Shown one piece after another: positions 1-64,000 of a stretch of 64,000 nucleotides of DNA. Made by a program: the position numbers and the translations under genes. Source of the stretch: Kibdelosporangium banguiense (GTDB lineage: Bacteria; Actinomycetota; Actinomycetes; Mycobacteriales; Pseudonocardiaceae). Positions within the stretch are counted from its first letter, which is position 1. Every line of letters begins with the position of its first letter. The stretch lies in contig NZ_JAGINW010000001.1 of the NCBI RefSeq assembly GCF_017876405.1, positions 620,001 through 684,000 on the forward strand. Direction: 5' to 3'. Below the pieces are notes generated by a model. That model was not told the DNA's origin. It searched no databases and saw nothing but the letters and a program-made list of their open reading frames with translations.

Positions 1-1032
1 GCGCGGGATCATCACGAAGTCGAGTTCCATGGTCTCCGCACCGGCGATTGTCTCGGCCGCCACGATTCCCATCGATTCGGAGGCGTGCGCCAGCATCAGT
101 TTCGCGGTGACGTCACCGATCGCGAAGATGTGCGGCACGTTGGTGCGGCCGCGTGCGTCGATCTCGATCGCGCCGCGATCGGACACCTGCACGCCGGTGT
201 TCTCCAGGCCGTATCCGGCGATGTTCGGCTGGAATCCGATGGCCTGCAGCACCTTGTCGGCTTCCAGCACCTGCTGCTGGCCGTTTTTCGAGACCGTCAC
301 CTGCACACCGGACGACGTCTCCTCAATGCCCTCCACGCGTGTGGACGTCAGCACGTCGATGCCCAGCCGGCGGTAGCGCTTGAACAGCTCGGCGGACACC
401 TCCTCGTCCTCCAGCGGGACCATCCGGTCGAGGAACTCGACGATGGTGACCTTCACGCCGTAGTTGTGCAGCACGTACGCGAACTCGACGCCGATCGCGC
501 CCGCGCCGGCGATCACGATGCTCTGCGGCACGTCTTCCGCGAGGATCTGCTCCTCGTAGGTGACCACGCGGTCGCTCTTGGCGGTGCCGGGCAGCAGACG
601 AGGCTTCGCACCGGCTGCGATGATGCAGTGGTCGAATGTGATCCGCTCGCCGTCGACCTCGATAGTGTTGGCGTCGACGAACGTGCCGCGCCCGTGCACC
701 TCGGTGATGCCATTCTTCTTCATCAGGAAGTGCACGCCTTTGACGCGGCCGTCGGCGACCTTGCGGCTGCGCCGGTACGCCTCGCCGTAGTCCAGGCTGA
801 TCGTGCCGTCGACCTGGATTCCGTACGACTTGGCTTCCTTGGTGAAGATGTGTGCCAGTTCGGCGTTACGCAGCAACGCCTTCGACGGGATACAGCCGAC
901 GTTGAGGCACACGCCGCCCCAGTAGCGCTCCTCGACGACCGCTGTCTTCAGGCCCAGCTGCGCCGATCGGATCGCGGCGACGTAGCCCCCGACTCCGGCC
1001 CCGAGGACGACGACATCGAAATGTGTGGTCAT
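1..1032 (-). CDS. lpdA: Dihydrolipoamide dehydrogenase (E3), 3' end cut by the window
   Basis: FAD-dependent disulfide oxidoreductase that reoxidises the lipoyl group of 2-oxoacid dehydrogenase complexes with NAD+. The N-terminus carries the dinucleotide-binding GAGVGG (residues 11-16) and the redox-active disulfide CLNVGC (Cys42, Cys47) followed by IPSKALL, the hallmark of class I pyridine nucleotide-disulfide reductases. A second Rossmann motif ([10 protein letters not shown]) and the FAD motif IFAIGDV are also present. The ATG at 1032 is the natural start. About 344 residues are visible; the C-terminal dimerisation domain with the catalytic His-Glu pair lies beyond the edge. It is transcribed away from the AAA gene across a 58-base gap that contains a short inverted repeat (1040-1045 / 1058-1063). 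Confidence 0.95.
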
Positions 1033-1090
1033 GTCTTCAACCCTATGTCGGCCGCATTAGGGTGTCCGAACCGACGAGAGGGGGCTCACG

Positions 1091-4000
1091 ATGGGACAGC
1101 CACGGCTACCTGACCACCTGGCGATCCTGTTGACCGATGAGCCGGTCATCGACGTGTACGCCTATGGTCCCTGGCGGGTGCCTGACGGCCTGTTCGAGGA
1201 GATCACCGCCCGCGCCGAGGCGCTCAACAACGACCCCCGCGCCAAGGAACTGCCGTATCAGCTGAGCGATTTCTACGGCGAGAACACGACGGTCGTCGGC
1301 GCCGAGCTGTGGTGCCTGCTGCAGTACTTGACCGGTATCTCGGCGGTGCGTGGCGGCAACCGCGCCGACATCGAGACCGAGCTGCTTGGTGGCTTCCGCG
1401 CAGAGCCGGAGCCGCCCAACCGGAGCGCGACGTACTCCTGCGCACGAGCCAACAACTTCCGGCCGCCTGGTGACTGGCTCACTTCCGCAGCCGGCAACGA
1501 TCCCGGCAAACGACGGCTCGCCTACGAGCTTGCGCGCGAATGCCTCGACGTCTTCGCAGGGCTGGAGCCGTTCGAGCACCGTCGGCAAGCTGTGATCGCG
1601 CTGCATGAGTTGCCCAAAGCGGAAGAAACCGACAGCACGCCGTACGGCAACCTCACCGACATCTGGTCCCGCGCGGCGACCACCGAGATTCTGGCCGAGT
1701 TGCCGGAGCTGGCCGGCCCGACGAACCACCTCGAGTGGGTGGTGACGGGATTCGTCGCGGCGCATGAACGACTCAGCTCGGTGGTCCCTGGCGGGGACCC
1801 GTACGGCATGGTGGCCAGTTTGCTGCACCAGACCGGCGTCTGGGAGGTGCCGGCTGAGTTCGCGGTGTTCGCCGACGACGCCTTGTACGACCGTGTGAGC
1901 AGGTACATGCGGGAGACCTTCACCGATTCCTGGGCGGGCGAGGCCCGGGCGTGGCTGGCTCGGGCCTTGGTCGCGGGCGAGGCGGACGCGTGCCGCGCGT
2001 GGCTCGATATGGCTGCCCGGTTCGGTGCGGCGGTGCATGGCCTTCCTGGGGAGCCAGTGTCGGCGACCACGGACGTGCCGGTCACCGGTTTCCAGCGCAC
2101 GCTGCGCCAGATCTTCACCCGTCGTCCCGTGCTCAATCCGTTGGTCCGCACGCTGGCGGCCATGCCCCGGGAGGAGCCTGCCAAGCCCGCGGCCGGTGAA
2201 CCGGACATTCCGCTGATCGGCCAGCCCGCGTTGACCGCGGCGCTACGCGACATGCTGGTGGCTCTTCCAGAGGACCAGCAGTCGCCGATCCGGCTGATGA
2301 TCGCCGGGCCGGACGGCACAGGGCGCCGTACAGGTGCCACCGCGTTGCTCAAGGAGCTGGTCGCCAAAGGCACCGTCTCGACCGTCAAGTGGGTGTCCGA
2401 GCAGCTGTACGCGAGCATGGACGCGACCGGGGCGGTGCATCAGCTGAACCGGGACATCGCCGACTGCATCGCCGAACGTCAGCTGCTTGTGATCGACGGC
2501 CTCGACCGGATCCTCAGTTTCGACCGGTGCGGCGCGGCGCTCATCGAGGAGCTGCGCCGGTGCCTCAAGCGGTTCGCCGAGCTGCACGTCGTGGTGGTGT
2601 GCGGGCCCGCCGGCGACACCAGGTTGTTCGACGCCAACCCGGCCTTGTACCAGCAGTTCCGGGTGGCCAGGACGGACGAGTTCACCGACAAGCACTATGC
2701 AGATTTGCTTAAAAGGGCTGTCGCGCGCCGGGGCGCCACGATCAGCCGGGCGGTCAGCCTCACTGCCGGGGTGTTGCTGTCGCGCACTCCCCCGCTGTTG
2801 AACTTGCGTGGCGCCAGGCTGGTCGACTACCTCGCCGAACAGTGCGTCGTGGCCGCGCGCAAACGTGCCAAGGTCGGCAGGTCGCGGTCGGTCAGCGTGA
2901 CCGCCGCGGACCTGCCGCGCCAGCTGGTGCCGGGTGGCGTCGCGGGCACCGACCCGCAGGCCGAGCTGGACTCGTGCGTGGGCCTGGAGAAGATCAAGCA
3001 GGAACTCGCGCTGCTGGTCGCTGAGGAGAAGGCGCACCGGATGCGCCTTGAAGCGGGCATGGTCGTCGACCGGCGCCCCCGGCACATGGTCTTCACCGGC
3101 CCGGCCGGCAGCGGCAAGACCATGGTGGCTCGAATTCTGGGCCGCATGTTCGCCGGGACCGGCGTGCTGTCGTCCGGCCACATCGTGGTGGTCGACCGAG
3201 GGGACCTCGTCCACGGCGAAACCTGGGAGATAGGTGCCCGCGTACGCCGCGTCGTGGACCGCGCGGTCGGTGGCGTGCTGTGCGTCGAGGCAGTCCACGA
3301 GTTGCAGCCGGCCGAGGAGGACTGGCGCAACAGGGAGGCCATCAACGCCTTGGTGGGCGCCGTGCAGAGCCACGAGAAGGACTTGGTCGTCGTGCTGACG
3401 GGTCCGGACGCGGCGGTGAACGGGCTGCTGAAGTCCGAGAAGGAACTGGCGGCGTTCTTCCCGTCGGTGCTCCGGTTCCCGGCGTTGACCCAGGACAGTT
3501 TTGTGGCTCTTTTCCAGAGCAAGGCCGCCGAGGCCGGGTTCACGTTGCAGGACGGCGTGGTCGAGAAGGTGCGCAGTCTGGTGAAGGCCACGCCGACCGG
3601 CAACGCGCGGCTGTCGGTGGGGCTCCTCGAACGAGCCATCGCCCGCCAGGCGCGCCGCGTGCTGGCCGACGACGTGGTCAGCGAGGACGAGTCCCTGCAC
3701 GAGATCCTGGTCGAGGACGTGCCCGACACCCTGGCCACGACGTCCTGGGTCGAGCTGCCCAACGACCCGGTGGCCGAAATCGAGAGCCTCATCGGGCTGG
3801 CCGTGGTCAAGGAGGAAGTGCGCCTGCTCGTGGCCGAGGCCAAGGCCGACCGGCTGCGCCGCGAGGCCGGCATCCCGCTGGCGGCGCCGACCCGGCACCT
3901 GGCGTTCACCGGGAACCCGGGCACCGCGAAGACGACCATGGCCCGGCTGCTCGCGGCGGTGTACGCGAAGCTCGGGCTGCTCTCGTCCGGGCACCTGGTG

Positions 4001-4588
4001 GAGGTCTCCCGTGGGGACCTGATCGGTGAGTACCTCGGTCAGACCGCGCCCAAGGTGCGTTCGGCGGTGGCCCGGGCGCTGGGCGGCGTGCTGTTCATCG
4101 ACGAGGCCTACTCGCTCACGGACTCGTGGTACGACGACTACGGTTCGGAAGCGGTCGCCGAGCTGGTCAAACTGATGGAGGAGCACCGCGAGGACCTGGT
4201 CGTGATCGTGGCGGGCTACGACGGCGAGATGGCCCGTTTCCTGGCCAAGAACCCGGGCCTGGCCTCGCGGTTCCCGAACACGCTGCAGTTCCCGGACTAC
4301 ACCGAGGACGAACTCGTCGCGATCTTCGAGGGCATGGCCAGGAAGGCCGGCTACGAGCTGCACGCCGACGTCAGTCCAGCTGTCCGTGAGCTGCTCAAGC
4401 GCACACCACGCGGCAAGTCGTTCGGCAACGGCCGCTTCGTCCGCAACGTGTTCGACCGGGCGGTGGCTCTCCAGGGGAGCCGTATCACCAGCGGCGTCGG
4501 ATCACTCGAGATCAGGCTGCTGCTGGCGGAGGATCTGCCGCCGGCCAAGGACGACCAGCAGGAGCTGCGTACAGGCCAGTACCTCTGA
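1091..4588 (+). CDS. Giant CbxX/CfxQ-EccA-like AAA protein with three tandem AAA modules
   Basis: A 1165-residue cytoplasmic protein. Residues 1-360 are an unassigned, mostly helical region. Three AAA modules follow. Module 1 (about 372-610) has a broken Walker A (GPDGTGRRT, 406-414) and VIDGLDRIL as a Walker B remnant. Module 2 (about 620-880) has a good Walker A (GPAGSGKT, 670-677), but its Walker B reads VLCVEAVHEL where the family has a D-E pair. Module 3 (about 890-1150) keeps VLFIDEAYSL (1000-1009) and has GNPGTAKT at 941-948, with Ala in place of the usual second Gly. The module 2 and 3 sequences resemble the CbxX/CfxQ ATPases and the C-terminal ATPase of type VII secretion EccA. No EccB-E, WXG100 or Rubisco gene is nearby, so the substrate is unknown. 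The ATG is preceded by a gagaggggg ribosome site. Confidence 0.9.
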   Translation: MGQPRLPDHLAILLTDEPVIDVYAYGPWRVPDGLFEEITARAEALNNDPRAKELPYQLSDFYGENTTVVGAELWCLLQYLTGISAVRGGNRADIETELLGGFRAEPEPPNRSATYSCARANNFRPPGDWLTSAAGNDPGKRRLAYELARECLDVFAGLEPFEHRRQAVIALHELPKAEETDSTPYGNLTDIWSRAATTEILAELPELAGPTNHLEWVVTGFVAAHERLSSVVPGGDPYGMVASLLHQTGVWEVPAEFAVFADDALYDRVSRYMRETFTDSWAGEARAWLARALVAGEADACRAWLDMAARFGAAVHGLPGEPVSATTDVPVTGFQRTLRQIFTRRPVLNPLVRTLAAMPREEPAKPAAGEPDIPLIGQPALTAALRDMLVALPEDQQSPIRLMIAGPDGTGRRTGATALLKELVAKGTVSTVKWVSEQLYASMDATGAVHQLNRDIADCIAERQLLVIDGLDRILSFDRCGAALIEELRRCLKRFAELHVVVVCGPAGDTRLFDANPALYQQFRVARTDEFTDKHYADLLKRAVARRGATISRAVSLTAGVLLSRTPPLLNLRGARLVDYLAEQCVVAARKRAKVGRSRSVSVTAADLPRQLVPGGVAGTDPQAELDSCVGLEKIKQELALLVAEEKAHRMRLEAGMVVDRRPRHMVFTGPAGSGKTMVARILGRMFAGTGVLSSGHIVVVDRGDLVHGETWEIGARVRRVVDRAVGGVLCVEAVHELQPAEEDWRNREAINALVGAVQSHEKDLVVVLTGPDAAVNGLLKSEKELAAFFPSVLRFPALTQDSFVALFQSKAAEAGFTLQDGVVEKVRSLVKATPTGNARLSVGLLERAIARQARRVLADDVVSEDESLHEILVEDVPDTLATTSWVELPNDPVAEIESLIGLAVVKEEVRLLVAEAKADRLRREAGIPLAAPTRHLAFTGNPGTAKTTMARLLAAVYAKLGLLSSGHLVEVSRGDLIGEYLGQTAPKVRSAVARALGGVLFIDEAYSLTDSWYDDYGSEAVAELVKLMEEHREDLVVIVAGYDGEMARFLAKNPGLASRFPNTLQFPDYTEDELVAIFEGMARKAGYELHADVSPAVRELLKRTPRGKSFGNGRFVRNVFDRAVALQGSRITSGVGSLEIRLLLAEDLPPAKDDQQELRTGQYL

Positions 4589-4599
4589 CAAGCGAATTG

Positions 4600-6021
4600 T
4601 CAGGAAGGGATGTCCGTACGGCGGCGTGCTGGGCGCGTCTGGAACGGGATCGCGGGTGGAACCTCCGGGTCGCCGGTCTCCTCTACCGGCGCGCAGGGCG
4701 TGGCGAGCCGGATCTGGTTGCGGCCGGCTTCCTTGGCCGCCAGCAGCGCAGCGTCGGCCGCGAGCACGAGGCGGTCGACGTCCACACCGGAATCCGGGTA
4801 GACCGCAGCGCCCATCGACACGGTTATGCCGTCGAGAACGAGTGACTTGGCGGTCTTGGCGTGCGTGATGGTCACCGGGGTGTGCGCGAGCCGGAGACGG
4901 ATCCGCTCCCCGACCATCGCCAGCTCGGACGGCGTTGTCCCTGGCAACAAGACGGCGAGCTCGTCGCCACCCCACCGGGCGGCGAGATCGCCGCGGCGGA
5001 TCTCTGAGCGGACCACCCTGACGACAGACTGCAGGGCCTGGTCGCCCGCAGGGTGGCCGTACTTGTTGTTGATCTCGCTGAAGTTGTCGACGTCCATCAT
5101 CAGGATGCCGACGTTGCCGCCGACGAGCTGGGCACGGCGCAGTTCGGCGCCCACCACCTGGGACCAGAAAGTGGGCGCGGCCAGTCCGGTCTTGTCGTCG
5201 GTGCGGGCCGCGCGCTGGTACTGGGGCAGCAGCAGGTCCCTGTGGAGAGCCAGCACGGTGACCATCAGGACTGGCACAACCCACGGGTTGGAGGCCTCGA
5301 GGGCGCCGACCGCGATGCCGAGGCCGAGCGCGGCGGCCACAACAAGCTGCTCGGACAGGTCGCCGAGGGCGGCACGAGCGTTGGTCTCCGGGTTGGAGAG
5401 CAGGATCGCGCCGACGACCATGGCGTAGTTGACGAGCCACCACGTCGCCGCGGCCGAGACCACGACGACCAGCGACAGGAAGTCGACCGGCACACGTGGC
5501 GCCGCAGCGAGGCCACCTGCCCTGAGCACGGCCGACGCCGCGGCACTGGCCAGGATGAAGGTCGCCGCCGAGAAGATCTTGCGGTGCCAGACGAACTCGC
5601 CGTACACCCGCAACCAACAATACGTGTAGGCGATCACGGCAAGACCGACTACAAGCGGTAGTGGAAGCAGCAGTACTCCGGTAAACACCCAGAGTGACTT
5701 CAGGTTGGTGTACGGGACGCCTTCGACCGCCAGTTCCCGCCGTCGCTCGATGCTGCGGGCTGCTTCCAGGTGCAGAATCGACGCCACGGTCAGGACCGCG
5801 AACCACACCCATTCCTTGCCACTAACGGTGGAATGCAGACCGGCGATGACTGTGACCAGCGCCGCCGCCAGGTCCGTGACCAGCACATACGCCAAAGCGG
5901 CGCGCGGCAGCGACCACAGCCGCCACTTGCTGGGCGAGACCCAGTTCAGCCTGGGGTTCACACTCTTCACCAGGCCCGTTTCTCGATCTCGGGTCACCAG
6001 CAGAACGGTAATCGGGATCAT
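4600..6021 (-). CDS. Membrane-bound diguanylate cyclase (GGDEF)
   Basis: A 473-residue protein that probably makes cyclic di-GMP from two GTP. The first 260 residues hold about six hydrophobic segments (near 40-62, 70-85, 110-138, 150-165, 178-208, 225-258) forming a membrane sensor region of no named type that I recognise. The GGDEF domain begins near 273 (DDKTGL). Its active site is RWGGDEL (GGDEL at 351-355), a permitted variant of GGDEF, and an RxxD inhibitory site (RRGD, 342-345) lies five residues before it, so product feedback is likely. The DVDNF motif for Mg/GTP is present. I chose the ATG at 6021; an in-frame TTG at 6084 would add 21 residues but lies against the neighbouring divergent ribosome site. 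The C-terminus converges on the AAA gene 11 bases away. Confidence 0.88.
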   Translation of the reverse strand: MIPITVLLVTRDRETGLVKSVNPRLNWVSPSKWRLWSLPRAALAYVLVTDLAAALVTVIAGLHSTVSGKEWVWFAVLTVASILHLEAARSIERRRELAVEGVPYTNLKSLWVFTGVLLLPLPLVVGLAVIAYTYCWLRVYGEFVWHRKIFSAATFILASAAASAVLRAGGLAAAPRVPVDFLSLVVVVSAAATWWLVNYAMVVGAILLSNPETNARAALGDLSEQLVVAAALGLGIAVGALEASNPWVVPVLMVTVLALHRDLLLPQYQRAARTDDKTGLAAPTFWSQVVGAELRRAQLVGGNVGILMMDVDNFSEINNKYGHPAGDQALQSVVRVVRSEIRRGDLAARWGGDELAVLLPGTTPSELAMVGERIRLRLAHTPVTITHAKTAKSLVLDGITVSMGAAVYPDSGVDVDRLVLAADAALLAAKEAGRNQIRLATPCAPVEETGDPEVPPAIPFQTRPARRRTDIPS

Positions 6022-6086
6022 CACCCGCTGTCTTTCGGCCAGTCGGGGGTCTTGTGCCGATCCGATGTGTACAGAGAGGAACAATC

Positions 6087-6236
6087 ATGTTCGGAAACGA
6101 ATGGGTACAGCGTGGCAACGAGTGGTTCGCCGGCAACGAGTGGTCTCAGCGCGGCAACGAGTGGTTCGCCGGCAACGAGTGGTTCGCGGGCAACGAGTGG
6201 TTCATGGGTAACGAGTGGACCCAGGCCGGCTGCTGA
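6087..6236 (+). CDS. 49-residue peptide built from seven GNEW repeats
   Basis: A small ORF with an excellent ribosome site (gagagga, 6074-6080, six bases before the ATG). Apart from the start MF and the tail TQAGC, the product is seven copies of GNEW separated by two- or three-residue linkers: VQR, FA, SQR, FA, FA, FM. The order shows a duplicated 13-residue unit (VQRGNEWFAGNEW then SQRGNEWFAGNEW) followed by two six-residue units. The peptide is rich in Trp, Asn, Gly and Glu, acidic, and ends in its only Cys. It has no signal peptide or membrane segment. A strong terminator follows 11 bases after the stop, so it is probably a single-gene transcript. I do not recognise the family. A ribosomal peptide precursor, a self-assembling peptide or a regulatory micro-protein are all possible; no ATP-grasp, radical SAM, LanM or YcaO gene is adjacent. 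Confidence 0.75.
   Translation: MFGNEWVQRGNEWFAGNEWSQRGNEWFAGNEWFAGNEWFMGNEWTQAGC
6093..6218 (+). repeat. Tandem coding repeat encoding GNEW units
   Basis: Seven in-frame repeats of 18 or 21 bases with the core ggcaacgagtgg. The copies differ at few positions even at synonymous sites, and the 13-codon block is duplicated almost exactly, which suggests recent expansion by slippage or unequal crossing over. Copy number may therefore vary between strains. Confidence 0.85.
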
Positions 6237-6247
6237 TGCACCAGGGC

Positions 6248-6280
6248 GGTGGCGGGCTCGCCCTCGCTGAGCCCGCCACC
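6248..6280. terminator. Bidirectional hairpin terminator
   Basis: A perfect 12-bp stem (ggtggcgggctc / gagcccgccacc) with a 9-base loop sits between the convergent GNEW gene and paaE. There is no U-tract, as is common in actinobacteria. It can end both transcripts. Confidence 0.75.
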
Positions 6281-6285
6281 TGGGG

Positions 6286-7359
6286 TCACTGGTCGAAGTC
6301 CACTTCGACCGCGCCGGAGGTCGCGACGGTCTGGCAGGTGACGACGAATCCCGCCTCGACCTCGGCATCCTCCAGCGCGAAGTTGCGTCGCATGTGCACC
6401 TTCCCGCTGATGACCTTCGCGCGGCAGGTGCCGCACACCCCGCCCTTGCAAGCAAACGGCAGGTCCGGGCGCACGCGCTGAGCGCCTTCCAGGAGAGTGG
6501 TGTCCCGGGGCACGACCGCCGTGGTGGTCCTCCCGTCGAGCCGCACCGTCACTTCAGCGCTCGGCCCGGCGGTCACCGGGTCCTTGTGGTGAACCTGCTC
6601 TGGGGGCGTGTCCTCCACATAGAACAGCTCGAAGTGCACCCGTTCCCGCGGTACGCCCAGGTCCTTGAGCACCTGGCGCGCGTCGGTGACCATCCCGAAC
6701 GGACCGCACAGCCACCAGTGGTCCACTTCGGAGACCGTCAGCAGCAACGGCAGCAGGGTGCGCAGCTTGTCGCCGTCGAGCCGGCCGGTAAACAGCTCGG
6801 CTTCCCGCGGCTCGCGGGACAGCACATGCACCAGTTCCATCCGCGCTGTGAAGCGATCCTTCAGGTCGGCGAGCTCGTCGGCGAACATGACTGTATTGGT
6901 GCGGCGGTTGCCGTAGAGGACCACCGCCGACGCCGCCGGGTCCTGAAGCACCGATGACACGATCGACATCACCGGTGTGATCCCGGAGCCGGCCGCCAGC
7001 AGTACGTGCCGGGCGGGCGTCAGGTCGGGGGTGAAGTCGCCGGTCGGCGGCAGCACCTCGATCTGGTCCCCTGGGCGGACCTCATGCACGAGCCACGGTG
7101 AGAAGGCGCCACCAGGCACCTCGCGCACGCCGATCCGCGGCTTCGATCCGACCACCGCGCAGATCGAGTAGGACCGGCGCTCGTCCCGGCCGTCGATGAT
7201 CCGGCGCAGGGTGAGCGACTGCCCGGCACGGAAGTCGTACTGGTCCGCGACGTCCGCGGGCACGTCGAACGTCACGGCGACGGCGTCGTCGCAGAGGCGC
7301 TCCACATGAGCCACCGTCAAGGTGTGGAACTCGGTCCGGCGCCGCAAGGAGGTGGTCAC
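6286..7359 (-). CDS. paaE: 1,2-phenylacetyl-CoA epoxidase, reductase subunit PaaE
   Basis: The 357-residue NAD(P)H-dependent reductase that feeds electrons to the PaaABC(D) epoxidase. The ferredoxin-reductase half shows an FAD-binding RSYS motif and a nucleotide-binding domain with GSGITPVMS. The C-terminal plant-type [2Fe-2S] domain has ligands near Cys304, Cys309, Cys312 and Cys342 (CKGGVCGTC then TCQ). The GTG start directly abuts the paaD stop and is preceded by aaggagatataa, so translation is coupled to paaD. It is the last gene of the paaZABCDE operon. Confidence 0.95.
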   Translation of the reverse strand: MTTSLRRRTEFHTLTVAHVERLCDDAVAVTFDVPADVADQYDFRAGQSLTLRRIIDGRDERRSYSICAVVGSKPRIGVREVPGGAFSPWLVHEVRPGDQIEVLPPTGDFTPDLTPARHVLLAAGSGITPVMSIVSSVLQDPAASAVVLYGNRRTNTVMFADELADLKDRFTARMELVHVLSREPREAELFTGRLDGDKLRTLLPLLLTVSEVDHWWLCGPFGMVTDARQVLKDLGVPRERVHFELFYVEDTPPEQVHHKDPVTAGPSAEVTVRLDGRTTTAVVPRDTTLLEGAQRVRPDLPFACKGGVCGTCRAKVISGKVHMRRNFALEDAEVEAGFVVTCQTVATSGAVEVDFDQ

Positions 7360-7842
7360 TTATATCTCCTTGATGTGCTCGAACGGCTCGTCGCAGGACC
7401 GGCAGCGGCGCAGCGACTTGCACGCGGTGGCGCTGAACTCGGACAACAGCTGGGTGTCCGGTGAGCCGCACTGCGGGCACGGGACGCGCTTCACCGGCGG
7501 AACCAGCGACAGTGAAATGGGGCCGCGTGGCGCCGCGCCCGGTGGAGCGATCCCCGCCTCGGCCAGTTTCAGCTTGCCTTCGGGCGTGATCCAGTCGGTG
7601 GTCCACGCCGGGGACAACACTGTGCGGACGTCCACTTCGCCGTAGCCGGCCCGGTGCAATGCCGAACTCAGATCGGCCCGCATCGCGTCCATCGCCGGAC
7701 AGCCGGTGTAGGTCGGGGTGATGGTCACGACCACGCCGTCGGCCGTTTCCTGGACGTCGCGCAATACACCGAGATCGGAGAGCGTCAGCATCGGCAGTTC
7801 GGGATCTGTGACCGTTTCGGCCACTGCCCGTGCGGTCACCAT
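7360..7842 (-). CDS. paaD: Phenylacetyl-CoA epoxidase maturation subunit PaaD
   Basis: A 160-residue MIP18/DUF59-family protein thought to help metal-centre assembly of the epoxidase. The N-terminal half matches the family (DPELPMLTLSDLGVL, then PTYTGCPAMDAM). The C-terminus is a zinc-ribbon-like segment with CPQCGS and CRSC. I chose the ATG at 7842, which overlaps the paaC stop by seven bases and gives the usual family length of about 160-170 residues; the open frame upstream is arginine-rich antisense noise over paaC. Confidence 0.93.
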   Translation of the reverse strand: MVTARAVAETVTDPELPMLTLSDLGVLRDVQETADGVVVTITPTYTGCPAMDAMRADLSSALHRAGYGEVDVRTVLSPAWTTDWITPEGKLKLAEAGIAPPGAAPRGPISLSLVPPVKRVPCPQCGSPDTQLLSEFSATACKSLRRCRSCDEPFEHIKEI

Positions 7843-8669
7843 GTCGCGTCCGGATGGGCACGCGCCACGCTTTGCATCTCGGCGAGCAATGGCTCCAAGT
7901 GTTCGGTATGCCCGGCCTGCTCGGGAATCCTGGATACCACTGGTATCTGGAGTGTTCCGGCGGCACAGACCTGCGCGATCACGGCGTCGAACTCCGCACG
8001 CAGCTCGGCGTCGTCGTCGAACAATTCGTCCACGTACGGCCAGACATCGGCCAGTCCGTCCTGCATCCGATCGTGTGACAGCGCGGTTCCGTCGCCGAGC
8101 CGGACAACCCACCGGGCCGCGTAATCCCGGTGGTATGTCAATTCCTTGACGCCTTTCACAGCGATCGCTGCCAGCACCGGGTCGGGCGCGTTCGCCAGGC
8201 GCTGCAACAGAGCCAGTCGCCAGGTCGCGAAAACCAGCAGCCGCGCCATCAGGAAGGCGAAGTCCCCGCCGCCCAGTTCGACCAGCCGGACATTGTGGAA
8301 GTCCTCGGCGTCCCGGAAGAACGCCAGGGCGTCCTCATCGGACTGGTCCACCACAGGGACCATGCCCGGATCGGCCTTCGCGGCCCGCGCGAGCAGCAGC
8401 CGGGCCTGACCGAGCAGGTCCAGGCCGATGTTGGCGAGCGCCACCTCGTCCTCGAGCTCGGGCGCGGCCGCGCACCACTCCTGCAGCCGGTGCGACATGA
8501 TCAAGGCGTCGTCGCCGAGCCACAGGCAGGACCGGGCCAGCTCGCCCGCGTCCACACCGGACGGGACCGAGGTGTCCATGCCGGCCAGAGGATCGGCGAA
8601 TCCAGTGCCGAACGCCCACCGCGCGTCGTTCTCCTCGGTAAGCGCTTCATATGCGTTGTCGAATGACAT
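7836..8669 (-). CDS. paaC: 1,2-phenylacetyl-CoA epoxidase structural subunit PaaC
   Basis: A 277-residue ferritin-fold partner of PaaA that forms the heterodimeric core of the multicomponent epoxidase and helps bind phenylacetyl-CoA. Family features include LWLGDDALIMSHRLQEW near residue 50 and the helical YHRDYAARWVVRLGDGT stretch. The ATG at 8669 lies six bases beyond the paaB stop. It sits in the fixed order A-B-C-D-E seen in many paa operons. Confidence 0.95.
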   Translation of the reverse strand: MSFDNAYEALTEENDARWAFGTGFADPLAGMDTSVPSGVDAGELARSCLWLGDDALIMSHRLQEWCAAAPELEDEVALANIGLDLLGQARLLLARAAKADPGMVPVVDQSDEDALAFFRDAEDFHNVRLVELGGGDFAFLMARLLVFATWRLALLQRLANAPDPVLAAIAVKGVKELTYHRDYAARWVVRLGDGTALSHDRMQDGLADVWPYVDELFDDDAELRAEFDAVIAQVCAAGTLQIPVVSRIPEQAGHTEHLEPLLAEMQSVARAHPDATW

Positions 8670-8675
8670 GGCAGC

Positions 8676-8954
8676 TCACATGTGGGGGACGTCGTCGGGA
8701 ATGTCGTAGAAGGTGGGGTGGCGGTAGACCTTGTCACCGCTCGGCGCGAAGAACGGATCCTTCTCGTCCGGGCTGGACGCGGTGATGTGATCGGCCCGCA
8801 CGACCCAGATGCTCACGCCTTCGTTGCGGCGCGTGTAAAGGTCGCGGGCGTTCGTCAGCGCCATCTCGTCGTCGGCCGCGTGCAGCGATCCAACGTGGAC
8901 GTGGTTGAGGCCGCGCTTGCCACGGACAAAGACCTCGTACAGCGGCCAGCTCAT
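8676..8954 (-). CDS. paaB: 1,2-phenylacetyl-CoA epoxidase subunit PaaB
   Basis: A 92-residue small subunit that bridges epoxidase assemblies. The sequence opens [20 protein letters not shown] and contains [12 protein letters not shown] and SIWVVRA, all characteristic of PaaB. The ATG overlaps the paaA stop as ATGA (8951-8954), so translation is coupled. Confidence 0.95.
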
Positions 8955-9877
8955 GCTGCGGCCTCCTTGCGTTTCGCGGCGTACGCGGCGGCGGCTTCCC
9001 GAACCCATTCGCCGTCCTCGTGGGCTTTGCGGCGCCGGGAAACCCGGATCGCGTTGCACGGCCCGTTGCCACTGACGACTTGCTTGAAATGGACCCAGTC
9101 GATCTCACCGAAGTCGTGGTGACCACGCTCGGCGTTCCACTTGAGTTCGGGATCCGGCAGGGTGACGCCGAGCTTCTCGGCCTGCGGCACGCTCATGTCC
9201 ACAAACCGCTGGCGCAGTTCGTCATTGGTGTGCCGCTTGATCTTCCAGGCCATCGACTGCGCGGTGTTGGCCGATTCGGCGTCCGGCGGGCCGAACATCA
9301 TCAGCGAGGGCCACCACCAGCGGTTGGTCGCGTCCTGGACCATGTCGCGCTGCGCCTGCGTGCCGCTCATCATGGTCATCAGCAGTTCGTAGCCCTGCCG
9401 CTGGTGGAACGACTCCTCCTTGCAGATCCGGATCATCGCGCGTGCGTACGGCCCGTACGAGCTGCGGCACAACGGGACCTGGTTGCAGATGGCGGCTCCG
9501 TCGACGAGCCACCCGATCACGCCCACGTCGGCGAAGGTCAGCGTCGGGTAGTTGAAGATCGACGAGTACTTCTGCCGCCCTTCGATCAGGCGCTCGGTCA
9601 GGTCGGTCCGGTCCGCACCCAGTGTCTCGGCGGCGGAGTACAGGTACAGCCCGTGCCCGGCCTCGTCCTGCACCTTGGCCAGCAGGACCGCCTTGCGGCG
9701 CAACGACGGTGCCCGCGTGATCCAGTCGCCCTCGGGCTGCATGCCGATGATCTCCGAGTGCGCGTGCTGCGCGACCTGGCGGATCATCGTCTTGCGGTAG
9801 CCCTCGGGCATCCAGTCGCGCGGCTCGATCCGCTGGTCGCGGGCGATGGTGGCGTCGAAATGCTGTTCGAGGTCCAT
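8951..9877 (-). CDS. paaA: 1,2-phenylacetyl-CoA epoxidase catalytic subunit PaaA
   Basis: The 308-residue catalytic, di-iron, ferritin-like oxygenase subunit that epoxidises the aromatic ring of phenylacetyl-CoA. The iron-ligand motifs E-x2-H are visible in QDEAGH and KEESFH. The sequence is typical throughout ([32 protein letters not shown]). The ATG at 9877 shares one base with the paaZ stop (TGATG), another sign of translational coupling. Confidence 0.96.
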
Positions 9878-11904
9878 CAGCGCTCCCGCTTGGCGACAAG
9901 GGTCAGTACGTCGTATTTGGCGACGGACTCGTCCTTCTGGTTGGTCACGTCGGCGTCCCACCGGACTTCGCCGTACTCCTGGTCGTTGCGTGGCGTGATC
10001 TGCTTGGCGGTCAACGTGACCGTCAGCGAGTCGCCGGGGAACGTCGGCGTGAGGAACCGCAGGTTCTCCAGCCCGTAGTTGGCCAGCACCGGGCCCGGGT
10101 CTGGCTGCACGAAGAGACCGGCTGCGAAGGAGACAACGAGGTAGCCGTGGGCGACGCGGCCGCCGAAGAACGGGTTCGCCGCAGCAGCCTCCTCGTCCAT
10201 GTGCGCGTAGAACGTGTCGCCGGTGAACGAGGCGAAGTGCTCGATGTCGTCCATGGTCACTTCGCGGGGCCCGGCGACGACCGTGTCACCGATACGCAGG
10301 TCCTCGAGGTGTTTGCGGAACGGGTGCTCGCCTTCGGTCCTGGCGCTTCCAGGGACCCACCTGTTCGTCACGGCCGTCATCACGCGCGGGCTCGCCTGCA
10401 CAGCCGTGCGCTGCATGTGGTGCAGGACGCCACGGATGCCACCCATCTCCTCGCCGCCGCCCGCGCGGCCAGGGCCGCCGTGCACGAGGCCCGGCAACGG
10501 GGCGCCGTGGCCAGTGTTCTCCTTGGCGTTGTCGCTGTCGGTGACGAGGATGCGGCCGTGCCAGGGAGCCACCCCGATCACGATGGTCCGGGCGAACTCC
10601 GCGTCCGATGTGACCACGGAGCCCGCCAAGCTTCCTTGACCGCGCGCCGCGAGCTCGATCGCGTGCTCGGCGTCGCGGTACGGCATGAGCGTGCTGACCG
10701 GGCCGAACGCCTCGACCTCGTGCGGCTGCGCCTGCTCGGGGTCCTCGGCCAGCAGAAGGACTGGCGACACAAAAGCGCCACGTCCGGCGTCGGCGTCCAC
10801 AACGGACACCTCGTCCGGGTTGCCGAAGACAACGCGGCCCGCCTCCAGCAGGGCCTTCAGCGAGCGCCGGACTTCCTCACGCTGCTCGAGGCTCGCCAGC
10901 GCGCCCATCCGGACATCGGGGTTGGCCGGGTTGCCGACCGTGATCTTGGCCAGGCGCTCGCTGGTGGCCTGGGCGACGTCGTCCAGCAGCGCGGCCGGGA
11001 CGAACGCGCGGCGGATCGCGGTGCATTTCTGGCCCGCCTTGACCGTCATTTCGGTGACCAGTTGCTTGACGAACAGGTCGAACTCGGGCGTGCCGGGCGT
11101 CGCGTCCGGGCCGAGGATCGAGCAGTTCAGCGAGTCGGCTTCGGCATTGAACCGGACCGAACGGCGGACCACGTTCTCGTGCGCGCGCAGACGCTGGGCG
11201 GTGGACGCGGAGCCGGTGAAGGAGACCAGGTCCTGTTCGGTGAGGTGGTCGAGCAGGTCGCCGGCGCTGCCCGCGACGAGCTGCAACGAGCCCTCGGGCA
11301 GGATGCCGGATTCGATGATCAGCTCGACGAGTTCGACGGTCAGGTACGCAGTCTGGCTGGCCGGTTTGATCAGGCTCGGCACACCGGCGATGAACGCGGG
11401 CGCAAACTTCTCCAGCGGGCCCCAGACCGGGAAGTTGAAGGCGTTGATCTGCACCGCGACGCCTCGTAGCGGCGTGCAGATGTGCTGGCCGACAAAAGTG
11501 CCACCCTTGCCGAGCGGCTCCAGGTTGCCGTCCACATAGATGGTGTCGTTCGGCAGCTCGCGGCGGCCCTTGCTGGAGTAGCCGAACAGCGTGCCTATGC
11601 CGCCATCCACGTCGAACTTGTTGTCACCCTTGGTGGCACCCGTCTTGTGCGACAGCGCGTAGAGCTCGTCGCGGTGCTCCATCAGATACGAGGCGAGGAC
11701 CTTCAGCAGAGCCGCGCGTTGGTGGAACGTCAGCGCGCGCAGGTCGGCGCCCTTGGAGCGGCCGTACGCCAACGCGGCGGCCATGTCCACGCCGGTGGAC
11801 GAGATGCGGGCGATCTCCTCACCGGTGACCGCGTCGTGCAGGGGCGCGCCCTCGTCATCAGGGGTGTACCACCCACCGGACACGTAGCTGCGCAGCGGAG
11901 CCAT
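9877..11904 (-). CDS. paaZ: Bifunctional oxepin-CoA hydrolase / aldehyde dehydrogenase PaaZ
   Basis: A 675-residue fusion enzyme that opens the oxepin-CoA ring and oxidises the resulting semialdehyde to 3-oxo-5,6-dehydrosuberyl-CoA. The N-terminal aldehyde dehydrogenase domain (1 to about 520) carries catalytic Cys294 in [13 protein letters not shown] and Glu256 in FNAEADSLN. The C-terminal MaoC hotdog hydratase domain (about 535-675) shows FTGDTFYAH and [12 protein letters not shown]. The ATG at 11904 has ttggaggt upstream. It is the first gene of the paaZABCDE operon and faces the enoyl-CoA hydratase gene across a 62-base promoter region. Confidence 0.95.
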
Positions 11905-11926
11905 CCTCGTCGACCTCCAAGCTGAA

Positions 11927-11948
11927 TTACTAACCGTCCGTTCAGTAA
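11927..11948. promoter_or_regulatory. Operator-like palindrome in the paaZ / enoyl-CoA hydratase promoter
   Basis: A 22-bp imperfect palindrome with outer arms ttact / agtaa and inner CG steps. Its core aaccgtccgttcagt matches aaccgtccattcggt at 13923-13937 in 13 of 15 positions. Both sites lie in divergent promoters of the phenylacetate region, so they are probably bound by the TetR-family regulator encoded at 14351-14947. Confidence 0.65.
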
Positions 11949-11966
11949 GCATGGTAGCTTGGCGGC

Positions 11967-12737
11967 ATGCCCGACGAAAGCGGTGTGACGCTCGTTCGAG
12001 ACGGTTCAGTGGCGACAATCACCATCACCGGGGCAGCGCTGACCAGCAAGGTCAAGGCCGCTCTCGTGGACGCGATCGCGCAGGTCAGCGCCGATTCAGA
12101 GGTCCGCGCGGTGGTACTGACCGGGACTGGCAAGGCCTTCAGCGTGGGCCAGGACCTCAACGAGCACGCCGCGGCACTGCGCGAGGACGCGTCACACGCG
12201 TTCGACACCGTCGAGCAGCACTACAATCCGATCGTGCTCGGGCTTGCCACTATGCCCAAGCCCGTCATCGCGTCAATCAACGGTCTGTGCGTCGGCGCTG
12301 GGTTGGGTTTCGCACTCGCTTGTGACCTACGGATCGCGTCGGCCAAGGCGAAATTCGGCACCGCGTTCACCGCGATCGGCTTGACGTGTGACTCAGGCCT
12401 GTCCGTGACCCTCGCGCGGGCCGTCGGCGCCGCACGGGCCAGCGAGCTCGTGTTCCGGGCGAACACATTCAGCGCCGAGGAAGCTCTGGCGTGGGGAATC
12501 GTCGGGCAGGTGGTCCCCCCGGAGGACCTGGCGGCCGAGACCGCCGCGTTGGCCGGCAAGTTCGCCAACGGCCCGACCTTGGCCTACGCCGAGGCCAAAC
12601 GCGCCATGGCGCTCTCGTTGGACCAGGCTTTGGCCGCCGAGGGCGCAGGTCAGGCGCGCCTCGGCGTTACCGAAGACCACCAGAACGCCGTCGCGGCGTT
12701 CTTGGCCAAGGAGACCCCCACCTTCCTCGGGCGTTAG
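11967..12737 (+). CDS. paaG: Enoyl-CoA hydratase/isomerase of the phenylacetate pathway (PaaG-like)
   Basis: A 256-residue crotonase-fold enzyme. It contains the oxyanion-hole segments AFSVGQDL and INGLCVGAGLGFALACDLRIAS. The position that holds Asp in the PaaG isomerase is Asp here (LTCDSGLS), which favours the 1,2-epoxyphenylacetyl-CoA isomerase or delta3-delta2 isomerase role over a plain hydratase with Glu. It is transcribed divergently from paaZ. Its stop overlaps the convergent thiolase stop by four bases. A general enoyl-CoA hydratase role (PaaF-like) cannot be excluded. Confidence 0.85.
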   Translation: MPDESGVTLVRDGSVATITITGAALTSKVKAALVDAIAQVSADSEVRAVVLTGTGKAFSVGQDLNEHAAALREDASHAFDTVEQHYNPIVLGLATMPKPVIASINGLCVGAGLGFALACDLRIASAKAKFGTAFTAIGLTCDSGLSVTLARAVGAARASELVFRANTFSAEEALAWGIVGQVVPPEDLAAETAALAGKFANGPTLAYAEAKRAMALSLDQALAAEGAGQARLGVTEDHQNAVAAFLAKETPTFLGR

Positions 12738-13909
12738 GCCTTCTCGAAGGCCACGGTGACGCCCTGACCGACGCCGACGCACAACGTCGCCAAGCCCCGG
12801 TTGGTGTTCTCGCGTTCCATCCGGCCCAGCAAAGTGACCACCAGGCGGGCGCCGGAACAGCCGAGCGGGTGCCCAAGCGCGATCGCGCCGCCGTCGGCGT
12901 TGACGCGCTCCTCGTCGAGTTTCAAACGTCGGATCACCGCGAGGCTCTGTGCAGCGAAGGCCTCGTTCAACTCGACGGCCAGTTCGTCACGTTGCCAACC
13001 CGTACGCGCGAGCACCTTCTCCGTCGCGGGTACGGGACCGAGCCCCATGATGTGCGGCTCGACGCCTGCGCTCGCGCTGGCGACAACCCGCGCGCGGGGG
13101 TTAAGGCCGAGGCGCTCCACAGCGGCCTCGCTGGCGAGCACAAGCGCGGCGGCACCGTCGGACAACGGAGACGACGAACCGGCAGTGACGATGCCGTCCT
13201 TACGGAAAACGGTCCGGAGCTGACCGAGCTTTTCGAGCGTTGTGGCGCGACGCGGGCCTTCGTCGACCGTGACTGTGTCGTCCTTGACGGGGACCGGGAC
13301 GATTTCGCGCTCGAACCTGCCGGCGTCGATCGCGCCGAGTGCACGCGTGTGGCTGCGCAATGCGAAAGCGTCGGAGTCTTCGCGGGTGATGCCGTCGAGC
13401 GTGGCGACTTCTTCGGCCGTCTCACCCATTGAGAGCGTGGTCTTCCCGGAGAATTTCGGGTTGGCGAATCGCCAGCCGAGGGAGGTGTCGGCTATTTCGC
13501 CGGGTTTGGCCCACGGGGTCCCGGGTTTGGCCATCACCCAGGGCGCGCGTGTCATCGACTCGACGCCACCCGCCACGACAATGTCGGCGTCGCCGGACTT
13601 GATGGCCTGAGCCGCGGACGCGACCGCCGTCAACCCGCTGGCGCACAAGCGGTTCACGGTGTAGCCAGGCACTGTGTGCGGAAGTCCGGCCAGCAGTACG
13701 GCCATCCGCGCGACGTTGCGATTGTCCTCACCGGACTGGTTGGCCGCGCCCAGGATGACCTCGTCGATCTCCTCGCCGGAAACCCCGGCCCGGCGCACGG
13801 CCTCGGCCACGACAAGGGCCGCCAGATCATCCGGCCGGACCCCGGCCAGCACGCCGCCGTAACGACCTTGAGCAGTTCGGACACCATCGACGACGAACGC
13901 TTCAGCCAT
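12734..13909 (-). CDS. paaJ: Acetyl-CoA acyltransferase / 3-oxoadipyl-CoA thiolase
   Basis: A 391-residue type II thiolase that cleaves 3-oxoadipyl-CoA and/or 3-oxo-5,6-dehydrosuberyl-CoA to acetyl-CoA in the last steps of phenylacetate catabolism. The nucleophilic Cys89 is in NRLCASG, His347 in LGHPLG and the acid-base Cys377 in LCVGVGQG. I chose the ATG at 13909 (MAEAFVVDG), which gives the normal length. It diverges from paaI-paaR with a PaaR-like operator between. Confidence 0.9.
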   Translation of the reverse strand: MAEAFVVDGVRTAQGRYGGVLAGVRPDDLAALVVAEAVRRAGVSGEEIDEVILGAANQSGEDNRNVARMAVLLAGLPHTVPGYTVNRLCASGLTAVASAAQAIKSGDADIVVAGGVESMTRAPWVMAKPGTPWAKPGEIADTSLGWRFANPKFSGKTTLSMGETAEEVATLDGITREDSDAFALRSHTRALGAIDAGRFEREIVPVPVKDDTVTVDEGPRRATTLEKLGQLRTVFRKDGIVTAGSSSPLSDGAAALVLASEAAVERLGLNPRARVVASASAGVEPHIMGLGPVPATEKVLARTGWQRDELAVELNEAFAAQSLAVIRRLKLDEERVNADGGAIALGHPLGCSGARLVVTLLGRMERENTNRGLATLCVGVGQGVTVAFEKA

Positions 13910-13922
13910 ACTCGGTATTATC

Positions 13923-13937
13923 AACCGTCCATTCGGT
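13923..13937. promoter_or_regulatory. Operator-like site between the thiolase gene and paaI-paaR
   Basis: The sequence aaccgtccattcggt contains ACCG-N6-CGGT and matches the site upstream of paaZ in 13 of 15 bases. It lies 14 bases before the thiolase ATG and 24 bases before the paaI start, where a bound TetR protein would block both promoters and close the feedback loop on paaR. Confidence 0.65.
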
Positions 13938-13961
13938 CAGTTGGCAAGGGTGGTGAATCCG

Positions 13962-14354
13962 GTGTCACACAATGCGGCCTACCACATGTTCGAGGCGGAT
14001 GCCGCGTCGCGGGCGCTGGGGATCGAACTGATCGAAGCAGCCGACGGCCGGGCGGTCACCAGGATGCGGGTCACAGCCGAGATGGTGAACGGCCACGACA
14101 TCGCGCACGGTGGATACGTTTTCCTGCTGGCGGACACGACTTTTGCGCTCGCGTGCAACAGCCACGGCCCGGTGACGGTGGCTGCGGGCGCCGATATCAC
14201 CTTCGTCACATCGGCGCGGGCGGGCGATGTTCTCACAGCGCACGCCGTGGAAAAGACGCGATTCGGCCGGAGCGGGATTTATGACGTGACCGTCTACCGG
14301 GAGGATGAAGTCATCGCCGAGTTCCGCGGCCGGAGCCGGGTGATCAGCCGATGA
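13962..14354 (+). CDS. paaI: Hydroxyphenylacetyl-CoA thioesterase PaaI
   Basis: A 130-residue hotdog thioesterase that rescues CoA from dead-end phenylacetate intermediates. The catalytic signature HGGYVFLLADTTFA with upstream VNGHDIAHGG matches PaaI. I chose the GTG at 13962, giving MSHNAAYHMF as in other family members, with aaggg 11 bases upstream; an in-frame TTG at 13941 and a GTG at 13953 are alternatives. The stop overlaps the paaR start by four bases. Confidence 0.9.
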   Translation: MSHNAAYHMFEADAASRALGIELIEAADGRAVTRMRVTAEMVNGHDIAHGGYVFLLADTTFALACNSHGPVTVAAGADITFVTSARAGDVLTAHAVEKTRFGRSGIYDVTVYREDEVIAEFRGRSRVISR

Positions 14355-14947
14355 CCCGCCGCGGCAGGCCCGGATACGACCTGGAATCACTGCTCGCGGT
14401 CGCGGTGAAGGTGTTCAACGAGCGCGGGTACGAGGCCACCAGCATGGAGGAACTGTCCCGCAAGCTCGGCATCACCAAGTCGGCGATCTACTACCACGTG
14501 TCCAGCAAGGACGAACTGCTGCGGATGTCGGTCGACCGCGCGCTGGACGGTCTGTTCGCGGTCGCCGACGAGGCACTCCGGCTTGAGGGCCGGGCGATCG
14601 ACCGGCTGGAATATCTGGTGCGCGGCAGTATCAAGGTACTGGTCGAGCGGTTGCCGTTCGTCACGCTTCTGCTGCGGGTGCGCGGCAACACAAAAGTCGA
14701 ACGCGCCGCCCTGGCCCGCAGGCGCGAGTTCGATCACCTGGTGACGGAACTGGTGAAACAAGCCGAAGCCGAGGGCGACGTCCGGCCGGACATCGACCCC
14801 GCGATCACCGCGAGACTGTTGTTCGGGACGGTCAACTCACTCATCGAGTGGTACCGGCCACGAGGTGGCCTCGGCAGTGAGGACCTCGCCGACGCGGTCT
14901 GCGCGATCAGCTTCAACGGGCTGCGCACACACCTGACCGCGGACTGA
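14351..14947 (+). CDS. paaR: TetR-family repressor of phenylacetate catabolism
   Basis: A 198-residue regulator. The N-terminal TetR helix-turn-helix is clear (residues 10-60: FNERGYEATSMEELSRKLGI then KSAIYYHVSSKDELL). The C-terminal helical half is the ligand domain, expected by context to bind phenylacetyl-CoA. It is translationally coupled to paaI (ATGA overlap at 14351-14354). The two similar palindromes at 11927-11948 and 13923-13937 are its probable targets. Confidence 0.88.
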   Translation: MTRRGRPGYDLESLLAVAVKVFNERGYEATSMEELSRKLGITKSAIYYHVSSKDELLRMSVDRALDGLFAVADEALRLEGRAIDRLEYLVRGSIKVLVERLPFVTLLLRVRGNTKVERAALARRREFDHLVTELVKQAEAEGDVRPDIDPAITARLLFGTVNSLIEWYRPRGGLGSEDLADAVCAISFNGLRTHLTAD

Positions 14948-14951
14948 CACG

Positions 14952-14998
14952 AAATCCGGCCGGGATTCGCCCCAGACGACTCGCGTCCGGCCGATTTT
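14952..14998. terminator. Imperfect GC-rich hairpin followed by T residues after paaR
   Basis: The arms aaatccggccgg and ccggccgattt pair with one bulged base and are followed by tttt. It can terminate paaR on this strand; a second small stem (15015-15020 / 15031-15036) may serve lsr2 on the other strand. Confidence 0.45.
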
Positions 14999-15048
14999 CC
15001 TTCAGGCTAGGAGAAGTGGCTCTCCCCATGGCCACTCCCCCGCCGGCA

Positions 15049-15435
15049 TCATGCGGAGAATGCCGGCTCGCCCTTCTTCTTGCCCTTGCTGGTGTGCGCG
15101 GTCTCGAAGGCTTCGATGACGTTGGCCGGAATACGGCCGCGGTCGGAAAGCTCGTAGCCGTTCTGCCGGGCCCAGTCGCGGATTGCCTTGGTCTGCTCCC
15201 GGTTGGCGGGCGAACCGGCCCGCTTCACCGGCGCGGTTCCGCGCTTGACACGGCCGCCGGTACGGCGGGCGGAGTTGACGAACTCCTCGAGGCCGGAACG
15301 CAACTTCTCGGCGTTGGCCTCGGTAAGGTCGATCTCGTAGCTCACGCCGTCGAGTGCGAAGCTCACGGTGCTGATGTCGTCGGCGGCGGTGCCGTCGAGG
15401 TCATCAACCAACTGGACGGTGACCCTCTGAGCCAT
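15049..15435 (-). CDS. lsr2: Lsr2-family nucleoid-associated protein
   Basis: A 128-residue DNA-bridging xenogeneic silencer that coats AT-rich DNA. The N-terminal dimerisation domain ([15 protein letters not shown], residues 1-60) and the C-terminal AT-hook-like DNA-binding domain are both present. The latter includes the minor-groove triplet RGR in [15 protein letters not shown]. The Lys-rich tail KGKKKG is slightly longer than in mycobacteria. The ATG at 15435 has gaggtatc upstream. Confidence 0.95.
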
Positions 15436-15531
15436 TAAAGGATACCTCGATTTGCGACAGTGGTGACAATGGGTAACTCCCGCTCGATGGAACGCCATGA
15501 GAATGGCCCCTGCGCGGGTGTTAGAAGAGAC

Positions 15532-15559
15532 TATAGTTCGCCACTACGGCCACTTCGCA
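15532..15559 (-). promoter_or_regulatory. Possible lsr2 promoter
   Basis: Read on the minus strand, TATAGT (15537-15532) is preceded by TTGCGA about 19 bases upstream. This resembles a sigma70-type promoter about 100 bases before the lsr2 start. The spacing is longer than ideal. Confidence 0.35.
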
Positions 15560-15563
15560 ACTG

Positions 15564-15602
15564 CCGGGTGTTCGGCGTGGCGAAGCACACCGGAACACCC
15601 GG
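15564..15602 (-). terminator. Hairpin downstream of the polygalacturonase gene
   Basis: A perfect 10-bp stem (ccgggtgttc / gaacacccgg) with a 19-base loop starts nine bases after the polygalacturonase stop codon. It probably ends that transcript before lsr2. Confidence 0.55.
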
Positions 15603-15610
15603 ACCACGAG

Positions 15611-17011
15611 TCAGATAGGTTTTCCGTTCACAGTCACGTTTGTGAACTTCCGGCCGTCGACGTTGTTGAGTATGTTCGAGGTGTCGGCCACGCCGGTGAA
15701 CTTGCAGTCACGCGCCTCAAGGCCCTTGATGTGAGCGTTCGGCAGACCGCTGACGTCGAACACGCGGGCCGCCTTGGTGCAGGACGAGTTGCTGACGGTA
15801 AACGGCCCGAACGCAGGCGGGAAGTCTCCTGTCTGGTTGTTGTAGGTCGTGGTCACGAACACGAAGGAACGCACGAACGTCCCGCTGACACTGTCGAGGT
15901 TGATGTTCTGGGAGAATCCCCCGCGTTTGGTGTTGGACTTGACGTACAGGGCGAACTTCGTGGCGCCAATGACATTCAACTTGTAGCCGTAGACGTTGCG
16001 GATACCGCCGGTCTGCTCGCTGCCGCAGGTGATCGCGCCCCAGTTGCCGTTCATCGTGCAGTTGACCACGACAAGGTTCTGACATGGGACGTTCACCCGG
16101 CGCCCGTCGGCGTCCCGGCCCGACTTGATGGCCACGTTGTCGTCGTGGGCGCCCAGGGTGCAGTTGGCGATGACCACGTGGTCGCAGGACTCCGGATCGA
16201 CCCCGTCGGTGTTGTTGGCCGCGGTGCTCGGATCGGTCTTCACCCCGTCGACGGTGACGTTCTTGCACAGGGTCGGATGAATCTGCCAGAATTTCGGATT
16301 TTTCAGCGTCACGCCCTGGATTAGGACCGTATCGCAGTTGTACGGCTCGATGAACGTCGAGCGAGCGGTATGCCCGGAACCGGGAAAAACCCGCTTGGCC
16401 GGGTCGGTCACCCCGGCCGAGATCCGGGATTCCAGCCAGGCCCGGTCGGAACCCTTGTTCCAGGACGATGTGGCGTTCGCGTCCAGCGTCCCGGATCCGG
16501 TCAGCGCGATGTTCGTCTGGCCGTACGCGTAGACCATCGGAGAGCGGTTCATGCACTCGATGCCCTCATACCTTGTCAGCACCGTCGGAAATTTCGAGCC
16601 GTCCGAGCTGAACTTCAACACGGCCCCGGATTCCAGGTGGAAGTCCACGTTGCTCTTCAGATGAATGGCCCCGGTGACGTAGTTCCCCTTTGGCACGATC
16701 ACGTGCCCGCCGCCGGCCGCCGAGGCCGCGTCGATGGCCTTCCGGAACGCCGCGGTGTTGTCGGTGGAGTTGTCGCCTTTAGCCCCGTACTTCGGATCCG
16801 TGGCGAGAAAATTCACACTCGGAAAAATCGGCAGCCTGGTCGCCGCGACGATGTCATTGGCCGCCGGCCACGGCAGCGTGGGTATCTCCGCCGTAAGCCG
16901 CGCGGTGGTCAGCTGCGCGCTCGACGCGAGCGCGGTGCTGACGAGTGAAGGTGACACCGCGGCCGCGGCGGCCACCACCGCACTGGTCCTGAGCAGCTGC
17001 CGTCGATCCAT
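15611..17011 (-). CDS. Tat-exported GH28 polygalacturonase-like enzyme
   Basis: A 466-residue secreted right-handed beta-helix glycosidase, expected to hydrolyse galacturonan in pectin. The N-terminus MDRRQLLRTSAVVAAAAAV is a twin-arginine signal. GH28 catalytic signatures follow: NNTDGVDPES (first Asp), AHDDNVAIKSG (the Asp pair) and CGSE in place of the usual GHG, as in several bacterial exo-acting members. I chose the ATG at 17011, preceded by ctggaggcaa; an ATG ten codons upstream lacks this signal. A LacI-type palindrome lies about 65 bases upstream of the start. Confidence 0.9.
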   Translation of the reverse strand: MDRRQLLRTSAVVAAAAAVSPSLVSTALASSAQLTTARLTAEIPTLPWPAANDIVAATRLPIFPSVNFLATDPKYGAKGDNSTDNTAAFRKAIDAASAAGGGHVIVPKGNYVTGAIHLKSNVDFHLESGAVLKFSSDGSKFPTVLTRYEGIECMNRSPMVYAYGQTNIALTGSGTLDANATSSWNKGSDRAWLESRISAGVTDPAKRVFPGSGHTARSTFIEPYNCDTVLIQGVTLKNPKFWQIHPTLCKNVTVDGVKTDPSTAANNTDGVDPESCDHVVIANCTLGAHDDNVAIKSGRDADGRRVNVPCQNLVVVNCTMNGNWGAITCGSEQTGGIRNVYGYKLNVIGATKFALYVKSNTKRGGFSQNINLDSVSGTFVRSFVFVTTTYNNQTGDFPPAFGPFTVSNSSCTKAARVFDVSGLPNAHIKGLEARDCKFTGVADTSNILNNVDGRKFTNVTVNGKPI

Positions 17012-17073
17012 CCTTGCCTCCAGGTCGTCGTTGACTGGCACTACCGGGCGGCGGATGCGTTACAGAAAAGACT

Positions 17074-17085
17074 GTAAACGTTTAC
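17074..17085. promoter_or_regulatory. LacI/GalR-type operator upstream of the polygalacturonase
   Basis: The perfect 12-bp palindrome gtaaacgtttac has a central CG, as in LacI/GalR-family operators. It lies in the promoter region of the polygalacturonase gene and suggests induction by a pectin-derived sugar. No LacI gene is in the window. Confidence 0.55.
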
Positions 17086-17209
17086 GTACAGATACGTCCA
17101 GGCCATCGGGCCGTCGGCCACGAAGTGTTCACATGCCCCTATCGCAAGAGACTGGTGACAACGCTTGTGTGGCGATTAGTGTGATCCGACGACGAAGAAG
17201 GAGGCCAGC

Positions 17210-17905
17210 ATGACTACCTCGGTAGCGATGCACATGAGCGACGGCCTGCTCAACGCACCGACGTCCCTATTGTTCGGCGCGGTGGCGGTGCTCGGCCTCG
17301 CCATCGCGACAGTCCGCGCGCGACTTGACCTGGACGACCGGACGGCACCGATGGCAGGCCTGGTCGCGGCCTTCATTTTCGCCGTGCAGATGCTGAACTT
17401 CCCGGTCCTGCCGGGCGTGAGCGGGCACCTCCTGGGTGGCGCGCTCGCCGCGATCCTTGTCGGCCCGTGGACTGGTGCACTGTGCGTGACGATCGTGCTT
17501 GTGCTGCAGTCGTTGCTGTTCGCAGATGGCGGTCTGACCGCGCTTGGTGCGAACGTGACAAACATGGCGTTGATCGGTACTGCGGTCGGCTACCTGGTGG
17601 CCGTCGCGCTGCGCCAACTGGCAGTCAAGAACCGCATCGGGCTCGTCACGGTGGCTTTCGTCGCGGCGTTCGTGAACACCGTCGTTGCGTCCCTTGGCTT
17701 TGTGCTCGAGTTCGCGATCGGCGGTGATCCCGCGTTCGCGCTCGGTGGCGTCGCCGGGACGGTCGTCGGTGTGCACTGTCTCATCGGGATCGGCGAGGGC
17801 ATCATCACCGCGCTGACGGTGGGCGCAGTCGCCGCCGTCCGGCCTGATCTTGTTTACCTGCTTCGTGGCACCGCGCGTCCGCTCGTCGTGAAGGAGGCGT
17901 CGTGA
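17210..17905 (+). CDS. cbiM: Cobalt/nickel ECF transporter substrate-binding component CbiM
   Basis: A 231-residue membrane S-component that captures Co2+ (or Ni2+) for the CbiMNQO importer. About seven membrane segments are visible. The metal-site segment HMSDGLLNAP is near the N-terminus, and VSGHLLGGALAAILVGPWTG is typical of the family. The ATG at 17210 follows aaggagg with five-base spacing. In characterised CbiM/NikM the metal site uses the N-terminal Met-His itself, so the six residues ahead of MHMSDG are odd (see findings). The stop overlaps the next start by four bases. Confidence 0.92.
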   Translation: MTTSVAMHMSDGLLNAPTSLLFGAVAVLGLAIATVRARLDLDDRTAPMAGLVAAFIFAVQMLNFPVLPGVSGHLLGGALAAILVGPWTGALCVTIVLVLQSLLFADGGLTALGANVTNMALIGTAVGYLVAVALRQLAVKNRIGLVTVAFVAAFVNTVVASLGFVLEFAIGGDPAFALGGVAGTVVGVHCLIGIGEGIITALTVGAVAAVRPDLVYLLRGTARPLVVKEAS

Positions 17906-18237
17906 CTCGTCGCCGTAGCCTGTTCTTTGTCGGATTCGCTTTGATCGCACTGATCCTGGCGGGCGGAGTGTCCTATTTCGCCGATTCCAATCCGGACGGT
18001 CTGGATCATTCCACGCTTCAGGGCTGCACGGTGGGCCCGAACGACGAACTCACCGGCACCTGCATCGCCCAGGGCGCCAAGAACCACGCGTTCAAAGACG
18101 CGCCGCTCGCCGACTACGCCGTCGGCGGGGACGACAAGCTCACGGGTCTCGCCGGTGTCATCGGCGTGATCGCGACCCTGGCGGTCGCCGGCGGCCTGTT
18201 CTGGTTGCTGCGTAAACGCGCACCCAAGGAGTCCTGA
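17902..18237 (+). CDS. cbiN: CbiN-like PDGLE-domain component of the cobalt ECF transporter
   Basis: A 111-residue protein with one N-terminal and one C-terminal membrane helix and the PDGL motif (SNPDGLDH) in the extracytoplasmic part, which defines PDGLE/CbiN proteins that assist CbiM. The GTG start overlaps the cbiM stop. The Cys pair in the loop (QGCTVG and GTCIAQG) may form a disulfide. Confidence 0.88.
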   Translation: MTRRRSLFFVGFALIALILAGGVSYFADSNPDGLDHSTLQGCTVGPNDELTGTCIAQGAKNHAFKDAPLADYAVGGDDKLTGLAGVIGVIATLAVAGGLFWLLRKRAPKES

Positions 18238-18999
18238 ATGGGCGCCGGGCACAGCCACCTGCTGTACCGGGCCGGCGATTCGGCAGTCCACCGGCTGGCA
18301 CCGCACGTGAAGATCGTCTCGGCGCTGGCGATCGTGCTCTGTGTCGTGGCCACGCCGCGCGCCGAGTACTGGGCGTTCGGTGGCTACCTGGTCGTGCTGG
18401 TCGCGATCTGGGCGGTGGCGCGGATCCCGGTCCGGTGGTTCGCCGCGCGAGCCATGATCGAGGTGCCGTTCGTCGTGCTCGCGGTGGTGCTGCCGTTCGT
18501 CGGTGGCGGCGAACGTACGGAGTTCCTTGGCCTGTCGGTGTCCGTCGCGGGAACGCTCGCCGGGTGGAACATCCTGGTGAAAGGCACGCTCGGTGTGCTG
18601 GTGTCGCTCACACTGGCTGCGACAACGAGCCAGCGCGACCTGATCGCCGGGTTACAACGGCTACGCGTGCCCAGTCTGATCATCACGATCGCGACGCTGA
18701 TGCTGCGGTACGTCGAAGTCATCGTCGAGGAAGCGCGTCGCATGCGCGTGGCCCGTATCAGCCGCGGGCATGACCCACGGTTCCTCTGGCAGGTCGGTGC
18801 GACGGCGCGCAGCATCGGCACGCTCTTCATCCGAGCCTACGAACGTGGCGAGCGCGTGCACATCGCCATGCTGTCCCGGGGGTGGTCGGGCGTGCTGCCC
18901 GAGCCAGTCCGGTCACGACCAGAGGCGCGTCTCTGGCTGGCCGGGCTGGCACCCGCGTTGCTGTCCGTCACGACCCTTACGGTTGCGTTGTGGACCTGA
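18238..18999 (+). CDS. cbiQ: ECF transporter transmembrane component CbiQ
   Basis: A 253-residue T-component that couples CbiM to the ATPase. It shows several hydrophobic helices and the signature coupling segment with AlaArg-type motifs (RMRVARISRGHDPRF and HIAMLSRGWSG). The ATG immediately follows the cbiN stop. The 3' end overlaps the GTG start of cbiO by ten bases. Confidence 0.93.
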   Translation: MGAGHSHLLYRAGDSAVHRLAPHVKIVSALAIVLCVVATPRAEYWAFGGYLVVLVAIWAVARIPVRWFAARAMIEVPFVVLAVVLPFVGGGERTEFLGLSVSVAGTLAGWNILVKGTLGVLVSLTLAATTSQRDLIAGLQRLRVPSLIITIATLMLRYVEVIVEEARRMRVARISRGHDPRFLWQVGATARSIGTLFIRAYERGERVHIAMLSRGWSGVLPEPVRSRPEARLWLAGLAPALLSVTTLTVALWT

Positions 19000-19727
19000 C
19001 CCCCGCGCTGCTTGTCGAAGGCCTCGCATACGCGTACCCCGACGGGACACAAGCGCTGTTCGGCATTGACCTGCACGTGGAGCCTGGCGAGCGGGTTGCT
19101 GTGCTCGGTCCCAACGGCGCCGGCAAGACGACGCTCGTGATGCACCTCAACGGGGTGCTGCAGGCAGGCGCGGGCCGCATCGAGGTGGCCGGGCTGCCGG
19201 TCACGAAACAGAACCTCAAGGAGATCCGCCGCCGGGTCGGCGTGGTCTTCCAGGATCCGGATGACCAGTTGTTCATGCCGACCGTGCGTGAGGACGTCGC
19301 GTTCGGCCCGGCGAACTTCGGCGTCACCGGGGAGGCTCTGGAGACGGCCGTCACGTCGGCCATGGCTGCTGTCGGCGTCCGCGACCTCGAGTCGAAATCG
19401 CCGCTGCACCTGTCGTTTGGTCAACGACGGCGCGTCGCGGTGGCCACCGTGCTGGCGTGCGATCCGGAGATCATGGTGCTGGACGAGCCGTCCGCCAACC
19501 TCGAGCCGATCGCGCGGCGTGAGCTGGCCGAGGTGCTGCTCTCGCTGGACCGCACGATGCTGATGGTCACCCACGACCTGCCGTACGCCCTGCAGCTGTG
19601 TCCGCGCAGCATCCTGATCGACGGCGGTGTCATCGTCGCCGACCGCCCGACCGAGAAGATCCTCGCGGACACCCAGCTGCTGGCCCAGCACCGGCTGGAA
19701 CTGCCCTACGGCTTCAAGATCCCTTAA
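18990..19727 (+). CDS. cbiO: ECF transporter ATPase CbiO
   Basis: A 245-residue ABC ATPase driving metal uptake. Walker A is GPNGAGKT (40-47), the signature is LSFGQRRR, Walker B is IMVLDEP and the switch His is in MVTHDL. The Q-loop FQDPDDQLF is the typical energy-coupling-factor form. I chose the GTG at 18990 (MDLTPALLVEG), overlapping cbiQ by ten bases; the open frame upstream is cbiQ read in another frame. The stop overlaps the convergent epimerase gene by four bases. Confidence 0.92.
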   Translation: MDLTPALLVEGLAYAYPDGTQALFGIDLHVEPGERVAVLGPNGAGKTTLVMHLNGVLQAGAGRIEVAGLPVTKQNLKEIRRRVGVVFQDPDDQLFMPTVREDVAFGPANFGVTGEALETAVTSAMAAVGVRDLESKSPLHLSFGQRRRVAVATVLACDPEIMVLDEPSANLEPIARRELAEVLLSLDRTMLMVTHDLPYALQLCPRSILIDGGVIVADRPTEKILADTQLLAQHRLELPYGFKIP

Positions 19728-20740
19728 AGCGTGAAGCCCGCCGGGAACGGATCCGTGGGATCCAGCAGGTACTGAGCCATACCGGTGATCCAGGCGCGTC
19801 CGGATACCGTCGGTATCACAGCTGGATGCTCGCCGACGGTGGTCTCTTCCAGGAGCCGTCCGGTGAACGTCGTGCCCAGCAGGGACTCGTTGACGAAGTC
19901 CGCGCCGATGCCGAGATCGCCGCGGGCGTGCAACTGCGCCATCCGGGCGGACGTGCCGGTGCCGCACGGGGACCGGTCGAACCAGCCTGGGTGGATGACC
20001 ATGGCGTTGCGTGCGTCGCTGCGCTGTCCATCGCCGAGGTCACTCCCGGGAGCCACGAGCTGGACGTGCTTGCAGCCGCCGATACCCGGGTCGGCCGGGT
20101 GCACCGGGCGGCGCTGGTCGTTGATCGCAGCCATGATCTTCAGCCCGGCGGTCAGCATCCGGTCCTTCTCGGACTTGTCGAACGCGATGCCCAGGTCCTT
20201 GATCGGCAGGATCGCGTAGAAGTTGCCGCCGTACGCCATGTCGTAGCGGACCTCGCCGATCTCCGGGACGTCGACCACCGCGTCGAGCTCCAGCGAGAAC
20301 GACGGCACGTTCTGGATGGTGACCGAGGTGGCGCGGCCGTCGCGCACCTGGACCTCCGCGGTGACCAGGCCCGCCGGAGTGTCCAGCCGGACGGTCGTGA
20401 CCGGCTCGGTGACCTCCACCATGCCGGTCTCCACAAGGACCGTCGCCACACCGATGGTGCCGTGCCCGCACATCGGCAGGCAGCCCGACACCTCGATGTA
20501 CAGCACGCCGGTGTCGGCGTCTGGCCGCGTCGGTGGCTGCAGAATCGCGCCACTCATCGCGGCGTGCCCGCGCGGCTCGTTGACCAGGAACTGACGGATG
20601 TGGTCCAGGTGCTCCATGAAGTAAAGCCGGCGCGCGGCCATGGTGTCGCCGGGAATGACGCCGACGCCACCGGTGATCACCCGCGTCGGCATTCCCTCGG
20701 TATGTGAGTCGACAGCGCTGAAATACCGGGATGCCCGCAT
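19724..20740 (-). CDS. lhpA: 4-hydroxyproline 2-epimerase (proline racemase family)
   Basis: A 338-residue cofactor-free epimerase that turns trans-4-hydroxy-L-proline into cis-4-hydroxy-D-proline. Both catalytic cysteines of the family are present: Cys91 in MCGHGT and Cys259 in SPCGTGTSA, which separates it from the Thr-containing hydroxyproline dehydratases. It is the last gene of a five-gene operon, and its neighbours (dehydrogenase subunits and a DapA-family deaminase) support hydroxyproline rather than proline as substrate. Confidence 0.9.
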   Translation of the reverse strand: MRASRYFSAVDSHTEGMPTRVITGGVGVIPGDTMAARRLYFMEHLDHIRQFLVNEPRGHAAMSGAILQPPTRPDADTGVLYIEVSGCLPMCGHGTIGVATVLVETGMVEVTEPVTTVRLDTPAGLVTAEVQVRDGRATSVTIQNVPSFSLELDAVVDVPEIGEVRYDMAYGGNFYAILPIKDLGIAFDKSEKDRMLTAGLKIMAAINDQRRPVHPADPGIGGCKHVQLVAPGSDLGDGQRSDARNAMVIHPGWFDRSPCGTGTSARMAQLHARGDLGIGADFVNESLLGTTFTGRLLEETTVGEHPAVIPTVSGRAWITGMAQYLLDPTDPFPAGFTL

Positions 20741-20741
20741 G

Positions 20742-21641
20742 TCACGCTCCTACCGCACGGCGCATGTCCGCCTCCAGGATCGCCAGTTGTTCCGCCGACA
20801 GCGGCCCGCGCGGCGGACGGCACGGCCCGCCGTAACGGCCGACGTAGTCCATTCCGTACTTGATCGCCTGCACGAACTCGGTCCTCGAGTCCCAGCGGAA
20901 CGCACCGACCAGCGACGCGTACATCGTGCGGGCGTCCTCGACCTTGCCCTGCAGGGCCAGGGAGAACAGGCGCACGGACTCGGCCGGGAAGACGTTGGGG
21001 AAGCCGGCGAACCAGCCGGTGGCGCCCATCAGCACCGACTCGACCAGGACGTCGTCGGCGCCGGCGACCACGGCCAGGTCCGGCGCCAGGTCCCGGATCT
21101 CCAGCACGCGGCGGACGTCGCCGGAGAATTCCTTGACCGCGACCACGTTGTCCAACTGGGCGATCTCGGCGAGCAGGGCCGGGGTCAGGTCGACCTTGGT
21201 GTCGATCGGGTTGTTGTAGACCATCACCGGCAGGCCCACCGACGCGACCTGCTCGAAGTGCTTGATCACTTCACCTGGGTTGGCCCGGTACATCGTCGGC
21301 GGCAGGCACAGCACGCCGTCCGCGCCGTCCTCCGCGGCGGCTTCGGCCCAGTACCGCGCCTGGTGCGAGCCGACGCCGTGTACGCCGACGACAACGATCC
21401 CCTTGCCTTTGACGGTCTCTACGGCGGTCCGCGCCACCGCGCGGCGCTCCGCGTCCGTCAGTGACGAGTATTCGCCAAGGGACCCGTTCGGGCCGACGCC
21501 GCGACACCCGTTCTCGACGAGCCACGCGCAGTGCTCCGCGTAGCGGTCCAGGTCCACGCGGAGGCCCGCGGGCGCGCTCGTGTCCTCGGCGTAGGGCAAC
21601 GCTGTCGCCACGATGACACCGTCGAGCTTCTCCTGTGTCAC
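20742..21641 (-). CDS. lhpC: DapA-family enzyme, probable 1-pyrroline-4-hydroxy-2-carboxylate deaminase
   Basis: A 299-residue class I aldolase-fold enzyme. The Schiff-base lysine is Lys170 (VVAVKEFSGD) and the catalytic Tyr142 is in VMVYNNPI. In this operon it most likely deaminates the imine made by D-hydroxyproline dehydrogenase to 2-oxoglutarate semialdehyde. True dihydrodipicolinate synthase is less likely because the gene lies between hydroxyproline genes. The stop is one base from the lhpA start, and its start overlaps the preceding stop by four bases. Confidence 0.85.
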   Translation of the reverse strand: MTQEKLDGVIVATALPYAEDTSAPAGLRVDLDRYAEHCAWLVENGCRGVGPNGSLGEYSSLTDAERRAVARTAVETVKGKGIVVVGVHGVGSHQARYWAEAAAEDGADGVLCLPPTMYRANPGEVIKHFEQVASVGLPVMVYNNPIDTKVDLTPALLAEIAQLDNVVAVKEFSGDVRRVLEIRDLAPDLAVVAGADDVLVESVLMGATGWFAGFPNVFPAESVRLFSLALQGKVEDARTMYASLVGAFRWDSRTEFVQAIKYGMDYVGRYGGPCRPPRGPLSAEQLAILEADMRRAVGA

Positions 21642-22894
21642 TCTTCCTCCTCGGCTGCGAGTTCGCCCAGGCGCAGCGGTGCCGCGATCGGGCGTCGATC
21701 AGTAAAAGTCACTCCGGTCAGGTCGGCCGCGTTGCGCAGGCAGGTCCGGCCCTGGCACCTGCCGAGGCCCACCCGGCTGACCAGCTTCACGGCCCGTGCG
21801 CCGGTCGCGCCGCGGCTCACGATGGCGTCCTGCATGGCCGCGTAGGTGACGCGCTCGCAGCGGCAGATGGTGGTCTCGCCGGAGAGCCACCCCTGCCAAC
21901 CAGGCCTAATGGGATGCGCGTCAGCCAGGGCGGCCGCGAACCGGCGCCCTTGGCGGACCCTTCTCAACACCTCTGGTGGCGCTTCTCCCCCGGCCGCGAC
22001 AATGCCCGCCACCATGCCTTCGGCCGCGGCCAGATCTGCGCCGCCGATGCCGGTGACCTCGCCCGCCGCGAAGATGCCCGGAACTGAGGTTCGTTGTGCG
22101 ATGTCCACCTTTACGAAGCCGTCGGCGAGCTCGCAGCCTGCGGCGACGGCGAGTTCCAACTGAGGCGTGAAGCCGTAGCCCACACACACCGCGTCGGCCT
22201 GGATCCGTTTTGTGGCCACCACGTTCCAGTCGGCATCGAGCCGGCCGACGGTCGCTTCGTGGACGTGGTCCGTTCCGTGCGCCGCCACCACAGCCATCCT
22301 GGTCATGTACGGAATGCGGTGGCGTGCCAGGAGAGCCATGTAGCGCGCGGCCTCGAAAAGTTTGCTCCGGCCTGCGAACGCATGGCGCAGCCAGCGCGCC
22401 GGCGAGTTGGCTTCCAGGACGCCGACGACCTCGGCGCCGACGTCGAGCAAAGACTTGGTCACGGCGAACAGGAACGGCCCGGTCCCGGAGACGAGCACCC
22501 GGCGGCCGATGGCGAGCCGTTGCTCCTTGGCCAGAATTTGAGCCGCCCCCGCTGTGTAGACGCCTCGTTTGTCCCAGCCTGGGAACGGCACCGTTCTGTC
22601 GTAGGCGCCCGTGGCAAGCACAAGCGCGTCGGCGTCCACTGTGCGCGCCCGCCGGCCTGGCCCATCTGCGGGACCACTGAGCAGGTGCACCCGGCGGCCC
22701 TCGATCGCCCACACCACAGTGGACGGCAAGTGCTCAACGCCAGGCACGGTACGCGGCTGGTCGAACGGTTGCCGGTAGAACTGGCCGCCGACCGACGGTC
22801 CGGCGTCTACCAGCACCACGTGCGCGCCTCGCGACGCCGCTGCCCGCGCGGCGCTGATTCCCGCAGGACCCGCTCCGACTACGACGACCGTCAT
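21638..22894 (-). CDS. D-hydroxyproline dehydrogenase, FAD/NAD-type subunit with BFD-like [2Fe-2S] domain
   Basis: A 418-residue flavoprotein of the HcnB/OoxA type. It opens with VVVGAGPAGISAA, has GGQFYRQ typical of opine-oxidase alpha subunits, and a second GxGxxG region (VSGTGPFLFAVTKS). The C-terminal BFD-like domain carries four cysteines (CRCERVTY and GRCQGRTC) for a [2Fe-2S] cluster. Together with the next two proteins it should form a membrane-associated or soluble dehydrogenase that oxidises cis-4-hydroxy-D-proline. Confidence 0.87.
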   Translation of the reverse strand: MTVVVVGAGPAGISAARAAASRGAHVVLVDAGPSVGGQFYRQPFDQPRTVPGVEHLPSTVVWAIEGRRVHLLSGPADGPGRRARTVDADALVLATGAYDRTVPFPGWDKRGVYTAGAAQILAKEQRLAIGRRVLVSGTGPFLFAVTKSLLDVGAEVVGVLEANSPARWLRHAFAGRSKLFEAARYMALLARHRIPYMTRMAVVAAHGTDHVHEATVGRLDADWNVVATKRIQADAVCVGYGFTPQLELAVAAGCELADGFVKVDIAQRTSVPGIFAAGEVTGIGGADLAAAEGMVAGIVAAGGEAPPEVLRRVRQGRRFAAALADAHPIRPGWQGWLSGETTICRCERVTYAAMQDAIVSRGATGARAVKLVSRVGLGRCQGRTCLRNAADLTGVTFTDRRPIAAPLRLGELAAEEEE

Positions 22895-23094
22895 GACACG
22901 GTCCGTATGTCATCACCGTCGGCCGCGACGCGTTGGCATGCGCGTACGTCCGACACGCCGTTGACGGTCACAACGCAGTCAAAGCAGACGCCGATGCCGC
23001 AGAAGAGCCGGCCGCGACCCATGGTGTGCAGCACGGCGGCGATGGTCTGGCCGGGTTGTGCCAGAGCCGCCTGCCCATCAACGGTCAGTTTCAT
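22891..23094 (-). CDS. D-hydroxyproline dehydrogenase, small [2Fe-2S] subunit
   Basis: A 67-residue HcnA-like ferredoxin domain. It carries the plant-type cluster ligands CGIGVCFDC and a fourth Cys in RACQR. It overlaps the upstream oxidase gene by 17 bases and the downstream flavoprotein gene by four, so all three subunits are translationally coupled. Such small subunits carry electrons between the two flavoprotein subunits. Confidence 0.88.
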   Translation of the reverse strand: MKLTVDGQAALAQPGQTIAAVLHTMGRGRLFCGIGVCFDCVVTVNGVSDVRACQRVAADGDDIRTVS

Positions 23095-24232
23095 GAGCCA
23101 TCACCGCCGGACGGTCCACTCGGAACGGAAACGGGTCGACCGCGGGCGGCCGCCCTAGATAGAGGTCTGCGAGCAACTGGCCCGTCGCCGCAGCCAGTCC
23201 GATCCCGGCGCCTTCATGCCCGGTCGCGTGCCACAGTCCGGGCACGCGCGGGTCCTGGCCGATCACCGGCAGATGGTCGGGCGCGTACGGCCGCAACCCG
23301 CCGTACGCCCGCATGACCGGGACCTGGGCCAGCATCGGAAACAGACGGATCGCTTTTTGCGCCATCACCCTGAGCACGGCCACGCGGATGCTGTCGTCGA
23401 ACCCGACGCGCTCCCGGCTTGAGCCAATGAGGACGGTCCCGGCCTGGGTTGACTCGACCACTGTCGACGTCTGCAGGTCGGCATCCGCGCTCGCGACCGC
23501 GCCGACGTAGTCCGCGTCGTAGACCTTGTGCCGTACAGCGAACGGGACCGGCGCGGTGACGAGGAGCATGCCCCTGCGCGGCAGCACGGTGATCGGCGCT
23601 CCGGCCGCTTCGCTGAACGCGCCCGCCCACGGGCCACACGCGTTCACGACCGCATCGCAATGAAGAAAACCTTCACAAGTTTCGATGCCACCGGATCTCA
23701 GCTTCACAGCGCTCACGCCTGGACGGACCTCCCCACCGCGCCGCCGCACAGCCGCGAGCAACGTCGTCGCTGCGAGAACAGGCTGCAGTTGCGCGTCCTG
23801 CGAGTAGTACACGGCCGTCGCGAGATCCGGGGTGAGGTGCGGTTCGAGAGCCACCGCGTCCGCGACCGTGATCACGTCTGCCTGAACGCCGGCCTCCAGT
23901 TGCAGCGCGGCGAACTTTTCCAAGGCCTCGGCGTTCTCGGTCGCCACGACGAGGCCGCCCTTGGGCTCCCACTCCGCCTCGGCCAGGTCAGGCCCAAGTT
24001 CCTCGCGCAACTCGGCGAGCAACGCGGGCCAGCGGGCGATCGAGGCCAGGGCGAGGGTGAGTTCCGGGCCTGGCTGCTTGTCGGAGACCAGCACGTTGCC
24101 CTCACCGGCCGCGGTGGTTCCGCTCGCGGCTGAGCCGCGGTCGAGCACCGTGACCCGGACCCCGGCCGCGCTGAGCGCCTCGGCGCAGGCCGCGCCGATG
24201 ATGCCCGCTCCGACGACCACGACGTCCGGCAT
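23078..24232 (-). CDS. D-hydroxyproline dehydrogenase, DAO-type FAD subunit
   Basis: A 384-residue D-amino-acid-oxidase-like flavoprotein (HcnC/OoxB type), the catalytic subunit that binds cis-4-hydroxy-D-proline. The dinucleotide motif VVVGAGIIGAACA is at the N-terminus, and the C-terminal DAO signature HATGHEGAGIGLAAATGQL is intact. I chose the ATG at 24232; a GTG six bases upstream is equally open. It is the first gene of the operon, with a palindrome at 24243-24260 directly upstream. Confidence 0.88.
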   Translation of the reverse strand: MPDVVVVGAGIIGAACAEALSAAGVRVTVLDRGSAASGTTAAGEGNVLVSDKQPGPELTLALASIARWPALLAELREELGPDLAEAEWEPKGGLVVATENAEALEKFAALQLEAGVQADVITVADAVALEPHLTPDLATAVYYSQDAQLQPVLAATTLLAAVRRRGGEVRPGVSAVKLRSGGIETCEGFLHCDAVVNACGPWAGAFSEAAGAPITVLPRRGMLLVTAPVPFAVRHKVYDADYVGAVASADADLQTSTVVESTQAGTVLIGSSRERVGFDDSIRVAVLRVMAQKAIRLFPMLAQVPVMRAYGGLRPYAPDHLPVIGQDPRVPGLWHATGHEGAGIGLAAATGQLLADLYLGRPPAVDPFPFRVDRPAVMAHETDR

Positions 24233-24242
24233 TCTCACCCAC

Positions 24243-24260
24243 CGTTCATTAAAGTGAACG
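24243..24260. promoter_or_regulatory. Operator-like palindrome of the hydroxyproline operon
   Basis: A perfect 6-bp inverted repeat with a 6-bp spacer (cgttca-ttaaag-tgaacg) lies 11 bases upstream of the first dehydrogenase gene and downstream of the XRE-cupin regulator gene. It is the most likely binding site of that regulator. Confidence 0.55.
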
Positions 24261-24301
24261 CCAGCAGAGTAACTCCGGCGGATGGCGCCGCCAAGGGGCC
24301 A

Positions 24302-24880
24302 TTAGTGGTGGACGCGCGACGCGACCTGATCAGCCGGGTACTGCAGCAGGAGGACCGACATCACCAAGTCCTCCACAGCCTCGTAGATGTGCGGCCGTTG
24401 CGCCGGGAAACACACGTAGTCCCCAGGCCCGAGCACATATGGCTCCTCCGGAGGGCCAACCCTGAGCCGGCCCGAGATCACAGTGATGTGCTCAAGACCG
24501 GGATGTCCTTCGGAGTGCTGGACGGCTCCTGGACGTACCCGTTGGTCGTACACCTCGAACACCGTGTCGGTCAGATCCACCCGCCGCAGCATCCTCAGAT
24601 CGACCGCGTTGCTGCTCAGCACGTCGAGGCTCGCCGAACGCACCAGTACGACATCGGGCTCGGTACGCTCGGTGAGCAGGCTCGATACCGGCACGTTGAA
24701 GGCGTTCGACAAACTGAACACAGTCTCGATTGTCGGATTGCCCGTGCCGGACTCCAGCTGCGACAGCGTGCCCTTGGCGATCCCGGAGCGCCTGGCCAAT
24801 TCGGACAGTGAGAGCCCGGCTTGCCCACGCAGCGCCCTGAGGTTCGCAGCCAGCACCTGACCTGCTTGTTCCCTGACCAC
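24302..24880 (-). CDS. XRE-cupin transcriptional regulator, probably of hydroxyproline use
   Basis: A 192-residue regulator with an N-terminal helix-turn-helix (LSELARRSGIAKGTLSQLESG, about residues 24-45) and a C-terminal cupin domain (GHPGLEHITVISG ... LGPGDYVCFPA) that likely senses an amino acid ligand. It is co-directional with, and 69 bases upstream of, the hydroxyproline operon. Confidence 0.88.
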   Translation of the reverse strand: MVREQAGQVLAANLRALRGQAGLSLSELARRSGIAKGTLSQLESGTGNPTIETVFSLSNAFNVPVSSLLTERTEPDVVLVRSASLDVLSSNAVDLRMLRRVDLTDTVFEVYDQRVRPGAVQHSEGHPGLEHITVISGRLRVGPPEEPYVLGPGDYVCFPAQRPHIYEAVEDLVMSVLLLQYPADQVASRVHH

Positions 24881-24972
24881 CCGGCCTCCTCAAGCTCGCA
24901 GGGGCGAGGTTACCCAACTCACTTCCGGGAAGTGCTTGAGAACGGACTGGGCAGGTCGTGCGTTGAGAGCCT

Positions 24973-25512
24973 ATGGACATAACGGTCGAAAGCCGTGCCC
25001 TGGTACTCGTCGCCGGGCTGCCCGGCTCAGGCAAGAGCACGCTGCTGCGCCGGACACGCGCCAACGTGCCGATCTCCGTGATCGACACGGACCACCTACG
25101 CAACTGGCTGAGGCGCGTGCTCCCCAGCTCCGTGCCGTACGGCTGGTACCGCCCGCTTGTGCATTTGCTGAACACAGCGCGGATCGTCGGCACCGTCATT
25201 TGCTCATCCCGCCCAGTCCTAGTGCACGACCCAGCAACAGGAGCCGCCGCGCGGACCGCTTTCGCCGTCATCGGCGCGATCAGCGGTCGTCGCCGTCATC
25301 TCATCTGGATCGACTGCTCCCCCGCCGAAGCGCTCGCCGGTCAGGTCGCGCGTGGACGCGTTCTGCTCAAGTGGTCCTTCGCCCGTCACGCGCGTCGCTC
25401 ACCTGTGATGCGCTCACGTTTGCTCGCCGGACGCACCCCACAGGGCTGGCACACCGCGCGCATCGTCGGCAGAGACGTCGCAAGTACGGGACTGTGCGTG
25501 CGCGTGGCCTGA
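24973..25512 (+). CDS. P-loop kinase-like AAA ATPase
   Basis: A 179-residue protein with a strong N-terminal Walker A (GLPGSGKS, about residues 16-23) and a DTDH motif near residue 38 typical of small zeta-toxin-like or gluconate-kinase-like kinases. No substrate-specific motif was recognised. It is monocistronic, and its 3' end converges on the acylase gene; a 7-bp inverted repeat (25537-25543 / 25561-25567) lies between. Confidence 0.75.
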   Translation: MDITVESRALVLVAGLPGSGKSTLLRRTRANVPISVIDTDHLRNWLRRVLPSSVPYGWYRPLVHLLNTARIVGTVICSSRPVLVHDPATGAAARTAFAVIGAISGRRRHLIWIDCSPAEALAGQVARGRVLLKWSFARHARRSPVMRSRLLAGRTPQGWHTARIVGRDVASTGLCVRVA

Positions 25513-25590
25513 GTTTCCTCTTGCTCCCGGAAAGTACTGGCGGAGCAGGAGAAACCCGCCCCGCCAGACGTCCTCAACCCGGCGCCACGG

Positions 25591-27912
25591 CTACCTTTGG
25601 CTCAAGTAGACGATCCGCAACTGCGGTGACGACAGGATCTCGTGCTCACAGAACCGGCCACGAACCCACTTTCCTTGTGAGAAAAGCTTTGTCTGGTCGG
25701 CGAAGTAGGGTGACTTCGAGTCACTCGACTGTGAATATGTGAGCAGAGTCTGCGCGTCCGGGCATTTCCCGCGATCGAACGAGACAGCCTGGATATAGCT
25801 CGAACCGTGGACCACTTCCGGGTTACCCTTGGCCAGATCCCCGGCCGGGACAATCATGTTGAGCACCCCCAGGTTGCTGGTCGAACCGTGCACCGGAATC
25901 CGCTCACCGTTGCGCACAACGTATTGGTAGTCGCCCAGCGGCGCGTCGAGCGGGATCTTGGCGGCACGCAGTTCGGCGACCACGTCCAGGAACGCTTTCT
26001 GAACCGCCGGGCTGGCCGTGTTCACCGTGTTCGGCGTGCGGACCGGGTCGGCCGGGTTGAACGGCACCTTCCAGGAGCCAGCCGGGACTCGGCTCCAGAA
26101 CCGCTGGAACAACAAAGCACCACGGCTGGACGTGGCAAACCTCTTGTCCCACTTTCGCAATGCGGCACAAGCGTCCTGAGTGTCCGCCAGCGTCTCGCAC
26201 ATTTTCGTGACGTCGTCCGCGGCCAGTTCAGCGACAAGGCTCCGGTCACTGAACAGCGTGTCCTGAATGGCCTGCCTGGAGAACTTCCGGCCTTCAAGTT
26301 CCGTGATCGCCATTCGCGTGCGTGGTCCGCGCTCGGTGCCGGCGTCGCCCATGATTCGCGGGTAGGTGGTGATCGGCGCTTTCGGGTTGGTCAGCCAAGG
26401 GCTGTCGTTGGAATTCGCGACGTAGTCACCCCTGGTCAGTAACGGTTGCCGGGACGGCCCCAGCAGTCCGGGCACGACCGCGTCCGGGTCGCTTCCCCAC
26501 GCGCAACTGGTGGTGGCGCCATCCAGGACGGCCAGTCCAGCTTTCTGGAAAACTGCCTGCCCAAGCGGCGTGTTGCAGCGCTGCGCCAGCTCGTCGGTGA
26601 TGTGCGGGACAACCTGGATGTCGGCATAAGTCGCGTTACCGGACCTGTCGGCGGCAATCGTGTTGACCCACGGCGAACCCAGGTTCTCCGAAAGGGCCTG
26701 CACGATTTCTCTGGTGTCGCGCGCCTGTGCCATCTCGAACCACATGTTGATCGAGCGGACATTGCCGAGGTTGGCGTCGCGCATGGCGTACGCGGTGGTG
26801 TTCGTCCAGTTCAGCGGCAGGCCGAGCGCCGGCCCCACCACTGGGCCATACCGGGTCGACCAGAGCGTTCGTTCCACAGTGGACATCGAGCCGTCGGCGT
26901 TACGCGTCTGCACACTGACCTTGCGGCTGGTCATTTTTTCGGGCCGGCCATCGAGAAGATACGAGGTCGGATCCCCCGGCGCGAGTTTCAGCTCGTACAG
27001 GCCGAACGGCGTTGTGGTGGCGACAGTGTGGCTCCAGGCCACGTCGCGGTTGTAGCCGATCTGGACGAACGGCATGCCGAGCAGGCTCGCGCCGGAGACA
27101 TCCAGTCTGCCGGGGACCGTCAACTGGGCCTGCCAGAACCGACGGCCGCCGTGCCACGGGAAATGCGGATTGCCGAGCAGCAGGCCGCTCTTGCCGGCCG
27201 AGGCGTCCCGGCCGATCGCGATGCCGTTGCTGCCCATGTCTTTCCTGGACTCGAGCGCTTCGATGACCCGGTCCGCGGCGTCCGGCGGGACCTGGCTCTG
27301 TTGCGCAGCCGCTCCGACCGGCGGTTGCGCGGACGCGATGGCGTCCATCACCAGTCCCTGGCCGCTGATCAGAGCCAACGCCTGAATATGGCGGTAGACA
27401 TCGATTTCAGAGATCGGCCGGATCCACGCGGCACCACGGCAAGCAGGATCGCTGATGTTCCGCTCGGCCACAAATCGGTTGTAACCGGCGACGTAACCGC
27501 GGACGACTTCACGCGCTTCCCGGCGCGGGCCAAGCGGAGCCGGTCGCGCGATTGCCTGTTCGACCTGTTCAGAGTCGTTGACCTGCTGGAAATACAGGTC
27601 GCTGGCCAGGTTCGTGGCCGCGCCTCCGAGTGCCGGACCGGCAGGGCTGTCGGCGCCGAAATACCGGGATCGTTGCGCACCCAGTGTGACGTAAAGGTCC
27701 GCGATCTGGCAGATGTTGTCTTTCGCTGCGGCATAACCGTAGCCATAGCCGAGGTCCGGGAAACTGTTCGCCTTGATGTGCGGAATGCCGTTCTCGGTGT
27801 AGCGCACAATGGCCGCGAAACGGCTCTGATCCGCCTGGCTCACGGTCGCGGTCAGCGGTAACGCGACCGCCACCGCTGCTGCCAGCGCTGTCACTCTTCT
27901 TCTCTGAGACAC
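25591..27912 (-). CDS. Secreted penicillin-acylase-family Ntn hydrolase
   Basis: A 773-residue exported amidase precursor. After a Sec signal (residues 1-27, ending near SQADQ), the alpha-chain region runs to about residue 230. The autoprocessing point is in DMGSNGIAIG, where the Ser should become the N-terminal nucleophile of the beta chain. YTENGIPHIKA near the N-terminus and the HFPWHGGRRFWQ segment resemble aculeacin-A / acyl-homoserine-lactone acylases of actinomycetes. Possible substrates are acyl-homoserine lactones, cyclic lipopeptides or beta-lactams, and the sequence alone does not decide. It diverges from the lyase-like gene. Confidence 0.88.
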   Translation of the reverse strand: MSQRRRVTALAAAVAVALPLTATVSQADQSRFAAIVRYTENGIPHIKANSFPDLGYGYGYAAAKDNICQIADLYVTLGAQRSRYFGADSPAGPALGGAATNLASDLYFQQVNDSEQVEQAIARPAPLGPRREAREVVRGYVAGYNRFVAERNISDPACRGAAWIRPISEIDVYRHIQALALISGQGLVMDAIASAQPPVGAAAQQSQVPPDAADRVIEALESRKDMGSNGIAIGRDASAGKSGLLLGNPHFPWHGGRRFWQAQLTVPGRLDVSGASLLGMPFVQIGYNRDVAWSHTVATTTPFGLYELKLAPGDPTSYLLDGRPEKMTSRKVSVQTRNADGSMSTVERTLWSTRYGPVVGPALGLPLNWTNTTAYAMRDANLGNVRSINMWFEMAQARDTREIVQALSENLGSPWVNTIAADRSGNATYADIQVVPHITDELAQRCNTPLGQAVFQKAGLAVLDGATTSCAWGSDPDAVVPGLLGPSRQPLLTRGDYVANSNDSPWLTNPKAPITTYPRIMGDAGTERGPRTRMAITELEGRKFSRQAIQDTLFSDRSLVAELAADDVTKMCETLADTQDACAALRKWDKRFATSSRGALLFQRFWSRVPAGSWKVPFNPADPVRTPNTVNTASPAVQKAFLDVVAELRAAKIPLDAPLGDYQYVVRNGERIPVHGSTSNLGVLNMIVPAGDLAKGNPEVVHGSSYIQAVSFDRGKCPDAQTLLTYSQSSDSKSPYFADQTKLFSQGKWVRGRFCEHEILSSPQLRIVYLSQR

Positions 27913-27960
27913 CGAATCTTTCTACGGGATACGCCGCTTCGCGACATCCGGGAGGCCCCT

Positions 27961-28030
27961 TAAGGCCCGTTGACAGCGCAAGTAGCTCGATGGTGTGATG
28001 CGAGTCAGGTTTCCGCCGCAACGGGCCTTA
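27961..28030. repeat. 12-bp perfect inverted repeat in the acylase/lyase promoter region
   Basis: The arms taaggcccgttg (27961-27972) and caacgggcctta (28019-28030) are exact complements separated by 46 bases. The right arm touches the ribosome site of the lyase-like gene, so the pair could be two operator half-sites joined by looping or an mRNA stem that hides the ribosome site. Confidence 0.55.
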
Positions 28031-28042
28031 TGGAGGAGACCT

Positions 28043-28798
28043 ATGAGTTCAGCCGGGATCGGCCGCCGTCAAGCACTCTTCCTGCCGGTAGCGGCCTTTG
28101 CTCTGCCGTCCGCCGGCTGGCAGCTCCGCTGGAGTCCAGTACCGGGCAAGGATGGGCTCGGCGCCTTCGAAGGCGTGGAGGACGATCGCGCAAACTCACA
28201 CCCAGGCGTGAAACACATCTACGCGCAGGGCAACACCTACCGATTCGACATGCACAAACGCGACCGCGACACGGCGACTGACCGGCAGCGCAATGAAGTC
28301 CGCGGCATGCGCACCGGCGGCAACGCACTGGACATGGACAACGGTCAGACCTGGCGGTTCACATATTCGATGTTCATTCCGTCAACCCTCAAAGCGACCG
28401 GCAGCTTCACCCACATCATGCAGACCAAGATGCCCGGCCTCGGCTCAGCACCGATCACCGTGATGTCTTTGCGGCGTCAGGGAAACACACCCACAATCGA
28501 ATTCAGGGTCACCGAGGGCGACACCCTGGTCGGCCGCACCGACCTGGCCCCGCTGCAGGACCGCTGGATCTCCACCGAGGTCGAGATCAAAATCGGCAAC
28601 GCAGGCGAAGGCCACGTCGCCTGGCTGATCCGCAACGGAGAAACCACGGTCCTGGACGTCCGCAAGTCCGGTGTAGACACTTGGCTGGACGACCGGGTCC
28701 GCCCAAAATGGGGCATCTACCGATCGCTCAGCGACTCCGCCCAGATCCAGGACTGCCACTTGCTCCTACGCGATCTCCGGGCCTACCAACTGATGTGA
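28043..28798 (+). CDS. Secreted polysaccharide-lyase-like protein (jelly-roll fold)
   Basis: A 251-residue protein with an N-terminal Tat-like signal (GIGRRQALFLPVAAFALP). The motif DRQRNEVRGM resembles the catalytic strand of heparin-lyase-I-like and glucuronan-lyase-like jelly-roll enzymes, and HIMQTKM and VEIKIG strands fit the same fold. The exact polysaccharide is unknown. I chose the ATG at 28043, preceded by tggaggag. It is monocistronic. Confidence 0.7.
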   Translation: MSSAGIGRRQALFLPVAAFALPSAGWQLRWSPVPGKDGLGAFEGVEDDRANSHPGVKHIYAQGNTYRFDMHKRDRDTATDRQRNEVRGMRTGGNALDMDNGQTWRFTYSMFIPSTLKATGSFTHIMQTKMPGLGSAPITVMSLRRQGNTPTIEFRVTEGDTLVGRTDLAPLQDRWISTEVEIKIGNAGEGHVAWLIRNGETTVLDVRKSGVDTWLDDRVRPKWGIYRSLSDSAQIQDCHLLLRDLRAYQLM

Positions 28799-29092
28799 GC
28801 GCAGACTGCGCGGGTTGCGTGTTTCTGTTGGGATCCCTTGTGGTGCACGGTGATCTTGTGTTTTGCTGTGATTGTTTTTGAATGCCCTGGCCGGGCGGGC
28901 AAACCTCACTGGTCCAGTCTACAAGGGGTGTGGGTTGGGCAAGGGGTTTCTGCGGGGCCTGTGGATGGTGGGGGTGGTTGTGGACAAGTGCTGTTAGTCG
29001 ATCTTCGTTGGGCGCAGAGTGTCGGCGGGTCGCGGTAGGCTGGATTTGGGGGGCGGAGGCCCAAACGTAGGTGGTTGAAGGGTGTCCTGGCC
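28799..29092. other. Intergenic region, G/T-rich, with one perfect DnaA box
   Basis: No convincing gene. The plus strand is unusually rich in G and T runs compared with the rest of the window. It contains one perfect TGTGGACAA at 28979-28987. Confidence 0.5.
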
Positions 29093-30373
29093 TCAGGATG
29101 GGCAGAGGGATATGAAGATGTCTGCGGATTCGTTGCGGTCCCGGGGAACCAGGTTGCTGGCGTAGGACGAGAAGGCCACGATCCTGCCGTCGGCGCTCAG
29201 GGCTGGGGCCACCGAGAAGTTGTTGCCTTGGGGGTGGCCGGTCAACCGGACTGTCTTTCCTGTGCGGAGGTTTTTGAGGAAGACGTCGTCGACGTTGTTG
29301 GTGTCATGGGGAGCGAGGTTGGCCGCCAGGGAGGAGAAGGCTACGAATCGGCCGTCGGCGCTGATGACGGGGCCGTAGGGTTGGGATTCGGCGACGGTTC
29401 CGTTTGTTGCCGTGTTCACTCGGTCGATTGTTCCGCTGGTTAGGTCTTTGACGAACAGGTCGGGTGTGTCCTCGGTGTCGCCTGGTACGAGGTTGTCGCC
29501 CCAGGCGACGAAAGCTACTTTGTGGCCGTCTGCGGTGATGGAGGGCATGAGGGTGTACGAGCTTGTCTGTGTGCCGTCGCGGGTGGTGTTGGCGCGGACA
29601 ATTGAGCCTGTTGTGCGGTCTTTGACGAAGATGTCGATGCTTGCGTTGGTGTCGCCGGGGACCAGGTTTGTTGCTGCGGATGGGAATACGACATAGCGGC
29701 CGTCCGCGCTCATCGCGAGTCCGTGGGCGACAAGGCGGTCGCCTTGCTCGCCGGCTGCTCCGACGCTCGCTCGGGCGATGGCTCCGGTTCGAATGTCCTT
29801 TATGAACACGTCGGCGACGTTGTTGGTGTCGCCTGCCACCAGGTTTGAGGAATCTGAGCGGAAGGCTATGTAGCGACCGTCCGAACTGAGCACTGGTGAA
29901 CCGTAGGAGGCGCCGTTGCCGATTGTGCCGTCGGTGGCCGCGCTGACCAAAGTCAGGGTTCCGGTTCGGAGATTCTTGACGAACACGTCGTCTTGTCCAT
30001 TGGTGTCACCGGAAACCAGGTTGGTCGCGCTTGATACGAAGGCCACATGACGCCCGTCGGCACTGATGCCGGGTGGGTCGTATGAAGCTGCGTCACCTTC
30101 CCGGCCGTCTGCTGTCACGCTGACGCGGTTGACCCGATCGGTGTAGCGGTCTTTGACGAAAATGTCGGACACGCCGTTTCTGTCGTGCCGCACCAGGTTT
30201 GATGCTGATGACTGAAAGGCGATGTACCTGCCATCCCCGCTCAGGACTGGCGTCAACGAAGCGCCATTGCCCGATCGGGTGACCAACGAATCGAACGGCA
30301 AAGCCGATGCGGGAGAAACACCTACGAGCATCCCGGCCGCGACAAGGGCGGCCATCACTGTCCTACCGACCAC
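29093..30373 (-). CDS. Secreted TolB-like beta-propeller protein
   Basis: A 426-residue protein with a Sec signal (residues 1-24, ending SPASA). The rest is seven tandem repeats of about 55-60 residues with the pattern SADGR-x-VAF-x-S-x-ASNLV-x-GDTN-x3-D-x-FVKD-x2-TG. These are PD40/TolB-type blades, so a seven-bladed propeller is expected. The conserved GDTN and DIFVKD segments look like a repeated metal-binding or structural loop. There is no enzymatic motif; a binding or scaffold role outside the cell is likely. Confidence 0.85.
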   Translation of the reverse strand: MVGRTVMAALVAAGMLVGVSPASALPFDSLVTRSGNGASLTPVLSGDGRYIAFQSSASNLVRHDRNGVSDIFVKDRYTDRVNRVSVTADGREGDAASYDPPGISADGRHVAFVSSATNLVSGDTNGQDDVFVKNLRTGTLTLVSAATDGTIGNGASYGSPVLSSDGRYIAFRSDSSNLVAGDTNNVADVFIKDIRTGAIARASVGAAGEQGDRLVAHGLAMSADGRYVVFPSAATNLVPGDTNASIDIFVKDRTTGSIVRANTTRDGTQTSSYTLMPSITADGHKVAFVAWGDNLVPGDTEDTPDLFVKDLTSGTIDRVNTATNGTVAESQPYGPVISADGRFVAFSSLAANLAPHDTNNVDDVFLKNLRTGKTVRLTGHPQGNNFSVAPALSADGRIVAFSSYASNLVPRDRNESADIFISLCPS

Positions 30374-30409
30374 GAAAAGGCTCCTCTACTGAGTCCGTGG
30401 GCGGCGGAG

Positions 30410-31012
30410 TCAGCTTGAGACTACGCCCTTGCGGGACCGGTGCTGCCGGACTTTGTGGCGGTTCCCGCACCGCTCCATCGAGCACCAGCGACGGTTGCCG
30501 GGCCGCGATGTGTCAAGAAACAGCAGATAGCAGTTGTCGCTGGCGCACTGGCGCAGCCGGGGCGAGTCGATGATGTCGATGGCTTCCCGGGCAGCCGCGC
30601 CCACGATCTGGGCGCCGGTGATCGGCGGCGCCCAGGCCCGCTTGCCGGTTTCGAGGTCGATCCGCGGCCGCGGCAGAGGGCCGACGGCCTCGTTGATCAC
30701 TTGTAGGTGGCTCTTCTCGGGAGCCTGGCCGTGCGCGATGGCCGTCCCCACGGACCACATGGTGTCGCGGAAGCGCCTGGTGTACGCGAGAGCTTCGGCC
30801 GTGATCTCCAGGTCCTCGATCCGCACCGGCGCCACTTCGGCGAGCCGGGAGTCCACGAGCCAGGCGGCCAGATCGTCCGGCGCGTGCAGGATCTCGTACG
30901 CCTCGCCTGGCCCGGGACCACCTGTGACCAGCAGTTCCAGGCAGAAATTGCCTGGTTCGAAGTGGTAGCGCTGACCGTCCAGACTGGTCAGCACCCTTGA
31001 GTGGGCCGTCAT
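30410..31012 (-). CDS. CGNR zinc-finger regulator with ABATE domain
   Basis: A 200-residue protein. The N-terminal 130 residues are the ABATE (putative stress-induced) domain. The C-terminal CGNR zinc finger has ligands CASDNC and CSMERCGNRHKVRQHR. Such proteins are predicted transcription factors. I chose the ATG at 31012, immediately beside a long palindrome shared with the divergent SRPBCC gene, which suggests autoregulation. Confidence 0.88.
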   Translation of the reverse strand: MTAHSRVLTSLDGQRYHFEPGNFCLELLVTGGPGPGEAYEILHAPDDLAAWLVDSRLAEVAPVRIEDLEITAEALAYTRRFRDTMWSVGTAIAHGQAPEKSHLQVINEAVGPLPRPRIDLETGKRAWAPPITGAQIVGAAAREAIDIIDSPRLRQCASDNCYLLFLDTSRPGNRRWCSMERCGNRHKVRQHRSRKGVVSS

Positions 31013-31054
31013 GTAACCACTATAGTCGGTTTCACTACCGGTTATAGTGGTTAC
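31013..31054. promoter_or_regulatory. Long palindrome forming a divergent promoter/operator
   Basis: Two 18-bp arms (31013-31030 and 31037-31054) match at 16 of 18 positions; the outer 12 bases (gtaaccactata) are exact. Each arm contains a tatagt/actata element that can serve as a -10 box for the gene on its side. The palindrome begins one base after the CGNR start codon, so that transcript would be leaderless. Confidence 0.7.
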
Positions 31055-31070
31055 AGCTGGGAGGATGGCC

Positions 31071-31469
31071 ATGATCGGGCAGACCAAGGACGTCGGCTTC
31101 AACATCGGGGTCTCCAGGACGCTGCCGTTCCCGCCGGAAGTCGTGTGGGCGGCGATCATGAGCCCGGCGGGCGTCGCCCTGTGGCTCGGCAAAGGAGCCA
31201 CCCTGGTCAAGGGAGAGCGTTACGAGACCGCCGACGGGACTGTCGGCGAGGTCCGCAGCCTGCACGAACTCGATCGGATCCGGCTCACTTGGCAGCGCCG
31301 CGACTGGGACCACGAGACCACAGTTCAGATCGCGCTCTCGACGCGTGGCGCCAAGACGGTCCTGAATTTCCATCAGGAGCGAATGACTGGCCCGGAGGAA
31401 CGGGCGCGCCAGCGGGACCACTGGCGCGGGGTGATGAACGAGGTCGTCGACCTGTTGACTGCCGGCTGA
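31071..31469 (+). CDS. SRPBCC (AHSA1-like) domain protein
   Basis: A 132-residue helix-grip ligand-binding protein. The pattern VSRTLPFPPEVVWAAIMSP, LTWQRRDWDH and FHQERM with a C-terminal helix (HWRGVMNEVVDLL) is typical of the AHSA1/START-like superfamily. I chose the ATG at 31071, six bases after gggagg; an ATG at 31065 is possible. It is expressed divergently from the CGNR regulator. Confidence 0.8.
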   Translation: MIGQTKDVGFNIGVSRTLPFPPEVVWAAIMSPAGVALWLGKGATLVKGERYETADGTVGEVRSLHELDRIRLTWQRRDWDHETTVQIALSTRGAKTVLNFHQERMTGPEERARQRDHWRGVMNEVVDLLTAG

Positions 31470-31598
31470 CGGACGACGTGGCACAGCAGTGCTATGGTGA
31501 AGGATCGCTGACCAACAACGCCGCTGGGCGGCCGTCGGCCCCCCGATTTCCGGCGTAACGGCGGGTACCGACACAAAACACTGTTCAGCGGGGCCACT

Positions 31599-31779
31599 TG
31601 TGGACACAGACTCCGGCTGTGGACAACCATCCCTCACAGCCACTGGCCACGCTGGGTGTTGGGCCACGGCCCCCGTTTTCCAGCCTATCGTTGCGGTCTG
31701 ACAGAAAGTCGAGATCGTGGGTGACGAGGCCCTGGTTGTCCACAGGCGCTGACTTGTCCACAGCACAGCCTGTGGACTG
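31599..31779. promoter_or_regulatory. Cluster of DnaA-box-like 9-mers
   Basis: Three perfect boxes: TGTGGACAA at 31618-31626, TTGTCCACA at 31736-31744 and TTGTCCACA at 31754-31762. Two near-matches also occur: TGTGGACAC at 31599-31607 and TGTGGACTG at 31771-31779. There is no gene in this interval. It may titrate DnaA or be a remnant of another replicon's origin. Confidence 0.6.
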
Positions 31780-31804
31780 CCCTGTCCATCCCTGTTGCCT
31801 CATG

Positions 31805-32020
31805 TCAAGATGCCCGCCTGGATGAGTCGTTGCCTCGTTTAGTGATGCCCGCGAGCAGGAGTTGGGCGGTGGTGGGGTGGATCTGGCCGGGTAGGTCGGT
31901 GGCGGTGACCAGGAGGCCCAGGGCGTGGGTCAAGGCGAGGATGTCGGCTGGGGTCGATGACGCTGCGCGACGCGGGGAAACGTCGTCCTCGGCATGCCGC
32001 GGTGACTGTGCCCGCAGGAA
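31805..32020 (-). pseudogene. Coding-like remnant in frame behind the dienelactone hydrolase stop
   Basis: Directly after the hydrolase stop codon the same minus-strand frame stays open for 71 codons and has strong G/C third positions, reading LALTHALGLLVTATDLPGQ and HPTTAQLLLAGITKRGND. It has no start codon or ribosome site of its own. It looks like the 3' end of a lost gene. I cannot name the parent family. Confidence 0.35.
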
Positions 32021-32719
32021 TCAGAGGTGCCTTTCCAGGAACTCGACGGTCAGGGCCCAGGCGCGGGCTGCTGCGTCGGGTTGGTGGAACTGGGGTGCCA
32101 CGCGGTTGTGGAAGGCGTGCCCGGCGCCTTCTTGCACGTGCAATTCCACGTGGTCCAATTGCTCCACCGCGTCCGCGACGTCGGCGATCCGCTCGGCCGG
32201 AATGTAGGGGTCCTGGCCGCCGAATTGGAGTTGCAGCGGGGATTTGATCTTCTCGAGCAGGTCCAGTTGGTCCGGCACACCTGATCCGTAATAGGAGACG
32301 ACCGCCGCCGGTTGGATGGCGGCCGCTGTCATGAAGGCAAGCGTGCCGCCGAAGCAGAACCCGAGCACGGCCACGCCACCGTCCACCTCGGGCAACTGGT
32401 AAAGCCGCTGACAAGCCAGCACGATGTCGGAGACGCCCTGCTCAAGGTCGAATTTCCCGGCCAAGTCCATTGACCGCGACAGGCCCTGATCGTCGTGCGC
32501 GGCCCGCCAGTTACGGTGTTCCCGCCAGAACAGATCCGGCGCCACGACCACGTATCCGAGCTTGGTCAGATCGTCCGCGACGGCCTCGATGTACTCCCCC
32601 ACTCCGAAGATTTCCTGGAGCACGAGCACGGCCGGGCCACGCCCGGCCGCCGGCATCCAGACCGACATGTCGAACTCCCCGTCCGGAGTTCGCACAGATT
32701 CAGTACGCTGCACACTCAC
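32021..32719 (-). CDS. Dienelactone hydrolase family protein
   Basis: A 232-residue alpha/beta hydrolase with a Cys nucleophile in GFCFGG, Asp in GGQDPYIP and His in GAGHAFHN, the classical dienelactone hydrolase triad. Dienelactone hydrolases act on lactones from chloroaromatic degradation, but most actinobacterial homologues have unknown substrates. The start is a GTG at 32719, 38 bases from the divergent beta-helix lipoprotein gene. Confidence 0.88.
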   Translation of the reverse strand: MSVQRTESVRTPDGEFDMSVWMPAAGRGPAVLVLQEIFGVGEYIEAVADDLTKLGYVVVAPDLFWREHRNWRAAHDDQGLSRSMDLAGKFDLEQGVSDIVLACQRLYQLPEVDGGVAVLGFCFGGTLAFMTAAAIQPAAVVSYYGSGVPDQLDLLEKIKSPLQLQFGGQDPYIPAERIADVADAVEQLDHVELHVQEGAGHAFHNRVAPQFHQPDAAARAWALTVEFLERHL

Positions 32720-32757
32720 GGTTCGAACCTACCCTTTCTAATTGACAGGGAGGCCGA

Positions 32758-33801
32758 ATGGCCGAGTTAATATCCAACCGGCGCCGCCGACTGAGAACGA
32801 TCATCTCGATCGGGTTACTGGGCGCCTCTCTGGTCGCGTGCAAAACGTCCGGAGAGCCGACTGCCGTATCCCCGGCCCCGAGCGAGTGGACCACTGCGGA
32901 AATATCGCCTCAGCCTGCCCAGCCGACCGCCACGACCGGCTCGGCCACCAGCCAGCCCAGCGTCAAGCAGCAGTCGGGTTCCAAGCCGCCACCTCCTCCC
33001 CCGGGCCAGGCAGCGCCGAAAACCAACTGTGTGAACACTCTTCGCGCATGCGGTTTCCCCGACGCGAGCAACACAGGCTGGCAGCCGACCGGCGTCAAGC
33101 TCACCACCGCGGGCGTGGACCTCACCCCGGACGCGGAGTTCCAGATCACCAAGCCCGGCGCCGTGATCGACGGCAAGGACATCCGCGGCTGCGTCAGCAT
33201 CAAAGCGGACAACGTCACGATCAAACGCAGCCGTGTCCGCTGCGAAAGTTACTTCCCCATTCGCATCTATGAGGGATTCCGTAACGCAGTGATCGAAGAC
33301 ACCGAGATCGACGGGCTGAACTCGGGTACCACGAACGCGGCCGTCGGTTTCGAGTACTACACGCTGCGCCGGGTGAACATCCACAGTCTCGGTGAAGGCC
33401 CGCACATGGGCACCGATGTGCTGATCGAAAACTCGTACGTCCACGATCTCGCCAGTTGCGACATCTGCCACAACGACGCCATTCAGTCGTCCGGCGCACG
33501 GAATGTCGTATTGCGTCACAACACGTTCATCAATGACGCGATGGGCAAGAACGCCGTGGTCCGGATCGCCACCGAACAGGGTGATTCCCACAATTTCCTG
33601 GTCGAGAACAATCTGCTCGCCGGTGGGAACTTCGCGGTGCAGGTCCGCAGTCAGGGAAACGGCTTCCCGGACGGCGTGCGGGTGATCAACAACCGGATCG
33701 TGCCGACCTGGCGATTCGGCCCGTTCGACGTCACTGACGGGCGTATCGAGGCAAGCGGCAATTTCCGGGACGACACCCTGGAACCGCTCTCCGCCGAATG
33801 A
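32758..33801 (+). CDS. Lipoprotein with right-handed beta-helix domain
   Basis: A 347-residue exported lipoprotein. The signal ends in the lipobox LVAC (Cys28), followed by a Pro/Ser/Thr-rich linker with a PPPPPP run to about residue 88. Residues 95-347 are short repeats such as NVTIKRSRVRC, AVIEDTEID, DVLIENSYVHD and NFLVENNLLAGG, which indicate a parallel beta-helix of the pectate-lyase-like superfamily. No catalytic residues could be assigned. A gggagg ribosome site precedes the ATG. It converges on the FecCD permease gene with three bases between. Confidence 0.85.
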   Translation: MAELISNRRRRLRTIISIGLLGASLVACKTSGEPTAVSPAPSEWTTAEISPQPAQPTATTGSATSQPSVKQQSGSKPPPPPPGQAAPKTNCVNTLRACGFPDASNTGWQPTGVKLTTAGVDLTPDAEFQITKPGAVIDGKDIRGCVSIKADNVTIKRSRVRCESYFPIRIYEGFRNAVIEDTEIDGLNSGTTNAAVGFEYYTLRRVNIHSLGEGPHMGTDVLIENSYVHDLASCDICHNDAIQSSGARNVVLRHNTFINDAMGKNAVVRIATEQGDSHNFLVENNLLAGGNFAVQVRSQGNGFPDGVRVINNRIVPTWRFGPFDVTDGRIEASGNFRDDTLEPLSAE

Positions 33802-33804
33802 CTG

Positions 33805-34851
33805 TCAGCGCCTGCGCCACTCGTGAGCGAGCAGCCAGGCGAGATACAGCCCGCCCAGCGTGCCGGTCGCGATGCCGACTGGCAGCTGCTGAACGTCGGA
33901 GAACAGGCGCTGCACAGCCAGATCGCTTGCCACCAGCAGCAGAGCACCGGTCAGCGCGGACGACATCGGGCCAGCCGACGGCGTCCCGGCCAGCCGACGG
34001 GCGATCTGCGGGGCGGCCAGGGCCACGAACGCGATCGGACCGGCGACAGCGGTACCGACCGCGGCCAGCACGACGCTGATGCAGATCAGCACGAACCGGC
34101 TGCGTTCCACTGAGACACCAAGGGATTTGGCCGCGTCGTCGCCCATCTCCAGGATGCCGAGGCGGCGGCTGTAGTACGCGGTCAACGGCAGCAGAACTGC
34201 CACTGTCCAAGCGATTGGTTCGACGTGGTCCCAGCCGCGGCCGTTGAGTCCGCCCACCTGCCAGGCCTGTGCCGCGATCGCGTCCCGCAACGTGGCCCGC
34301 GTGATCAGATACTGGTTGGTGGCCAACAGCATGGCGCTGACCCCGATGCCGATCAGCACGAGCCGGAAACCCTGCACCCCGCGTTTGAACGCCAGCAAGT
34401 AGATCACGATCGACGTCACGATACCGCCGGCCAGTGCGCCACCGGCGACCTGGAGCATGCCGCCGTCGGTCAGCACGATCACGATCAGCGCGCCCGTCGC
34501 CGAGCCGGTGGTGAAGCCGATGATGTCCGGGCTGCCCAACGGGTTCGACGTGATCCGCTGCAGAACCGCCCCGCTGATCCCGAAAGCGGCGCCGACCAGC
34601 AACGCGGTGAGCAACCTCGGCAGCCGCAACGTCACCACGATGAACTCGGCGCCGGGTGGTCCCTGACCGAGGATCGTGTCGATCACTTCCGGCACGGTCA
34701 GCGGATAGTCGCCGGAGGTCATGGTGATCACGGCGATGACGAGCACACCGATCAGCAAACCGATACACGCCAACGCTGCGCGGAGGTCGACACGGATCGA
34801 CAGACGGCCACGTCTGGTGCGCAGCGTGCGGCCGCGGATCGCGGATGTCAC
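33805..34851 (-). CDS. Iron-siderophore ABC permease, FecCD family (second subunit)
   Basis: A 348-residue inner-membrane permease with about nine helices and the family motifs LRLPRLLTALLVGAAFGISGA, NPLGSPDIIGFTTGS and AGPIAFVALAAPQIARRL. I chose the GTG at 34851, five bases after the upstream permease stop; a TTG at 34860 is possible. It probably forms a heterodimer with the upstream permease. No ATPase gene follows. Confidence 0.92.
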   Translation of the reverse strand: MTSAIRGRTLRTRRGRLSIRVDLRAALACIGLLIGVLVIAVITMTSGDYPLTVPEVIDTILGQGPPGAEFIVVTLRLPRLLTALLVGAAFGISGAVLQRITSNPLGSPDIIGFTTGSATGALIVIVLTDGGMLQVAGGALAGGIVTSIVIYLLAFKRGVQGFRLVLIGIGVSAMLLATNQYLITRATLRDAIAAQAWQVGGLNGRGWDHVEPIAWTVAVLLPLTAYYSRRLGILEMGDDAAKSLGVSVERSRFVLICISVVLAAVGTAVAGPIAFVALAAPQIARRLAGTPSAGPMSSALTGALLLVASDLAVQRLFSDVQQLPVGIATGTLGGLYLAWLLAHEWRRR

Positions 34852-34856
34852 GGCGG

Positions 34857-35876
34857 TCAAAGCTTTGCCACCTTGCGACGACGGCACAGCAGCACGAACA
34901 CCGGCGCGCCGACGAACGCCGTGACAATGCCGACCTGCAGCTCCTCCGGACTGTTGACCACCCGGCCGAGCACGTCCGAGCCGATCAGCAGGATCGGCGC
35001 GAGCACCGCCGAGTACGGCAGCACCCAACGTTGGTCCGGACCCACGATGAGCCGGGCGGCGTATGGCACCGCCAGTCCGACGAAGCCGATGGGACCGACA
35101 CCCGCGGTCGCGGCACCGCAGAGCAATGTCACCGCGATCACGCCGATGATCCTGGTCAGGCCTATGTTGGTGCCGAGCGCTTTCGCGGCCTGATCACCAA
35201 GAGCGAGCGCGTTGAGGGAACGCGCGAGCGCCAGCGCGATCACGATGCCCACCAGGATGAACGGCGCGAGTTGCCGGACGACGCCCATGTCACGGCCGCC
35301 GAGCGAACCGACGTCCCAGAACCGGAACACGTTGAACGTCTGCGGGTTCAGCAACAGGATCGCGCTGACGAACGAGATCAGCACGGCTGTGATCGCCGCG
35401 CCCGCCATGATCAACCGGTCCGGGCTCACCCCACGCCCGGCGGACCCGAGTACGTAGACGGCAACCGAAGCGGCTCCGGCGCCGATGAAAGCGAACCACA
35501 CGTAACCGTTGATCCCGGTGACACCCAGGAACGCGATGCCGACGACCACCGCGGACGAAGCGCCCGCGGTTACTCCGAGCAGTCCCGGATCGGCCAAAGG
35601 GTTACGGGTCAACGCCTGCATCAACGCGCCCGCCAAGCCGAGCGCGGCGCCAACGAGCACGCCCAGGATGGTCCGCGGGATGCGCACCGAGTGGATGATC
35701 GCCGCGTCCCGGGAGCCGTCGTTGTGCCACAACACGTCCCACGTCGCGCCGAACGGGATGTCCTTCGAGCCGAACCAGATGCTCAGCAGGCACACCACTA
35801 TCAGCGCCACCAGGGCGCCGACCAGCCCGATCGCCCGGTATGACGACCGCGCTGAGGTGATCGTGTGGGTCGTCAC
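34857..35876 (-). CDS. Iron-siderophore ABC permease, FecCD family (first subunit)
   Basis: A 339-residue permease with nine or ten hydrophobic helices. Family motifs include RIPRTILGVLVGAALGLAGA, NPLADPGLLGVTAGAS and VGPIGFVGLAVPYAARL. The GTG at 35876 lies 24 bases from an IdeR/DtxR-type iron box, so expression should rise under iron limitation together with the divergent binding-protein gene. Confidence 0.93.
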   Translation of the reverse strand: MTTHTITSARSSYRAIGLVGALVALIVVCLLSIWFGSKDIPFGATWDVLWHNDGSRDAAIIHSVRIPRTILGVLVGAALGLAGALMQALTRNPLADPGLLGVTAGASSAVVVGIAFLGVTGINGYVWFAFIGAGAASVAVYVLGSAGRGVSPDRLIMAGAAITAVLISFVSAILLLNPQTFNVFRFWDVGSLGGRDMGVVRQLAPFILVGIVIALALARSLNALALGDQAAKALGTNIGLTRIIGVIAVTLLCGAATAGVGPIGFVGLAVPYAARLIVGPDQRWVLPYSAVLAPILLIGSDVLGRVVNSPEELQVGIVTAFVGAPVFVLLCRRRKVAKL

Positions 35877-35900
35877 GCCCCTGCCCTCAAACTCGATTAC

Positions 35901-35919
35901 TGAGGCTAGGCTAACCGAA
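35901..35919. promoter_or_regulatory. Iron box (IdeR/DtxR/DmdR type)
   Basis: The 19-mer tgaggctaggctaaccgaa matches the consensus TTAGGTTAGGCTAACCTAA in 16 of 19 positions. It lies between the divergent permease and siderophore-binding genes and can repress both when iron is plentiful. Confidence 0.8.
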
Positions 35920-35994
35920 GTCCAGCGACCCGATCAACACCGGGAGGTGCGTGACGACCGAGGGGCGACACGCGCACTTCAGAAGGGCAGCACA

Positions 35995-36990
35995 ATGTTC
36001 CGCAAACTGCTAGTCGTATCCGCCGTACTGTTAACGGCAGCGTGCGGTTCCAGTCCCACCGACACCGCCGCACCGCCCGCCTCCGCGGGTGCGCCGGCGG
36101 CAAACGCGTTCCCGGTCACGGTGGAGCACAAGTACGGCAGCACCACCGTCAAAGCCGAGCCGAAGCGGATCGTCCTGGTTGGACTGACCGAACAGGACTC
36201 GTTGCTGGCATTGGGGATCGTGCCGGTCGGGGTGACCGAATGGCTGAAGAAGTACGAAGGCGCCATCAACCCGTGGGCCAAGGACAAGCTCAACGGCGCG
36301 CCGCTGCCCACCGTGCTCGTCGACCAGAACGGCCCGCAGTTCGAGAAGATCGCCTCGCTGCGGCCGGACCTGATCATCGGCCTGTACTCCGGCCTGACGC
36401 AGGAGGCGTACGACACCCTCACCAAGATCGCCCCGACGGTGGCACAACCCAAGCAGTACAACGACTACGGCATTCCCTGGCAGGAGACCACCAAGACGGT
36501 CGGCAAGCTCGTCGGCAAGCCGGCCGAGGCGGAGAAACTGGTCGCGGACGCCGAGGCCCGGATTGCCAAGGCGCGTCAGGACAACCCGAAGTTCGCCGAC
36601 GCCACCGGCCTGATGGCCACGATGTGGGAGGGCTACTTCGTCTACGGCAGCCAGGATCCCCGCTCGCGGATCCTCACCTCGCTCGGCTTCAAGCTGCCCG
36701 AGAAGCTCGACGAGGTGATCGGTGACAAGTTCGGCGCGTCGATCAGCAAGGAACGCGTGGACCTGCTCGACCAGAGCACGATCATCTGGCTGGCCGCGAC
36801 CGCCCAGGAAGGCCGGACGGCTTTGGACGGCGACCCGCTGTACGCGAGCCTGAAGGTGGCCAAGGAAAAGCGCGACATCCTGCTCGACGAGTCGACCGAC
36901 GTCGGCAGCGCGGCGTCGTTCATCTCCGTGCTGAGCCTGCCCATCCTGCTCGACGCACTCGTTCCGCAACTGGCCAAGTCCGTCGGCTGA
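35995..36990 (+). CDS. Iron-siderophore-binding lipoprotein
   Basis: A 331-residue type III periplasmic-binding-like lipoprotein. The lipobox is LTAAC (Cys17). A short Ala/Pro linker is followed by KRIVLVGLTEQDSLLALGIVPVG and LRPDLIIG, typical of FepB/FhuD-type siderophore receptors. I chose the ATG at 35995 with agaaggg upstream; the open frame further upstream runs through the divergent promoter and is not coding. A very stable hairpin follows the stop. Confidence 0.93.
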   Translation: MFRKLLVVSAVLLTAACGSSPTDTAAPPASAGAPAANAFPVTVEHKYGSTTVKAEPKRIVLVGLTEQDSLLALGIVPVGVTEWLKKYEGAINPWAKDKLNGAPLPTVLVDQNGPQFEKIASLRPDLIIGLYSGLTQEAYDTLTKIAPTVAQPKQYNDYGIPWQETTKTVGKLVGKPAEAEKLVADAEARIAKARQDNPKFADATGLMATMWEGYFVYGSQDPRSRILTSLGFKLPEKLDEVIGDKFGASISKERVDLLDQSTIIWLAATAQEGRTALDGDPLYASLKVAKEKRDILLDESTDVGSAASFISVLSLPILLDALVPQLAKSVG

Positions 36991-36997
36991 CACGCTG

Positions 36998-37036
36998 CCG
37001 TGCAGGTACTACCGCGGCTTGGTAGTACCTGCACGG
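36998..37036. terminator. Strong bidirectional hairpin terminator
   Basis: A perfect 16-bp stem (ccgtgcaggtactacc / ggtagtacctgcacgg) with a seven-base loop lies between the convergent lipoprotein and YggT genes. Confidence 0.85.
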
Positions 37037-37044
37037 TGTGGGAC

Positions 37045-37317
37045 TCACAAGCTCCACACCACTGCGCGCAGGATCACCGCGGCGATGAAGACGACACTGA
37101 ACGCGAGGTCGATGCCGATCGAGCCCATCCGGACCGGCCGCATGACCCGGCGGACCGGGGCGATGACGGGTTCGGTCAGGGCGTGCGTGACCCGGCGGGC
37201 CCTCATCACACCCAGGCTCCGGGAGGCCATCGCGACCCAGTCCAGGATTCCGCGGACGATCATCACGATGATGAACAGGGTCAGGATCCAGCCGAGCAGA
37301 GTACCCAGCGCACTCAT
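37045..37317 (-). CDS. YggT family membrane protein
   Basis: A 90-residue protein with two membrane helices (residues 4-28 and 65-88) and the conserved segment LTEPVIAPVRRVMRPV. YggT proteins are often near division or septum genes and their role is unclear. Here the gene interrupts an iron-uptake set, and nothing in the sequence links it to iron. Confidence 0.88.
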   Translation of the reverse strand: MSALGTLLGWILTLFIIVMIVRGILDWVAMASRSLGVMRARRVTHALTEPVIAPVRRVMRPVRMGSIGIDLAFSVVFIAAVILRAVVWSL

Positions 37318-37392
37318 GGCGACCTCCTCTCTCTTGTCTCCAGTGTGCCGGGAGTTGATGAGAGGAGGCTGAGACTGCCGGTGGGGATCAGG

Positions 37393-37602
37393 TCAGTTCC
37401 CCATGGCCTCGATCAGGGATTGGGGACGCATGTCAGTCCAGTTCGCCTCGACGTAGTCCAGGCAGGATCGGCGCGGGCCGGGGCCGTGCACGACGGTCCA
37501 GCCAGCGGGCACGTCGGCGAAGTCGGGCCAGAGGCTGTGCTGGCCCTCGTCGTTGACAAGGACCTTGAAGGTGCCGTCGGGGTCGTCGAACGGGTTGGAC
37601 AT
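37393..37602 (-). CDS. MbtH-like NRPS chaperone
   Basis: A 69-residue MbtH protein that activates adenylation domains of non-ribosomal peptide synthetases. The invariant pattern is present: [13 protein letters not shown], the final CLDYVE and WTDMRPQSL. It diverges from the formyltransferase gene across a region with two iron boxes, so its partner is most likely a siderophore NRPS. No NRPS is in the window, so it must act in trans. Confidence 0.95.
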
Positions 37603-37642
37603 GACGCTCCTCTACTCGGTTCCGCCGCCGTCTTCGTGAATG

Positions 37643-37681
37643 CAAGGTCACCCTAACCTAACTAAGGTGAGCCTTTACTAC
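37643..37681. promoter_or_regulatory. Two tandem iron boxes between mbtH and the formyltransferase gene
   Basis: Two adjacent 19-mers (37643-37661 and 37663-37681) each match the DtxR/IdeR consensus at about 15 of 19 positions, the first in reverse orientation. They cover the divergent promoter, so both genes should be derepressed in low iron. Confidence 0.7.
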
Positions 37682-37721
37682 TACATTCGAGCGTGACGCT
37701 CGTCGCCACAAAGGAGGACCC

Positions 37722-38666
37722 ATGCGGGTCGCACTGTTCGGATACCAGACCTGGGGCCACCGCACCCTGCGAGCCTTGCTGGAATCCGAGCACGAGGTCG
37801 TCCTCGTGGTCACGCACCCGAAAAGCGAGCACGCGTACGAGAAGATCTGGTCCGACTCGGTCGCCGACCTCGCCGAGGAGCATGGTGTCCCGATACTCCT
37901 GCGCAACCGGCCCGACGACCAGGAGCTGCAGACCCGGCTCAAGGCCGCCGAACCCGACATCATCGTGGCCAACAACTGGCGCACCTGGCTGCCGCCGGAG
38001 ATCTTCGAACTCCCCAAGTACGGCACACTGAACGTGCACGACTCGCTACTGCCCGCTTACGCCGGCTTCTCCCCGCTGATCTGGGCGCTGATCAACGGCG
38101 AGAAGGAGGTCGGCCTGACCGCCCACATGATGGACGCCGACCTCGACGCGGGCGACATCGTGCTGCAGCGCGCGACCCCGGTCGGCCCCACTGACACCGC
38201 CACGGACCTGTTCCACCGGACGGTGGACATGATCGGCCCGATCACCGTGGACGCGTTGGCGCTCATCGCGTCCGGCCGGACCGACTGGGTCAGCCAGGAC
38301 CGCGCCAGGGCCAGTTTCTTTCACAAGCGGTCCATTGAGGACAGTCTGATCAACTGGGACTGGCCGGCCGAGGACATCGAACGGCTGGTGCGCGCCCAGT
38401 CCGATCCGTACCCGAACGCGTTCACCTTCCACCGCGGCGAGCGGATCCGGGTGGTCAAGGCATCGGTGTCCAAGGCCTGCTACGGCGGCACACCCGGCCG
38501 GATCTTCATCCGGGAAGGCCAGGGCGTGGTGATCGTGGCCGGGGCGGACGCCCGCACCGGCCGCAACCGTGGCCTGGTCATCGAACGCGTGCGGACTGAG
38601 GACGACACCGAATACGCGGCAACAGACTTCTTCCGCACCATGGGCGGCTACCTGAAGTCTTCATAA
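37722..38666 (+). CDS. Formyltransferase, probable hydroxyornithine formylase of siderophore synthesis
   Basis: A 314-residue methionyl-tRNA-formyltransferase-like enzyme. The catalytic set is present: Asn104 and His106 in LNVHDSLLP, and Asp145 in DADLDAGDI. The sequence HDSLLPAYAGFSPLIWALINGE matches formyltransferases such as those making N5-formyl-N5-hydroxyornithine for coelichelin-type siderophores rather than tRNA formylation. The iron boxes upstream and the divergent MbtH gene support this. The ATG has aaggagga just upstream. Confidence 0.85.
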   Translation: MRVALFGYQTWGHRTLRALLESEHEVVLVVTHPKSEHAYEKIWSDSVADLAEEHGVPILLRNRPDDQELQTRLKAAEPDIIVANNWRTWLPPEIFELPKYGTLNVHDSLLPAYAGFSPLIWALINGEKEVGLTAHMMDADLDAGDIVLQRATPVGPTDTATDLFHRTVDMIGPITVDALALIASGRTDWVSQDRARASFFHKRSIEDSLINWDWPAEDIERLVRAQSDPYPNAFTFHRGERIRVVKASVSKACYGGTPGRIFIREGQGVVIVAGADARTGRNRGLVIERVRTEDDTEYAATDFFRTMGGYLKSS

Positions 38667-38667
38667 G

Positions 38668-40761
38668 TCAAGAAAACAGGCTGCCCTGAGCAAGATCGGC
38701 TCCCGCGGCACGCCACCAGTCGGCCTGCTCCTTGGAGTTGACGCCGTCGACGATCACCTGCGCACCGGCCAGGTGCACGAGGCTGGCCATGTCCAGCATC
38801 GCGTGAGTGACCGGCGAACCCGGCACGGGCTCGCGGTCGACCAGCCAGCGCGCGACCCGAATCGCCTTCAGCGGCAGGTCTTCGACGCACACCATGTCGC
38901 CGGGCGTGCCGCCGAACTCGATCGCCACGGTCTGGATGCCGTTCTCGGCCAGCAGTTTGAGGTTGTCCATCGCCTCGCCCCGGCCGGCGAGCAGCGCGCG
39001 CACCGGCATGCCGAGCGACAGACGTTCCGGCGCGACACCGGTTTCCCGCAGGACGCGGGCAACGTCACCGACGAGGTCCGCGTCCGAGGACTGGGCCGCG
39101 GTGAGGTTCACGCTCAGCGGCAAGTCACTGTCCCACCGCAGTTTCTCGCACGCCGACCGCAGCAGCCATGGGCCGAGCGCCAGGATCAGACCGGTCTCCT
39201 CGGCCAGCTCAAGGCACGTCTGCCCGCACAGCAGGCCATGTTCGGGGTGGTCCCAGCGCAACAGGGCCTCGGTGCCGACGACTTCCTTGTCGATCAGCCG
39301 GATGATCGGCCGGTAGGTCACCGCCAGCTCGCCGCTTTCCCAGGCACCGGGCATCTGCGCGGCCATGCCGAACGTCCGGCGGTCGTGGGCGTGCTGCTCG
39401 GGGTGGAACAACTCCCACTGCCTGCGGCCGTTGGCCTTGGCACGCCGCAGAGTCATGTCCGAGGCTCGTAGCAGCTCGGCCGGATCCATGGTGCGCGGCG
39501 GACGATCCACCACGCCGATGCTCGCGGTCGCCGCGACACCGTGGTCCTCGATGTAGACCGGCTCGGACAGCTCCTCGTTGATCATCGTCACCATGCTGAG
39601 CACGTCCGGCGTACTCGGCGAGTTCTCCACCAGGATCGCGAACTCGTCGCCGTCGAAGCGGGCGACCATCGCCTTCTCGTTGGCCAGCACCGCTTTGAGC
39701 CGTTCGGCGACCGCGATCAGCAGCAGGTCGCCGGTCTTGCGGCCGAGCCCACCGGTGATCAGCGAAAACGCGTCCAGGTCAAGGTGATACAGCGTCACGC
39801 CGGTGGCCGGATCGGCCCGGCGCAGCACGCCTTCCAGGTGTGTGGTGAAGAACTGCCGGTTGGGCAGGCCGGTCAGCACGTCGTGCAACGCCTGACGGCT
39901 CAGTTCGTTCTGCAGCAGCTTCAGTTCCGTGCCGTCTTCGACCACTGTCAGGAAATGGCTCGGCCTGTCGTCGCCGTCCCGCAACACTGTCGCTATGAGC
40001 GAAACACGCGCGACTTCGCCGTCGCGCCGGACCAGTCTGCGACCGTGCCGCAGTCTGTCGTGTTCGCCCTTCAGCACACTCTCGTACGCCTCACGCAGGT
40101 ATGTCGTCTCGTCCGGATGCACGAGTTCGAAAAGTGACAGATTGGCAAGCTCACCGCGGGTGTAGCCGACGATGTTGCCGAACGATTGGTTGGCACGCAC
40201 AAACCTGCCATTCAGATCGGTGATCACTATCCCGCTCGACGAACAGGTCACGACCTCGTCGAACCGCGCTTCACTGACCTTGAGACTCCAGCGGGCGTCG
40301 CGCACGGCCATGATCAGCGCGTGTTCGATTTCCTCCTGCTGATTGAACACGGCAGTCCGGATCGACTCCGTGTAACAAGCAGAAAGCGCGCTCAGCAGAG
40401 TGATGACCTTGTCGCCCAGCCGGTCGACGCTCCGCAATTCCGGCGAGGCCAGCAACGCCTTGCCCAGCACTTCGAGCGTGCAGCGCAGACTCGTGCTGTC
40501 CGTGCAGTTCATCGCCACCAGGCGAGTGGCCACCAGCTCGGTGACCGAAGTGTCGACAGGATCGCCGCGCAGCGCCGTGACAATGTGCTCGAACAGTTCT
40601 TGCAGCCTGCTTTCCAGGTCTGCTTGCGAGAGCGGCACGTAGGTGGTCCCACAGATCAGGTAAGCCCATTTGCGGGCGAGTTTGCGCCGCTCACGAATGA
40701 GGCCGGGGTGGCCGGCAACAGCGTCATCCGGGAGCGGCGAGATCGACTCGCGCTGAGGCAC
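38668..40761 (-). CDS. PAS-GGDEF-EAL protein with decayed EAL domain
   Basis: A 697-residue cyclic di-GMP signalling protein. Residues 1-160 are an unassigned helical region. PAS lies at about 165-280. GGDEF is at about 290-445, with DGDEF (371-375) in place of GGDEF. The EAL region is at about 460-697. The EAL triplet itself is kept (TEALLRW, near 499), but other catalytic positions look lost: the usual DDFG segment reads IEFGGTPGD, LEITE reads LSLGMPV and VAEGVET reads VDGVNSKEQ. The protein may be a weak cyclase or a c-di-GMP sensor rather than a phosphodiesterase. The start is uncertain (GTG 40761 or TTG 40764). Confidence 0.88.
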   Translation of the reverse strand: MPQRESISPLPDDAVAGHPGLIRERRKLARKWAYLICGTTYVPLSQADLESRLQELFEHIVTALRGDPVDTSVTELVATRLVAMNCTDSTSLRCTLEVLGKALLASPELRSVDRLGDKVITLLSALSACYTESIRTAVFNQQEEIEHALIMAVRDARWSLKVSEARFDEVVTCSSSGIVITDLNGRFVRANQSFGNIVGYTRGELANLSLFELVHPDETTYLREAYESVLKGEHDRLRHGRRLVRRDGEVARVSLIATVLRDGDDRPSHFLTVVEDGTELKLLQNELSRQALHDVLTGLPNRQFFTTHLEGVLRRADPATGVTLYHLDLDAFSLITGGLGRKTGDLLLIAVAERLKAVLANEKAMVARFDGDEFAILVENSPSTPDVLSMVTMINEELSEPVYIEDHGVAATASIGVVDRPPRTMDPAELLRASDMTLRRAKANGRRQWELFHPEQHAHDRRTFGMAAQMPGAWESGELAVTYRPIIRLIDKEVVGTEALLRWDHPEHGLLCGQTCLELAEETGLILALGPWLLRSACEKLRWDSDLPLSVNLTAAQSSDADLVGDVARVLRETGVAPERLSLGMPVRALLAGRGEAMDNLKLLAENGIQTVAIEFGGTPGDMVCVEDLPLKAIRVARWLVDREPVPGSPVTHAMLDMASLVHLAGAQVIVDGVNSKEQADWWRAAGADLAQGSLFS

Positions 40762-40764
40762 CAA

Positions 40765-41123
40765 AAAAGCCTACCGACCCTCGCGGGGCACTGCCTACCC
40801 CATCGGTTCAGCGTTCAATCGAATGGTCCAATCGGGCGACTTCTCAGCTACCACACGCAATCGGGCGCTGATTCTCAGTGAACGATTTGACCTTCATCAG
40901 AACCATACAGTGACTCCCATGTTACGAAGACGAAGAATTCTCGGCATTCCAACTTGAGTACACCGAACGCGAGATGGCGCCTCCTGCGGGCAATCCGGCC
41001 GCAGGGCCCAACGCGGCCAATGTGGACAGAACTGTCGGCCGAAATCACCTGCCGGGCAGCAATCCTCGGCCGTCACGGCAGAAGTGACAAGAGTGGCATC
41101 CGCTCGGCGACAGTTCTGTCACC
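40765..41123. promoter_or_regulatory. Long promoter region with two GACAG-N2-CTGTC palindromes
   Basis: No gene is apparent. Two palindromes, gacagaactgtc (41025-41036) and gacagttctgtc (41109-41120), lie 84 bases apart start to start, about eight helical turns. They sit upstream of the GGDEF-EAL gene and beside the 3' end of the O-methyltransferase gene. The part nearest the GGDEF-EAL gene is AT-richer. Confidence 0.5.
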
Positions 41124-42158
41124 TCACTGGCCGGCAAGCTGGAACTCGAGAAGAGAGCGTTCGTGGGTCAGCGTGGTCACCGTGTCGAGGACAAGTCCAT
41201 GTGTGGCAGCGAGTGTGCGGAACTCGTCGATCCGGCGCTCGCGACCGCCATAGAGCACGAGCATGGACAAGTCGAACTCACTCTTGGCACCCAGCCCGCC
41301 GACCGTTTCGATGACGAGGACGCGACCGGTCGGCCGAGCGGCCTCGACACACCGGGCCAGGATGCGGTGGGCGTGCTCGTCATCCCAGTTGTGCAGGATG
41401 TCGGACAACAGGTACGCATCCGCCCCGGCCGGGAGCGGGTCGAAGAAGCTGCCCGCGGTCACTTCTGTTCGCTCGTCAAGGTTGTGCGCGCTGAACGTGT
41501 GCCTGGCGTCGGCCGCCGTGGCTTCGAGATCGACGAGATGGCCATGCATCCCAGGATGGGCCGTCAGGATCGCGGCGAGCAGAGTGCCCACGCCGCCGCC
41601 GACATCGACGACGGTGGAGAACCGGGACCAGTCGAACCCGGCGACGATCCGCGGGACCTGCATACGAAGCCGCAGCGTCATCTGCCGGTCGAACGACTCC
41701 CGCAGACGGGGGTGTTCAGCGATGTCGTCATAGAAGTCCTTGCCGTAGCGGCGCGGGTACGCCGCTTGCCCGGTCGCAATGCTGTGCGCGAGTTCCACAA
41801 AGGACAGTTCGGCTCGCCCACCGGCGGAATCCATGTGCAGCAACATGTTTGTCAGACCGTTGCCGGCGTCGGCACAGAGGTTCGCCCCGAACTCGGTAGT
41901 CCGGTAGCCGGTGGATGTCTGTTGCATGACCCCGAGGGTCGTGAGATGGCGCAGCAGCAGATCGAGTGCGATCGGGGAAACGTTGAGCTCGGCGGCGAGT
42001 TGATCGGCCGCGACACTGTCGCTGAGCAGCCTGTCCGGCAGGCCCAGCGTCACCGCCACCCGCAGAGCCATCGGCGTCGCCAGCCCTGCCATACGGTGGA
42101 TCGTGTCCGCATCATTGTTGTCGTGTCCCACAAAGACGCACTGTGGCACGCCTGTCAA
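41124..42158 (-). CDS. SAM-dependent O-methyltransferase (acetylserotonin/hydroxyneurosporene type)
   Basis: A 344-residue small-molecule methyltransferase. It has an N-terminal helical dimerisation domain (MAGLATPMALRVAVTLGLPD) and a Rossmann domain with VVDVGGGVGTLL for SAM. The catalytic His is in SDILHNWDDE. Homologues methylate polyketides, flavonoids or other natural products. The start is unclear: TTG at 42158, or GTG at 42149 or 42131. It lies downstream of a MarR gene in the same direction, which hints at ligand-controlled expression. Confidence 0.88.
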   Translation of the reverse strand: MTGVPQCVFVGHDNNDADTIHRMAGLATPMALRVAVTLGLPDRLLSDSVAADQLAAELNVSPIALDLLLRHLTTLGVMQQTSTGYRTTEFGANLCADAGNGLTNMLLHMDSAGGRAELSFVELAHSIATGQAAYPRRYGKDFYDDIAEHPRLRESFDRQMTLRLRMQVPRIVAGFDWSRFSTVVDVGGGVGTLLAAILTAHPGMHGHLVDLEATAADARHTFSAHNLDERTEVTAGSFFDPLPAGADAYLLSDILHNWDDEHAHRILARCVEAARPTGRVLVIETVGGLGAKSEFDLSMLVLYGGRERRIDEFRTLAATHGLVLDTVTTLTHERSLLEFQLAGQ

Positions 42159-42176
42159 CCGAGAATCGCGCTTGGA

Positions 42177-42650
42177 TCAGAGCTTGGGGACGCGTGGGCG
42201 GCGGACGGGTTTCTCCAGGGCGACAGGGTTGGCAAGGCGGCCCTCGACCAGGGTGACCAGCGCGTCGACAAAGGCTTCGCGCTGGGGTTGCTGGAGTCCA
42301 GAAAGGACTTCGCCGTAGACACGGGACACGATGGCCCGGGATCTGGCCAGGACCGACTTGCCCGCGTCGGTCACCGAGATCACGCGGGCCCGGCGGTCGG
42401 TTTTCGAGGGACGTCGTTCGGCGTAGCCGGCGCGTTCGAGTTCGTCGACGGTGACGACCATGGTCGTCTTGTCGAGGGCCGCCAGTTCGGCGAGGCGGTT
42501 CTGGGTCAGGTCGCCGGGCAGGGCTTTGCTGAGAACACACTGGTGGCGCGGGGTTATACCCAGCTCGGCCAGGCCCGCGGTCAGCTCGAGAGTCAGCGCG
42601 TGACTGGCCTGGGACAGGTACAACACCAGGTCAACGTCGGCGTTTGTCAT
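42177..42650 (-). CDS. MarR-family regulator 1
   Basis: A 157-residue winged-helix regulator with LSQASHALTLELTAGLAELG, recognition helix region TQNRLAELAALDKTTMVVTVDELE and wing RRPSKTDRRARVISVTD. I chose the ATG at 42650 (MTNADVDLV). It lies 18 bases before the O-methyltransferase gene and 44 bases after the second MarR gene, so the three may be co-transcribed. Confidence 0.88.
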   Translation of the reverse strand: MTNADVDLVLYLSQASHALTLELTAGLAELGITPRHQCVLSKALPGDLTQNRLAELAALDKTTMVVTVDELERAGYAERRPSKTDRRARVISVTDAGKSVLARSRAIVSRVYGEVLSGLQQPQREAFVDALVTLVEGRLANPVALEKPVRRPRVPKL

Positions 42651-42694
42651 ACCCGACAGAGTAATGCCGCACGAGACTGTTTGATAGAAAACAA

Positions 42695-43078
42695 TCAGGC
42701 GTGGGCGAACACCGAGGCCAGGACGGCGCGATGCGTGCCCACCGCCTCGGCGTGCAGAGCGCGACCGGCTTCGGTCGGGGAGACGAAGATGCCACGGCGG
42801 TCCTCTTCGCACATGCCTCGCGCCACGAGTCCGTCACGCTCAAGACGGGCGATCAGGCGGGAGAGCGCGCTCTGCGAGAGGTGGATGCCGTCGGCCAGCT
42901 CGATCACCCGGCACTTCGGCTTGTCGGTCTCGATCAGCCGGTCGAGGACTTCGAATTCACTTGCCCCCAGACCATGTCGCTCGTTGAGCTCGCGTTCCAG
43001 CGCGCTCCAGGTCCGAGCGTGGAGCGAGAGCATCGAACGCCACTCACAGACGAGCGGCCGGTCTTCGTCGGCGGCCAT
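42695..43078 (-). CDS. MarR-family regulator 2, probable repressor of the MFS exporter
   Basis: A 127-residue winged-helix protein with LGASEFEVLDRLIE, recognition helix HLSQSALSRLIARLERDGLVAR and wing EDRRGIFVSPTEAG. It diverges from the MFS exporter gene across a region with three TGCA-N2-TGCA sites. This is the classic layout of a drug-responsive MarR repressor and its pump. Confidence 0.88.
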   Translation of the reverse strand: MAADEDRPLVCEWRSMLSLHARTWSALERELNERHGLGASEFEVLDRLIETDKPKCRVIELADGIHLSQSALSRLIARLERDGLVARGMCEEDRRGIFVSPTEAGRALHAEAVGTHRAVLASVFAHA

Positions 43079-43093
43079 GAGCGCACCCTACCA

Positions 43094-43152
43094 TGCAGGT
43101 GCACTTAGTGCGAAGTCATTAAATGCACTTGCACTCAATGCACATGCATGCA
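43094..43152. promoter_or_regulatory. Three TGCA-N2-TGCA sites between MarR 2 and the MFS gene
   Basis: The sites are tgcaggtgca (43094-43103), tgcacttgca (43124-43133) and tgcacatgca (43139-43148, extended by a further tgca to 43152). Centre spacing is 30 and 15 bp. They are likely MarR operators. The region also contains several possible upstream starts for the MFS gene, which would fall within the operators. Confidence 0.6.
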
Positions 43153-43164
43153 ATAGTCGTCGCC

Positions 43165-44649
43165 GTGATCGAGTCAACGTCTACTTCCACTTCAGATGTG
43201 CGCTGGGGACCGGCTTTGTGGGGCACGCTGGTGGTGCTGTGTGGTGTCGTCTTCCTCGATGCCCTCGACATCTCGATGGTCGGTGTCGCCCTGCCCGCCA
43301 TCCGCGAAGACCTGAACATGTCCACCTCCGCCCTGCAATGGGTGGTCAGCGGTTACATCCTGGGATACGGCGGCCTTCTGCTACTGGGCGGACGAGCCGC
43401 GGATCTGCTTGGCCGGCGCCGGGTCCTGCTCGTCGCGCTCGGCGTTTTCGCCGTCGGATCGGTGATCGGCGGGCTGGTCAGCAGCCCGGAACTGCTGATC
43501 GCGGCCCGGTTCGTCAAGGGTGTCGCGGCGGCCTTCACCGCGCCCGCCGCCCTGTCCATCATCACGACCACCTTCCATGAAGGCCCGGCACGCAACCGCG
43601 CGCTGAGCATCTTCGCGGTGTGCGCGGCGAGCGGTTTCTCCCTCGGCCTGGTGATGTCCGGGCTGCTCACCGAGATCGGCTGGCGCTGGCCGCTGCTGCT
43701 GCCCGGCCCGATCGGCCTGGCCATCCTGATCGCCGCGATCAAGTTCGTGCCGGACGACGGGCGTCCTGAGCGCAACGGCCAGGGCTACGACATCGGCGGT
43801 GCGATCACCTCGACGTCGGCCATGTTGATCCTGGTGTTCACGATCGTGCAGGCGCCCGAGGTCGGCTGGTTCTCCGCACTGACCATCGGCGGGTTCCTGG
43901 TGACGATCGCGTTGCTCGTGGCGTTCGTCGCGATCGAGAAGCGCAGCAGCCATCCGTTGGTGCGCTTGGGAATCCTGCGGTCGGGTTCGCTGGTGCGGGC
44001 CAACCTCGGCGCGATGATCTTCTTCGGCTCGTACGTCGGCTTCCAGTTCGTGGTCATGCAGTACATGCAGCGGCTGCTGGGCTGGTCGGCCATCGAGACC
44101 GCGCTGGCGTTCCTGCCCGCGGCGGTGATCGTGGCCGCGAGCTCGACCAAGATGGACAAGATCGTGGACCGCTTCGGCACGCCGCGCCTGCTGATGCTCG
44201 GCATCCTGGCGCTGGTCGGCAGCTATGTCTTCATGCTGGGCATGGACGTCACGCCGAACCTGGTCGCGGTGATCATCCCGAGCATGCTGTTGCTCGGTGT
44301 CGCCTGCGCACTGTCGATCACGTCGCTGAACATCCAGGCGACGTCCGGCGTGCAGGACGAGGAGCAGGGCCTGGCCTCCGGCCTGCTCAACACCTCGCTG
44401 CAGGTCGGCGGCGCGGTGGGTCTCGCGATCGTGACCGCGGTGGTCTCGGCCAACGAGACCCACGTCGCCCAGGTCACCCCGGATGAACTGCTGGCCAGCT
44501 ACTTCCCTGGCCTGGCCGTGGTGGCGGGTATCGCCGTCCTCGGCGTGGTCGTGAGCCTGACCGGAATTCTCACGATGCGCCGGGAGAACAAGGCTCGGGC
44601 GCTGGCCGTACAGCCGGAAAACGACCAGCGCCTGATTCCGGTCGACTAA
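43165..44649 (+). CDS. MFS exporter, DHA2 (14-helix) type
   Basis: A 494-residue multidrug-type proton antiporter with about 14 hydrophobic segments. Motif A is GGRAADLLGRRRVLL and the antiporter motif C region is SGFSLGLVMSGLL. The early FLDALDISMVGVALPAI is typical of EmrB/QacA-like proteins. I chose the GTG at 43165 (MIESTSTSTSD) because upstream in-frame ATGs lie within the TGCA repeats; no start has a clear ribosome site. Its stop overlaps the convergent SARP gene by four bases. Confidence 0.88.
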   Translation: MIESTSTSTSDVRWGPALWGTLVVLCGVVFLDALDISMVGVALPAIREDLNMSTSALQWVVSGYILGYGGLLLLGGRAADLLGRRRVLLVALGVFAVGSVIGGLVSSPELLIAARFVKGVAAAFTAPAALSIITTTFHEGPARNRALSIFAVCAASGFSLGLVMSGLLTEIGWRWPLLLPGPIGLAILIAAIKFVPDDGRPERNGQGYDIGGAITSTSAMLILVFTIVQAPEVGWFSALTIGGFLVTIALLVAFVAIEKRSSHPLVRLGILRSGSLVRANLGAMIFFGSYVGFQFVVMQYMQRLLGWSAIETALAFLPAAVIVAASSTKMDKIVDRFGTPRLLMLGILALVGSYVFMLGMDVTPNLVAVIIPSMLLLGVACALSITSLNIQATSGVQDEEQGLASGLLNTSLQVGGAVGLAIVTAVVSANETHVAQVTPDELLASYFPGLAVVAGIAVLGVVVSLTGILTMRRENKARALAVQPENDQRLIPVD

Positions 44650-45386
44650 CCGAGAACCACATCCTGAACCAGGATCGCCTGGTAAAGGCTGCGCAGAGCC
44701 CGGCTTGGCTGAAGACCTAGTTCTTTGCCCAGCCGGGTTCGCGTGTAGTGGAATACATTGAGCGCCTCACTTTGTCGTCCGCTTCGGTATAACGCCAGCA
44801 TCAATTGCTCACTGAGCCGTTCCCGTTCGGGATGCTCGGTGACGAGTTGTTTCAGTTCCGACAGCACGCCGCGGTCCTCGGCGTTGGCCAGCCGGGCCGC
44901 GATCAGATCCTCCCGGGCGATCAGCCGCCGCTCGTCCAGCCGGCCGGCCTCCGCCCGGCACCACGCCCCGTCCAGCACGTCGCACAGGGCCGGCCCGCGC
45001 CACAGCCGCAAGGCTGCTTCCAGCAGGTGAACGGCTTCTTTCGGAGCCCGTTCGACCCGCGCGGAGCCCTGGTCGGCAAGGTAGCCGAACCGGTGTACGT
45101 CGATCGCCTGCGGCGGCACGTCGAGCAGGTAGCCGTTGCCGAGCGTACGGACCAGATCAGGGCCGCCGAGGATTTTCCTCAATCGTGCGATATTCGCCTG
45201 CAATGCGTTCCGGGCGTTTCCCATCGGCTTGTCGCCCCACAGCTCGTGCACAAGCTGTTCGCACGGAACGGGAACGCCCGGCGATAATGCCAGGCGGGCG
45301 AGAACGGTTCGCACCTTGCGCGAACCGACGTCGCCCCGGCGGCCCGGCACACTCACCGACAGCGGCCCCAGTAGCTGAATTCTCAA
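44646..45386 (-). CDS. SARP-family transcriptional activator
   Basis: A 246-residue AfsR/SARP regulator. An OmpR-type winged-helix domain (about 1-95: IQLLGPLSVSV, KVRTVLARLALSPG, LVHELWGDKP, NALQANIARLRKILG) is followed by a bacterial transcriptional activation domain with helical repeats (about 105-246). SARPs usually activate secondary-metabolite clusters through heptameric direct repeats. I chose the TTG at 45386, preceded by gaaggtggggg; a GTG at 45458 would add 24 residues. Confidence 0.87.
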   Translation of the reverse strand: MRIQLLGPLSVSVPGRRGDVGSRKVRTVLARLALSPGVPVPCEQLVHELWGDKPMGNARNALQANIARLRKILGGPDLVRTLGNGYLLDVPPQAIDVHRFGYLADQGSARVERAPKEAVHLLEAALRLWRGPALCDVLDGAWCRAEAGRLDERRLIAREDLIAARLANAEDRGVLSELKQLVTEHPERERLSEQLMLALYRSGRQSEALNVFHYTRTRLGKELGLQPSRALRSLYQAILVQDVVLG

Positions 45387-45479
45387 AACCGGACCCCCAC
45401 CTTCGTACGGGCCTGCGGAAATTCTCCACCACGAATCGCCAAAATAACCGCTCCCCACAGCGGGACTGTGCCGTCATCC

Positions 45480-45577
45480 CAGTTGACGGCCACGCGGCGA
45501 GCGTAAACCAGCGTGAAACCGGCCGTCAACTGGAAGCGTGATGTTGACGGTTCTACCATCCATCTCAGTTGATGGCC
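45480..45577. promoter_or_regulatory. Four GTTGAYGG half-sites between the SARP and XRE genes
   Basis: Perfect 12-bp arms cagttgacggcc (45480-45491) and ggccgtcaactg (45521-45532) form an inverted repeat. Another gttgacgg occurs at 45543-45550, and cagttgatggcc lies at 45566-45577. They are candidate binding sites for the XRE protein encoded 27 bases downstream. Confidence 0.6.
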
Positions 45578-45603
45578 TGATACTGTCCCAATGGAGGTAT
45601 GAC

Positions 45604-46044
45604 ATGCCGGACACCGGGCCAGCGGCGGGTGGAGCCCTCGCCGCGAAGGTGAACCACCTGTTTCAGACAATTCACCCACGCGAAGGCGGGGAGTACAGCT
45701 TCGAAGAGGTCGCCGAGACCATCCGGGCACGGGGCGGCCCGACCATCTCGGCGACGTACATCTGGCAGCTGCGCAAAGGACTGCGCGACAACCCGACCAA
45801 GCGCCACCTCGAGGCACTGGCCGGATTCTTCGGCGTTCCGCCCGCGTACTTCTTCGACGACGAGGCCACCGCCCGCATCGATGCCGAACTCAAACTGCTC
45901 GCCGCCCTGCGGGACAACTCCGTCCGGCAGATCGCACTGCGGGCAAACGGACTGTCGCCCAGAAGCCTGGACGCGATCGCCGATATGGTGGACCGCGTGC
46001 GGGAACTCGAGGGGCTGCCTCAGCCTGGTGTGACAGAAGACTGA
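45604..46044 (+). CDS. XRE (EspR/BldD-like) helix-turn-helix regulator of the trio
   Basis: A 146-residue DNA-binding protein. LAAKVNHLFQTIHPREGGEYSF and a helix-turn-helix with ISATYIWQLRKGLRDNPTKR are the pattern of the EspR-like XRE group that dimerises through a C-terminal helix (about 95-130). The ATG at 45604 follows ggagg with six-base spacing. It is the first gene of a tight three-gene unit with a metallopeptidase and a membrane protein, and repeated half-sites lie in its own promoter. Confidence 0.88.
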   Translation: MPDTGPAAGGALAAKVNHLFQTIHPREGGEYSFEEVAETIRARGGPTISATYIWQLRKGLRDNPTKRHLEALAGFFGVPPAYFFDDEATARIDAELKLLAALRDNSVRQIALRANGLSPRSLDAIADMVDRVRELEGLPQPGVTED

Positions 46045-46088
46045 GAGCATGACTCTCGCCACTCATCCTAGAGCCGTGGCAGGACGTC

Positions 46089-46601
46089 GTGGTGAATATG
46101 GACTTCAAGGCGGTACGCAGGCGCTGCGCGAAGGTGGCGCGTGATCTGCCGTTGCCGCGGCCGTTCGACGTACGCGTCCTGTGCCGCCGGGTGGCCGGGC
46201 AGCGGGGCCGGCCGATCACGCTGATGCCGATGTACGGCGGCGACAGCGGAGTCCTCGGCCTGTGGGTCGCCGCCGAGAGCGCCGACATGATCTTCTACGA
46301 GCAGAACACCACCGTTCCGCACCAGGAACACATCATCCTGCACGAGCTGAGCCACCTGCTGTGCGACCACTACCCCGCCCAGCTGTCCACCGCCGAGCAC
46401 ATGCGGATGCTGATGCCGGACCTGGATCCGCAGATGGTCCAACGCATCCTGGGCCGCACCACGTACCTGGCCGTGGAGGAACAGGAAGCCGAACTGCTCG
46501 CGACCCTCATCCAGCAGCGCGCCCAACGGGAGGCCGCGCCCGGCCACGTGACCACCGACGTGGCCGAGAAGATCAACGCGGCGTTCGACTGGCATGATTG
46601 A
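46089..46601 (+). CDS. ImmA/IrrE-type metallopeptidase
   Basis: A 170-residue predicted zinc protease with HELSH (His85, Glu86, His89) in IILHELSHLLCDHY. IrrE/ImmA proteins typically cleave an XRE-type repressor on a stress signal. The XRE gene 44 bases upstream is the obvious candidate. Start choice is among GTG 46089, GTG 46092 and ATG 46098. Its last eight bases overlap the next gene. Confidence 0.85.
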   Translation: MVNMDFKAVRRRCAKVARDLPLPRPFDVRVLCRRVAGQRGRPITLMPMYGGDSGVLGLWVAAESADMIFYEQNTTVPHQEHIILHELSHLLCDHYPAQLSTAEHMRMLMPDLDPQMVQRILGRTTYLAVEEQEAELLATLIQQRAQREAAPGHVTTDVAEKINAAFDWHD

Positions 46602-47748
46602 CTGGCTGCGGATCTACGGGCCTGCCGTGCTGGCCTGGGGTTTTGTCATCGGCAAACTGATGCGGTGGCGCCTGCAGGGCTCCTTCACCGGCGGCACCCT
46701 GTGGCTGATCCTGATCGGCCTGGCCTGCTCGTTCACTGTCACGGCGCCGGAGCCCTACCGCGTGGTGGCCGCGCTCACCGGAGTGCCCAACCTGGGCAGG
46801 CTGCTCTCGCACACGTTCATCCTGCTGGCCGCCTGGGCCGCGCAGGCGATGCTGCTGGGCCTGACCAAGTCCGAGATCCGCGAGCGCAGATGGATGCTGG
46901 TCGCCGCGGTCGTGGCGATGACGGTGACATTCGCGCTGGCCGACACGCCGATCGACGACCCGCGGTACAACATGCGGTACTCGGCGACCCCATGGGTGCT
47001 GGAGTACTGGCTGGTCTTCATCGCGGGGCTCGCTCCCGCGTTCGCCAACATCGTGCGGCTGTGCTGGCGCTATGCCCGGCTCTCCGGTTCGGCCATCGGC
47101 AAGCTGGGGCTGCGGCTGATCGCGGCCGGTGTCGTGGTCTCGCTGCTTTACCACGTGCACAAGGCCTTGTACTTCGCGTCGCAGCGATTCGGCTTCTACT
47201 ACCCCACTTTCAACGGCCTGTGGGACAAGGTCCTGACGCCGGTCGCGACTGTGCTGATACTGGTCGGCGCCACACTGCCGTCGTGGGGTCCGCGGATCGG
47301 GTTGTCGGCGTTGTTCGACTGGGCCGGCAGATGGCGTACGTACCAACGGCTTCGCCCGTTGTGGTTCGCGCTGTATCAGGCCAATCCGCAGATCGCGTTG
47401 GTGCAGCCACGGTCGGCGCTGCTGGAGTTCCTGCTGCCGACCGATCTGAACCTGCGGCTCTACCGGCGGGTGATCGAGATCCGGGATGGGCGGCTCGCCC
47501 TGCAGCCGTACCTCGATCCGGAGGTCGGGCTGGCCGCACGCAGGCGCAGCGGCGTGACAGGTCAAGAGCTGGACGCGGTCGTGGAGGCGACAACGCTGGC
47601 CGCAGCCGTGGACGCCAAACGGTCAGGCGCGCCGCCGCGTACGACCGAGCCGGTGGCCGTGCCGGGAGGCCGTGACCTGGAGAGCGACACGGCCTTCCTC
47701 AACGACGTCGCCCGCGCCTACCGGAAGCTCAAACTGGTCCCAAGCTAG
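46594..47748 (+). CDS. Seven-helix membrane protein of the MAB_1171c / DUF6545 type
   Basis: A 384-residue protein with about seven hydrophobic helices in the first 235 residues and a hydrophilic C-terminal region of about 150 residues. The segments IYGPAVLAWGFVIGKLMR and LRPLWFALYQANPQIAL match what I recall of the MAB_1171c-like family, which is annotated only as a putative transporter. The ATG overlaps the metallopeptidase gene by eight bases, so the two are translated together. No catalytic motif was seen. The 3' end overlaps the convergent SGNH gene by 20 bases. Confidence 0.8.
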   Translation: MIDWLRIYGPAVLAWGFVIGKLMRWRLQGSFTGGTLWLILIGLACSFTVTAPEPYRVVAALTGVPNLGRLLSHTFILLAAWAAQAMLLGLTKSEIRERRWMLVAAVVAMTVTFALADTPIDDPRYNMRYSATPWVLEYWLVFIAGLAPAFANIVRLCWRYARLSGSAIGKLGLRLIAAGVVVSLLYHVHKALYFASQRFGFYYPTFNGLWDKVLTPVATVLILVGATLPSWGPRIGLSALFDWAGRWRTYQRLRPLWFALYQANPQIALVQPRSALLEFLLPTDLNLRLYRRVIEIRDGRLALQPYLDPEVGLAARRRSGVTGQELDAVVEATTLAAAVDAKRSGAPPRTTEPVAVPGGRDLESDTAFLNDVARAYRKLKLVPS

Positions 47749-48484
47749 GACGTTTCGCCAGGATGTGATCGCCCGACGACTCGCCACGCAGCCGCCTGCG
47801 CACCCACGGCCACGCGTGTTCCTTGCTCCACTGGAGATTCTGGGCGCGACGGTCCCGCGGGCTCACCGTCGCCCTCGGCCCGAGTTCATGCGGGGCAAGC
47901 ACGTGGTCGACGCCGAGCACCTTGAGGACTTCGATCGCGACTTCGTTGTGGCCCAACGGGTTCAGGTGCAGGCGGTCCGGCGCCCACATCCGGCGGTCAC
48001 GCAACTGGCGCATGGCCCACATGTCGACGACCTTCGCGCCGCGCCGGGCCGCGATCACCCGGGCGTGTTCGTTGTAGATCGCCACGCGGCCACGCATCTT
48101 GCGGAACAACGCGTCCTCGACGCCGTCCACTCCGGTGAATATGACAACAGTGGCGCCTGATTCGACGAGCCGGCCGATGGCCTTGTCGTAGTCGTCCATC
48201 ATCGTGTCGATGTCGACCGACGGCCGCATCAGGTCGTTGCCGCCCGCATAGAGCGTGACCAGGTCAGGCCGCATGTCCAGAGCAGGTTCCAGCTGCTCGG
48301 ACAGCACCTGCGCCATCAGCTTGCCCCGGACCGCGAGGTTCGCGTACCGGAGGTCCGGCTCCCGGGCCGCCAACTGTTCGGCGGTGCGGTCGGCCCAGCC
48401 GCGGACCCCGTTCGGGTAGCCGGGGTCGTCGTCACCCACTCCTTCGGTGAAGGAGTCTCCTATCGCGACTAAGCGCTTGCTCAT
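47729..48484 (-). CDS. SGNH/GDSL-family hydrolase
   Basis: A 251-residue esterase-like enzyme. Block I GDSFTEG (Ser11), the block III Asn in YAGGNDLMRP and the block V Asp-His in DRLHLN are all present. There is no signal peptide, so it is cytoplasmic. The substrate may be an acyl ester or a carbohydrate acetyl group. Its 3' end overlaps the membrane-protein gene on the other strand by 20 bases. Confidence 0.9.
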   Translation of the reverse strand: MSKRLVAIGDSFTEGVGDDDPGYPNGVRGWADRTAEQLAAREPDLRYANLAVRGKLMAQVLSEQLEPALDMRPDLVTLYAGGNDLMRPSVDIDTMMDDYDKAIGRLVESGATVVIFTGVDGVEDALFRKMRGRVAIYNEHARVIAARRGAKVVDMWAMRQLRDRRMWAPDRLHLNPLGHNEVAIEVLKVLGVDHVLAPHELGPRATVSPRDRRAQNLQWSKEHAWPWVRRRLRGESSGDHILAKRPSLGPV

Positions 48485-48517
48485 GTGGACGAGGTTAATC
48501 GACGCTAGGTTGGACCG

Positions 48518-49609
48518 ATGACGAAGGCGTTGGTCGTTGGGGGCGGCATCGCAGGCGCGGTGACCGCGATGGCGTTGCGGCAGGCGGGCATCGAATCCGT
48601 TGTCTACGAGGCATATCCGACCGGCGCGGACGACATCGGGGCGTTCCTGACCATCATGAAGAACGGGATGAACGCGCTACGTGCGGTCCAGGCGCACCAG
48701 CCGGTCATCGACGCGTCGTTTCCGGCCACTGACGTGGAGTACATCGACGGCACAGGCACGTTGCTGGGCCTCAACCCCATGCGTGGCGATGCCCACACCA
48801 TCAGGCGCGCCGTGCTCTACCGCGTCCTTCACGATGAGGCCGCACGCCGTGGCATCCCGCTGGAGCACGGCAAACGTCTGGTCTCCGCCACCGAGGCCGA
48901 CGATGAGGTGGTCGCCACATTCGCGGACGGCACCACAGCCACCGGCGACCTGCTGGTCGGCGCGGACGGCATCCACTCGTGCGTGCGCGCGCTGATCGAC
49001 CCGGCGGCGCCGTCACCCCGGTTCACCGGCCTGACCATCGCGTACGGCTACACCAGGGCGACGTCTTTCGAGCCGTCGGCGGACGCGTACCGGATGATCG
49101 CCGGCAAGAACGCGTTCTTCGGCTACACCACCTCGCCTTCGGGTGAAACCTGGTGGTTCTCCCGCGCGCCCTCGCTCGACCTGGACACCGCGACGTCCCA
49201 GAACTTCATCGACCTGCTGTCAGAGGACGACACCCCGGCGGCCGAGATCGTCCGCACGACCGGCGACTTGTTCATCAACAACGCCTACGACGTGCCCGAA
49301 ACCCCTCATTGGCACAGCTCACGCATGGTCCTCGTCGGCGACGCCGCGCACGCCGCCTCCCCCGCCGCCGGCCAGGGCGCGTCAATGGCGTTGGAGGACA
49401 GCGTGATTCTCGCCAAATGCCTGCGCGACATCCCCGGCCTCGAGGCCGCTTTCGCCCGCTACACGAACATCCGCCGGGCACGGGTGGAGAAGCTCGTGGC
49501 CGACAGCGCCGCCCAGAGCAACAGGCAAGGCCAGAGTGTCCGGCCCGACCCCACCGAACGGCACTGGCTCTACGACCACCACATCGACTGGCAGGAACCG
49601 ATCAGCTGA
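48518..49609 (+). CDS. FAD-dependent aromatic-ring monooxygenase
   Basis: A 363-residue group A flavin monooxygenase (PHBH/UbiH-like). GGGIAGAVTAMALRQAG is the FAD Rossmann motif, DLLVGADGIHSCVR is the DG motif and VLVGDAAHAASPAAGQGASM is the GD motif. The aromatic substrate cannot be told. The ATG at 48518 is 33 bases from the divergent SGNH gene. The stop overlaps the apparent start of the CadD-like gene. Confidence 0.9.
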   Translation: MTKALVVGGGIAGAVTAMALRQAGIESVVYEAYPTGADDIGAFLTIMKNGMNALRAVQAHQPVIDASFPATDVEYIDGTGTLLGLNPMRGDAHTIRRAVLYRVLHDEAARRGIPLEHGKRLVSATEADDEVVATFADGTTATGDLLVGADGIHSCVRALIDPAAPSPRFTGLTIAYGYTRATSFEPSADAYRMIAGKNAFFGYTTSPSGETWWFSRAPSLDLDTATSQNFIDLLSEDDTPAAEIVRTTGDLFINNAYDVPETPHWHSSRMVLVGDAAHAASPAAGQGASMALEDSVILAKCLRDIPGLEAAFARYTNIRRARVEKLVADSAAQSNRQGQSVRPDPTERHWLYDHHIDWQEPIS

Positions 49610-50175
49610 ACACCAACCTGACGCTCGTCGGCCAGGCCGTGGGCATGTTCGCGGTCACCAACGTCGACGACATCGTGATTCTGGCGTTGTTCTTCAGCCA
49701 AGGCGGATCGGCGGCCACGGTGGTCGCCGGGCAGTACCTGGGGTTCGCCGCGATCCTCGCGGTGTCGATCGTGGGCGCGCTCGGCGTCGGGCTGCTGCCG
49801 GAGGCCGTGCTGCCCTACCTCGGGTTCCTGCCGCTTCTGCTGGGTATCCGGGCTGCTTGGCGCGTGTGGCGCGAACGGAACGCCGAGGACGGGGAAGCCG
49901 AAGAACGTCCAGCCGGGGTCTTGCCGGTCGCAGCTGTCACGTTCGCCAACGGCGGCGACAACATCGGCGTGTATGTGCCAGTCTTCGCGACGGCTGGGCC
50001 TGGTGGCCTTGTTGTGTTCGCAGTCGTCTTTCTGATCCTGGTGGGCGTGTGGTGCGCGGCTGGGCGGTTCTTGGCCACCCGCCCGCTGGTCGCACGTGCC
50101 TTGTCCAGGTGGGGACACATTGTGCTGCCCGTTGTGCTGATCGGAATCGGTCTGCTGATCCTTTTGAACGGTTAA
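49606..50175 (+). CDS. CadD-like cadmium/cation resistance transporter
   Basis: A 189-residue protein with five or six helices. The pattern GQAVGMFAVTNVDDIVILALFF and VAAVTFANGGDNIGVYVPVFA is diagnostic of the CadD family of the LysE superfamily. The family N-terminus aligns with an apparent CTG start at 49606 that overlaps the monooxygenase stop (ctgA); the next in-frame starts (GTG 49639, ATG 49645) would remove part of the first helix. Confidence 0.85.
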   Translation: MNTNLTLVGQAVGMFAVTNVDDIVILALFFSQGGSAATVVAGQYLGFAAILAVSIVGALGVGLLPEAVLPYLGFLPLLLGIRAAWRVWRERNAEDGEAEERPAGVLPVAAVTFANGGDNIGVYVPVFATAGPGGLVVFAVVFLILVGVWCAAGRFLATRPLVARALSRWGHIVLPVVLIGIGLLILLNG

Positions 50176-50370
50176 GCGTGAGGTACGAAATCGCCTGACC
50201 GGAGCCAAGGCTCGCGGGTAAGCCAAGACTCTGCGCGACAACCGAGATCCAAACGATAAAAGTCGTCACACTTTCGGATGAACGAACAAGCTTGATCGCC
50301 GTCGAATGTAACAGCGCGTAGGCGTCGGGCGAGTAGCGGCTTGACAGCCCATCGAGAGTTCGGGGTAGCC

Positions 50371-53300
50371 GTGGCGCCTGACAAATCACGAAAGCGGACA
50401 CTGATCGCGTTCATCACCGCGGGAACGCTCTTCCTTGTCCTTTCTGCGTTCTTCCTCGTCAGCAACTCCCTGTCCGACAACGATTCGGTTGCCAGCGTCA
50501 TCAGCGCGTACGTAAGTCTCGCGACAGGCTTCTCATGCATTGTCAGTGCGTTGCTTCGCAAGAAGGCGGCGCTGGAGCCCGGCCAGGAAGCGCATGCTCT
50601 CGCCCAGCGCCTGCTGGACCAATGGGCACCGGAGATCCGGCATCGGCGGCGCCGGTTCGGTAGCACCCGCACCATCCCGCTCACCTGGGCACAGACCGAT
50701 CGGAATGTCGCGGCAGACCCTGAGACCATCATCGGCTCGCACAGTCACCTGGGCCAGGTAAGACTGAAACTCGACGGCCGGCTGGACGACAATCCGGACA
50801 AGGGAGCGACACTGCTCGCCCAGGGATACAACAGTATCCCCAGCATGAGACTTGTCGTGCTCGGCGAACCGGGCGCGGGCAAGACATTCCTGGCCATCAT
50901 GCTCACGGTGGGCCTGCTTCGCCAATACACGCAAGGCGACCACGTGCCGGTTTTCCTGTCGTTGTCCACATGGGATCCGGTACTCGAACCACTGGACGAC
51001 TGGATAGTTCGTTGCCTTGCGGCCGAGCACTACGGCGATGACGAGACCACGCCACGGTCCTTGCTGACACGGAACATGATTCTTCCCGTTCTCGACGGCC
51101 TCGACGAAATCCCTGAACATCTCCGGCGCCGGGCGATAAGGCGTATCAACGAAACGCTCGATGGCGACCGCCCCTTGATACTCACGTGCCGGGCGGCCGA
51201 GTACGAGAACGAGGTGGCCGGCGGCGCTCCGGTGCTCCTGCGTTCGCCCGTGATCGAGGTGCGTCCGCTGACAGTCACTGATGTTCAGGCCCACCTCAGT
51301 GAATCGGCAGCCTGGGCGGACGTGGTGGGTGATATCGAGCAGAATCCGAACGGCCCGCTGGGCTCCGCCCTGACCACACCCCTGATGCTTTCGCTGTTCA
51401 CTGCCGCGTACCGGGATCGCCGCCCGGACGACCTGCTCGGCGACACCGAATTCACCACCAGGCACGCTGTCGAGGATCACCTGGTCGACGCCCTGGTGGA
51501 TTCGGCTTATCCCGCCGCGGAGACCGGCGAGGGCCGGCGGCCATGGCGACCGTGGACGTCGCAACAGGCAAGACGCTGGCTCACCTACCTGGCGCAATAT
51601 CTGCACAAACACGGTGAACGCGACCTGGCATGGTGGAAACTGGCCCACCGCAAACAGGGAGCAGCCATACTCTTCATCTTCTTCGTCATCGTCGCCGGTT
51701 CGTTTCTGACGCTGAGCCTCATAGTCGAACACTTCACGACCACCGACGACGGAAATTTCGACGCCACAACCAGTTTGACCTTCTCACTGCCGCTGGGTGC
51801 CATGCTGCTGGGCACGTTCTGGACGACCGCACAGGGCTTGGAAACCAAGAAGTGCAAGGCAGGCAACCGATTCCGCACCGACATGCGGTCGACCACGATC
51901 GGTGTACTGGCGGCCGGGCTGATAATGTCTCCGCTGTTGATTCTTGCCAGCCTGACCAACACACACACCGGTGTGGCAGAGGTATCCGCCTTCACAGCGG
52001 AAGTGATAGTCCTTTCGCTGCTGTCCGGTACCGTGGCCGCGGTACACAATTCACTGGCGGAACGGACCGCCACGACCGGCCGCGGGAGCCCGCTGGAGTT
52101 TCTGAGACAGAATCGCCGCTCGGCCGTCTTCACAGCCCTGCCATGCTCACTGATCGTGGGCATACTGAGTCTGCCCGCCATCGCGATAGCCGGAACAGTC
52201 GGCGACTACGTGGGCCAGCGGCTCGCGCGGATCCTGAGCCTGCCCACGGTGACAGATCAGGATCTGCCGCCGCTGACCGACCAGGTGTACTGGCAGATAA
52301 TATCCGGAAATCCGTTCGGGCTACTCATCCAGTCCGGCACACTGGCCGTTTTCTATTCGTTGATACTCCTGGCAGGCCGTCCCTGGATGTGGTTCCTCGG
52401 CGCTCGGGCCGGTCTCGCCGTGAAGAAACGTCTTCCGTGGCGGACAATGCGTTTTCTGATCGATGCCCACAGCCGCGGCATTCTTCGCAGAACGGGCGCG
52501 TCATATCAGTTTTGGCATGTTTCACTGCAGGAACGACTCGTCATCAACGCTGTCAACGAAAAGACGCCTCCCAAACAGTCGAAGTGGCGCACTGTAGCCG
52601 CTACAGCGGCGGTGGCCGTGGCCGCCTCACTGGTCTTGGTAGCCGTCTACCAGGAACCTCCGGAATGTGCCGCCACAGACTGGGCTCCGGCCGCAGGGCG
52701 AATGAAACGCTCGAACATCAACGGCAAGTCCGCTTGTTTCGCAACAATCGCGCGTGACCAATGGAACGACTTGGCCAGGACGGAATCCGATGCCGCGATC
52801 CTGAAAGCCATCGAGTCGGTACGCCCCTTCGAGGGAGACACGAGCTTCCACAGAGTGGCCGTGCTCGGCGATCTCAACCACGCCGGCGCCCGGTGGCACG
52901 GCATCCTCAAAGGCATCACGGCCGCCCAGGCCGTGAACAAGTGGCCGCTTGTCGTGGATTTCGTCCACGCCGACGGGAGCACCGAGAAAAGCCTCCTCAA
53001 CGACGGCGAGATGAACTCACTTTCCTCGTTCTACCTCAAGAGCGTCGACAAGGCCACAGCGCCCACCATGGTGGGACCCTACGACGGGGCCGTCAACATC
53101 AGTATCGGCAAGTCCCATCTTCCATCGAGGAAGAACAGTGATCTGCCCATCATCGGCCTGCACGAGTTCGACTTTCCGGCATTGTCGCGTGAGTACGCGA
53201 AAAACCTGGAAGACATCTGGCTGCACCGTTCGCGAGCGGAGTCCGCACCGGACGAGGAGGAACTGAAGGACGGCGTCAACGCCGAGGAGTGTGCCAAACT

Positions 53301-53628
53301 GAACAGATCCCGATCCTCCTACGGCAACGGGTGGAACTTTGACCTGCGCTCCGAGCCGTCGGCCAGCCCTGTCTTCGACGGTATCTCCCAGTGCGGCCGC
53401 ACTTCGATCCTCGTCGACGAACACAGGATCACAGAATTCGACGCGAGAAAGTACACACTGCCAGGAATAGCCTTCTCGTATCTGCAGAACGAGTCACCGG
53501 AGATATCCCGGCAGTGCGCCACCAAGCTGGACGAACGAGCGCCTGACGAGTCCTTCTCGACCTGCGTCGCACTGCTCGCCGCGGCGAACGACTTCCAGAT
53601 AGCCGTCTCCCCCATTGACAAGAAGTAG
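50371..53628 (+). CDS. Transmembrane NACHT-domain STAND NTPase with a large C-terminal domain
   Basis: A 1085-residue protein. Two N-terminal helices (about 11-31 and 41-61) precede a NACHT module: Walker A GEPGAGKT (165-172), Walker B LPVLDGLDEIPE (238-249) and sensor region LILTCRAAEY. After the winged-helix region come about six hydrophobic helices (about 431-455, 470-490, 508-528, 540-556, 588-612, 650-678), a NACHT-like conserved SYQFWHVSLQERL (711-723), one more helix (741-760) and a C-terminal domain of about 325 residues with paired cysteines, probably outside the cell. Bacterial NACHT proteins include antiphage and signalling receptors. I chose the GTG at 50371. It stands alone, with no effector gene beside it. 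Confidence 0.85.
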   Translation: MAPDKSRKRTLIAFITAGTLFLVLSAFFLVSNSLSDNDSVASVISAYVSLATGFSCIVSALLRKKAALEPGQEAHALAQRLLDQWAPEIRHRRRRFGSTRTIPLTWAQTDRNVAADPETIIGSHSHLGQVRLKLDGRLDDNPDKGATLLAQGYNSIPSMRLVVLGEPGAGKTFLAIMLTVGLLRQYTQGDHVPVFLSLSTWDPVLEPLDDWIVRCLAAEHYGDDETTPRSLLTRNMILPVLDGLDEIPEHLRRRAIRRINETLDGDRPLILTCRAAEYENEVAGGAPVLLRSPVIEVRPLTVTDVQAHLSESAAWADVVGDIEQNPNGPLGSALTTPLMLSLFTAAYRDRRPDDLLGDTEFTTRHAVEDHLVDALVDSAYPAAETGEGRRPWRPWTSQQARRWLTYLAQYLHKHGERDLAWWKLAHRKQGAAILFIFFVIVAGSFLTLSLIVEHFTTTDDGNFDATTSLTFSLPLGAMLLGTFWTTAQGLETKKCKAGNRFRTDMRSTTIGVLAAGLIMSPLLILASLTNTHTGVAEVSAFTAEVIVLSLLSGTVAAVHNSLAERTATTGRGSPLEFLRQNRRSAVFTALPCSLIVGILSLPAIAIAGTVGDYVGQRLARILSLPTVTDQDLPPLTDQVYWQIISGNPFGLLIQSGTLAVFYSLILLAGRPWMWFLGARAGLAVKKRLPWRTMRFLIDAHSRGILRRTGASYQFWHVSLQERLVINAVNEKTPPKQSKWRTVAATAAVAVAASLVLVAVYQEPPECAATDWAPAAGRMKRSNINGKSACFATIARDQWNDLARTESDAAILKAIESVRPFEGDTSFHRVAVLGDLNHAGARWHGILKGITAAQAVNKWPLVVDFVHADGSTEKSLLNDGEMNSLSSFYLKSVDKATAPTMVGPYDGAVNISIGKSHLPSRKNSDLPIIGLHEFDFPALSREYAKNLEDIWLHRSRAESAPDEEELKDGVNAEECAKLNRSRSSYGNGWNFDLRSEPSASPVFDGISQCGRTSILVDEHRITEFDARKYTLPGIAFSYLQNESPEISRQCATKLDERAPDESFSTCVALLAAANDFQIAVSPIDKK

Positions 53629-53687
53629 CACCAACAGTTCAGTCTCAGCTGTATAGTCGCGTCCATGCTGAAGTGTGAGGCGCCGAC

Positions 53688-54314
53688 GTGACCACGTGTT
53701 CATGTTGTTCGTCCACTGCGGACGGCGAACGGAAGGTTGTACTGGAGAGGCGCGTTCGGTTGCTGGTCGGCGCGACGATCTCCTACAACGTTGCCGAAGC
53801 GGTTGTGGCGATCACGGCTGGGGCGATTGCCTCGTCGACTGCCTTGATCGGGTTCGGGCTGGATTCGGTCATCGAGGTGGCGTCCGCGACGGCTGTGGCG
53901 TGGCAGTTCTCCGGCAGGCAGCCGGAAGCCAGGGAGCGGGTGGCGCTCAAGGTCATCGCGGTCTCATTCTTCGCTTTGGCGGCCTATGTTTCCGTCGAGT
54001 CTGTCCGGGCTCTGTTCGGCGCGCCTGCGGAGCATTCGACGGCTGGGATCGTGTTGGCCGCGGTGTCGCTGCTGGTCATGCCGTTCCTGTCGGCTGCGCA
54101 ACGGCGGGCCGGACGGGAGCTTGGATCGACTAGTGCGGTCGCCGACTCCAAACAGACGCTGCTGTGCACCTATCTCTCCGGGGTGTTGCTGCTTGGGTTG
54201 CTACTCAACAGTTTGTTCGACTGGTGGTGGGCTGATCCGATCGTCGGAATGATCATCGCGGGGATCGCGGCGAAGGAGGGCCAGGACGCCCGGCGAGGCC
54301 GGACGTGCTGCTGA
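53688..54314 (+). CDS. CDF-like cation transporter, truncated type
   Basis: A 208-residue membrane protein with six helices resembling the membrane half of cation diffusion facilitators. Metal-site Asp residues occur in IGFGLDSVIEVAS and VADSKQTLLCTYLS. The cytoplasmic C-terminal domain of classic CDFs is absent. The N-terminus (TTCSCCSST) and the last residues (TCC) are cysteine-rich and may bind metal. The GTG start at 53688 lies 59 bases after the NACHT gene. A hairpin overlaps its end. Confidence 0.8.
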   Translation: MTTCSCCSSTADGERKVVLERRVRLLVGATISYNVAEAVVAITAGAIASSTALIGFGLDSVIEVASATAVAWQFSGRQPEARERVALKVIAVSFFALAAYVSVESVRALFGAPAEHSTAGIVLAAVSLLVMPFLSAAQRRAGRELGSTSAVADSKQTLLCTYLSGVLLLGLLLNSLFDWWWADPIVGMIIAGIAAKEGQDARRGRTCC

Positions 54315-54326
54315 CCACGTCCGGCC
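54297..54326 (+). terminator. Hairpin terminator overlapping the end of the CDF-like gene
   Basis: A perfect 11-bp stem (ggccggacgtg / cacgtccggcc) with an eight-base loop that contains the stop codon, followed by gaaatttatt. Confidence 0.65.
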
Positions 54327-54347
54327 GAAATTTATTCATCACGCGTT

Positions 54348-54364
54348 GAGATTGTGTTAATCTC
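54348..54364. promoter_or_regulatory. Inverted repeat just upstream of the rifampin phosphotransferase gene
   Basis: gagatt-gtgtt-aatctc is a perfect 6-bp repeat with a five-base spacer, ending six bases before the start codon, within an AT-rich stretch. It is a candidate operator. The published rifampin-associated element was not seen. Confidence 0.45.
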
Positions 54365-54370
54365 GGGTTC

Positions 54371-56944
54371 ATGACGACGTGGACGCGGGATTTCGAGGCC
54401 ATCGACGCCGGCATGCTCGCCACGGTCGGCGGCAAAGCGGCGAACCTCGGCGAGCTCACCCGGGCAGGATTGCCCGTCCCATCAGGGTTCTGTGTCACGA
54501 CCGAGGCGTACCGCCAGGTCGCGACCCTGGCCGGGGTCGATGGCAGCCACGAGGCCGAGAAGGCGCGTGAGCTGATCCTCGGCGCACCCGTTCCCGCCGA
54601 GATCAGTGCGGCGATCCTGGCCGGCTACGCCGGACTCGGGGACGACGTTCCCGTTGCCGTGCGCTCGTCCGCGACCGCCGAGGATCTGCCGTTCGCGAGC
54701 TTCGCGGGGCAGCAGGACACGTATCTCAACGTGGTGGGCGGCGAGGCCGTGCTGGACGCTGTCCGTCGGTGCTGGGCTTCGCTGTGGACGGATCGCGCGT
54801 TCTCCTACCGCGCCACCAATGAGATCGACAACAGCTCGGTCCAGCTCGCGGTCGTGATCCAGCGGATGGTTCAGTCCGATGTGGCCGGTGTGATGTTCAC
54901 GGCCAACCCGGTCACCGGGCGCCGTCACGAGTACGTGATCGACGCGAGCCCCGGGCTCGGTGAGGCGGTCGTCTCCGGCGCCGTCAACCCGGACCATTTT
55001 GTCGTGCAGGACAAGAAGATCGTGGAACGACGGCTCGGCGACAAGCGGCTGACCATCCGATCCCTGCCAGGCGGCGGGACCGAGCACGTCGAGCTGACGG
55101 TCGGCTCGGATGAGCCATGCGTCACCGATGAGCAAGTGCTTGCTCTGGCGAGCCTCGGCGCGAAGGTCGAGCAGCACTACGGCAGTCCGCAGGACACCGA
55201 GTGGGCGATCGACGGCGACGGCGAACTGTGGCTGACCCAGTCCCGGCCGATCACCACGTTGTACCCGTTGCCGGAGAAATCCGGAAAGGACACCCGGGCG
55301 TACTTCTCCTTCAGCGTGGCGCAAGGACTGTACCGGCCGATCACGCCGGCCGGGATGGCGGTGTTCCGGCTGATCGCGTCCAGCGCGGGCCGGGAGATCT
55401 TCGGCATCGACGTCGCCGACCCGCTCGCCGGGCCGCCCGCGTTCGCCGAGGCCGGCGGCCGGGTCTACCTGGACGCCACCAACGTGGTGCGCAGCAAGGC
55501 CGGACGTCAGCTGATGCCCAAGGTCCTCGGTGTGATGGAGGCTCGTTCGGGCAAGGTGCTGACGGACCTGTTCGACGACCCACGGTTCTCGTTGACGCAG
55601 AAGTCACGGCGCAAGTTCGTGCTGCGGTTGCTACGCCTGGCAGTGAAGTACCGGATCCCGCCGCGGATGCTCCAGGCGTTGATCAGCCCGGCGGCCGCGC
55701 ATCGCAACGCGGACAAGGTCGGCGAGCAGCTTCGCCGGCGGATCGCGTTGCCGGGCGACGCGACCGCGATCCAGCGACTGGACCACATCGAGAGGGTGCT
55801 GCTCAAGGAGATCGTCCCGCTGCTGCCGAGGGTGATCCCGAGCGCCGGCGCCGGGTTCGCGATGCTGGGCCTGGCCGGCAAACTGCTCGGCGGCACAGCC
55901 GGACTGCAGCCTGTGCTGCGTGGTCTGCCGCACAACATCACCACCGAGATGGACTTGGAACTGTGGCACCTCGCCACACGGATTCGCGGCACTGAAGCGG
56001 CTGCGCTGTTCCGTGACCTCTCCGCGGAGGAACTCGCTCAGCGATACCGCGAAGGCACGCTGCCGGACATCGGTCTGGCGGAGTTCCTGCGGCACTGGGG
56101 ACACCGTGCGGTCGCCGAGATCGACGTGGGCATGCCCCGTTGGTCGGACGATCCCACCCACATCCTCGGCGTGCTTGCCAACTACCTCCGCCTGGACAAT
56201 CCCGAGATGGCGCCCGACGCGCAGTTCGCCCGTGGCGCGGCCGAAGCAGCCGAGACGATCGACCGTCTTGTCGCCGGAACACGGCGGAAGCGGACTGTCC
56301 GGTTCGCGCTCAACCGGGCTCGTGAACTGGCCGGACTACGCGAGATGCCGAAGTACTTCCTGATCGTGGCCCTGGGCGCGGTGCGTGGTCACCTGGCGCA
56401 CATCGGAGCCGAACTGGCCGGTGCGGGCCGGATCGCTTCGGCTGAGGACGTGTTCTTCCTGAACCTCAAGGAGATGCGCGCGGCCCTGGCCGGAATCACG
56501 TACCAGGACGTCGTCGCGACCCGTCGCGCCGACTACGACCAGGAACTACGGCGTCGGCGTATCCCTCGCGTGATGCTGTCCGACGGCACCGAACCCGAGG
56601 CTGTCTCCCAGACAGCACCAGCCGCGGACGGCTCGCTGCCTGGCACTCCCGCGTCCGCCGGCACCATCACCGGTATTGCCCGGGTTGTGCTCGATCCGGT
56701 CGGCGCCCACCTCGAGCCCGGCGAGATCCTCGTCGCGCCCTCCACTGACCCGGGCTGGACTCCCCTGTTCCTGACCGCAGGCGGCCTTGTGATGGAGATG
56801 GGCGGCGCCAACTCCCACGGAGCCGTCGTCGCCCGCGAGTACGGCATTCCCGCCGTTGTCGGCGTCGCTGACGCCACCCACCGCATCACCACGGGCCAGA
56901 CCATCACGGTGGATGGCGCGACTGGCGTGGTCACTCCGGCCTGA
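54371..56944 (+). CDS. Rifampin phosphotransferase-type dikinase
   Basis: An 857-residue PEP-synthase-like enzyme. An N-terminal ATP-binding domain (VGGKAANLGEL, VPSGFCVTTEAY, VRSSATAEDLPFASFAGQQDT), a middle domain of about 400 residues and a C-terminal swivelling domain with the phospho-carrier His816 (GGANSHGAVVAREYG) are seen. In PEP synthase the His domain is central and a PEP-binding domain follows. Here the His domain is last and the length is that of rifampin phosphotransferases, which inactivate rifamycins by phosphorylating the ansa bridge with ATP. The physiological substrate may differ. Confidence 0.85.
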   Translation: MTTWTRDFEAIDAGMLATVGGKAANLGELTRAGLPVPSGFCVTTEAYRQVATLAGVDGSHEAEKARELILGAPVPAEISAAILAGYAGLGDDVPVAVRSSATAEDLPFASFAGQQDTYLNVVGGEAVLDAVRRCWASLWTDRAFSYRATNEIDNSSVQLAVVIQRMVQSDVAGVMFTANPVTGRRHEYVIDASPGLGEAVVSGAVNPDHFVVQDKKIVERRLGDKRLTIRSLPGGGTEHVELTVGSDEPCVTDEQVLALASLGAKVEQHYGSPQDTEWAIDGDGELWLTQSRPITTLYPLPEKSGKDTRAYFSFSVAQGLYRPITPAGMAVFRLIASSAGREIFGIDVADPLAGPPAFAEAGGRVYLDATNVVRSKAGRQLMPKVLGVMEARSGKVLTDLFDDPRFSLTQKSRRKFVLRLLRLAVKYRIPPRMLQALISPAAAHRNADKVGEQLRRRIALPGDATAIQRLDHIERVLLKEIVPLLPRVIPSAGAGFAMLGLAGKLLGGTAGLQPVLRGLPHNITTEMDLELWHLATRIRGTEAAALFRDLSAEELAQRYREGTLPDIGLAEFLRHWGHRAVAEIDVGMPRWSDDPTHILGVLANYLRLDNPEMAPDAQFARGAAEAAETIDRLVAGTRRKRTVRFALNRARELAGLREMPKYFLIVALGAVRGHLAHIGAELAGAGRIASAEDVFFLNLKEMRAALAGITYQDVVATRRADYDQELRRRRIPRVMLSDGTEPEAVSQTAPAADGSLPGTPASAGTITGIARVVLDPVGAHLEPGEILVAPSTDPGWTPLFLTAGGLVMEMGGANSHGAVVAREYGIPAVVGVADATHRITTGQTITVDGATGVVTPA

Positions 56945-57026
56945 GCCGGTACTATCGTTCGCATGGTTGCTGGTTCGGTTGTCTGGCGACGGTCGTCTGA
57001 CTGACGGCTGTTCGCTTACCGAATCG

Positions 57027-57044
57027 AGCCGTCTTCGGACGGCT
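57027..57044 (+). other. TTCG-tetraloop hairpin in the leader of the methyltransferase gene
   Basis: agccgtc-ttcg-gacggct forms a perfect 7-bp stem closed by a stable UUCG-type tetraloop, 36 bases before the start codon. No U-tract follows, so an mRNA-stabilising or regulatory structure is more likely than a terminator. Confidence 0.5.
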
Positions 57045-57079
57045 GTCTCCGGGGGCGGCTCCCTTGGCTGGGAGTCCAG

Positions 57080-58132
57080 ATGGACCAGAACGTTGTTGTG
57101 GTGGGAGACGAGATCAGCGCGAACCACGCGCTGCGGTTGATCCGGAAGAACCGGGTCCTGGTGTGGCGTGGCGACTACTGGAACGCGCGGCAACTGCTAC
57201 GAGCGCTGAAACGCCGGGTGGGCAAGTCGCCGTTACTCAAGAGCTTGCTTGTCGAGCTGGGGCCGGAGTATCAGCTGGGGTTGCGGCGTGCTCCGGATGT
57301 GACTGAAGCATGCACACAGGCGTATGGGCCGTGCGAGGGGCCACGGCTGGTTGCGTTGCAGGAGCTGGTGGGTGTGCTGAGCGCACACGAATGGCGGGTC
57401 CGCGGTGTGTATGTCGAGGTACTGGGCGAGAGAATCCACCCGCACTACGGGGTGTTCGCGCCGACGCGGCAGGACTATCTGGAACTGGTGGCGAACGCCG
57501 AGTTCGAGGGCGCGGCAACCGCGTTCGACATCGGGACCGGTACGGGTGTGATCGCGATCCTGCTGGCAAGGCGTGGGACGCAAAGGGTTGTCGCCACGGA
57601 CATCGAGCCACGGGCGGTGGCGTGCGCCCGGGAGAACGCCGAACGGCTTGCGCCCGCGCGGATCCAGGTTGAGGAAAGAAACTTGTTTCCAGCAGGTAAA
57701 GCGGATCTGGTGGTGAGCAATCCGCCCTGGCTGCCCGGTGTTCCCCAGTCGGCGTTGCACGCGGGTGTCTACGACCAGGGCATGCTGCAAGGCTTCCTGG
57801 ACACGCTTCCAGCGCACCTGAACCCGGGCGGCGAGGCCTGGCTGGTGATGTCCGACCTCGCCGAACGACTGGGCCTGCGCGGCAGCCTCACCGAGCTGAT
57901 CCAACGGGCCGGGCTCCAGGTCGCAGGCAGGCTGGACACTCGCCCCAGCACGCGAATCCGGCAGGGCCAGGACCCGTTGGCCGCGGTCAAGGCACAGGAG
58001 ATCATTTCGTTGTGGCGGTTAAAGCAGGCCCATCTGCATCGCCCGGACACCCGCCTGGAACCGGCTGCGGGCGTCGAGCTCGATCATGGCGGAGGCGACG
58101 TCGCCGCGGACTGTACGGACGCTGACACCTAA
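57080..58132 (+). CDS. Class I SAM methyltransferase, HemK/PrmC-like NPPW type
   Basis: A 350-residue methyltransferase. Residues 1-125 are an unassigned N-terminal domain. The SAM-binding motif is DIGTGTG (150-156), and NPPW (214-217) is the motif of N-methylating enzymes acting on amide or amino groups in proteins, RNA or DNA. The last 38 codons overlap the convergent LuxR gene by 114 bases. Homology seems to end at EIISLWRL, so the tail may be an extension caused by loss of an earlier stop. Confidence 0.85.
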   Translation: MDQNVVVVGDEISANHALRLIRKNRVLVWRGDYWNARQLLRALKRRVGKSPLLKSLLVELGPEYQLGLRRAPDVTEACTQAYGPCEGPRLVALQELVGVLSAHEWRVRGVYVEVLGERIHPHYGVFAPTRQDYLELVANAEFEGAATAFDIGTGTGVIAILLARRGTQRVVATDIEPRAVACARENAERLAPARIQVEERNLFPAGKADLVVSNPPWLPGVPQSALHAGVYDQGMLQGFLDTLPAHLNPGGEAWLVMSDLAERLGLRGSLTELIQRAGLQVAGRLDTRPSTRIRQGQDPLAAVKAQEIISLWRLKQAHLHRPDTRLEPAAGVELDHGGGDVAADCTDADT

Positions 58133-58942
58133 TCGGCGCGCGATCGCGTCGTCCGTCAGGCCCTGGGCGAGCATTCGCAGCACAAGTTCGTGCCGGGAGC
58201 GGGTGGGCCGGTCCGACGATGGCGAACTGACCTCCGCTCCCATCGCCCAGAGGCCGTCGGCCAATGCCAGCAGCGACTTGATCTCGGCGTCGTCGCGGAC
58301 CACCCGGCCGTCGCCGGTGTCGCTGAGGACGACGCCGACAAGTCCGTCGACCACGACCGCGCGGACCGGAACCGTGCTGGCTGCCCGGGGGCCGACGCCA
58401 CGATTGCCCAGCCACACCGCGAAGTCCGAGGTCACGTCCGCGCGCCAGATCGCCCGCAACCCGGCTCCGCGCCGGAGGACCCCGTCGACGATGTGCGACG
58501 AGAACTCGTACGAGCCTGGCGAGTAGGCCGGGGCCAGGATGACGATCTCGTTACGCACCCGGGCCGCGAGCCGCTCCACCACTGCCAACACATCGTCCAT
58601 ATCGGACAGTGGGGTGCCGTCGTCGAGCCGGCCGGTGGTCTGCTCGTGCAGGGACACGAACGTCTCCACCACCGCCGCGGACGGCATCGGACCGCCTGCC
58701 AGCCGACGGGCGGCGAGTGCGGGCAGCGCCAGGCAGGGCTGGACCGCCCGCACGGCCCCGGCTTCGACAGCGGAGTCCATCACCAGTCCTTCGGCTCTCA
58801 ACTCCGCCAACACCCCGGCACTATCCGATACCGGCCATGCCAACGCATGCGCCAGACAGTCCGGCTGCCATCGTGACCGGGTCAGCAACGCCCGGTAGCC
58901 GATCTCAGCCCGGCAGCCCACGCCAAGCCTTTGGCTCTTCAT
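58019..58942 (-). CDS. LuxR-type helix-turn-helix regulator with TrmB/PLD-like sensor region
   Basis: A 307-residue regulator. The first 90 residues resemble a degenerate winged helix. The middle contains the segment NEIVILAPAYSPGSYEF and a ligand-like region. The C-terminal LuxR helix-turn-helix is clear (LRMLAQGLTDDAIARRLGVS then VRTVRGDVASAM). There is no receiver domain. I chose the ATG at 58942 with gagggtgagg upstream. It lies 13 bases behind a 71-codon ORF in the same direction. Confidence 0.82.
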   Translation of the reverse strand: MKSQRLGVGCRAEIGYRALLTRSRWQPDCLAHALAWPVSDSAGVLAELRAEGLVMDSAVEAGAVRAVQPCLALPALAARRLAGGPMPSAAVVETFVSLHEQTTGRLDDGTPLSDMDDVLAVVERLAARVRNEIVILAPAYSPGSYEFSSHIVDGVLRRGAGLRAIWRADVTSDFAVWLGNRGVGPRAASTVPVRAVVVDGLVGVVLSDTGDGRVVRDDAEIKSLLALADGLWAMGAEVSSPSSDRPTRSRHELVLRMLAQGLTDDAIARRLGVSVRTVRGDVASAMIELDARSRFQAGVRAMQMGLL

Positions 58943-58955
58943 GCCAGCCTCACCC

Positions 58956-59171
58956 TCACTCGACCCGACGAACACCGGCCGCCTTCTCCGCCCGCTTCAG
59001 CGCATGGAAGCCCTCCTCAGTCCTGTTCAACAAGAGCACCCGCAACCGGGTGAAATACTCGTTCCCGCCACCGGCCGGCGCCGGGGCGGAAGGGTCGCAT
59101 TCGTGGAAGGCCACGATCCTCTCCCACACCGGTCGCGGCGGGGCGGCGACAGTGCTGCCGACCGTCTGCAT
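58956..59171 (-). CDS. Small protein of unknown function upstream of the LuxR gene
   Basis: A 71-residue ORF with a good ribosome site (ttaggagcgag directly before the ATG) and strong G/C third-position bias. The product has a Pro/Ala-rich start, the segment GGGNEYFTRLRVLLLNRTEEG and a basic helical tail (FHALKRAEKAAG). It ends 13 bases before the LuxR start, so the two are probably co-transcribed. I do not recognise it. It may be a small partner of the regulator. Confidence 0.5.
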   Translation of the reverse strand: MQTVGSTVAAPPRPVWERIVAFHECDPSAPAPAGGGNEYFTRLRVLLLNRTEEGFHALKRAEKAAGVRRVE

Positions 59172-60541
59172 CTCGCTCCTAAGTGGACCTTGCGGGTGGC
59201 AGGGCCGGTTCGGCCCATGACGGAACGCGGTGATGGTTCAGCCGAGAGTTGCCGATCATGCGGCAGAGGGTGCGCCGCAGCGCACGAGCAGGGGGTGCGG
59301 ACCACATGAACATCTTCTCGTGCCGTGGTTGCAGCCTGCCTGACCGGGCCACTTGCCAGGTCACCGCGCCGGGTACAGGCCACTTAAGCACCGCTGTTGT
59401 GAAATCGCCGGTCGGCTGGACCGGCAATTTGCCGATCGCAAGGCCCGGCCGGCCGAGGACGTTGCTGGGCCGGCCGACGGCACCGGCCGTCAGCCCGGCC
59501 GAGACGTCGGCAACGCCGTTCGGCGTACGCGCGCTCACCCGGTCACCTTTCCGCCGGAACGCAACAGGTCTGTCGCACCGGCCGGACGAACCAGCATGAA
59601 ATGTCTGTGAACTGCAGCGGCATCGGTCAGAGTACGCAACAAAATCGGCTGAGGCACGTCGATCGACGGCCGTAGGCGAATCGTGGCGGGCAAAGTGCCC
59701 CCGCATCGGCACTTCACCGCCCGGACGTGGTTCGGTATCGGCGATTTCCCCGGCCGCGTCCCGGGAAAGCGGTTCCCCGCAGGGCTCCGGCAGCCGCACA
59801 GACGTCTGTGCCAATCTCACGGATCATGCCCGCCCCAGATTCAGCGCGAACACGGTACCGCCATGCGCGTGAATTCCATTAACTGTACGGTGTCCACGCC
59901 GCGAGCCTGCAAACGTTCCCACCAATTTCGCCCGCGTGTATATTGTGGACAGACAACTCCGGGATCCGCTTCGCCTCAGCGGTTCGGCGTTCTTTCCGGC
60001 CGGCATTCTTCGCATCATGGACATCCCTGGTTCACGCCTTCGCAACACCCGGCAGGATGATCCCTCCCTTGGTCGGGAACGGTGCACAGTGGAGCAATTC
60101 GGGCACTCACACAAGATCCTATGACCGGCGGACCCGAGATTGCGCCCGATCCTCCATTCCGGACTCGCCGCGACCTGCGCCAGTAAGGCTTCGATATCCG
60201 AAGTCAGGTGAGCGGTGTTGCCTTGCGGCGCAGCAGGACCGCCGCCGGATACCGCCGGAATCCCCACACCCATGGTTTCCCCAGTCTGTGGTCGTCCCCC
60301 CGGGCCCTAGCATTCAGCAAATCAGGCTGCCGTGGGGCGGAATCCAGGCAATAGGTCAGCGAATCCGCGTGGTACCCGGATTTTTGCGAATCCAAGCGCA
60401 CTGTCACGACGGAACACGGGCCGTAGCCGTCAGGCCGGATCGTCTATTGCGGACCGTCAATGGGTCACGCCTTCGGGCGGGCGGCCTCACCACGGAATTG
60501 CCGAACGACAAACACCGCTGCCACCAGGCAAGATAGGTGGT
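59172..60541. other. Gene-poor interval
   Basis: No open frame on either strand combines a ribosome site, a plausible start and normal codon bias. Several frames remain open only because of high GC and read as Arg/Pro/Ser-rich noise. The stretch 59860-60000 is less GC-rich than its surroundings, and many ccgg-type repeats occur around 59400-59500. The best minus-strand candidate runs 59824-60273; only its first 55 residues look protein-like. Decayed genes or an undetected RNA are possible. Confidence 0.4.
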
Positions 60542-61429
60542 ATGAAGGTGCGGATCGGGGTCGGGTTGGGGCCGCGGGGCGGCCCGGGTGAGTTCGTCGA
60601 GGCGATTGACCATGCCGAGGTACTGGGCATCGATTCGCTGTGGTTGTCCGAGGTCGTGTTCTCCGAACACGTCGACCCGTTCGTCGGAATGGCATACGCG
60701 TTGTCGCGCACCACCAACCTCAAGGTGGGAACTGGCGTCGCGGTGCTGCCGGGCCGTAACCCTGTGCTCGTGGCGAAGCAGCTGGCCACGTTGGCCGCGT
60801 TGGCCCCCAAACGCGTCCTGCCTGTCTTCGGCCTGCAGCCGGCACGGCGAGTCGAACGGCAGGTTTTCGCCGTGCCGGAGGGCAGGAGAGGTGCTGCTTT
60901 CGACGAGTCCATGCAGCTCGTGCGAATGCTCCTCGAACAGGACGAGGTTACGTTCCAGGGTGAGTTCAACACCGTCGAGAGCGCACGTGTGCTGCCGCGG
61001 CCAAAGCGCATCGACATCTGGCTGGGTGGTTCCGCGCCAGCCGGATTGGACCGCGTGGGGCGGCTCGCGGACGGCTGGCTGGGCAGTTTTCTCACGCCTG
61101 AGCAAGCGCGTGCGGCGCGGGAAACTATCGAGGCCGCGGCCGCTGCTGCGGGGCGTGAGATCGAAGACGACCACTACGGCATCAGTCTTCCCGTCGCGAC
61201 CGACGGCGTGCCCGCCGAACTACTCGCCATGGTTCAGAATCGCAACCCCGGCGTCGATCCGGCTGAGCTGATCCCCGATGGCTGGGCCAAAGCACGCGAG
61301 CTGATCAGCCGATACATCCAGGCTGGGCTGACCAAGTTCGTGGTCCGCCCAGCCTCTCAGGTCCCCTCGATCCGCTCGTGGCTCGATGATTTCGCCGCCG
61401 GGCTCAAGCCTCTGGAGGCCGATATCTGA
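60542..61429 (+). CDS. LLM-class F420-dependent oxidoreductase
   Basis: A 295-residue luciferase-like TIM-barrel enzyme that probably uses coenzyme F420. AIDHAEVLGIDSLWLSEVVF, TGVAVLPGRNPVLVAKQLATL and IWLGGSAPAGLDRVGRLADGW are typical family segments. I chose the ATG at 60542 with aggtgg upstream. The open frame before it is in the gene-poor interval and is not coding. The substrate is unknown. Confidence 0.9.
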   Translation: MKVRIGVGLGPRGGPGEFVEAIDHAEVLGIDSLWLSEVVFSEHVDPFVGMAYALSRTTNLKVGTGVAVLPGRNPVLVAKQLATLAALAPKRVLPVFGLQPARRVERQVFAVPEGRRGAAFDESMQLVRMLLEQDEVTFQGEFNTVESARVLPRPKRIDIWLGGSAPAGLDRVGRLADGWLGSFLTPEQARAARETIEAAAAAAGREIEDDHYGISLPVATDGVPAELLAMVQNRNPGVDPAELIPDGWAKARELISRYIQAGLTKFVVRPASQVPSIRSWLDDFAAGLKPLEADI

Positions 61430-61484
61430 CCACATAGGACACAGCAGGCACAGCGGCCACCGCTCCGGCCGGCGCGAGTTTCCA

Positions 61485-61528
61485 GGTCTGACGCATTCGC
61501 GCTGCGAGCTTTCCCGCCGCGTCAGACC
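61485..61528. terminator. Inverted repeat between convergent genes
   Basis: Perfect 10-bp arms ggtctgacgc and gcgtcagacc with a 24-base loop lie between the oxidoreductase gene and the small minus-strand gene. They probably act as a bidirectional terminator. Confidence 0.45.
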
Positions 61529-61563
61529 GGCCGCTCACCGGCCGGAGATCGGGCGTCAGCGGC

Positions 61564-61770
61564 TCAGGAATCCGAGCCTTTGGCGGCGCCCACCGCGTCC
61601 AGGCCCAGCATCGCCAGCAGCCGCTCGCATTCCTGCGCGTCCACGGCGTGGCTGGCCACCGTACGGGCGGCCAGCGCCTGCTGGATCGACTCCTTGCTCT
61701 TGGCCAGAGCGCGTGCCTGGCTGAACTCGTTCGGCTCTTGCGGCGGTGAAGCCGGCCTTGCCCAGGTCAT
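61564..61770 (-). CDS. Small helical protein of unknown function
   Basis: A 68-residue ORF starting at an ATG with aaggacc upstream. The product reads as two amphipathic helices (FSQARALAKSKESIQQAL and DAQECERLLAMLGLDAV) after a Pro-rich start. Codon bias is normal. It lies 140 bases downstream of the GAF-ANTAR gene on the same strand. Family and function are unknown. Confidence 0.65.
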   Translation of the reverse strand: MTWARPASPPQEPNEFSQARALAKSKESIQQALAARTVASHAVDAQECERLLAMLGLDAVGAAKGSDS

Positions 61771-61910
61771 ACCGGTCCTTCCAAGCCTGGTGGGGCACTG
61801 CCCACCGGCTGGATGTTCGCACAGACGCCGAGGACGACACCGGCGCGACTGCCAGTGTTCGGGGAGCTCTCGACCTTCCGCACAGTACCCCGCCCACCGG
61901 GTGTCTGTCG

Positions 61911-62630
61911 TCACACCGAAAGAAGATCGTGCGCCCGCAGGGTTCCCTGGATGACCGAACCGGCGGCGTCGCTGAGCTTGACGTTGTTGCGCCGGGCCCA
62001 CGCCCGCAACGCCGTGAACGCGGCCACCATGTCGATGCCGAGACGCTCCGCCACCAGGCCTTTTGCCTGTTCGATGACCACTCGGCTCTGCAACGCCGTC
62101 TGCAGTTGCTCGGTCAGGATCGTGCGGCTGCGGATGGCCCGTTCCTGCAACAGGCCGATGGTGGCGACATCGACGAACGCCGTCGCTGTTTTCAAAGTCG
62201 TAACGTCCCATACGCCCGGTGTGGCCCGGAACAGGTCCAATGCGCCGATGGTCTGGCTGCGTAACCGCATCGGCACCGCGTGTACAGCGCCGATGCCGCA
62301 CTGCACGCTCGCGGCGGCGAACCGTGGCCACCTCGCCGTCGCGGCGGCCAGGTCACCGTGAGTGACCGCGTTGCCTGTCCTGAACGCCTCCATACAAGGG
62401 CCTTCCGAGGCCTCCAGCTGGCATGCTGAGAGTGCCCGGGCCCGTTCGTCCGAGCTGGCGATCACCTGCAGCTCACCCGACGGGGCGGCCAGCAGCAGAC
62501 CCGCGGCCTCCACTTCGAGGAGCTCCACGCACCGGTCGGTGAGCAGATGCAGGAAGTCGATCATGTCGAAGTCGACGATCATGGTGTCAGCCAGCTCGAC
62601 GAACGTGTCCACCAGACGCGCATGGTCCAT
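61911..62630 (-). CDS. GAF-ANTAR domain RNA-binding antiterminator
   Basis: A 239-residue regulator with an N-terminal GAF sensor domain (about 10-165) and a C-terminal ANTAR domain (about 170-235: LQTALQSRVVIEQAKGLVAERLGI and AFTALRAWARRNN). ANTAR proteins bind paired hexaloop hairpins in leader RNAs to prevent termination, usually in response to the sensor. The ATG at 62630 has agagga upstream. It follows the desaturase gene in the same direction with a 41-base gap. Confidence 0.92.
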   Translation of the reverse strand: MDHARLVDTFVELADTMIVDFDMIDFLHLLTDRCVELLEVEAAGLLLAAPSGELQVIASSDERARALSACQLEASEGPCMEAFRTGNAVTHGDLAAATARWPRFAAASVQCGIGAVHAVPMRLRSQTIGALDLFRATPGVWDVTTLKTATAFVDVATIGLLQERAIRSRTILTEQLQTALQSRVVIEQAKGLVAERLGIDMVAAFTALRAWARRNNVKLSDAAGSVIQGTLRAHDLLSV

Positions 62631-62671
62631 ACGGATATCCTCTACCAGCGCGCCTGAGGACTGAAAAAGCG

Positions 62672-63694
62672 TCAGCCGTTGGCCCGCAGCGGCGCGCCAA
62701 CCGCGTGCAGGTGTTCCAGGACGTAGCGATAGGAGCGCACCAGACCACACTGTGCGTATTCGATGCCCTTGTCGGCACAGAACCGCTGCACGATCGGCTG
62801 CACATACCTGAGGTTGGGCCGGGGCATGCTCGGGAACAGGTGGTGCTCGATCTGGTAGTTCAGCCCGCCGAGGGCGAAGTCGACGATCCGGCTGCCGCGG
62901 ATGTTGCGCGACGTCAGGACCTGTTTGCGCAGGAAGTCGAGCTCGTGGCCGGCCTGCAGCGTGGGCATGCCCTTGTGGTTGGGGGCGAAGGAACATCCCA
63001 TGTAGACGCCCCAAAGTCCTTGGTGGACCAGGATGAACACCACACCTGTCAACGGTGACAGGACGATGAACACACCGCCGAAGTAGATCACCGCGTGTGC
63101 GATCAGCAGCGCGGCTTCCAGCCCGCGCAACCGGATCTCGCCCTTGACCACAGTCCGCACCGCGGTCGCGTGCAGGCTGAAGCCCTCCAGCAACAGCAGC
63201 GGGAAGAACAGATACGCCTGGTACTTGGCCATCCAGCGCAGCACACCGTGCTTGAGCCTGCCCTGCTCGACGGTGAACGCGAGCGCCGCGATGTCGAGGT
63301 CCGGGTCGTCGTCCTCGTGGTTGGGGTTGGCGTGATGCCGGTTGTGCTGGCCGATCCACGATCCGTAGCTCAGCCCGACCAGGCCGCCGTGCAGATATCC
63401 CAGCGCGTCGTTGGCCTTGCGGGTCCGGAAGATCTGCTTGTGGCCGGCATCATGGCCGATAAATGACAAGTGCGTGAACACCACGGCGAAGTATGCTGCG
63501 AGCAACAACTGCCACCATGAGTCACCGATGAACACGAATGCCACCCCGCCGCCGACGAGTGCCAGCAGGTTGAGCGTGATGCGCGCGGCATAGTACCCCC
63601 CGCGCCGCTCCAGCAGCCCAGCCTTCTTCACCTCGCGGGAGAGTTCGGCGTAGTCGCTGCCCTGAGATGTGCGGAGGTCGGGTGTTGTCGTCAA
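62672..63694 (-). CDS. Membrane fatty acid (acyl-CoA/acyl-lipid) desaturase
   Basis: A 340-residue di-iron membrane desaturase. The three histidine boxes are HDAGH, HNRHH and QIEHH. The last, with Gln in front, is typical of front-end/delta-type acyl-lipid desaturases. Hydrophobic segments flank the boxes. I chose the TTG at 63694, which has agggag seven bases upstream; a GTG at 63715 lacks a ribosome site. No cytochrome b5 domain is fused, so electrons come from a separate ferredoxin reductase. Confidence 0.93.
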   Translation of the reverse strand: MTTTPDLRTSQGSDYAELSREVKKAGLLERRGGYYAARITLNLLALVGGGVAFVFIGDSWWQLLLAAYFAVVFTHLSFIGHDAGHKQIFRTRKANDALGYLHGGLVGLSYGSWIGQHNRHHANPNHEDDDPDLDIAALAFTVEQGRLKHGVLRWMAKYQAYLFFPLLLLEGFSLHATAVRTVVKGEIRLRGLEAALLIAHAVIYFGGVFIVLSPLTGVVFILVHQGLWGVYMGCSFAPNHKGMPTLQAGHELDFLRKQVLTSRNIRGSRIVDFALGGLNYQIEHHLFPSMPRPNLRYVQPIVQRFCADKGIEYAQCGLVRSYRYVLEHLHAVGAPLRANG

Positions 63695-64000
63695 ACTGAA
63701 GCTCCCTGGTCGCACCAGACACGCGCCGGGGTCCAGGGCAGCATGACATCGCGGTCAGTCCGCGGTGACACAAGGATGCCATCCGGTTACCGATGACGCC
63801 AGACCCGCTGTTGGCGGCGGTTGGTCGTGTATCGATGTTGCCGTTCGATGAGAGCCGGGATCGGGGTGGTTCCTGGCGTCGCCGCCGGAATGCCTCGAAT
63901 ACTGGTTGTCTTTGGGCATTTCGGCGGTGGCGTCAGGGGCCGCATCCGGCCCGGCTATCGCGAACGGGACGTCGATACACGGCCTAGTCCCGTTGGTGGC
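63695..64000. other. Upstream region of the desaturase gene, to the window edge
   Basis: It contains the desaturase promoter, but I see no clear -35/-10 pair. A 64-codon plus-strand frame (63793-63987) is Arg-rich and lacks a ribosome site, so it is not called. Confidence 0.4.

Follow-up and report, generated by a model that had tools for sequence, protein, structure and literature searches.

Does a very short reading frame that encodes seven copies of the tetrapeptide GNEW specify a real peptide, and what could such a peptide do beside a membrane diguanylate cyclase (DGC)? We pursued this question from one locus of Kibdelosporangium banguiense, which lies in a window of 64,000 nucleotides, to the related loci of other genomes. 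The features of the locus are collected in Table 1.

Table 1. Features in and around the repeat peptide gene, with positions counted in the window
Feature	Position	Strand	Basis or remark
Membrane DGC with GGDEL active site and RRGD I-site	4600-5970	-	GGDEF domain match, comparison with relatives
Promoter-like motif AACGGTAATC-N16-GTC	6004-6032	+	same motif at 61 of 62 homologous loci
Presumed 5' leader of the peptide gene	6033-6086	+	near-invariant across seven genomes of the genus
Shine-Dalgarno sequence AGAGAGG	6073-6079	+	7 nt upstream of ATG; invariant in 7 Kibdelosporangium genomes
Repeat peptide gene, 49 aa, seven perfect GNEW cores	6087-6236	+	ORF, homologues, pN/pS
Hairpin with 12-bp stem	6248-6280	+	3' of the peptide gene, before the convergent paaE

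The peptide gene and its surroundings

The reading frame translates into MFGNEWVQRGNEWFAGNEWSQRGNEWFAGNEWFAGNEWFMGNEWTQAGC, and its length, its seven units and its ribosome site are as the original prediction had described them. The first core occupies residues 3-6 (MFGNEW), so that its Trp is residue 6, the place it also has in the micro-ORF hexapeptides described below. Tandem Repeats Finder detects periods of 18 nt and 39 nt in the array. Searches with the window peptide gave no Pfam or NCBIfam match and those with seven relatives none above the cut-off, in keeping with the earlier statement that no known family has this repeat. Rfam had no match in the window or in ten loci, a PDB search with one relative returned nothing useful, and no signal sequence was evident when the peptides were inspected by eye.

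The promoter-like motif comprises GTAATC (6008-6013) and GTC (6030-6032). In seven genomes of the genus the presumed leader hardly differs, although the coding DNA on its flanks diverges; unlike the leader, the coding part of the peptide gene varies synonymously among Kibdelosporangium. To the right of the peptide gene lies the convergent paaE of the phenylacetate operon, and the hairpin in front of it (-32.2 kcal/mol, z -2.29) has paired changes in two relatives (G004 and G006). A hairpin is thus present where a strong terminator had been predicted, but because it has no T run and sits between convergent genes its function as a strong terminator is plausible rather than demonstrated.

The divergent gene to the left had rightly been named a membrane DGC. 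Its start was set to the GTG at 5970 by comparing relatives, and it encodes hydrophobic N-terminal segments and a GGDEF domain (PF00990, E 2.6e-36); for the membrane domain at its N-terminus Pfam gave no match, at E up to 1. Both the catalytic site GG[DE]E[FL] and the inhibitory RxxD I-site are intact in 59 of 59 DGCs of peptide loci; the partner DGC is a putative producer of c-di-GMP. In having both sites intact it resembles other membrane GGDEF cyclases, from which it differs in a membrane domain without Pfam match and in its coupling to a peptide gene. An AlphaFold model of the DGC (5 sequences) reached a pLDDT of 37 and was put to no use. In the six Kibdelosporangium GNEW loci that were compared, the DGC has as its neighbour a 1165-aa protein (1091-4588) with CbxX/SpoVK-type AAA domains.

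Distribution of the fused repeat peptides

Homologues with a conserved frame or repeat, and the repeat number among strains, had been proposed as checks. Such homologues were found in the genus and across the Pseudonocardiaceae. Seven of eight Kibdelosporangium genomes have the GNEW peptide gene, with 6 or 7 units, and the eighth (G007) has a different peptide, MTTTSSAARTGRPTDWRTQRPTDWARR, in the same kind of locus. Two adjacent GNEW units are encoded in 16 of 390 Pseudonocardiaceae genomes, belonging to 4 of 46 genera, and the reversed pattern in none of the 390; the GNEW repeat is far beyond chance. In a sample of the order, adjacent units occurred in one of 298 genomes, the window's own, and in none of the 244 genomes of this sample from other families. 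A search of plasmids with the peptide (tblastn) gave no match, and one of phages a single weak match.

Outside the genus there are nine GNEW loci, and these too face a relative of the DGC, about 48-56% identical. We searched the membrane domain of the DGC in 73 genomes without GNEW and examined 30 loci, taking the best locus per genome: each of these best 30 had a divergent short repeat ORF that bears another core (STDWTF, RPNDW, RPTDW, RPSEW/RPTEW, RPNEW or PTDWT). A motif search blind to the DGC matched 64 of 386 genomes, the reversed pattern matching three; among 30 loci examined from it, the repeat ORF adjoins a divergent DGC in 25, and the other five look like chance matches. Three genomes (G083, G142 and G244) combine a GNEW locus with a match to a second core pattern, and in G083 and G142 each of the two peptides has its own DGC. 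A Prescottella locus (L024) was rejected as a homologue, since it has a single unit without repeat and was put down to chance. Records labelled Rhodococcus rhodnii NRRL B-16535 (L022) and Actinosynnema sp. ALI-1.44 (L023) carry the locus; these labels may be outdated or wrong.

Selection on the cores

The family core is [PGS][NTS][DE]W, as found in 302 units of 60 distinct peptides at 62 loci, with 2 to 10 cores per fused chain. All 302 Trp residues lie within cores, and there are synonymous codon changes at the first three core positions. The core type varies with the DGC (GNEW, PTDW, PNDW, PSEW or STDW). Within the cores pN/pS was 0.00 in two GNEW groups, the STDW group and the g8 PNDW group, 0.02 in the g11 PTDW group and 0.33 in g25, where core types switch, against 0.45-1.39 outside the cores; the core columns were picked by motif, which favours low pN. 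By these ratios, 0.00-0.02 in five of six groups, the cores are under purifying selection at the protein level, and the tiny ORF looks like a real, selected peptide gene, whose product is indicated by selection and not by experiment.

The recent expansion that had been read from the near-identical repeats agrees with the 6 or 7 units within the genus; it does not agree with the synonymous codon differences, nor with one clade, g11 PTDW, in which the repeats are old because the linkers are conserved by position. The acidic charge noted for the window peptide holds for Kibdelosporangium and the STDW group, but P-core peptides range from neutral to basic. There is no cleavage site common to all peptides, and some are almost without Arg and Lys (STDWTF, GNEWFA).

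Gene neighbourhood

We compared the ORFs of at least 80-90 codons in 35 neighbourhoods of fused peptides and 18 of micro-ORFs. The DGC is present in all 35 fused-peptide neighbourhoods (34 by clustering, L102 by tblastn). A gene for a transporter of the MFS type is near the peptide in 29 of 29 neighbourhoods outside the Kibdelosporangium GNEW loci (as partial matches in L096 and L097) and in none of the six Kibdelosporangium GNEW neighbourhoods; the best MFS matches in the seven Kibdelosporangium GNEW genomes are only 45-48% identical. Usually MFS and DGC are on one strand with the peptide gene between them on the opposite strand. In five g8 loci with P cores the MFS is on the other side of the DGC, and in some loci (L241, L335) it is not the direct neighbour, L241 having an extra gene between peptide and MFS. 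Across clades, DGC and MFS are the sole families that recur. The other recurrent gene families, of which a minority were annotated, are confined to sets of loci that share their gene order, in at most 6 of 35 and 8 of 18 neighbourhoods. In a conserved block of eight f34 loci (L322-L329) a gene of one family, with ThiF and Nitroreductase domains by Pfam in L325, follows about 3 kb after the array, which may be mere synteny.

These neighbourhoods bear on the suggestion, made earlier, of a multi-core RiPP precursor, here with modifying enzymes encoded elsewhere in the genome. Multi-core RiPP precursors contain many short core copies parted by variable linkers, and the fused peptides with their invariant repeated cores are like some of them. 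They are unlike them in having no leader, the first core lying at residues 3-6 and the micro-ORF Trp at codon 6, and no recurring modifying enzyme: no family but DGC and MFS recurs across clades among the ORFs of at least 80-90 codons in the 35 and 18 neighbourhoods. The relatives, moreover, have one core per ORF, and Thr, Ser and Lys are not conserved across cores. We now regard a RiPP precursor as very improbable. A graspetide was likewise dropped on inspection, there being no conserved Thr/Ser/Lys partner.

The pattern GTA[AG][CT][CT]-N13-16-GTC precedes 61 of 62 peptide genes, with a spacing of 15 or 16; on the reverse strand it occurs at 0 of 62, and in shuffles 1.06 times on average and 5 times at most. 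By its form only, we take the GTA[AG]yy-N15/16-GTC motif to be ECF-sigma promoter-like. In 14 genomes a tight version matched 61 times and its reverse 35 times; of the 61 matches, 12 belong to peptide loci and one more (L143) stands before a related DGC without repeat. In genome G000 there were 4 matches against 5 reversed. A large sigma regulon is unsupported, the motif being at most weakly enriched genome-wide.

Another reading of this arrangement is control in cis, by translation or antisense: translation of Trp-containing micro-ORFs would tune MFS and DGC, for example via charged tRNA-Trp. The position of the array, mostly between MFS and DGC on the opposite strand, the invariant Trp and the near-invariant leader of Kibdelosporangium would suit such control. 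It is difficult to reconcile, however, with the conservation of residues other than Trp, with synonymous changes, or with a next gene that is on the other strand in the window; the Kibdelosporangium lineage has the peptide without the MFS, and in the five g8 P-core loci the MFS is on the far side of the DGC. We judge cis control to be improbable.

Tandem micro-ORFs at related DGC loci

We also analyzed 69 lower-scoring DGC loci, 40 from Pseudonocardiaceae (three of the fused kind), 28 of a second family (f34) and one from the window's genome. The fused [DE]W form, defined as at least two polar-[DE]-W units, is absent divergently at 37 of the 40 and at 29 of 29 related DGC loci. In the same place beside these related DGCs stand micro-ORFs in tandem, every one of them preceded by a separate ribosome site. 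ORFs of 5-20 codons that have a ribosome site and, close to their end, a Trp motif number 177 in 49 of the 69 loci; there are none on the reverse strand, and 20 rounds of shuffling give 0.8 on average and 3 at most. Among ORFs of 6-11 codons, 165 from 51 of 69 loci have Trp at codon 6, whereas only 40 Trp stand at any other position; on the other strand there are four such ORFs in all, with one Trp, at codon 5, and none at codon 6.

The commonest peptides are MRDNTW (36), MRDNNW (34), MRDTTW (24), MRDKIW (17), MRGNSW (12) and MRANSW (10), beside rarer ones, and the residue after Trp in the 165 micro-ORFs is T in 42, S in 27, D in 22 and N in 10, with none in 36. The largest array has 13 copies. 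In several arrays (L189, L157) the spacers differ and the peptide is constant; in others, L208 among them, the copies are recent, because the spacers are nearly identical too. ORFs with two cores, MRDNNWTTRRDNNWT, MRDTNWVLRDTNWSW and MRENTWRENTWK, link micro-ORF and fused forms, and L142 has a single core of the fused type (GRPTEWNR). The window's genome has a second member, MRGQNWRGQNW (L300, about 5782-5817 on the minus strand, near C1:2876.8 kb), which is divergent to a DGC paralogue and has no adjoining MFS.

An MFS match was present in 58 of 75 micro-ORF-type loci searched, many only 1.4 kb long, in 24 of 28 f34 loci, and in 17 of 18 micro-ORF loci with longer flanks. At L320 and L321, DGC loci of a Pseudonocardia plasmid and of Nonomuraea, no micro-ORF passed the filter. 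When 17 related loci without a clear Trp micro-ORF were re-examined, L173, L175 and L192 proved to bear Trp micro-ORFs of other make-up, and besides these and L142 the rest of the 17 had nothing clear. In L299 and L305, from two species, MRSIEF and MRGIEF stand between MFS and DGC and are possibly a hexapeptide type ending in Phe.

The single-core relatives make a self-assembling repeat peptide less likely. They also matter for the possibility that the peptide acts inside the cell as a multivalent short linear motif, which would bind the cytosolic face of the DGC or another partner, cluster the DGC subunits and thereby set their activity, with neither export nor cleavage. Fixed cores between linkers that vary and lack a common cleavage site, 2 to 10 cores per fused chain and an MFS that can be absent all fit such a motif. 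Peptides with one core are, however, incapable of multivalency, and the MFS is otherwise conserved; an intracellular motif is in our view unlikely.

A further possibility is a peptide of the microcin C kind, short, formylated and perhaps modified at its end, which would be exported by the MFS and act on other cells while the DGC regulates its production. The product of E. coli mccA begins with fMet-Arg, as do those of the micro-ORFs, and the microcin C precursor ends in a C-terminal Asn. The micro-ORFs share with the microcin C system (mccA heptapeptide, ThiF-like MccB, MccC pump) a length of 6-8 codons, a strong ribosome site and a pump at the locus (PMC6495379). On ORFs of 2-8 codons a ribosome can go through repeated rounds of translation and stay bound, as it does on the seven-codon mccA (PMC6495379); this favours a microcin-like reading and may also be the reason why the micro-ORFs stay short. 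The likeness in short precursor and pump concerns the micro-ORF relatives only and does not hold for the 49-aa window peptide, and the fused forms are unlike microcin C precursors. Differences are the tandem copies, a Trp near the end in place of the C-terminal Asn (Asn seldom follows Trp) and the constant neighbour, which is the DGC and not a conserved MccB-like gene. The ThiF-nitroreductase gene about 3 kb downstream in eight loci of one syntenic group could speak for such a peptide, whose ORFs of 6-8 codons start with MR near an MFS, but it is found in 8 of 18 loci only, all with the same neighbour block. We consider a microcin C-like peptide quite unlikely.

Evolution of the two forms

The core type changes 8 times on a DGC tree that comprises 59 fused-type and 7 other sequences; the minimum is 7 and the mean in shuffles 37.4. 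In a tree of 94 DGCs, obtained by a quick search without bootstrap and with two distant DGCs as its root, the 49 fused rows all fall into a single clade (SH-aLRT 99). Of the 32 rows in its sister clade 30 have micro-ORFs, and more lineages with micro-ORFs split off outside. The simplest reading is that the micro-ORF form is probably ancestral and the fused form derived; the deep order of the tree is uncertain because of long branches. The first cores of Kibdelosporangium keep the micro-ORF geometry (MFGNEW, MSGNEW, MNGNEW), and the window peptide appears to be a fused form of tandem hexapeptide micro-ORFs. This link and the switching of cores had been missed by the original prediction because other genomes are needed to see them.

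At the level of sequence these comparisons establish selection on the translated product, a conserved locus, co-inheritance with one clade of DGCs and a single fused clade. The anatomy of the locus we regard as almost certain.

A possible peptide signal for the cyclase

We propose that the useful part of the peptide would be the repeated tetrapeptide core, and that the micro-ORF relatives would make a hexapeptide of the type M-R-D-x-x-W. The core would be set free from the fused chain, or be synthesized as a hexapeptide from the start, and would be exported by the nearby MFS or, in Kibdelosporangium, by an MFS paralogue. Outside it would be sensed by the polytopic membrane domain of the partner DGC, which would then change c-di-GMP, and more copies of the core would mean a larger dose. 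From sequence we infer the export, the sensing and the effect on c-di-GMP. As a mechanism, an exported peptide signal that is sensed by the DGC is the likeliest of the readings weighed here and seems to us possible, if somewhat short of probable.

One DGC column (residue 208, Q/V), at the edge of a predicted membrane helix, tracks cores of the T-D-W type; simulated traits equal it in 0.002 of runs with at most 3 residue types and in 0.032 with at most 5, and the rule holds in 11 of 11 added loci, which are mostly close kin. Column 253 fitted the first set without exception (0.000 and 0.005) and then held in 10 of 11 added loci, failing in L257, the sole independent added lineage. In the MFS no column tracks the T-D-W trait (27 loci), whereas core position 1 has two tracking columns in the MFS against one in the DGC (27 loci). 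Because the trait was grouped in several ways and most of the added loci are closely related, this is weak evidence, and column tracking is suggestive only of a receptor specificity between peptide and DGC. Mimicry of the core by an EW/KEW loop of the DGC was dropped, as the loop does not vary with the core.

Known peptide pheromone circuits include Agr, Phr/Rap and the yeast alpha-factor, whose precursor has repeated copies. Like them, the loci described here combine the gene of a small peptide with a putative exporter and a polytopic signalling protein of the membrane, and have several copies per precursor. They differ in that the candidate receptor is a DGC and not a histidine kinase or GPCR, in lacking a common processing site, and in being known from sequence. 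Among the papers listed by a literature search that covered few subscription papers, none dealt, by title or start of abstract, with these peptide strings or such a system. We are aware of no kind of locus in which genes for tandem or fused hexapeptides stand together with a membrane DGC and a transporter; a bench result could still place this one among peptide signals or microcins.

Put more generally, leaderless hexapeptides of Actinobacteria, multiplied in dose by tandem or fused copies, might be extracellular signals that a membrane DGC reads directly, with several sets of peptide, cyclase and exporter per genome. This generalization is tentative and rather doubtful. The signals of membrane GGDEF enzymes are mostly unknown. 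If the proposal is true, these enzymes would gain a genetically encoded partner that can be synthesized and tested at once, and tandem, near-identical ORFs of 6-8 codons together with their in-frame fusion would be a gene organization that gene finders with length cut-offs would pass over.
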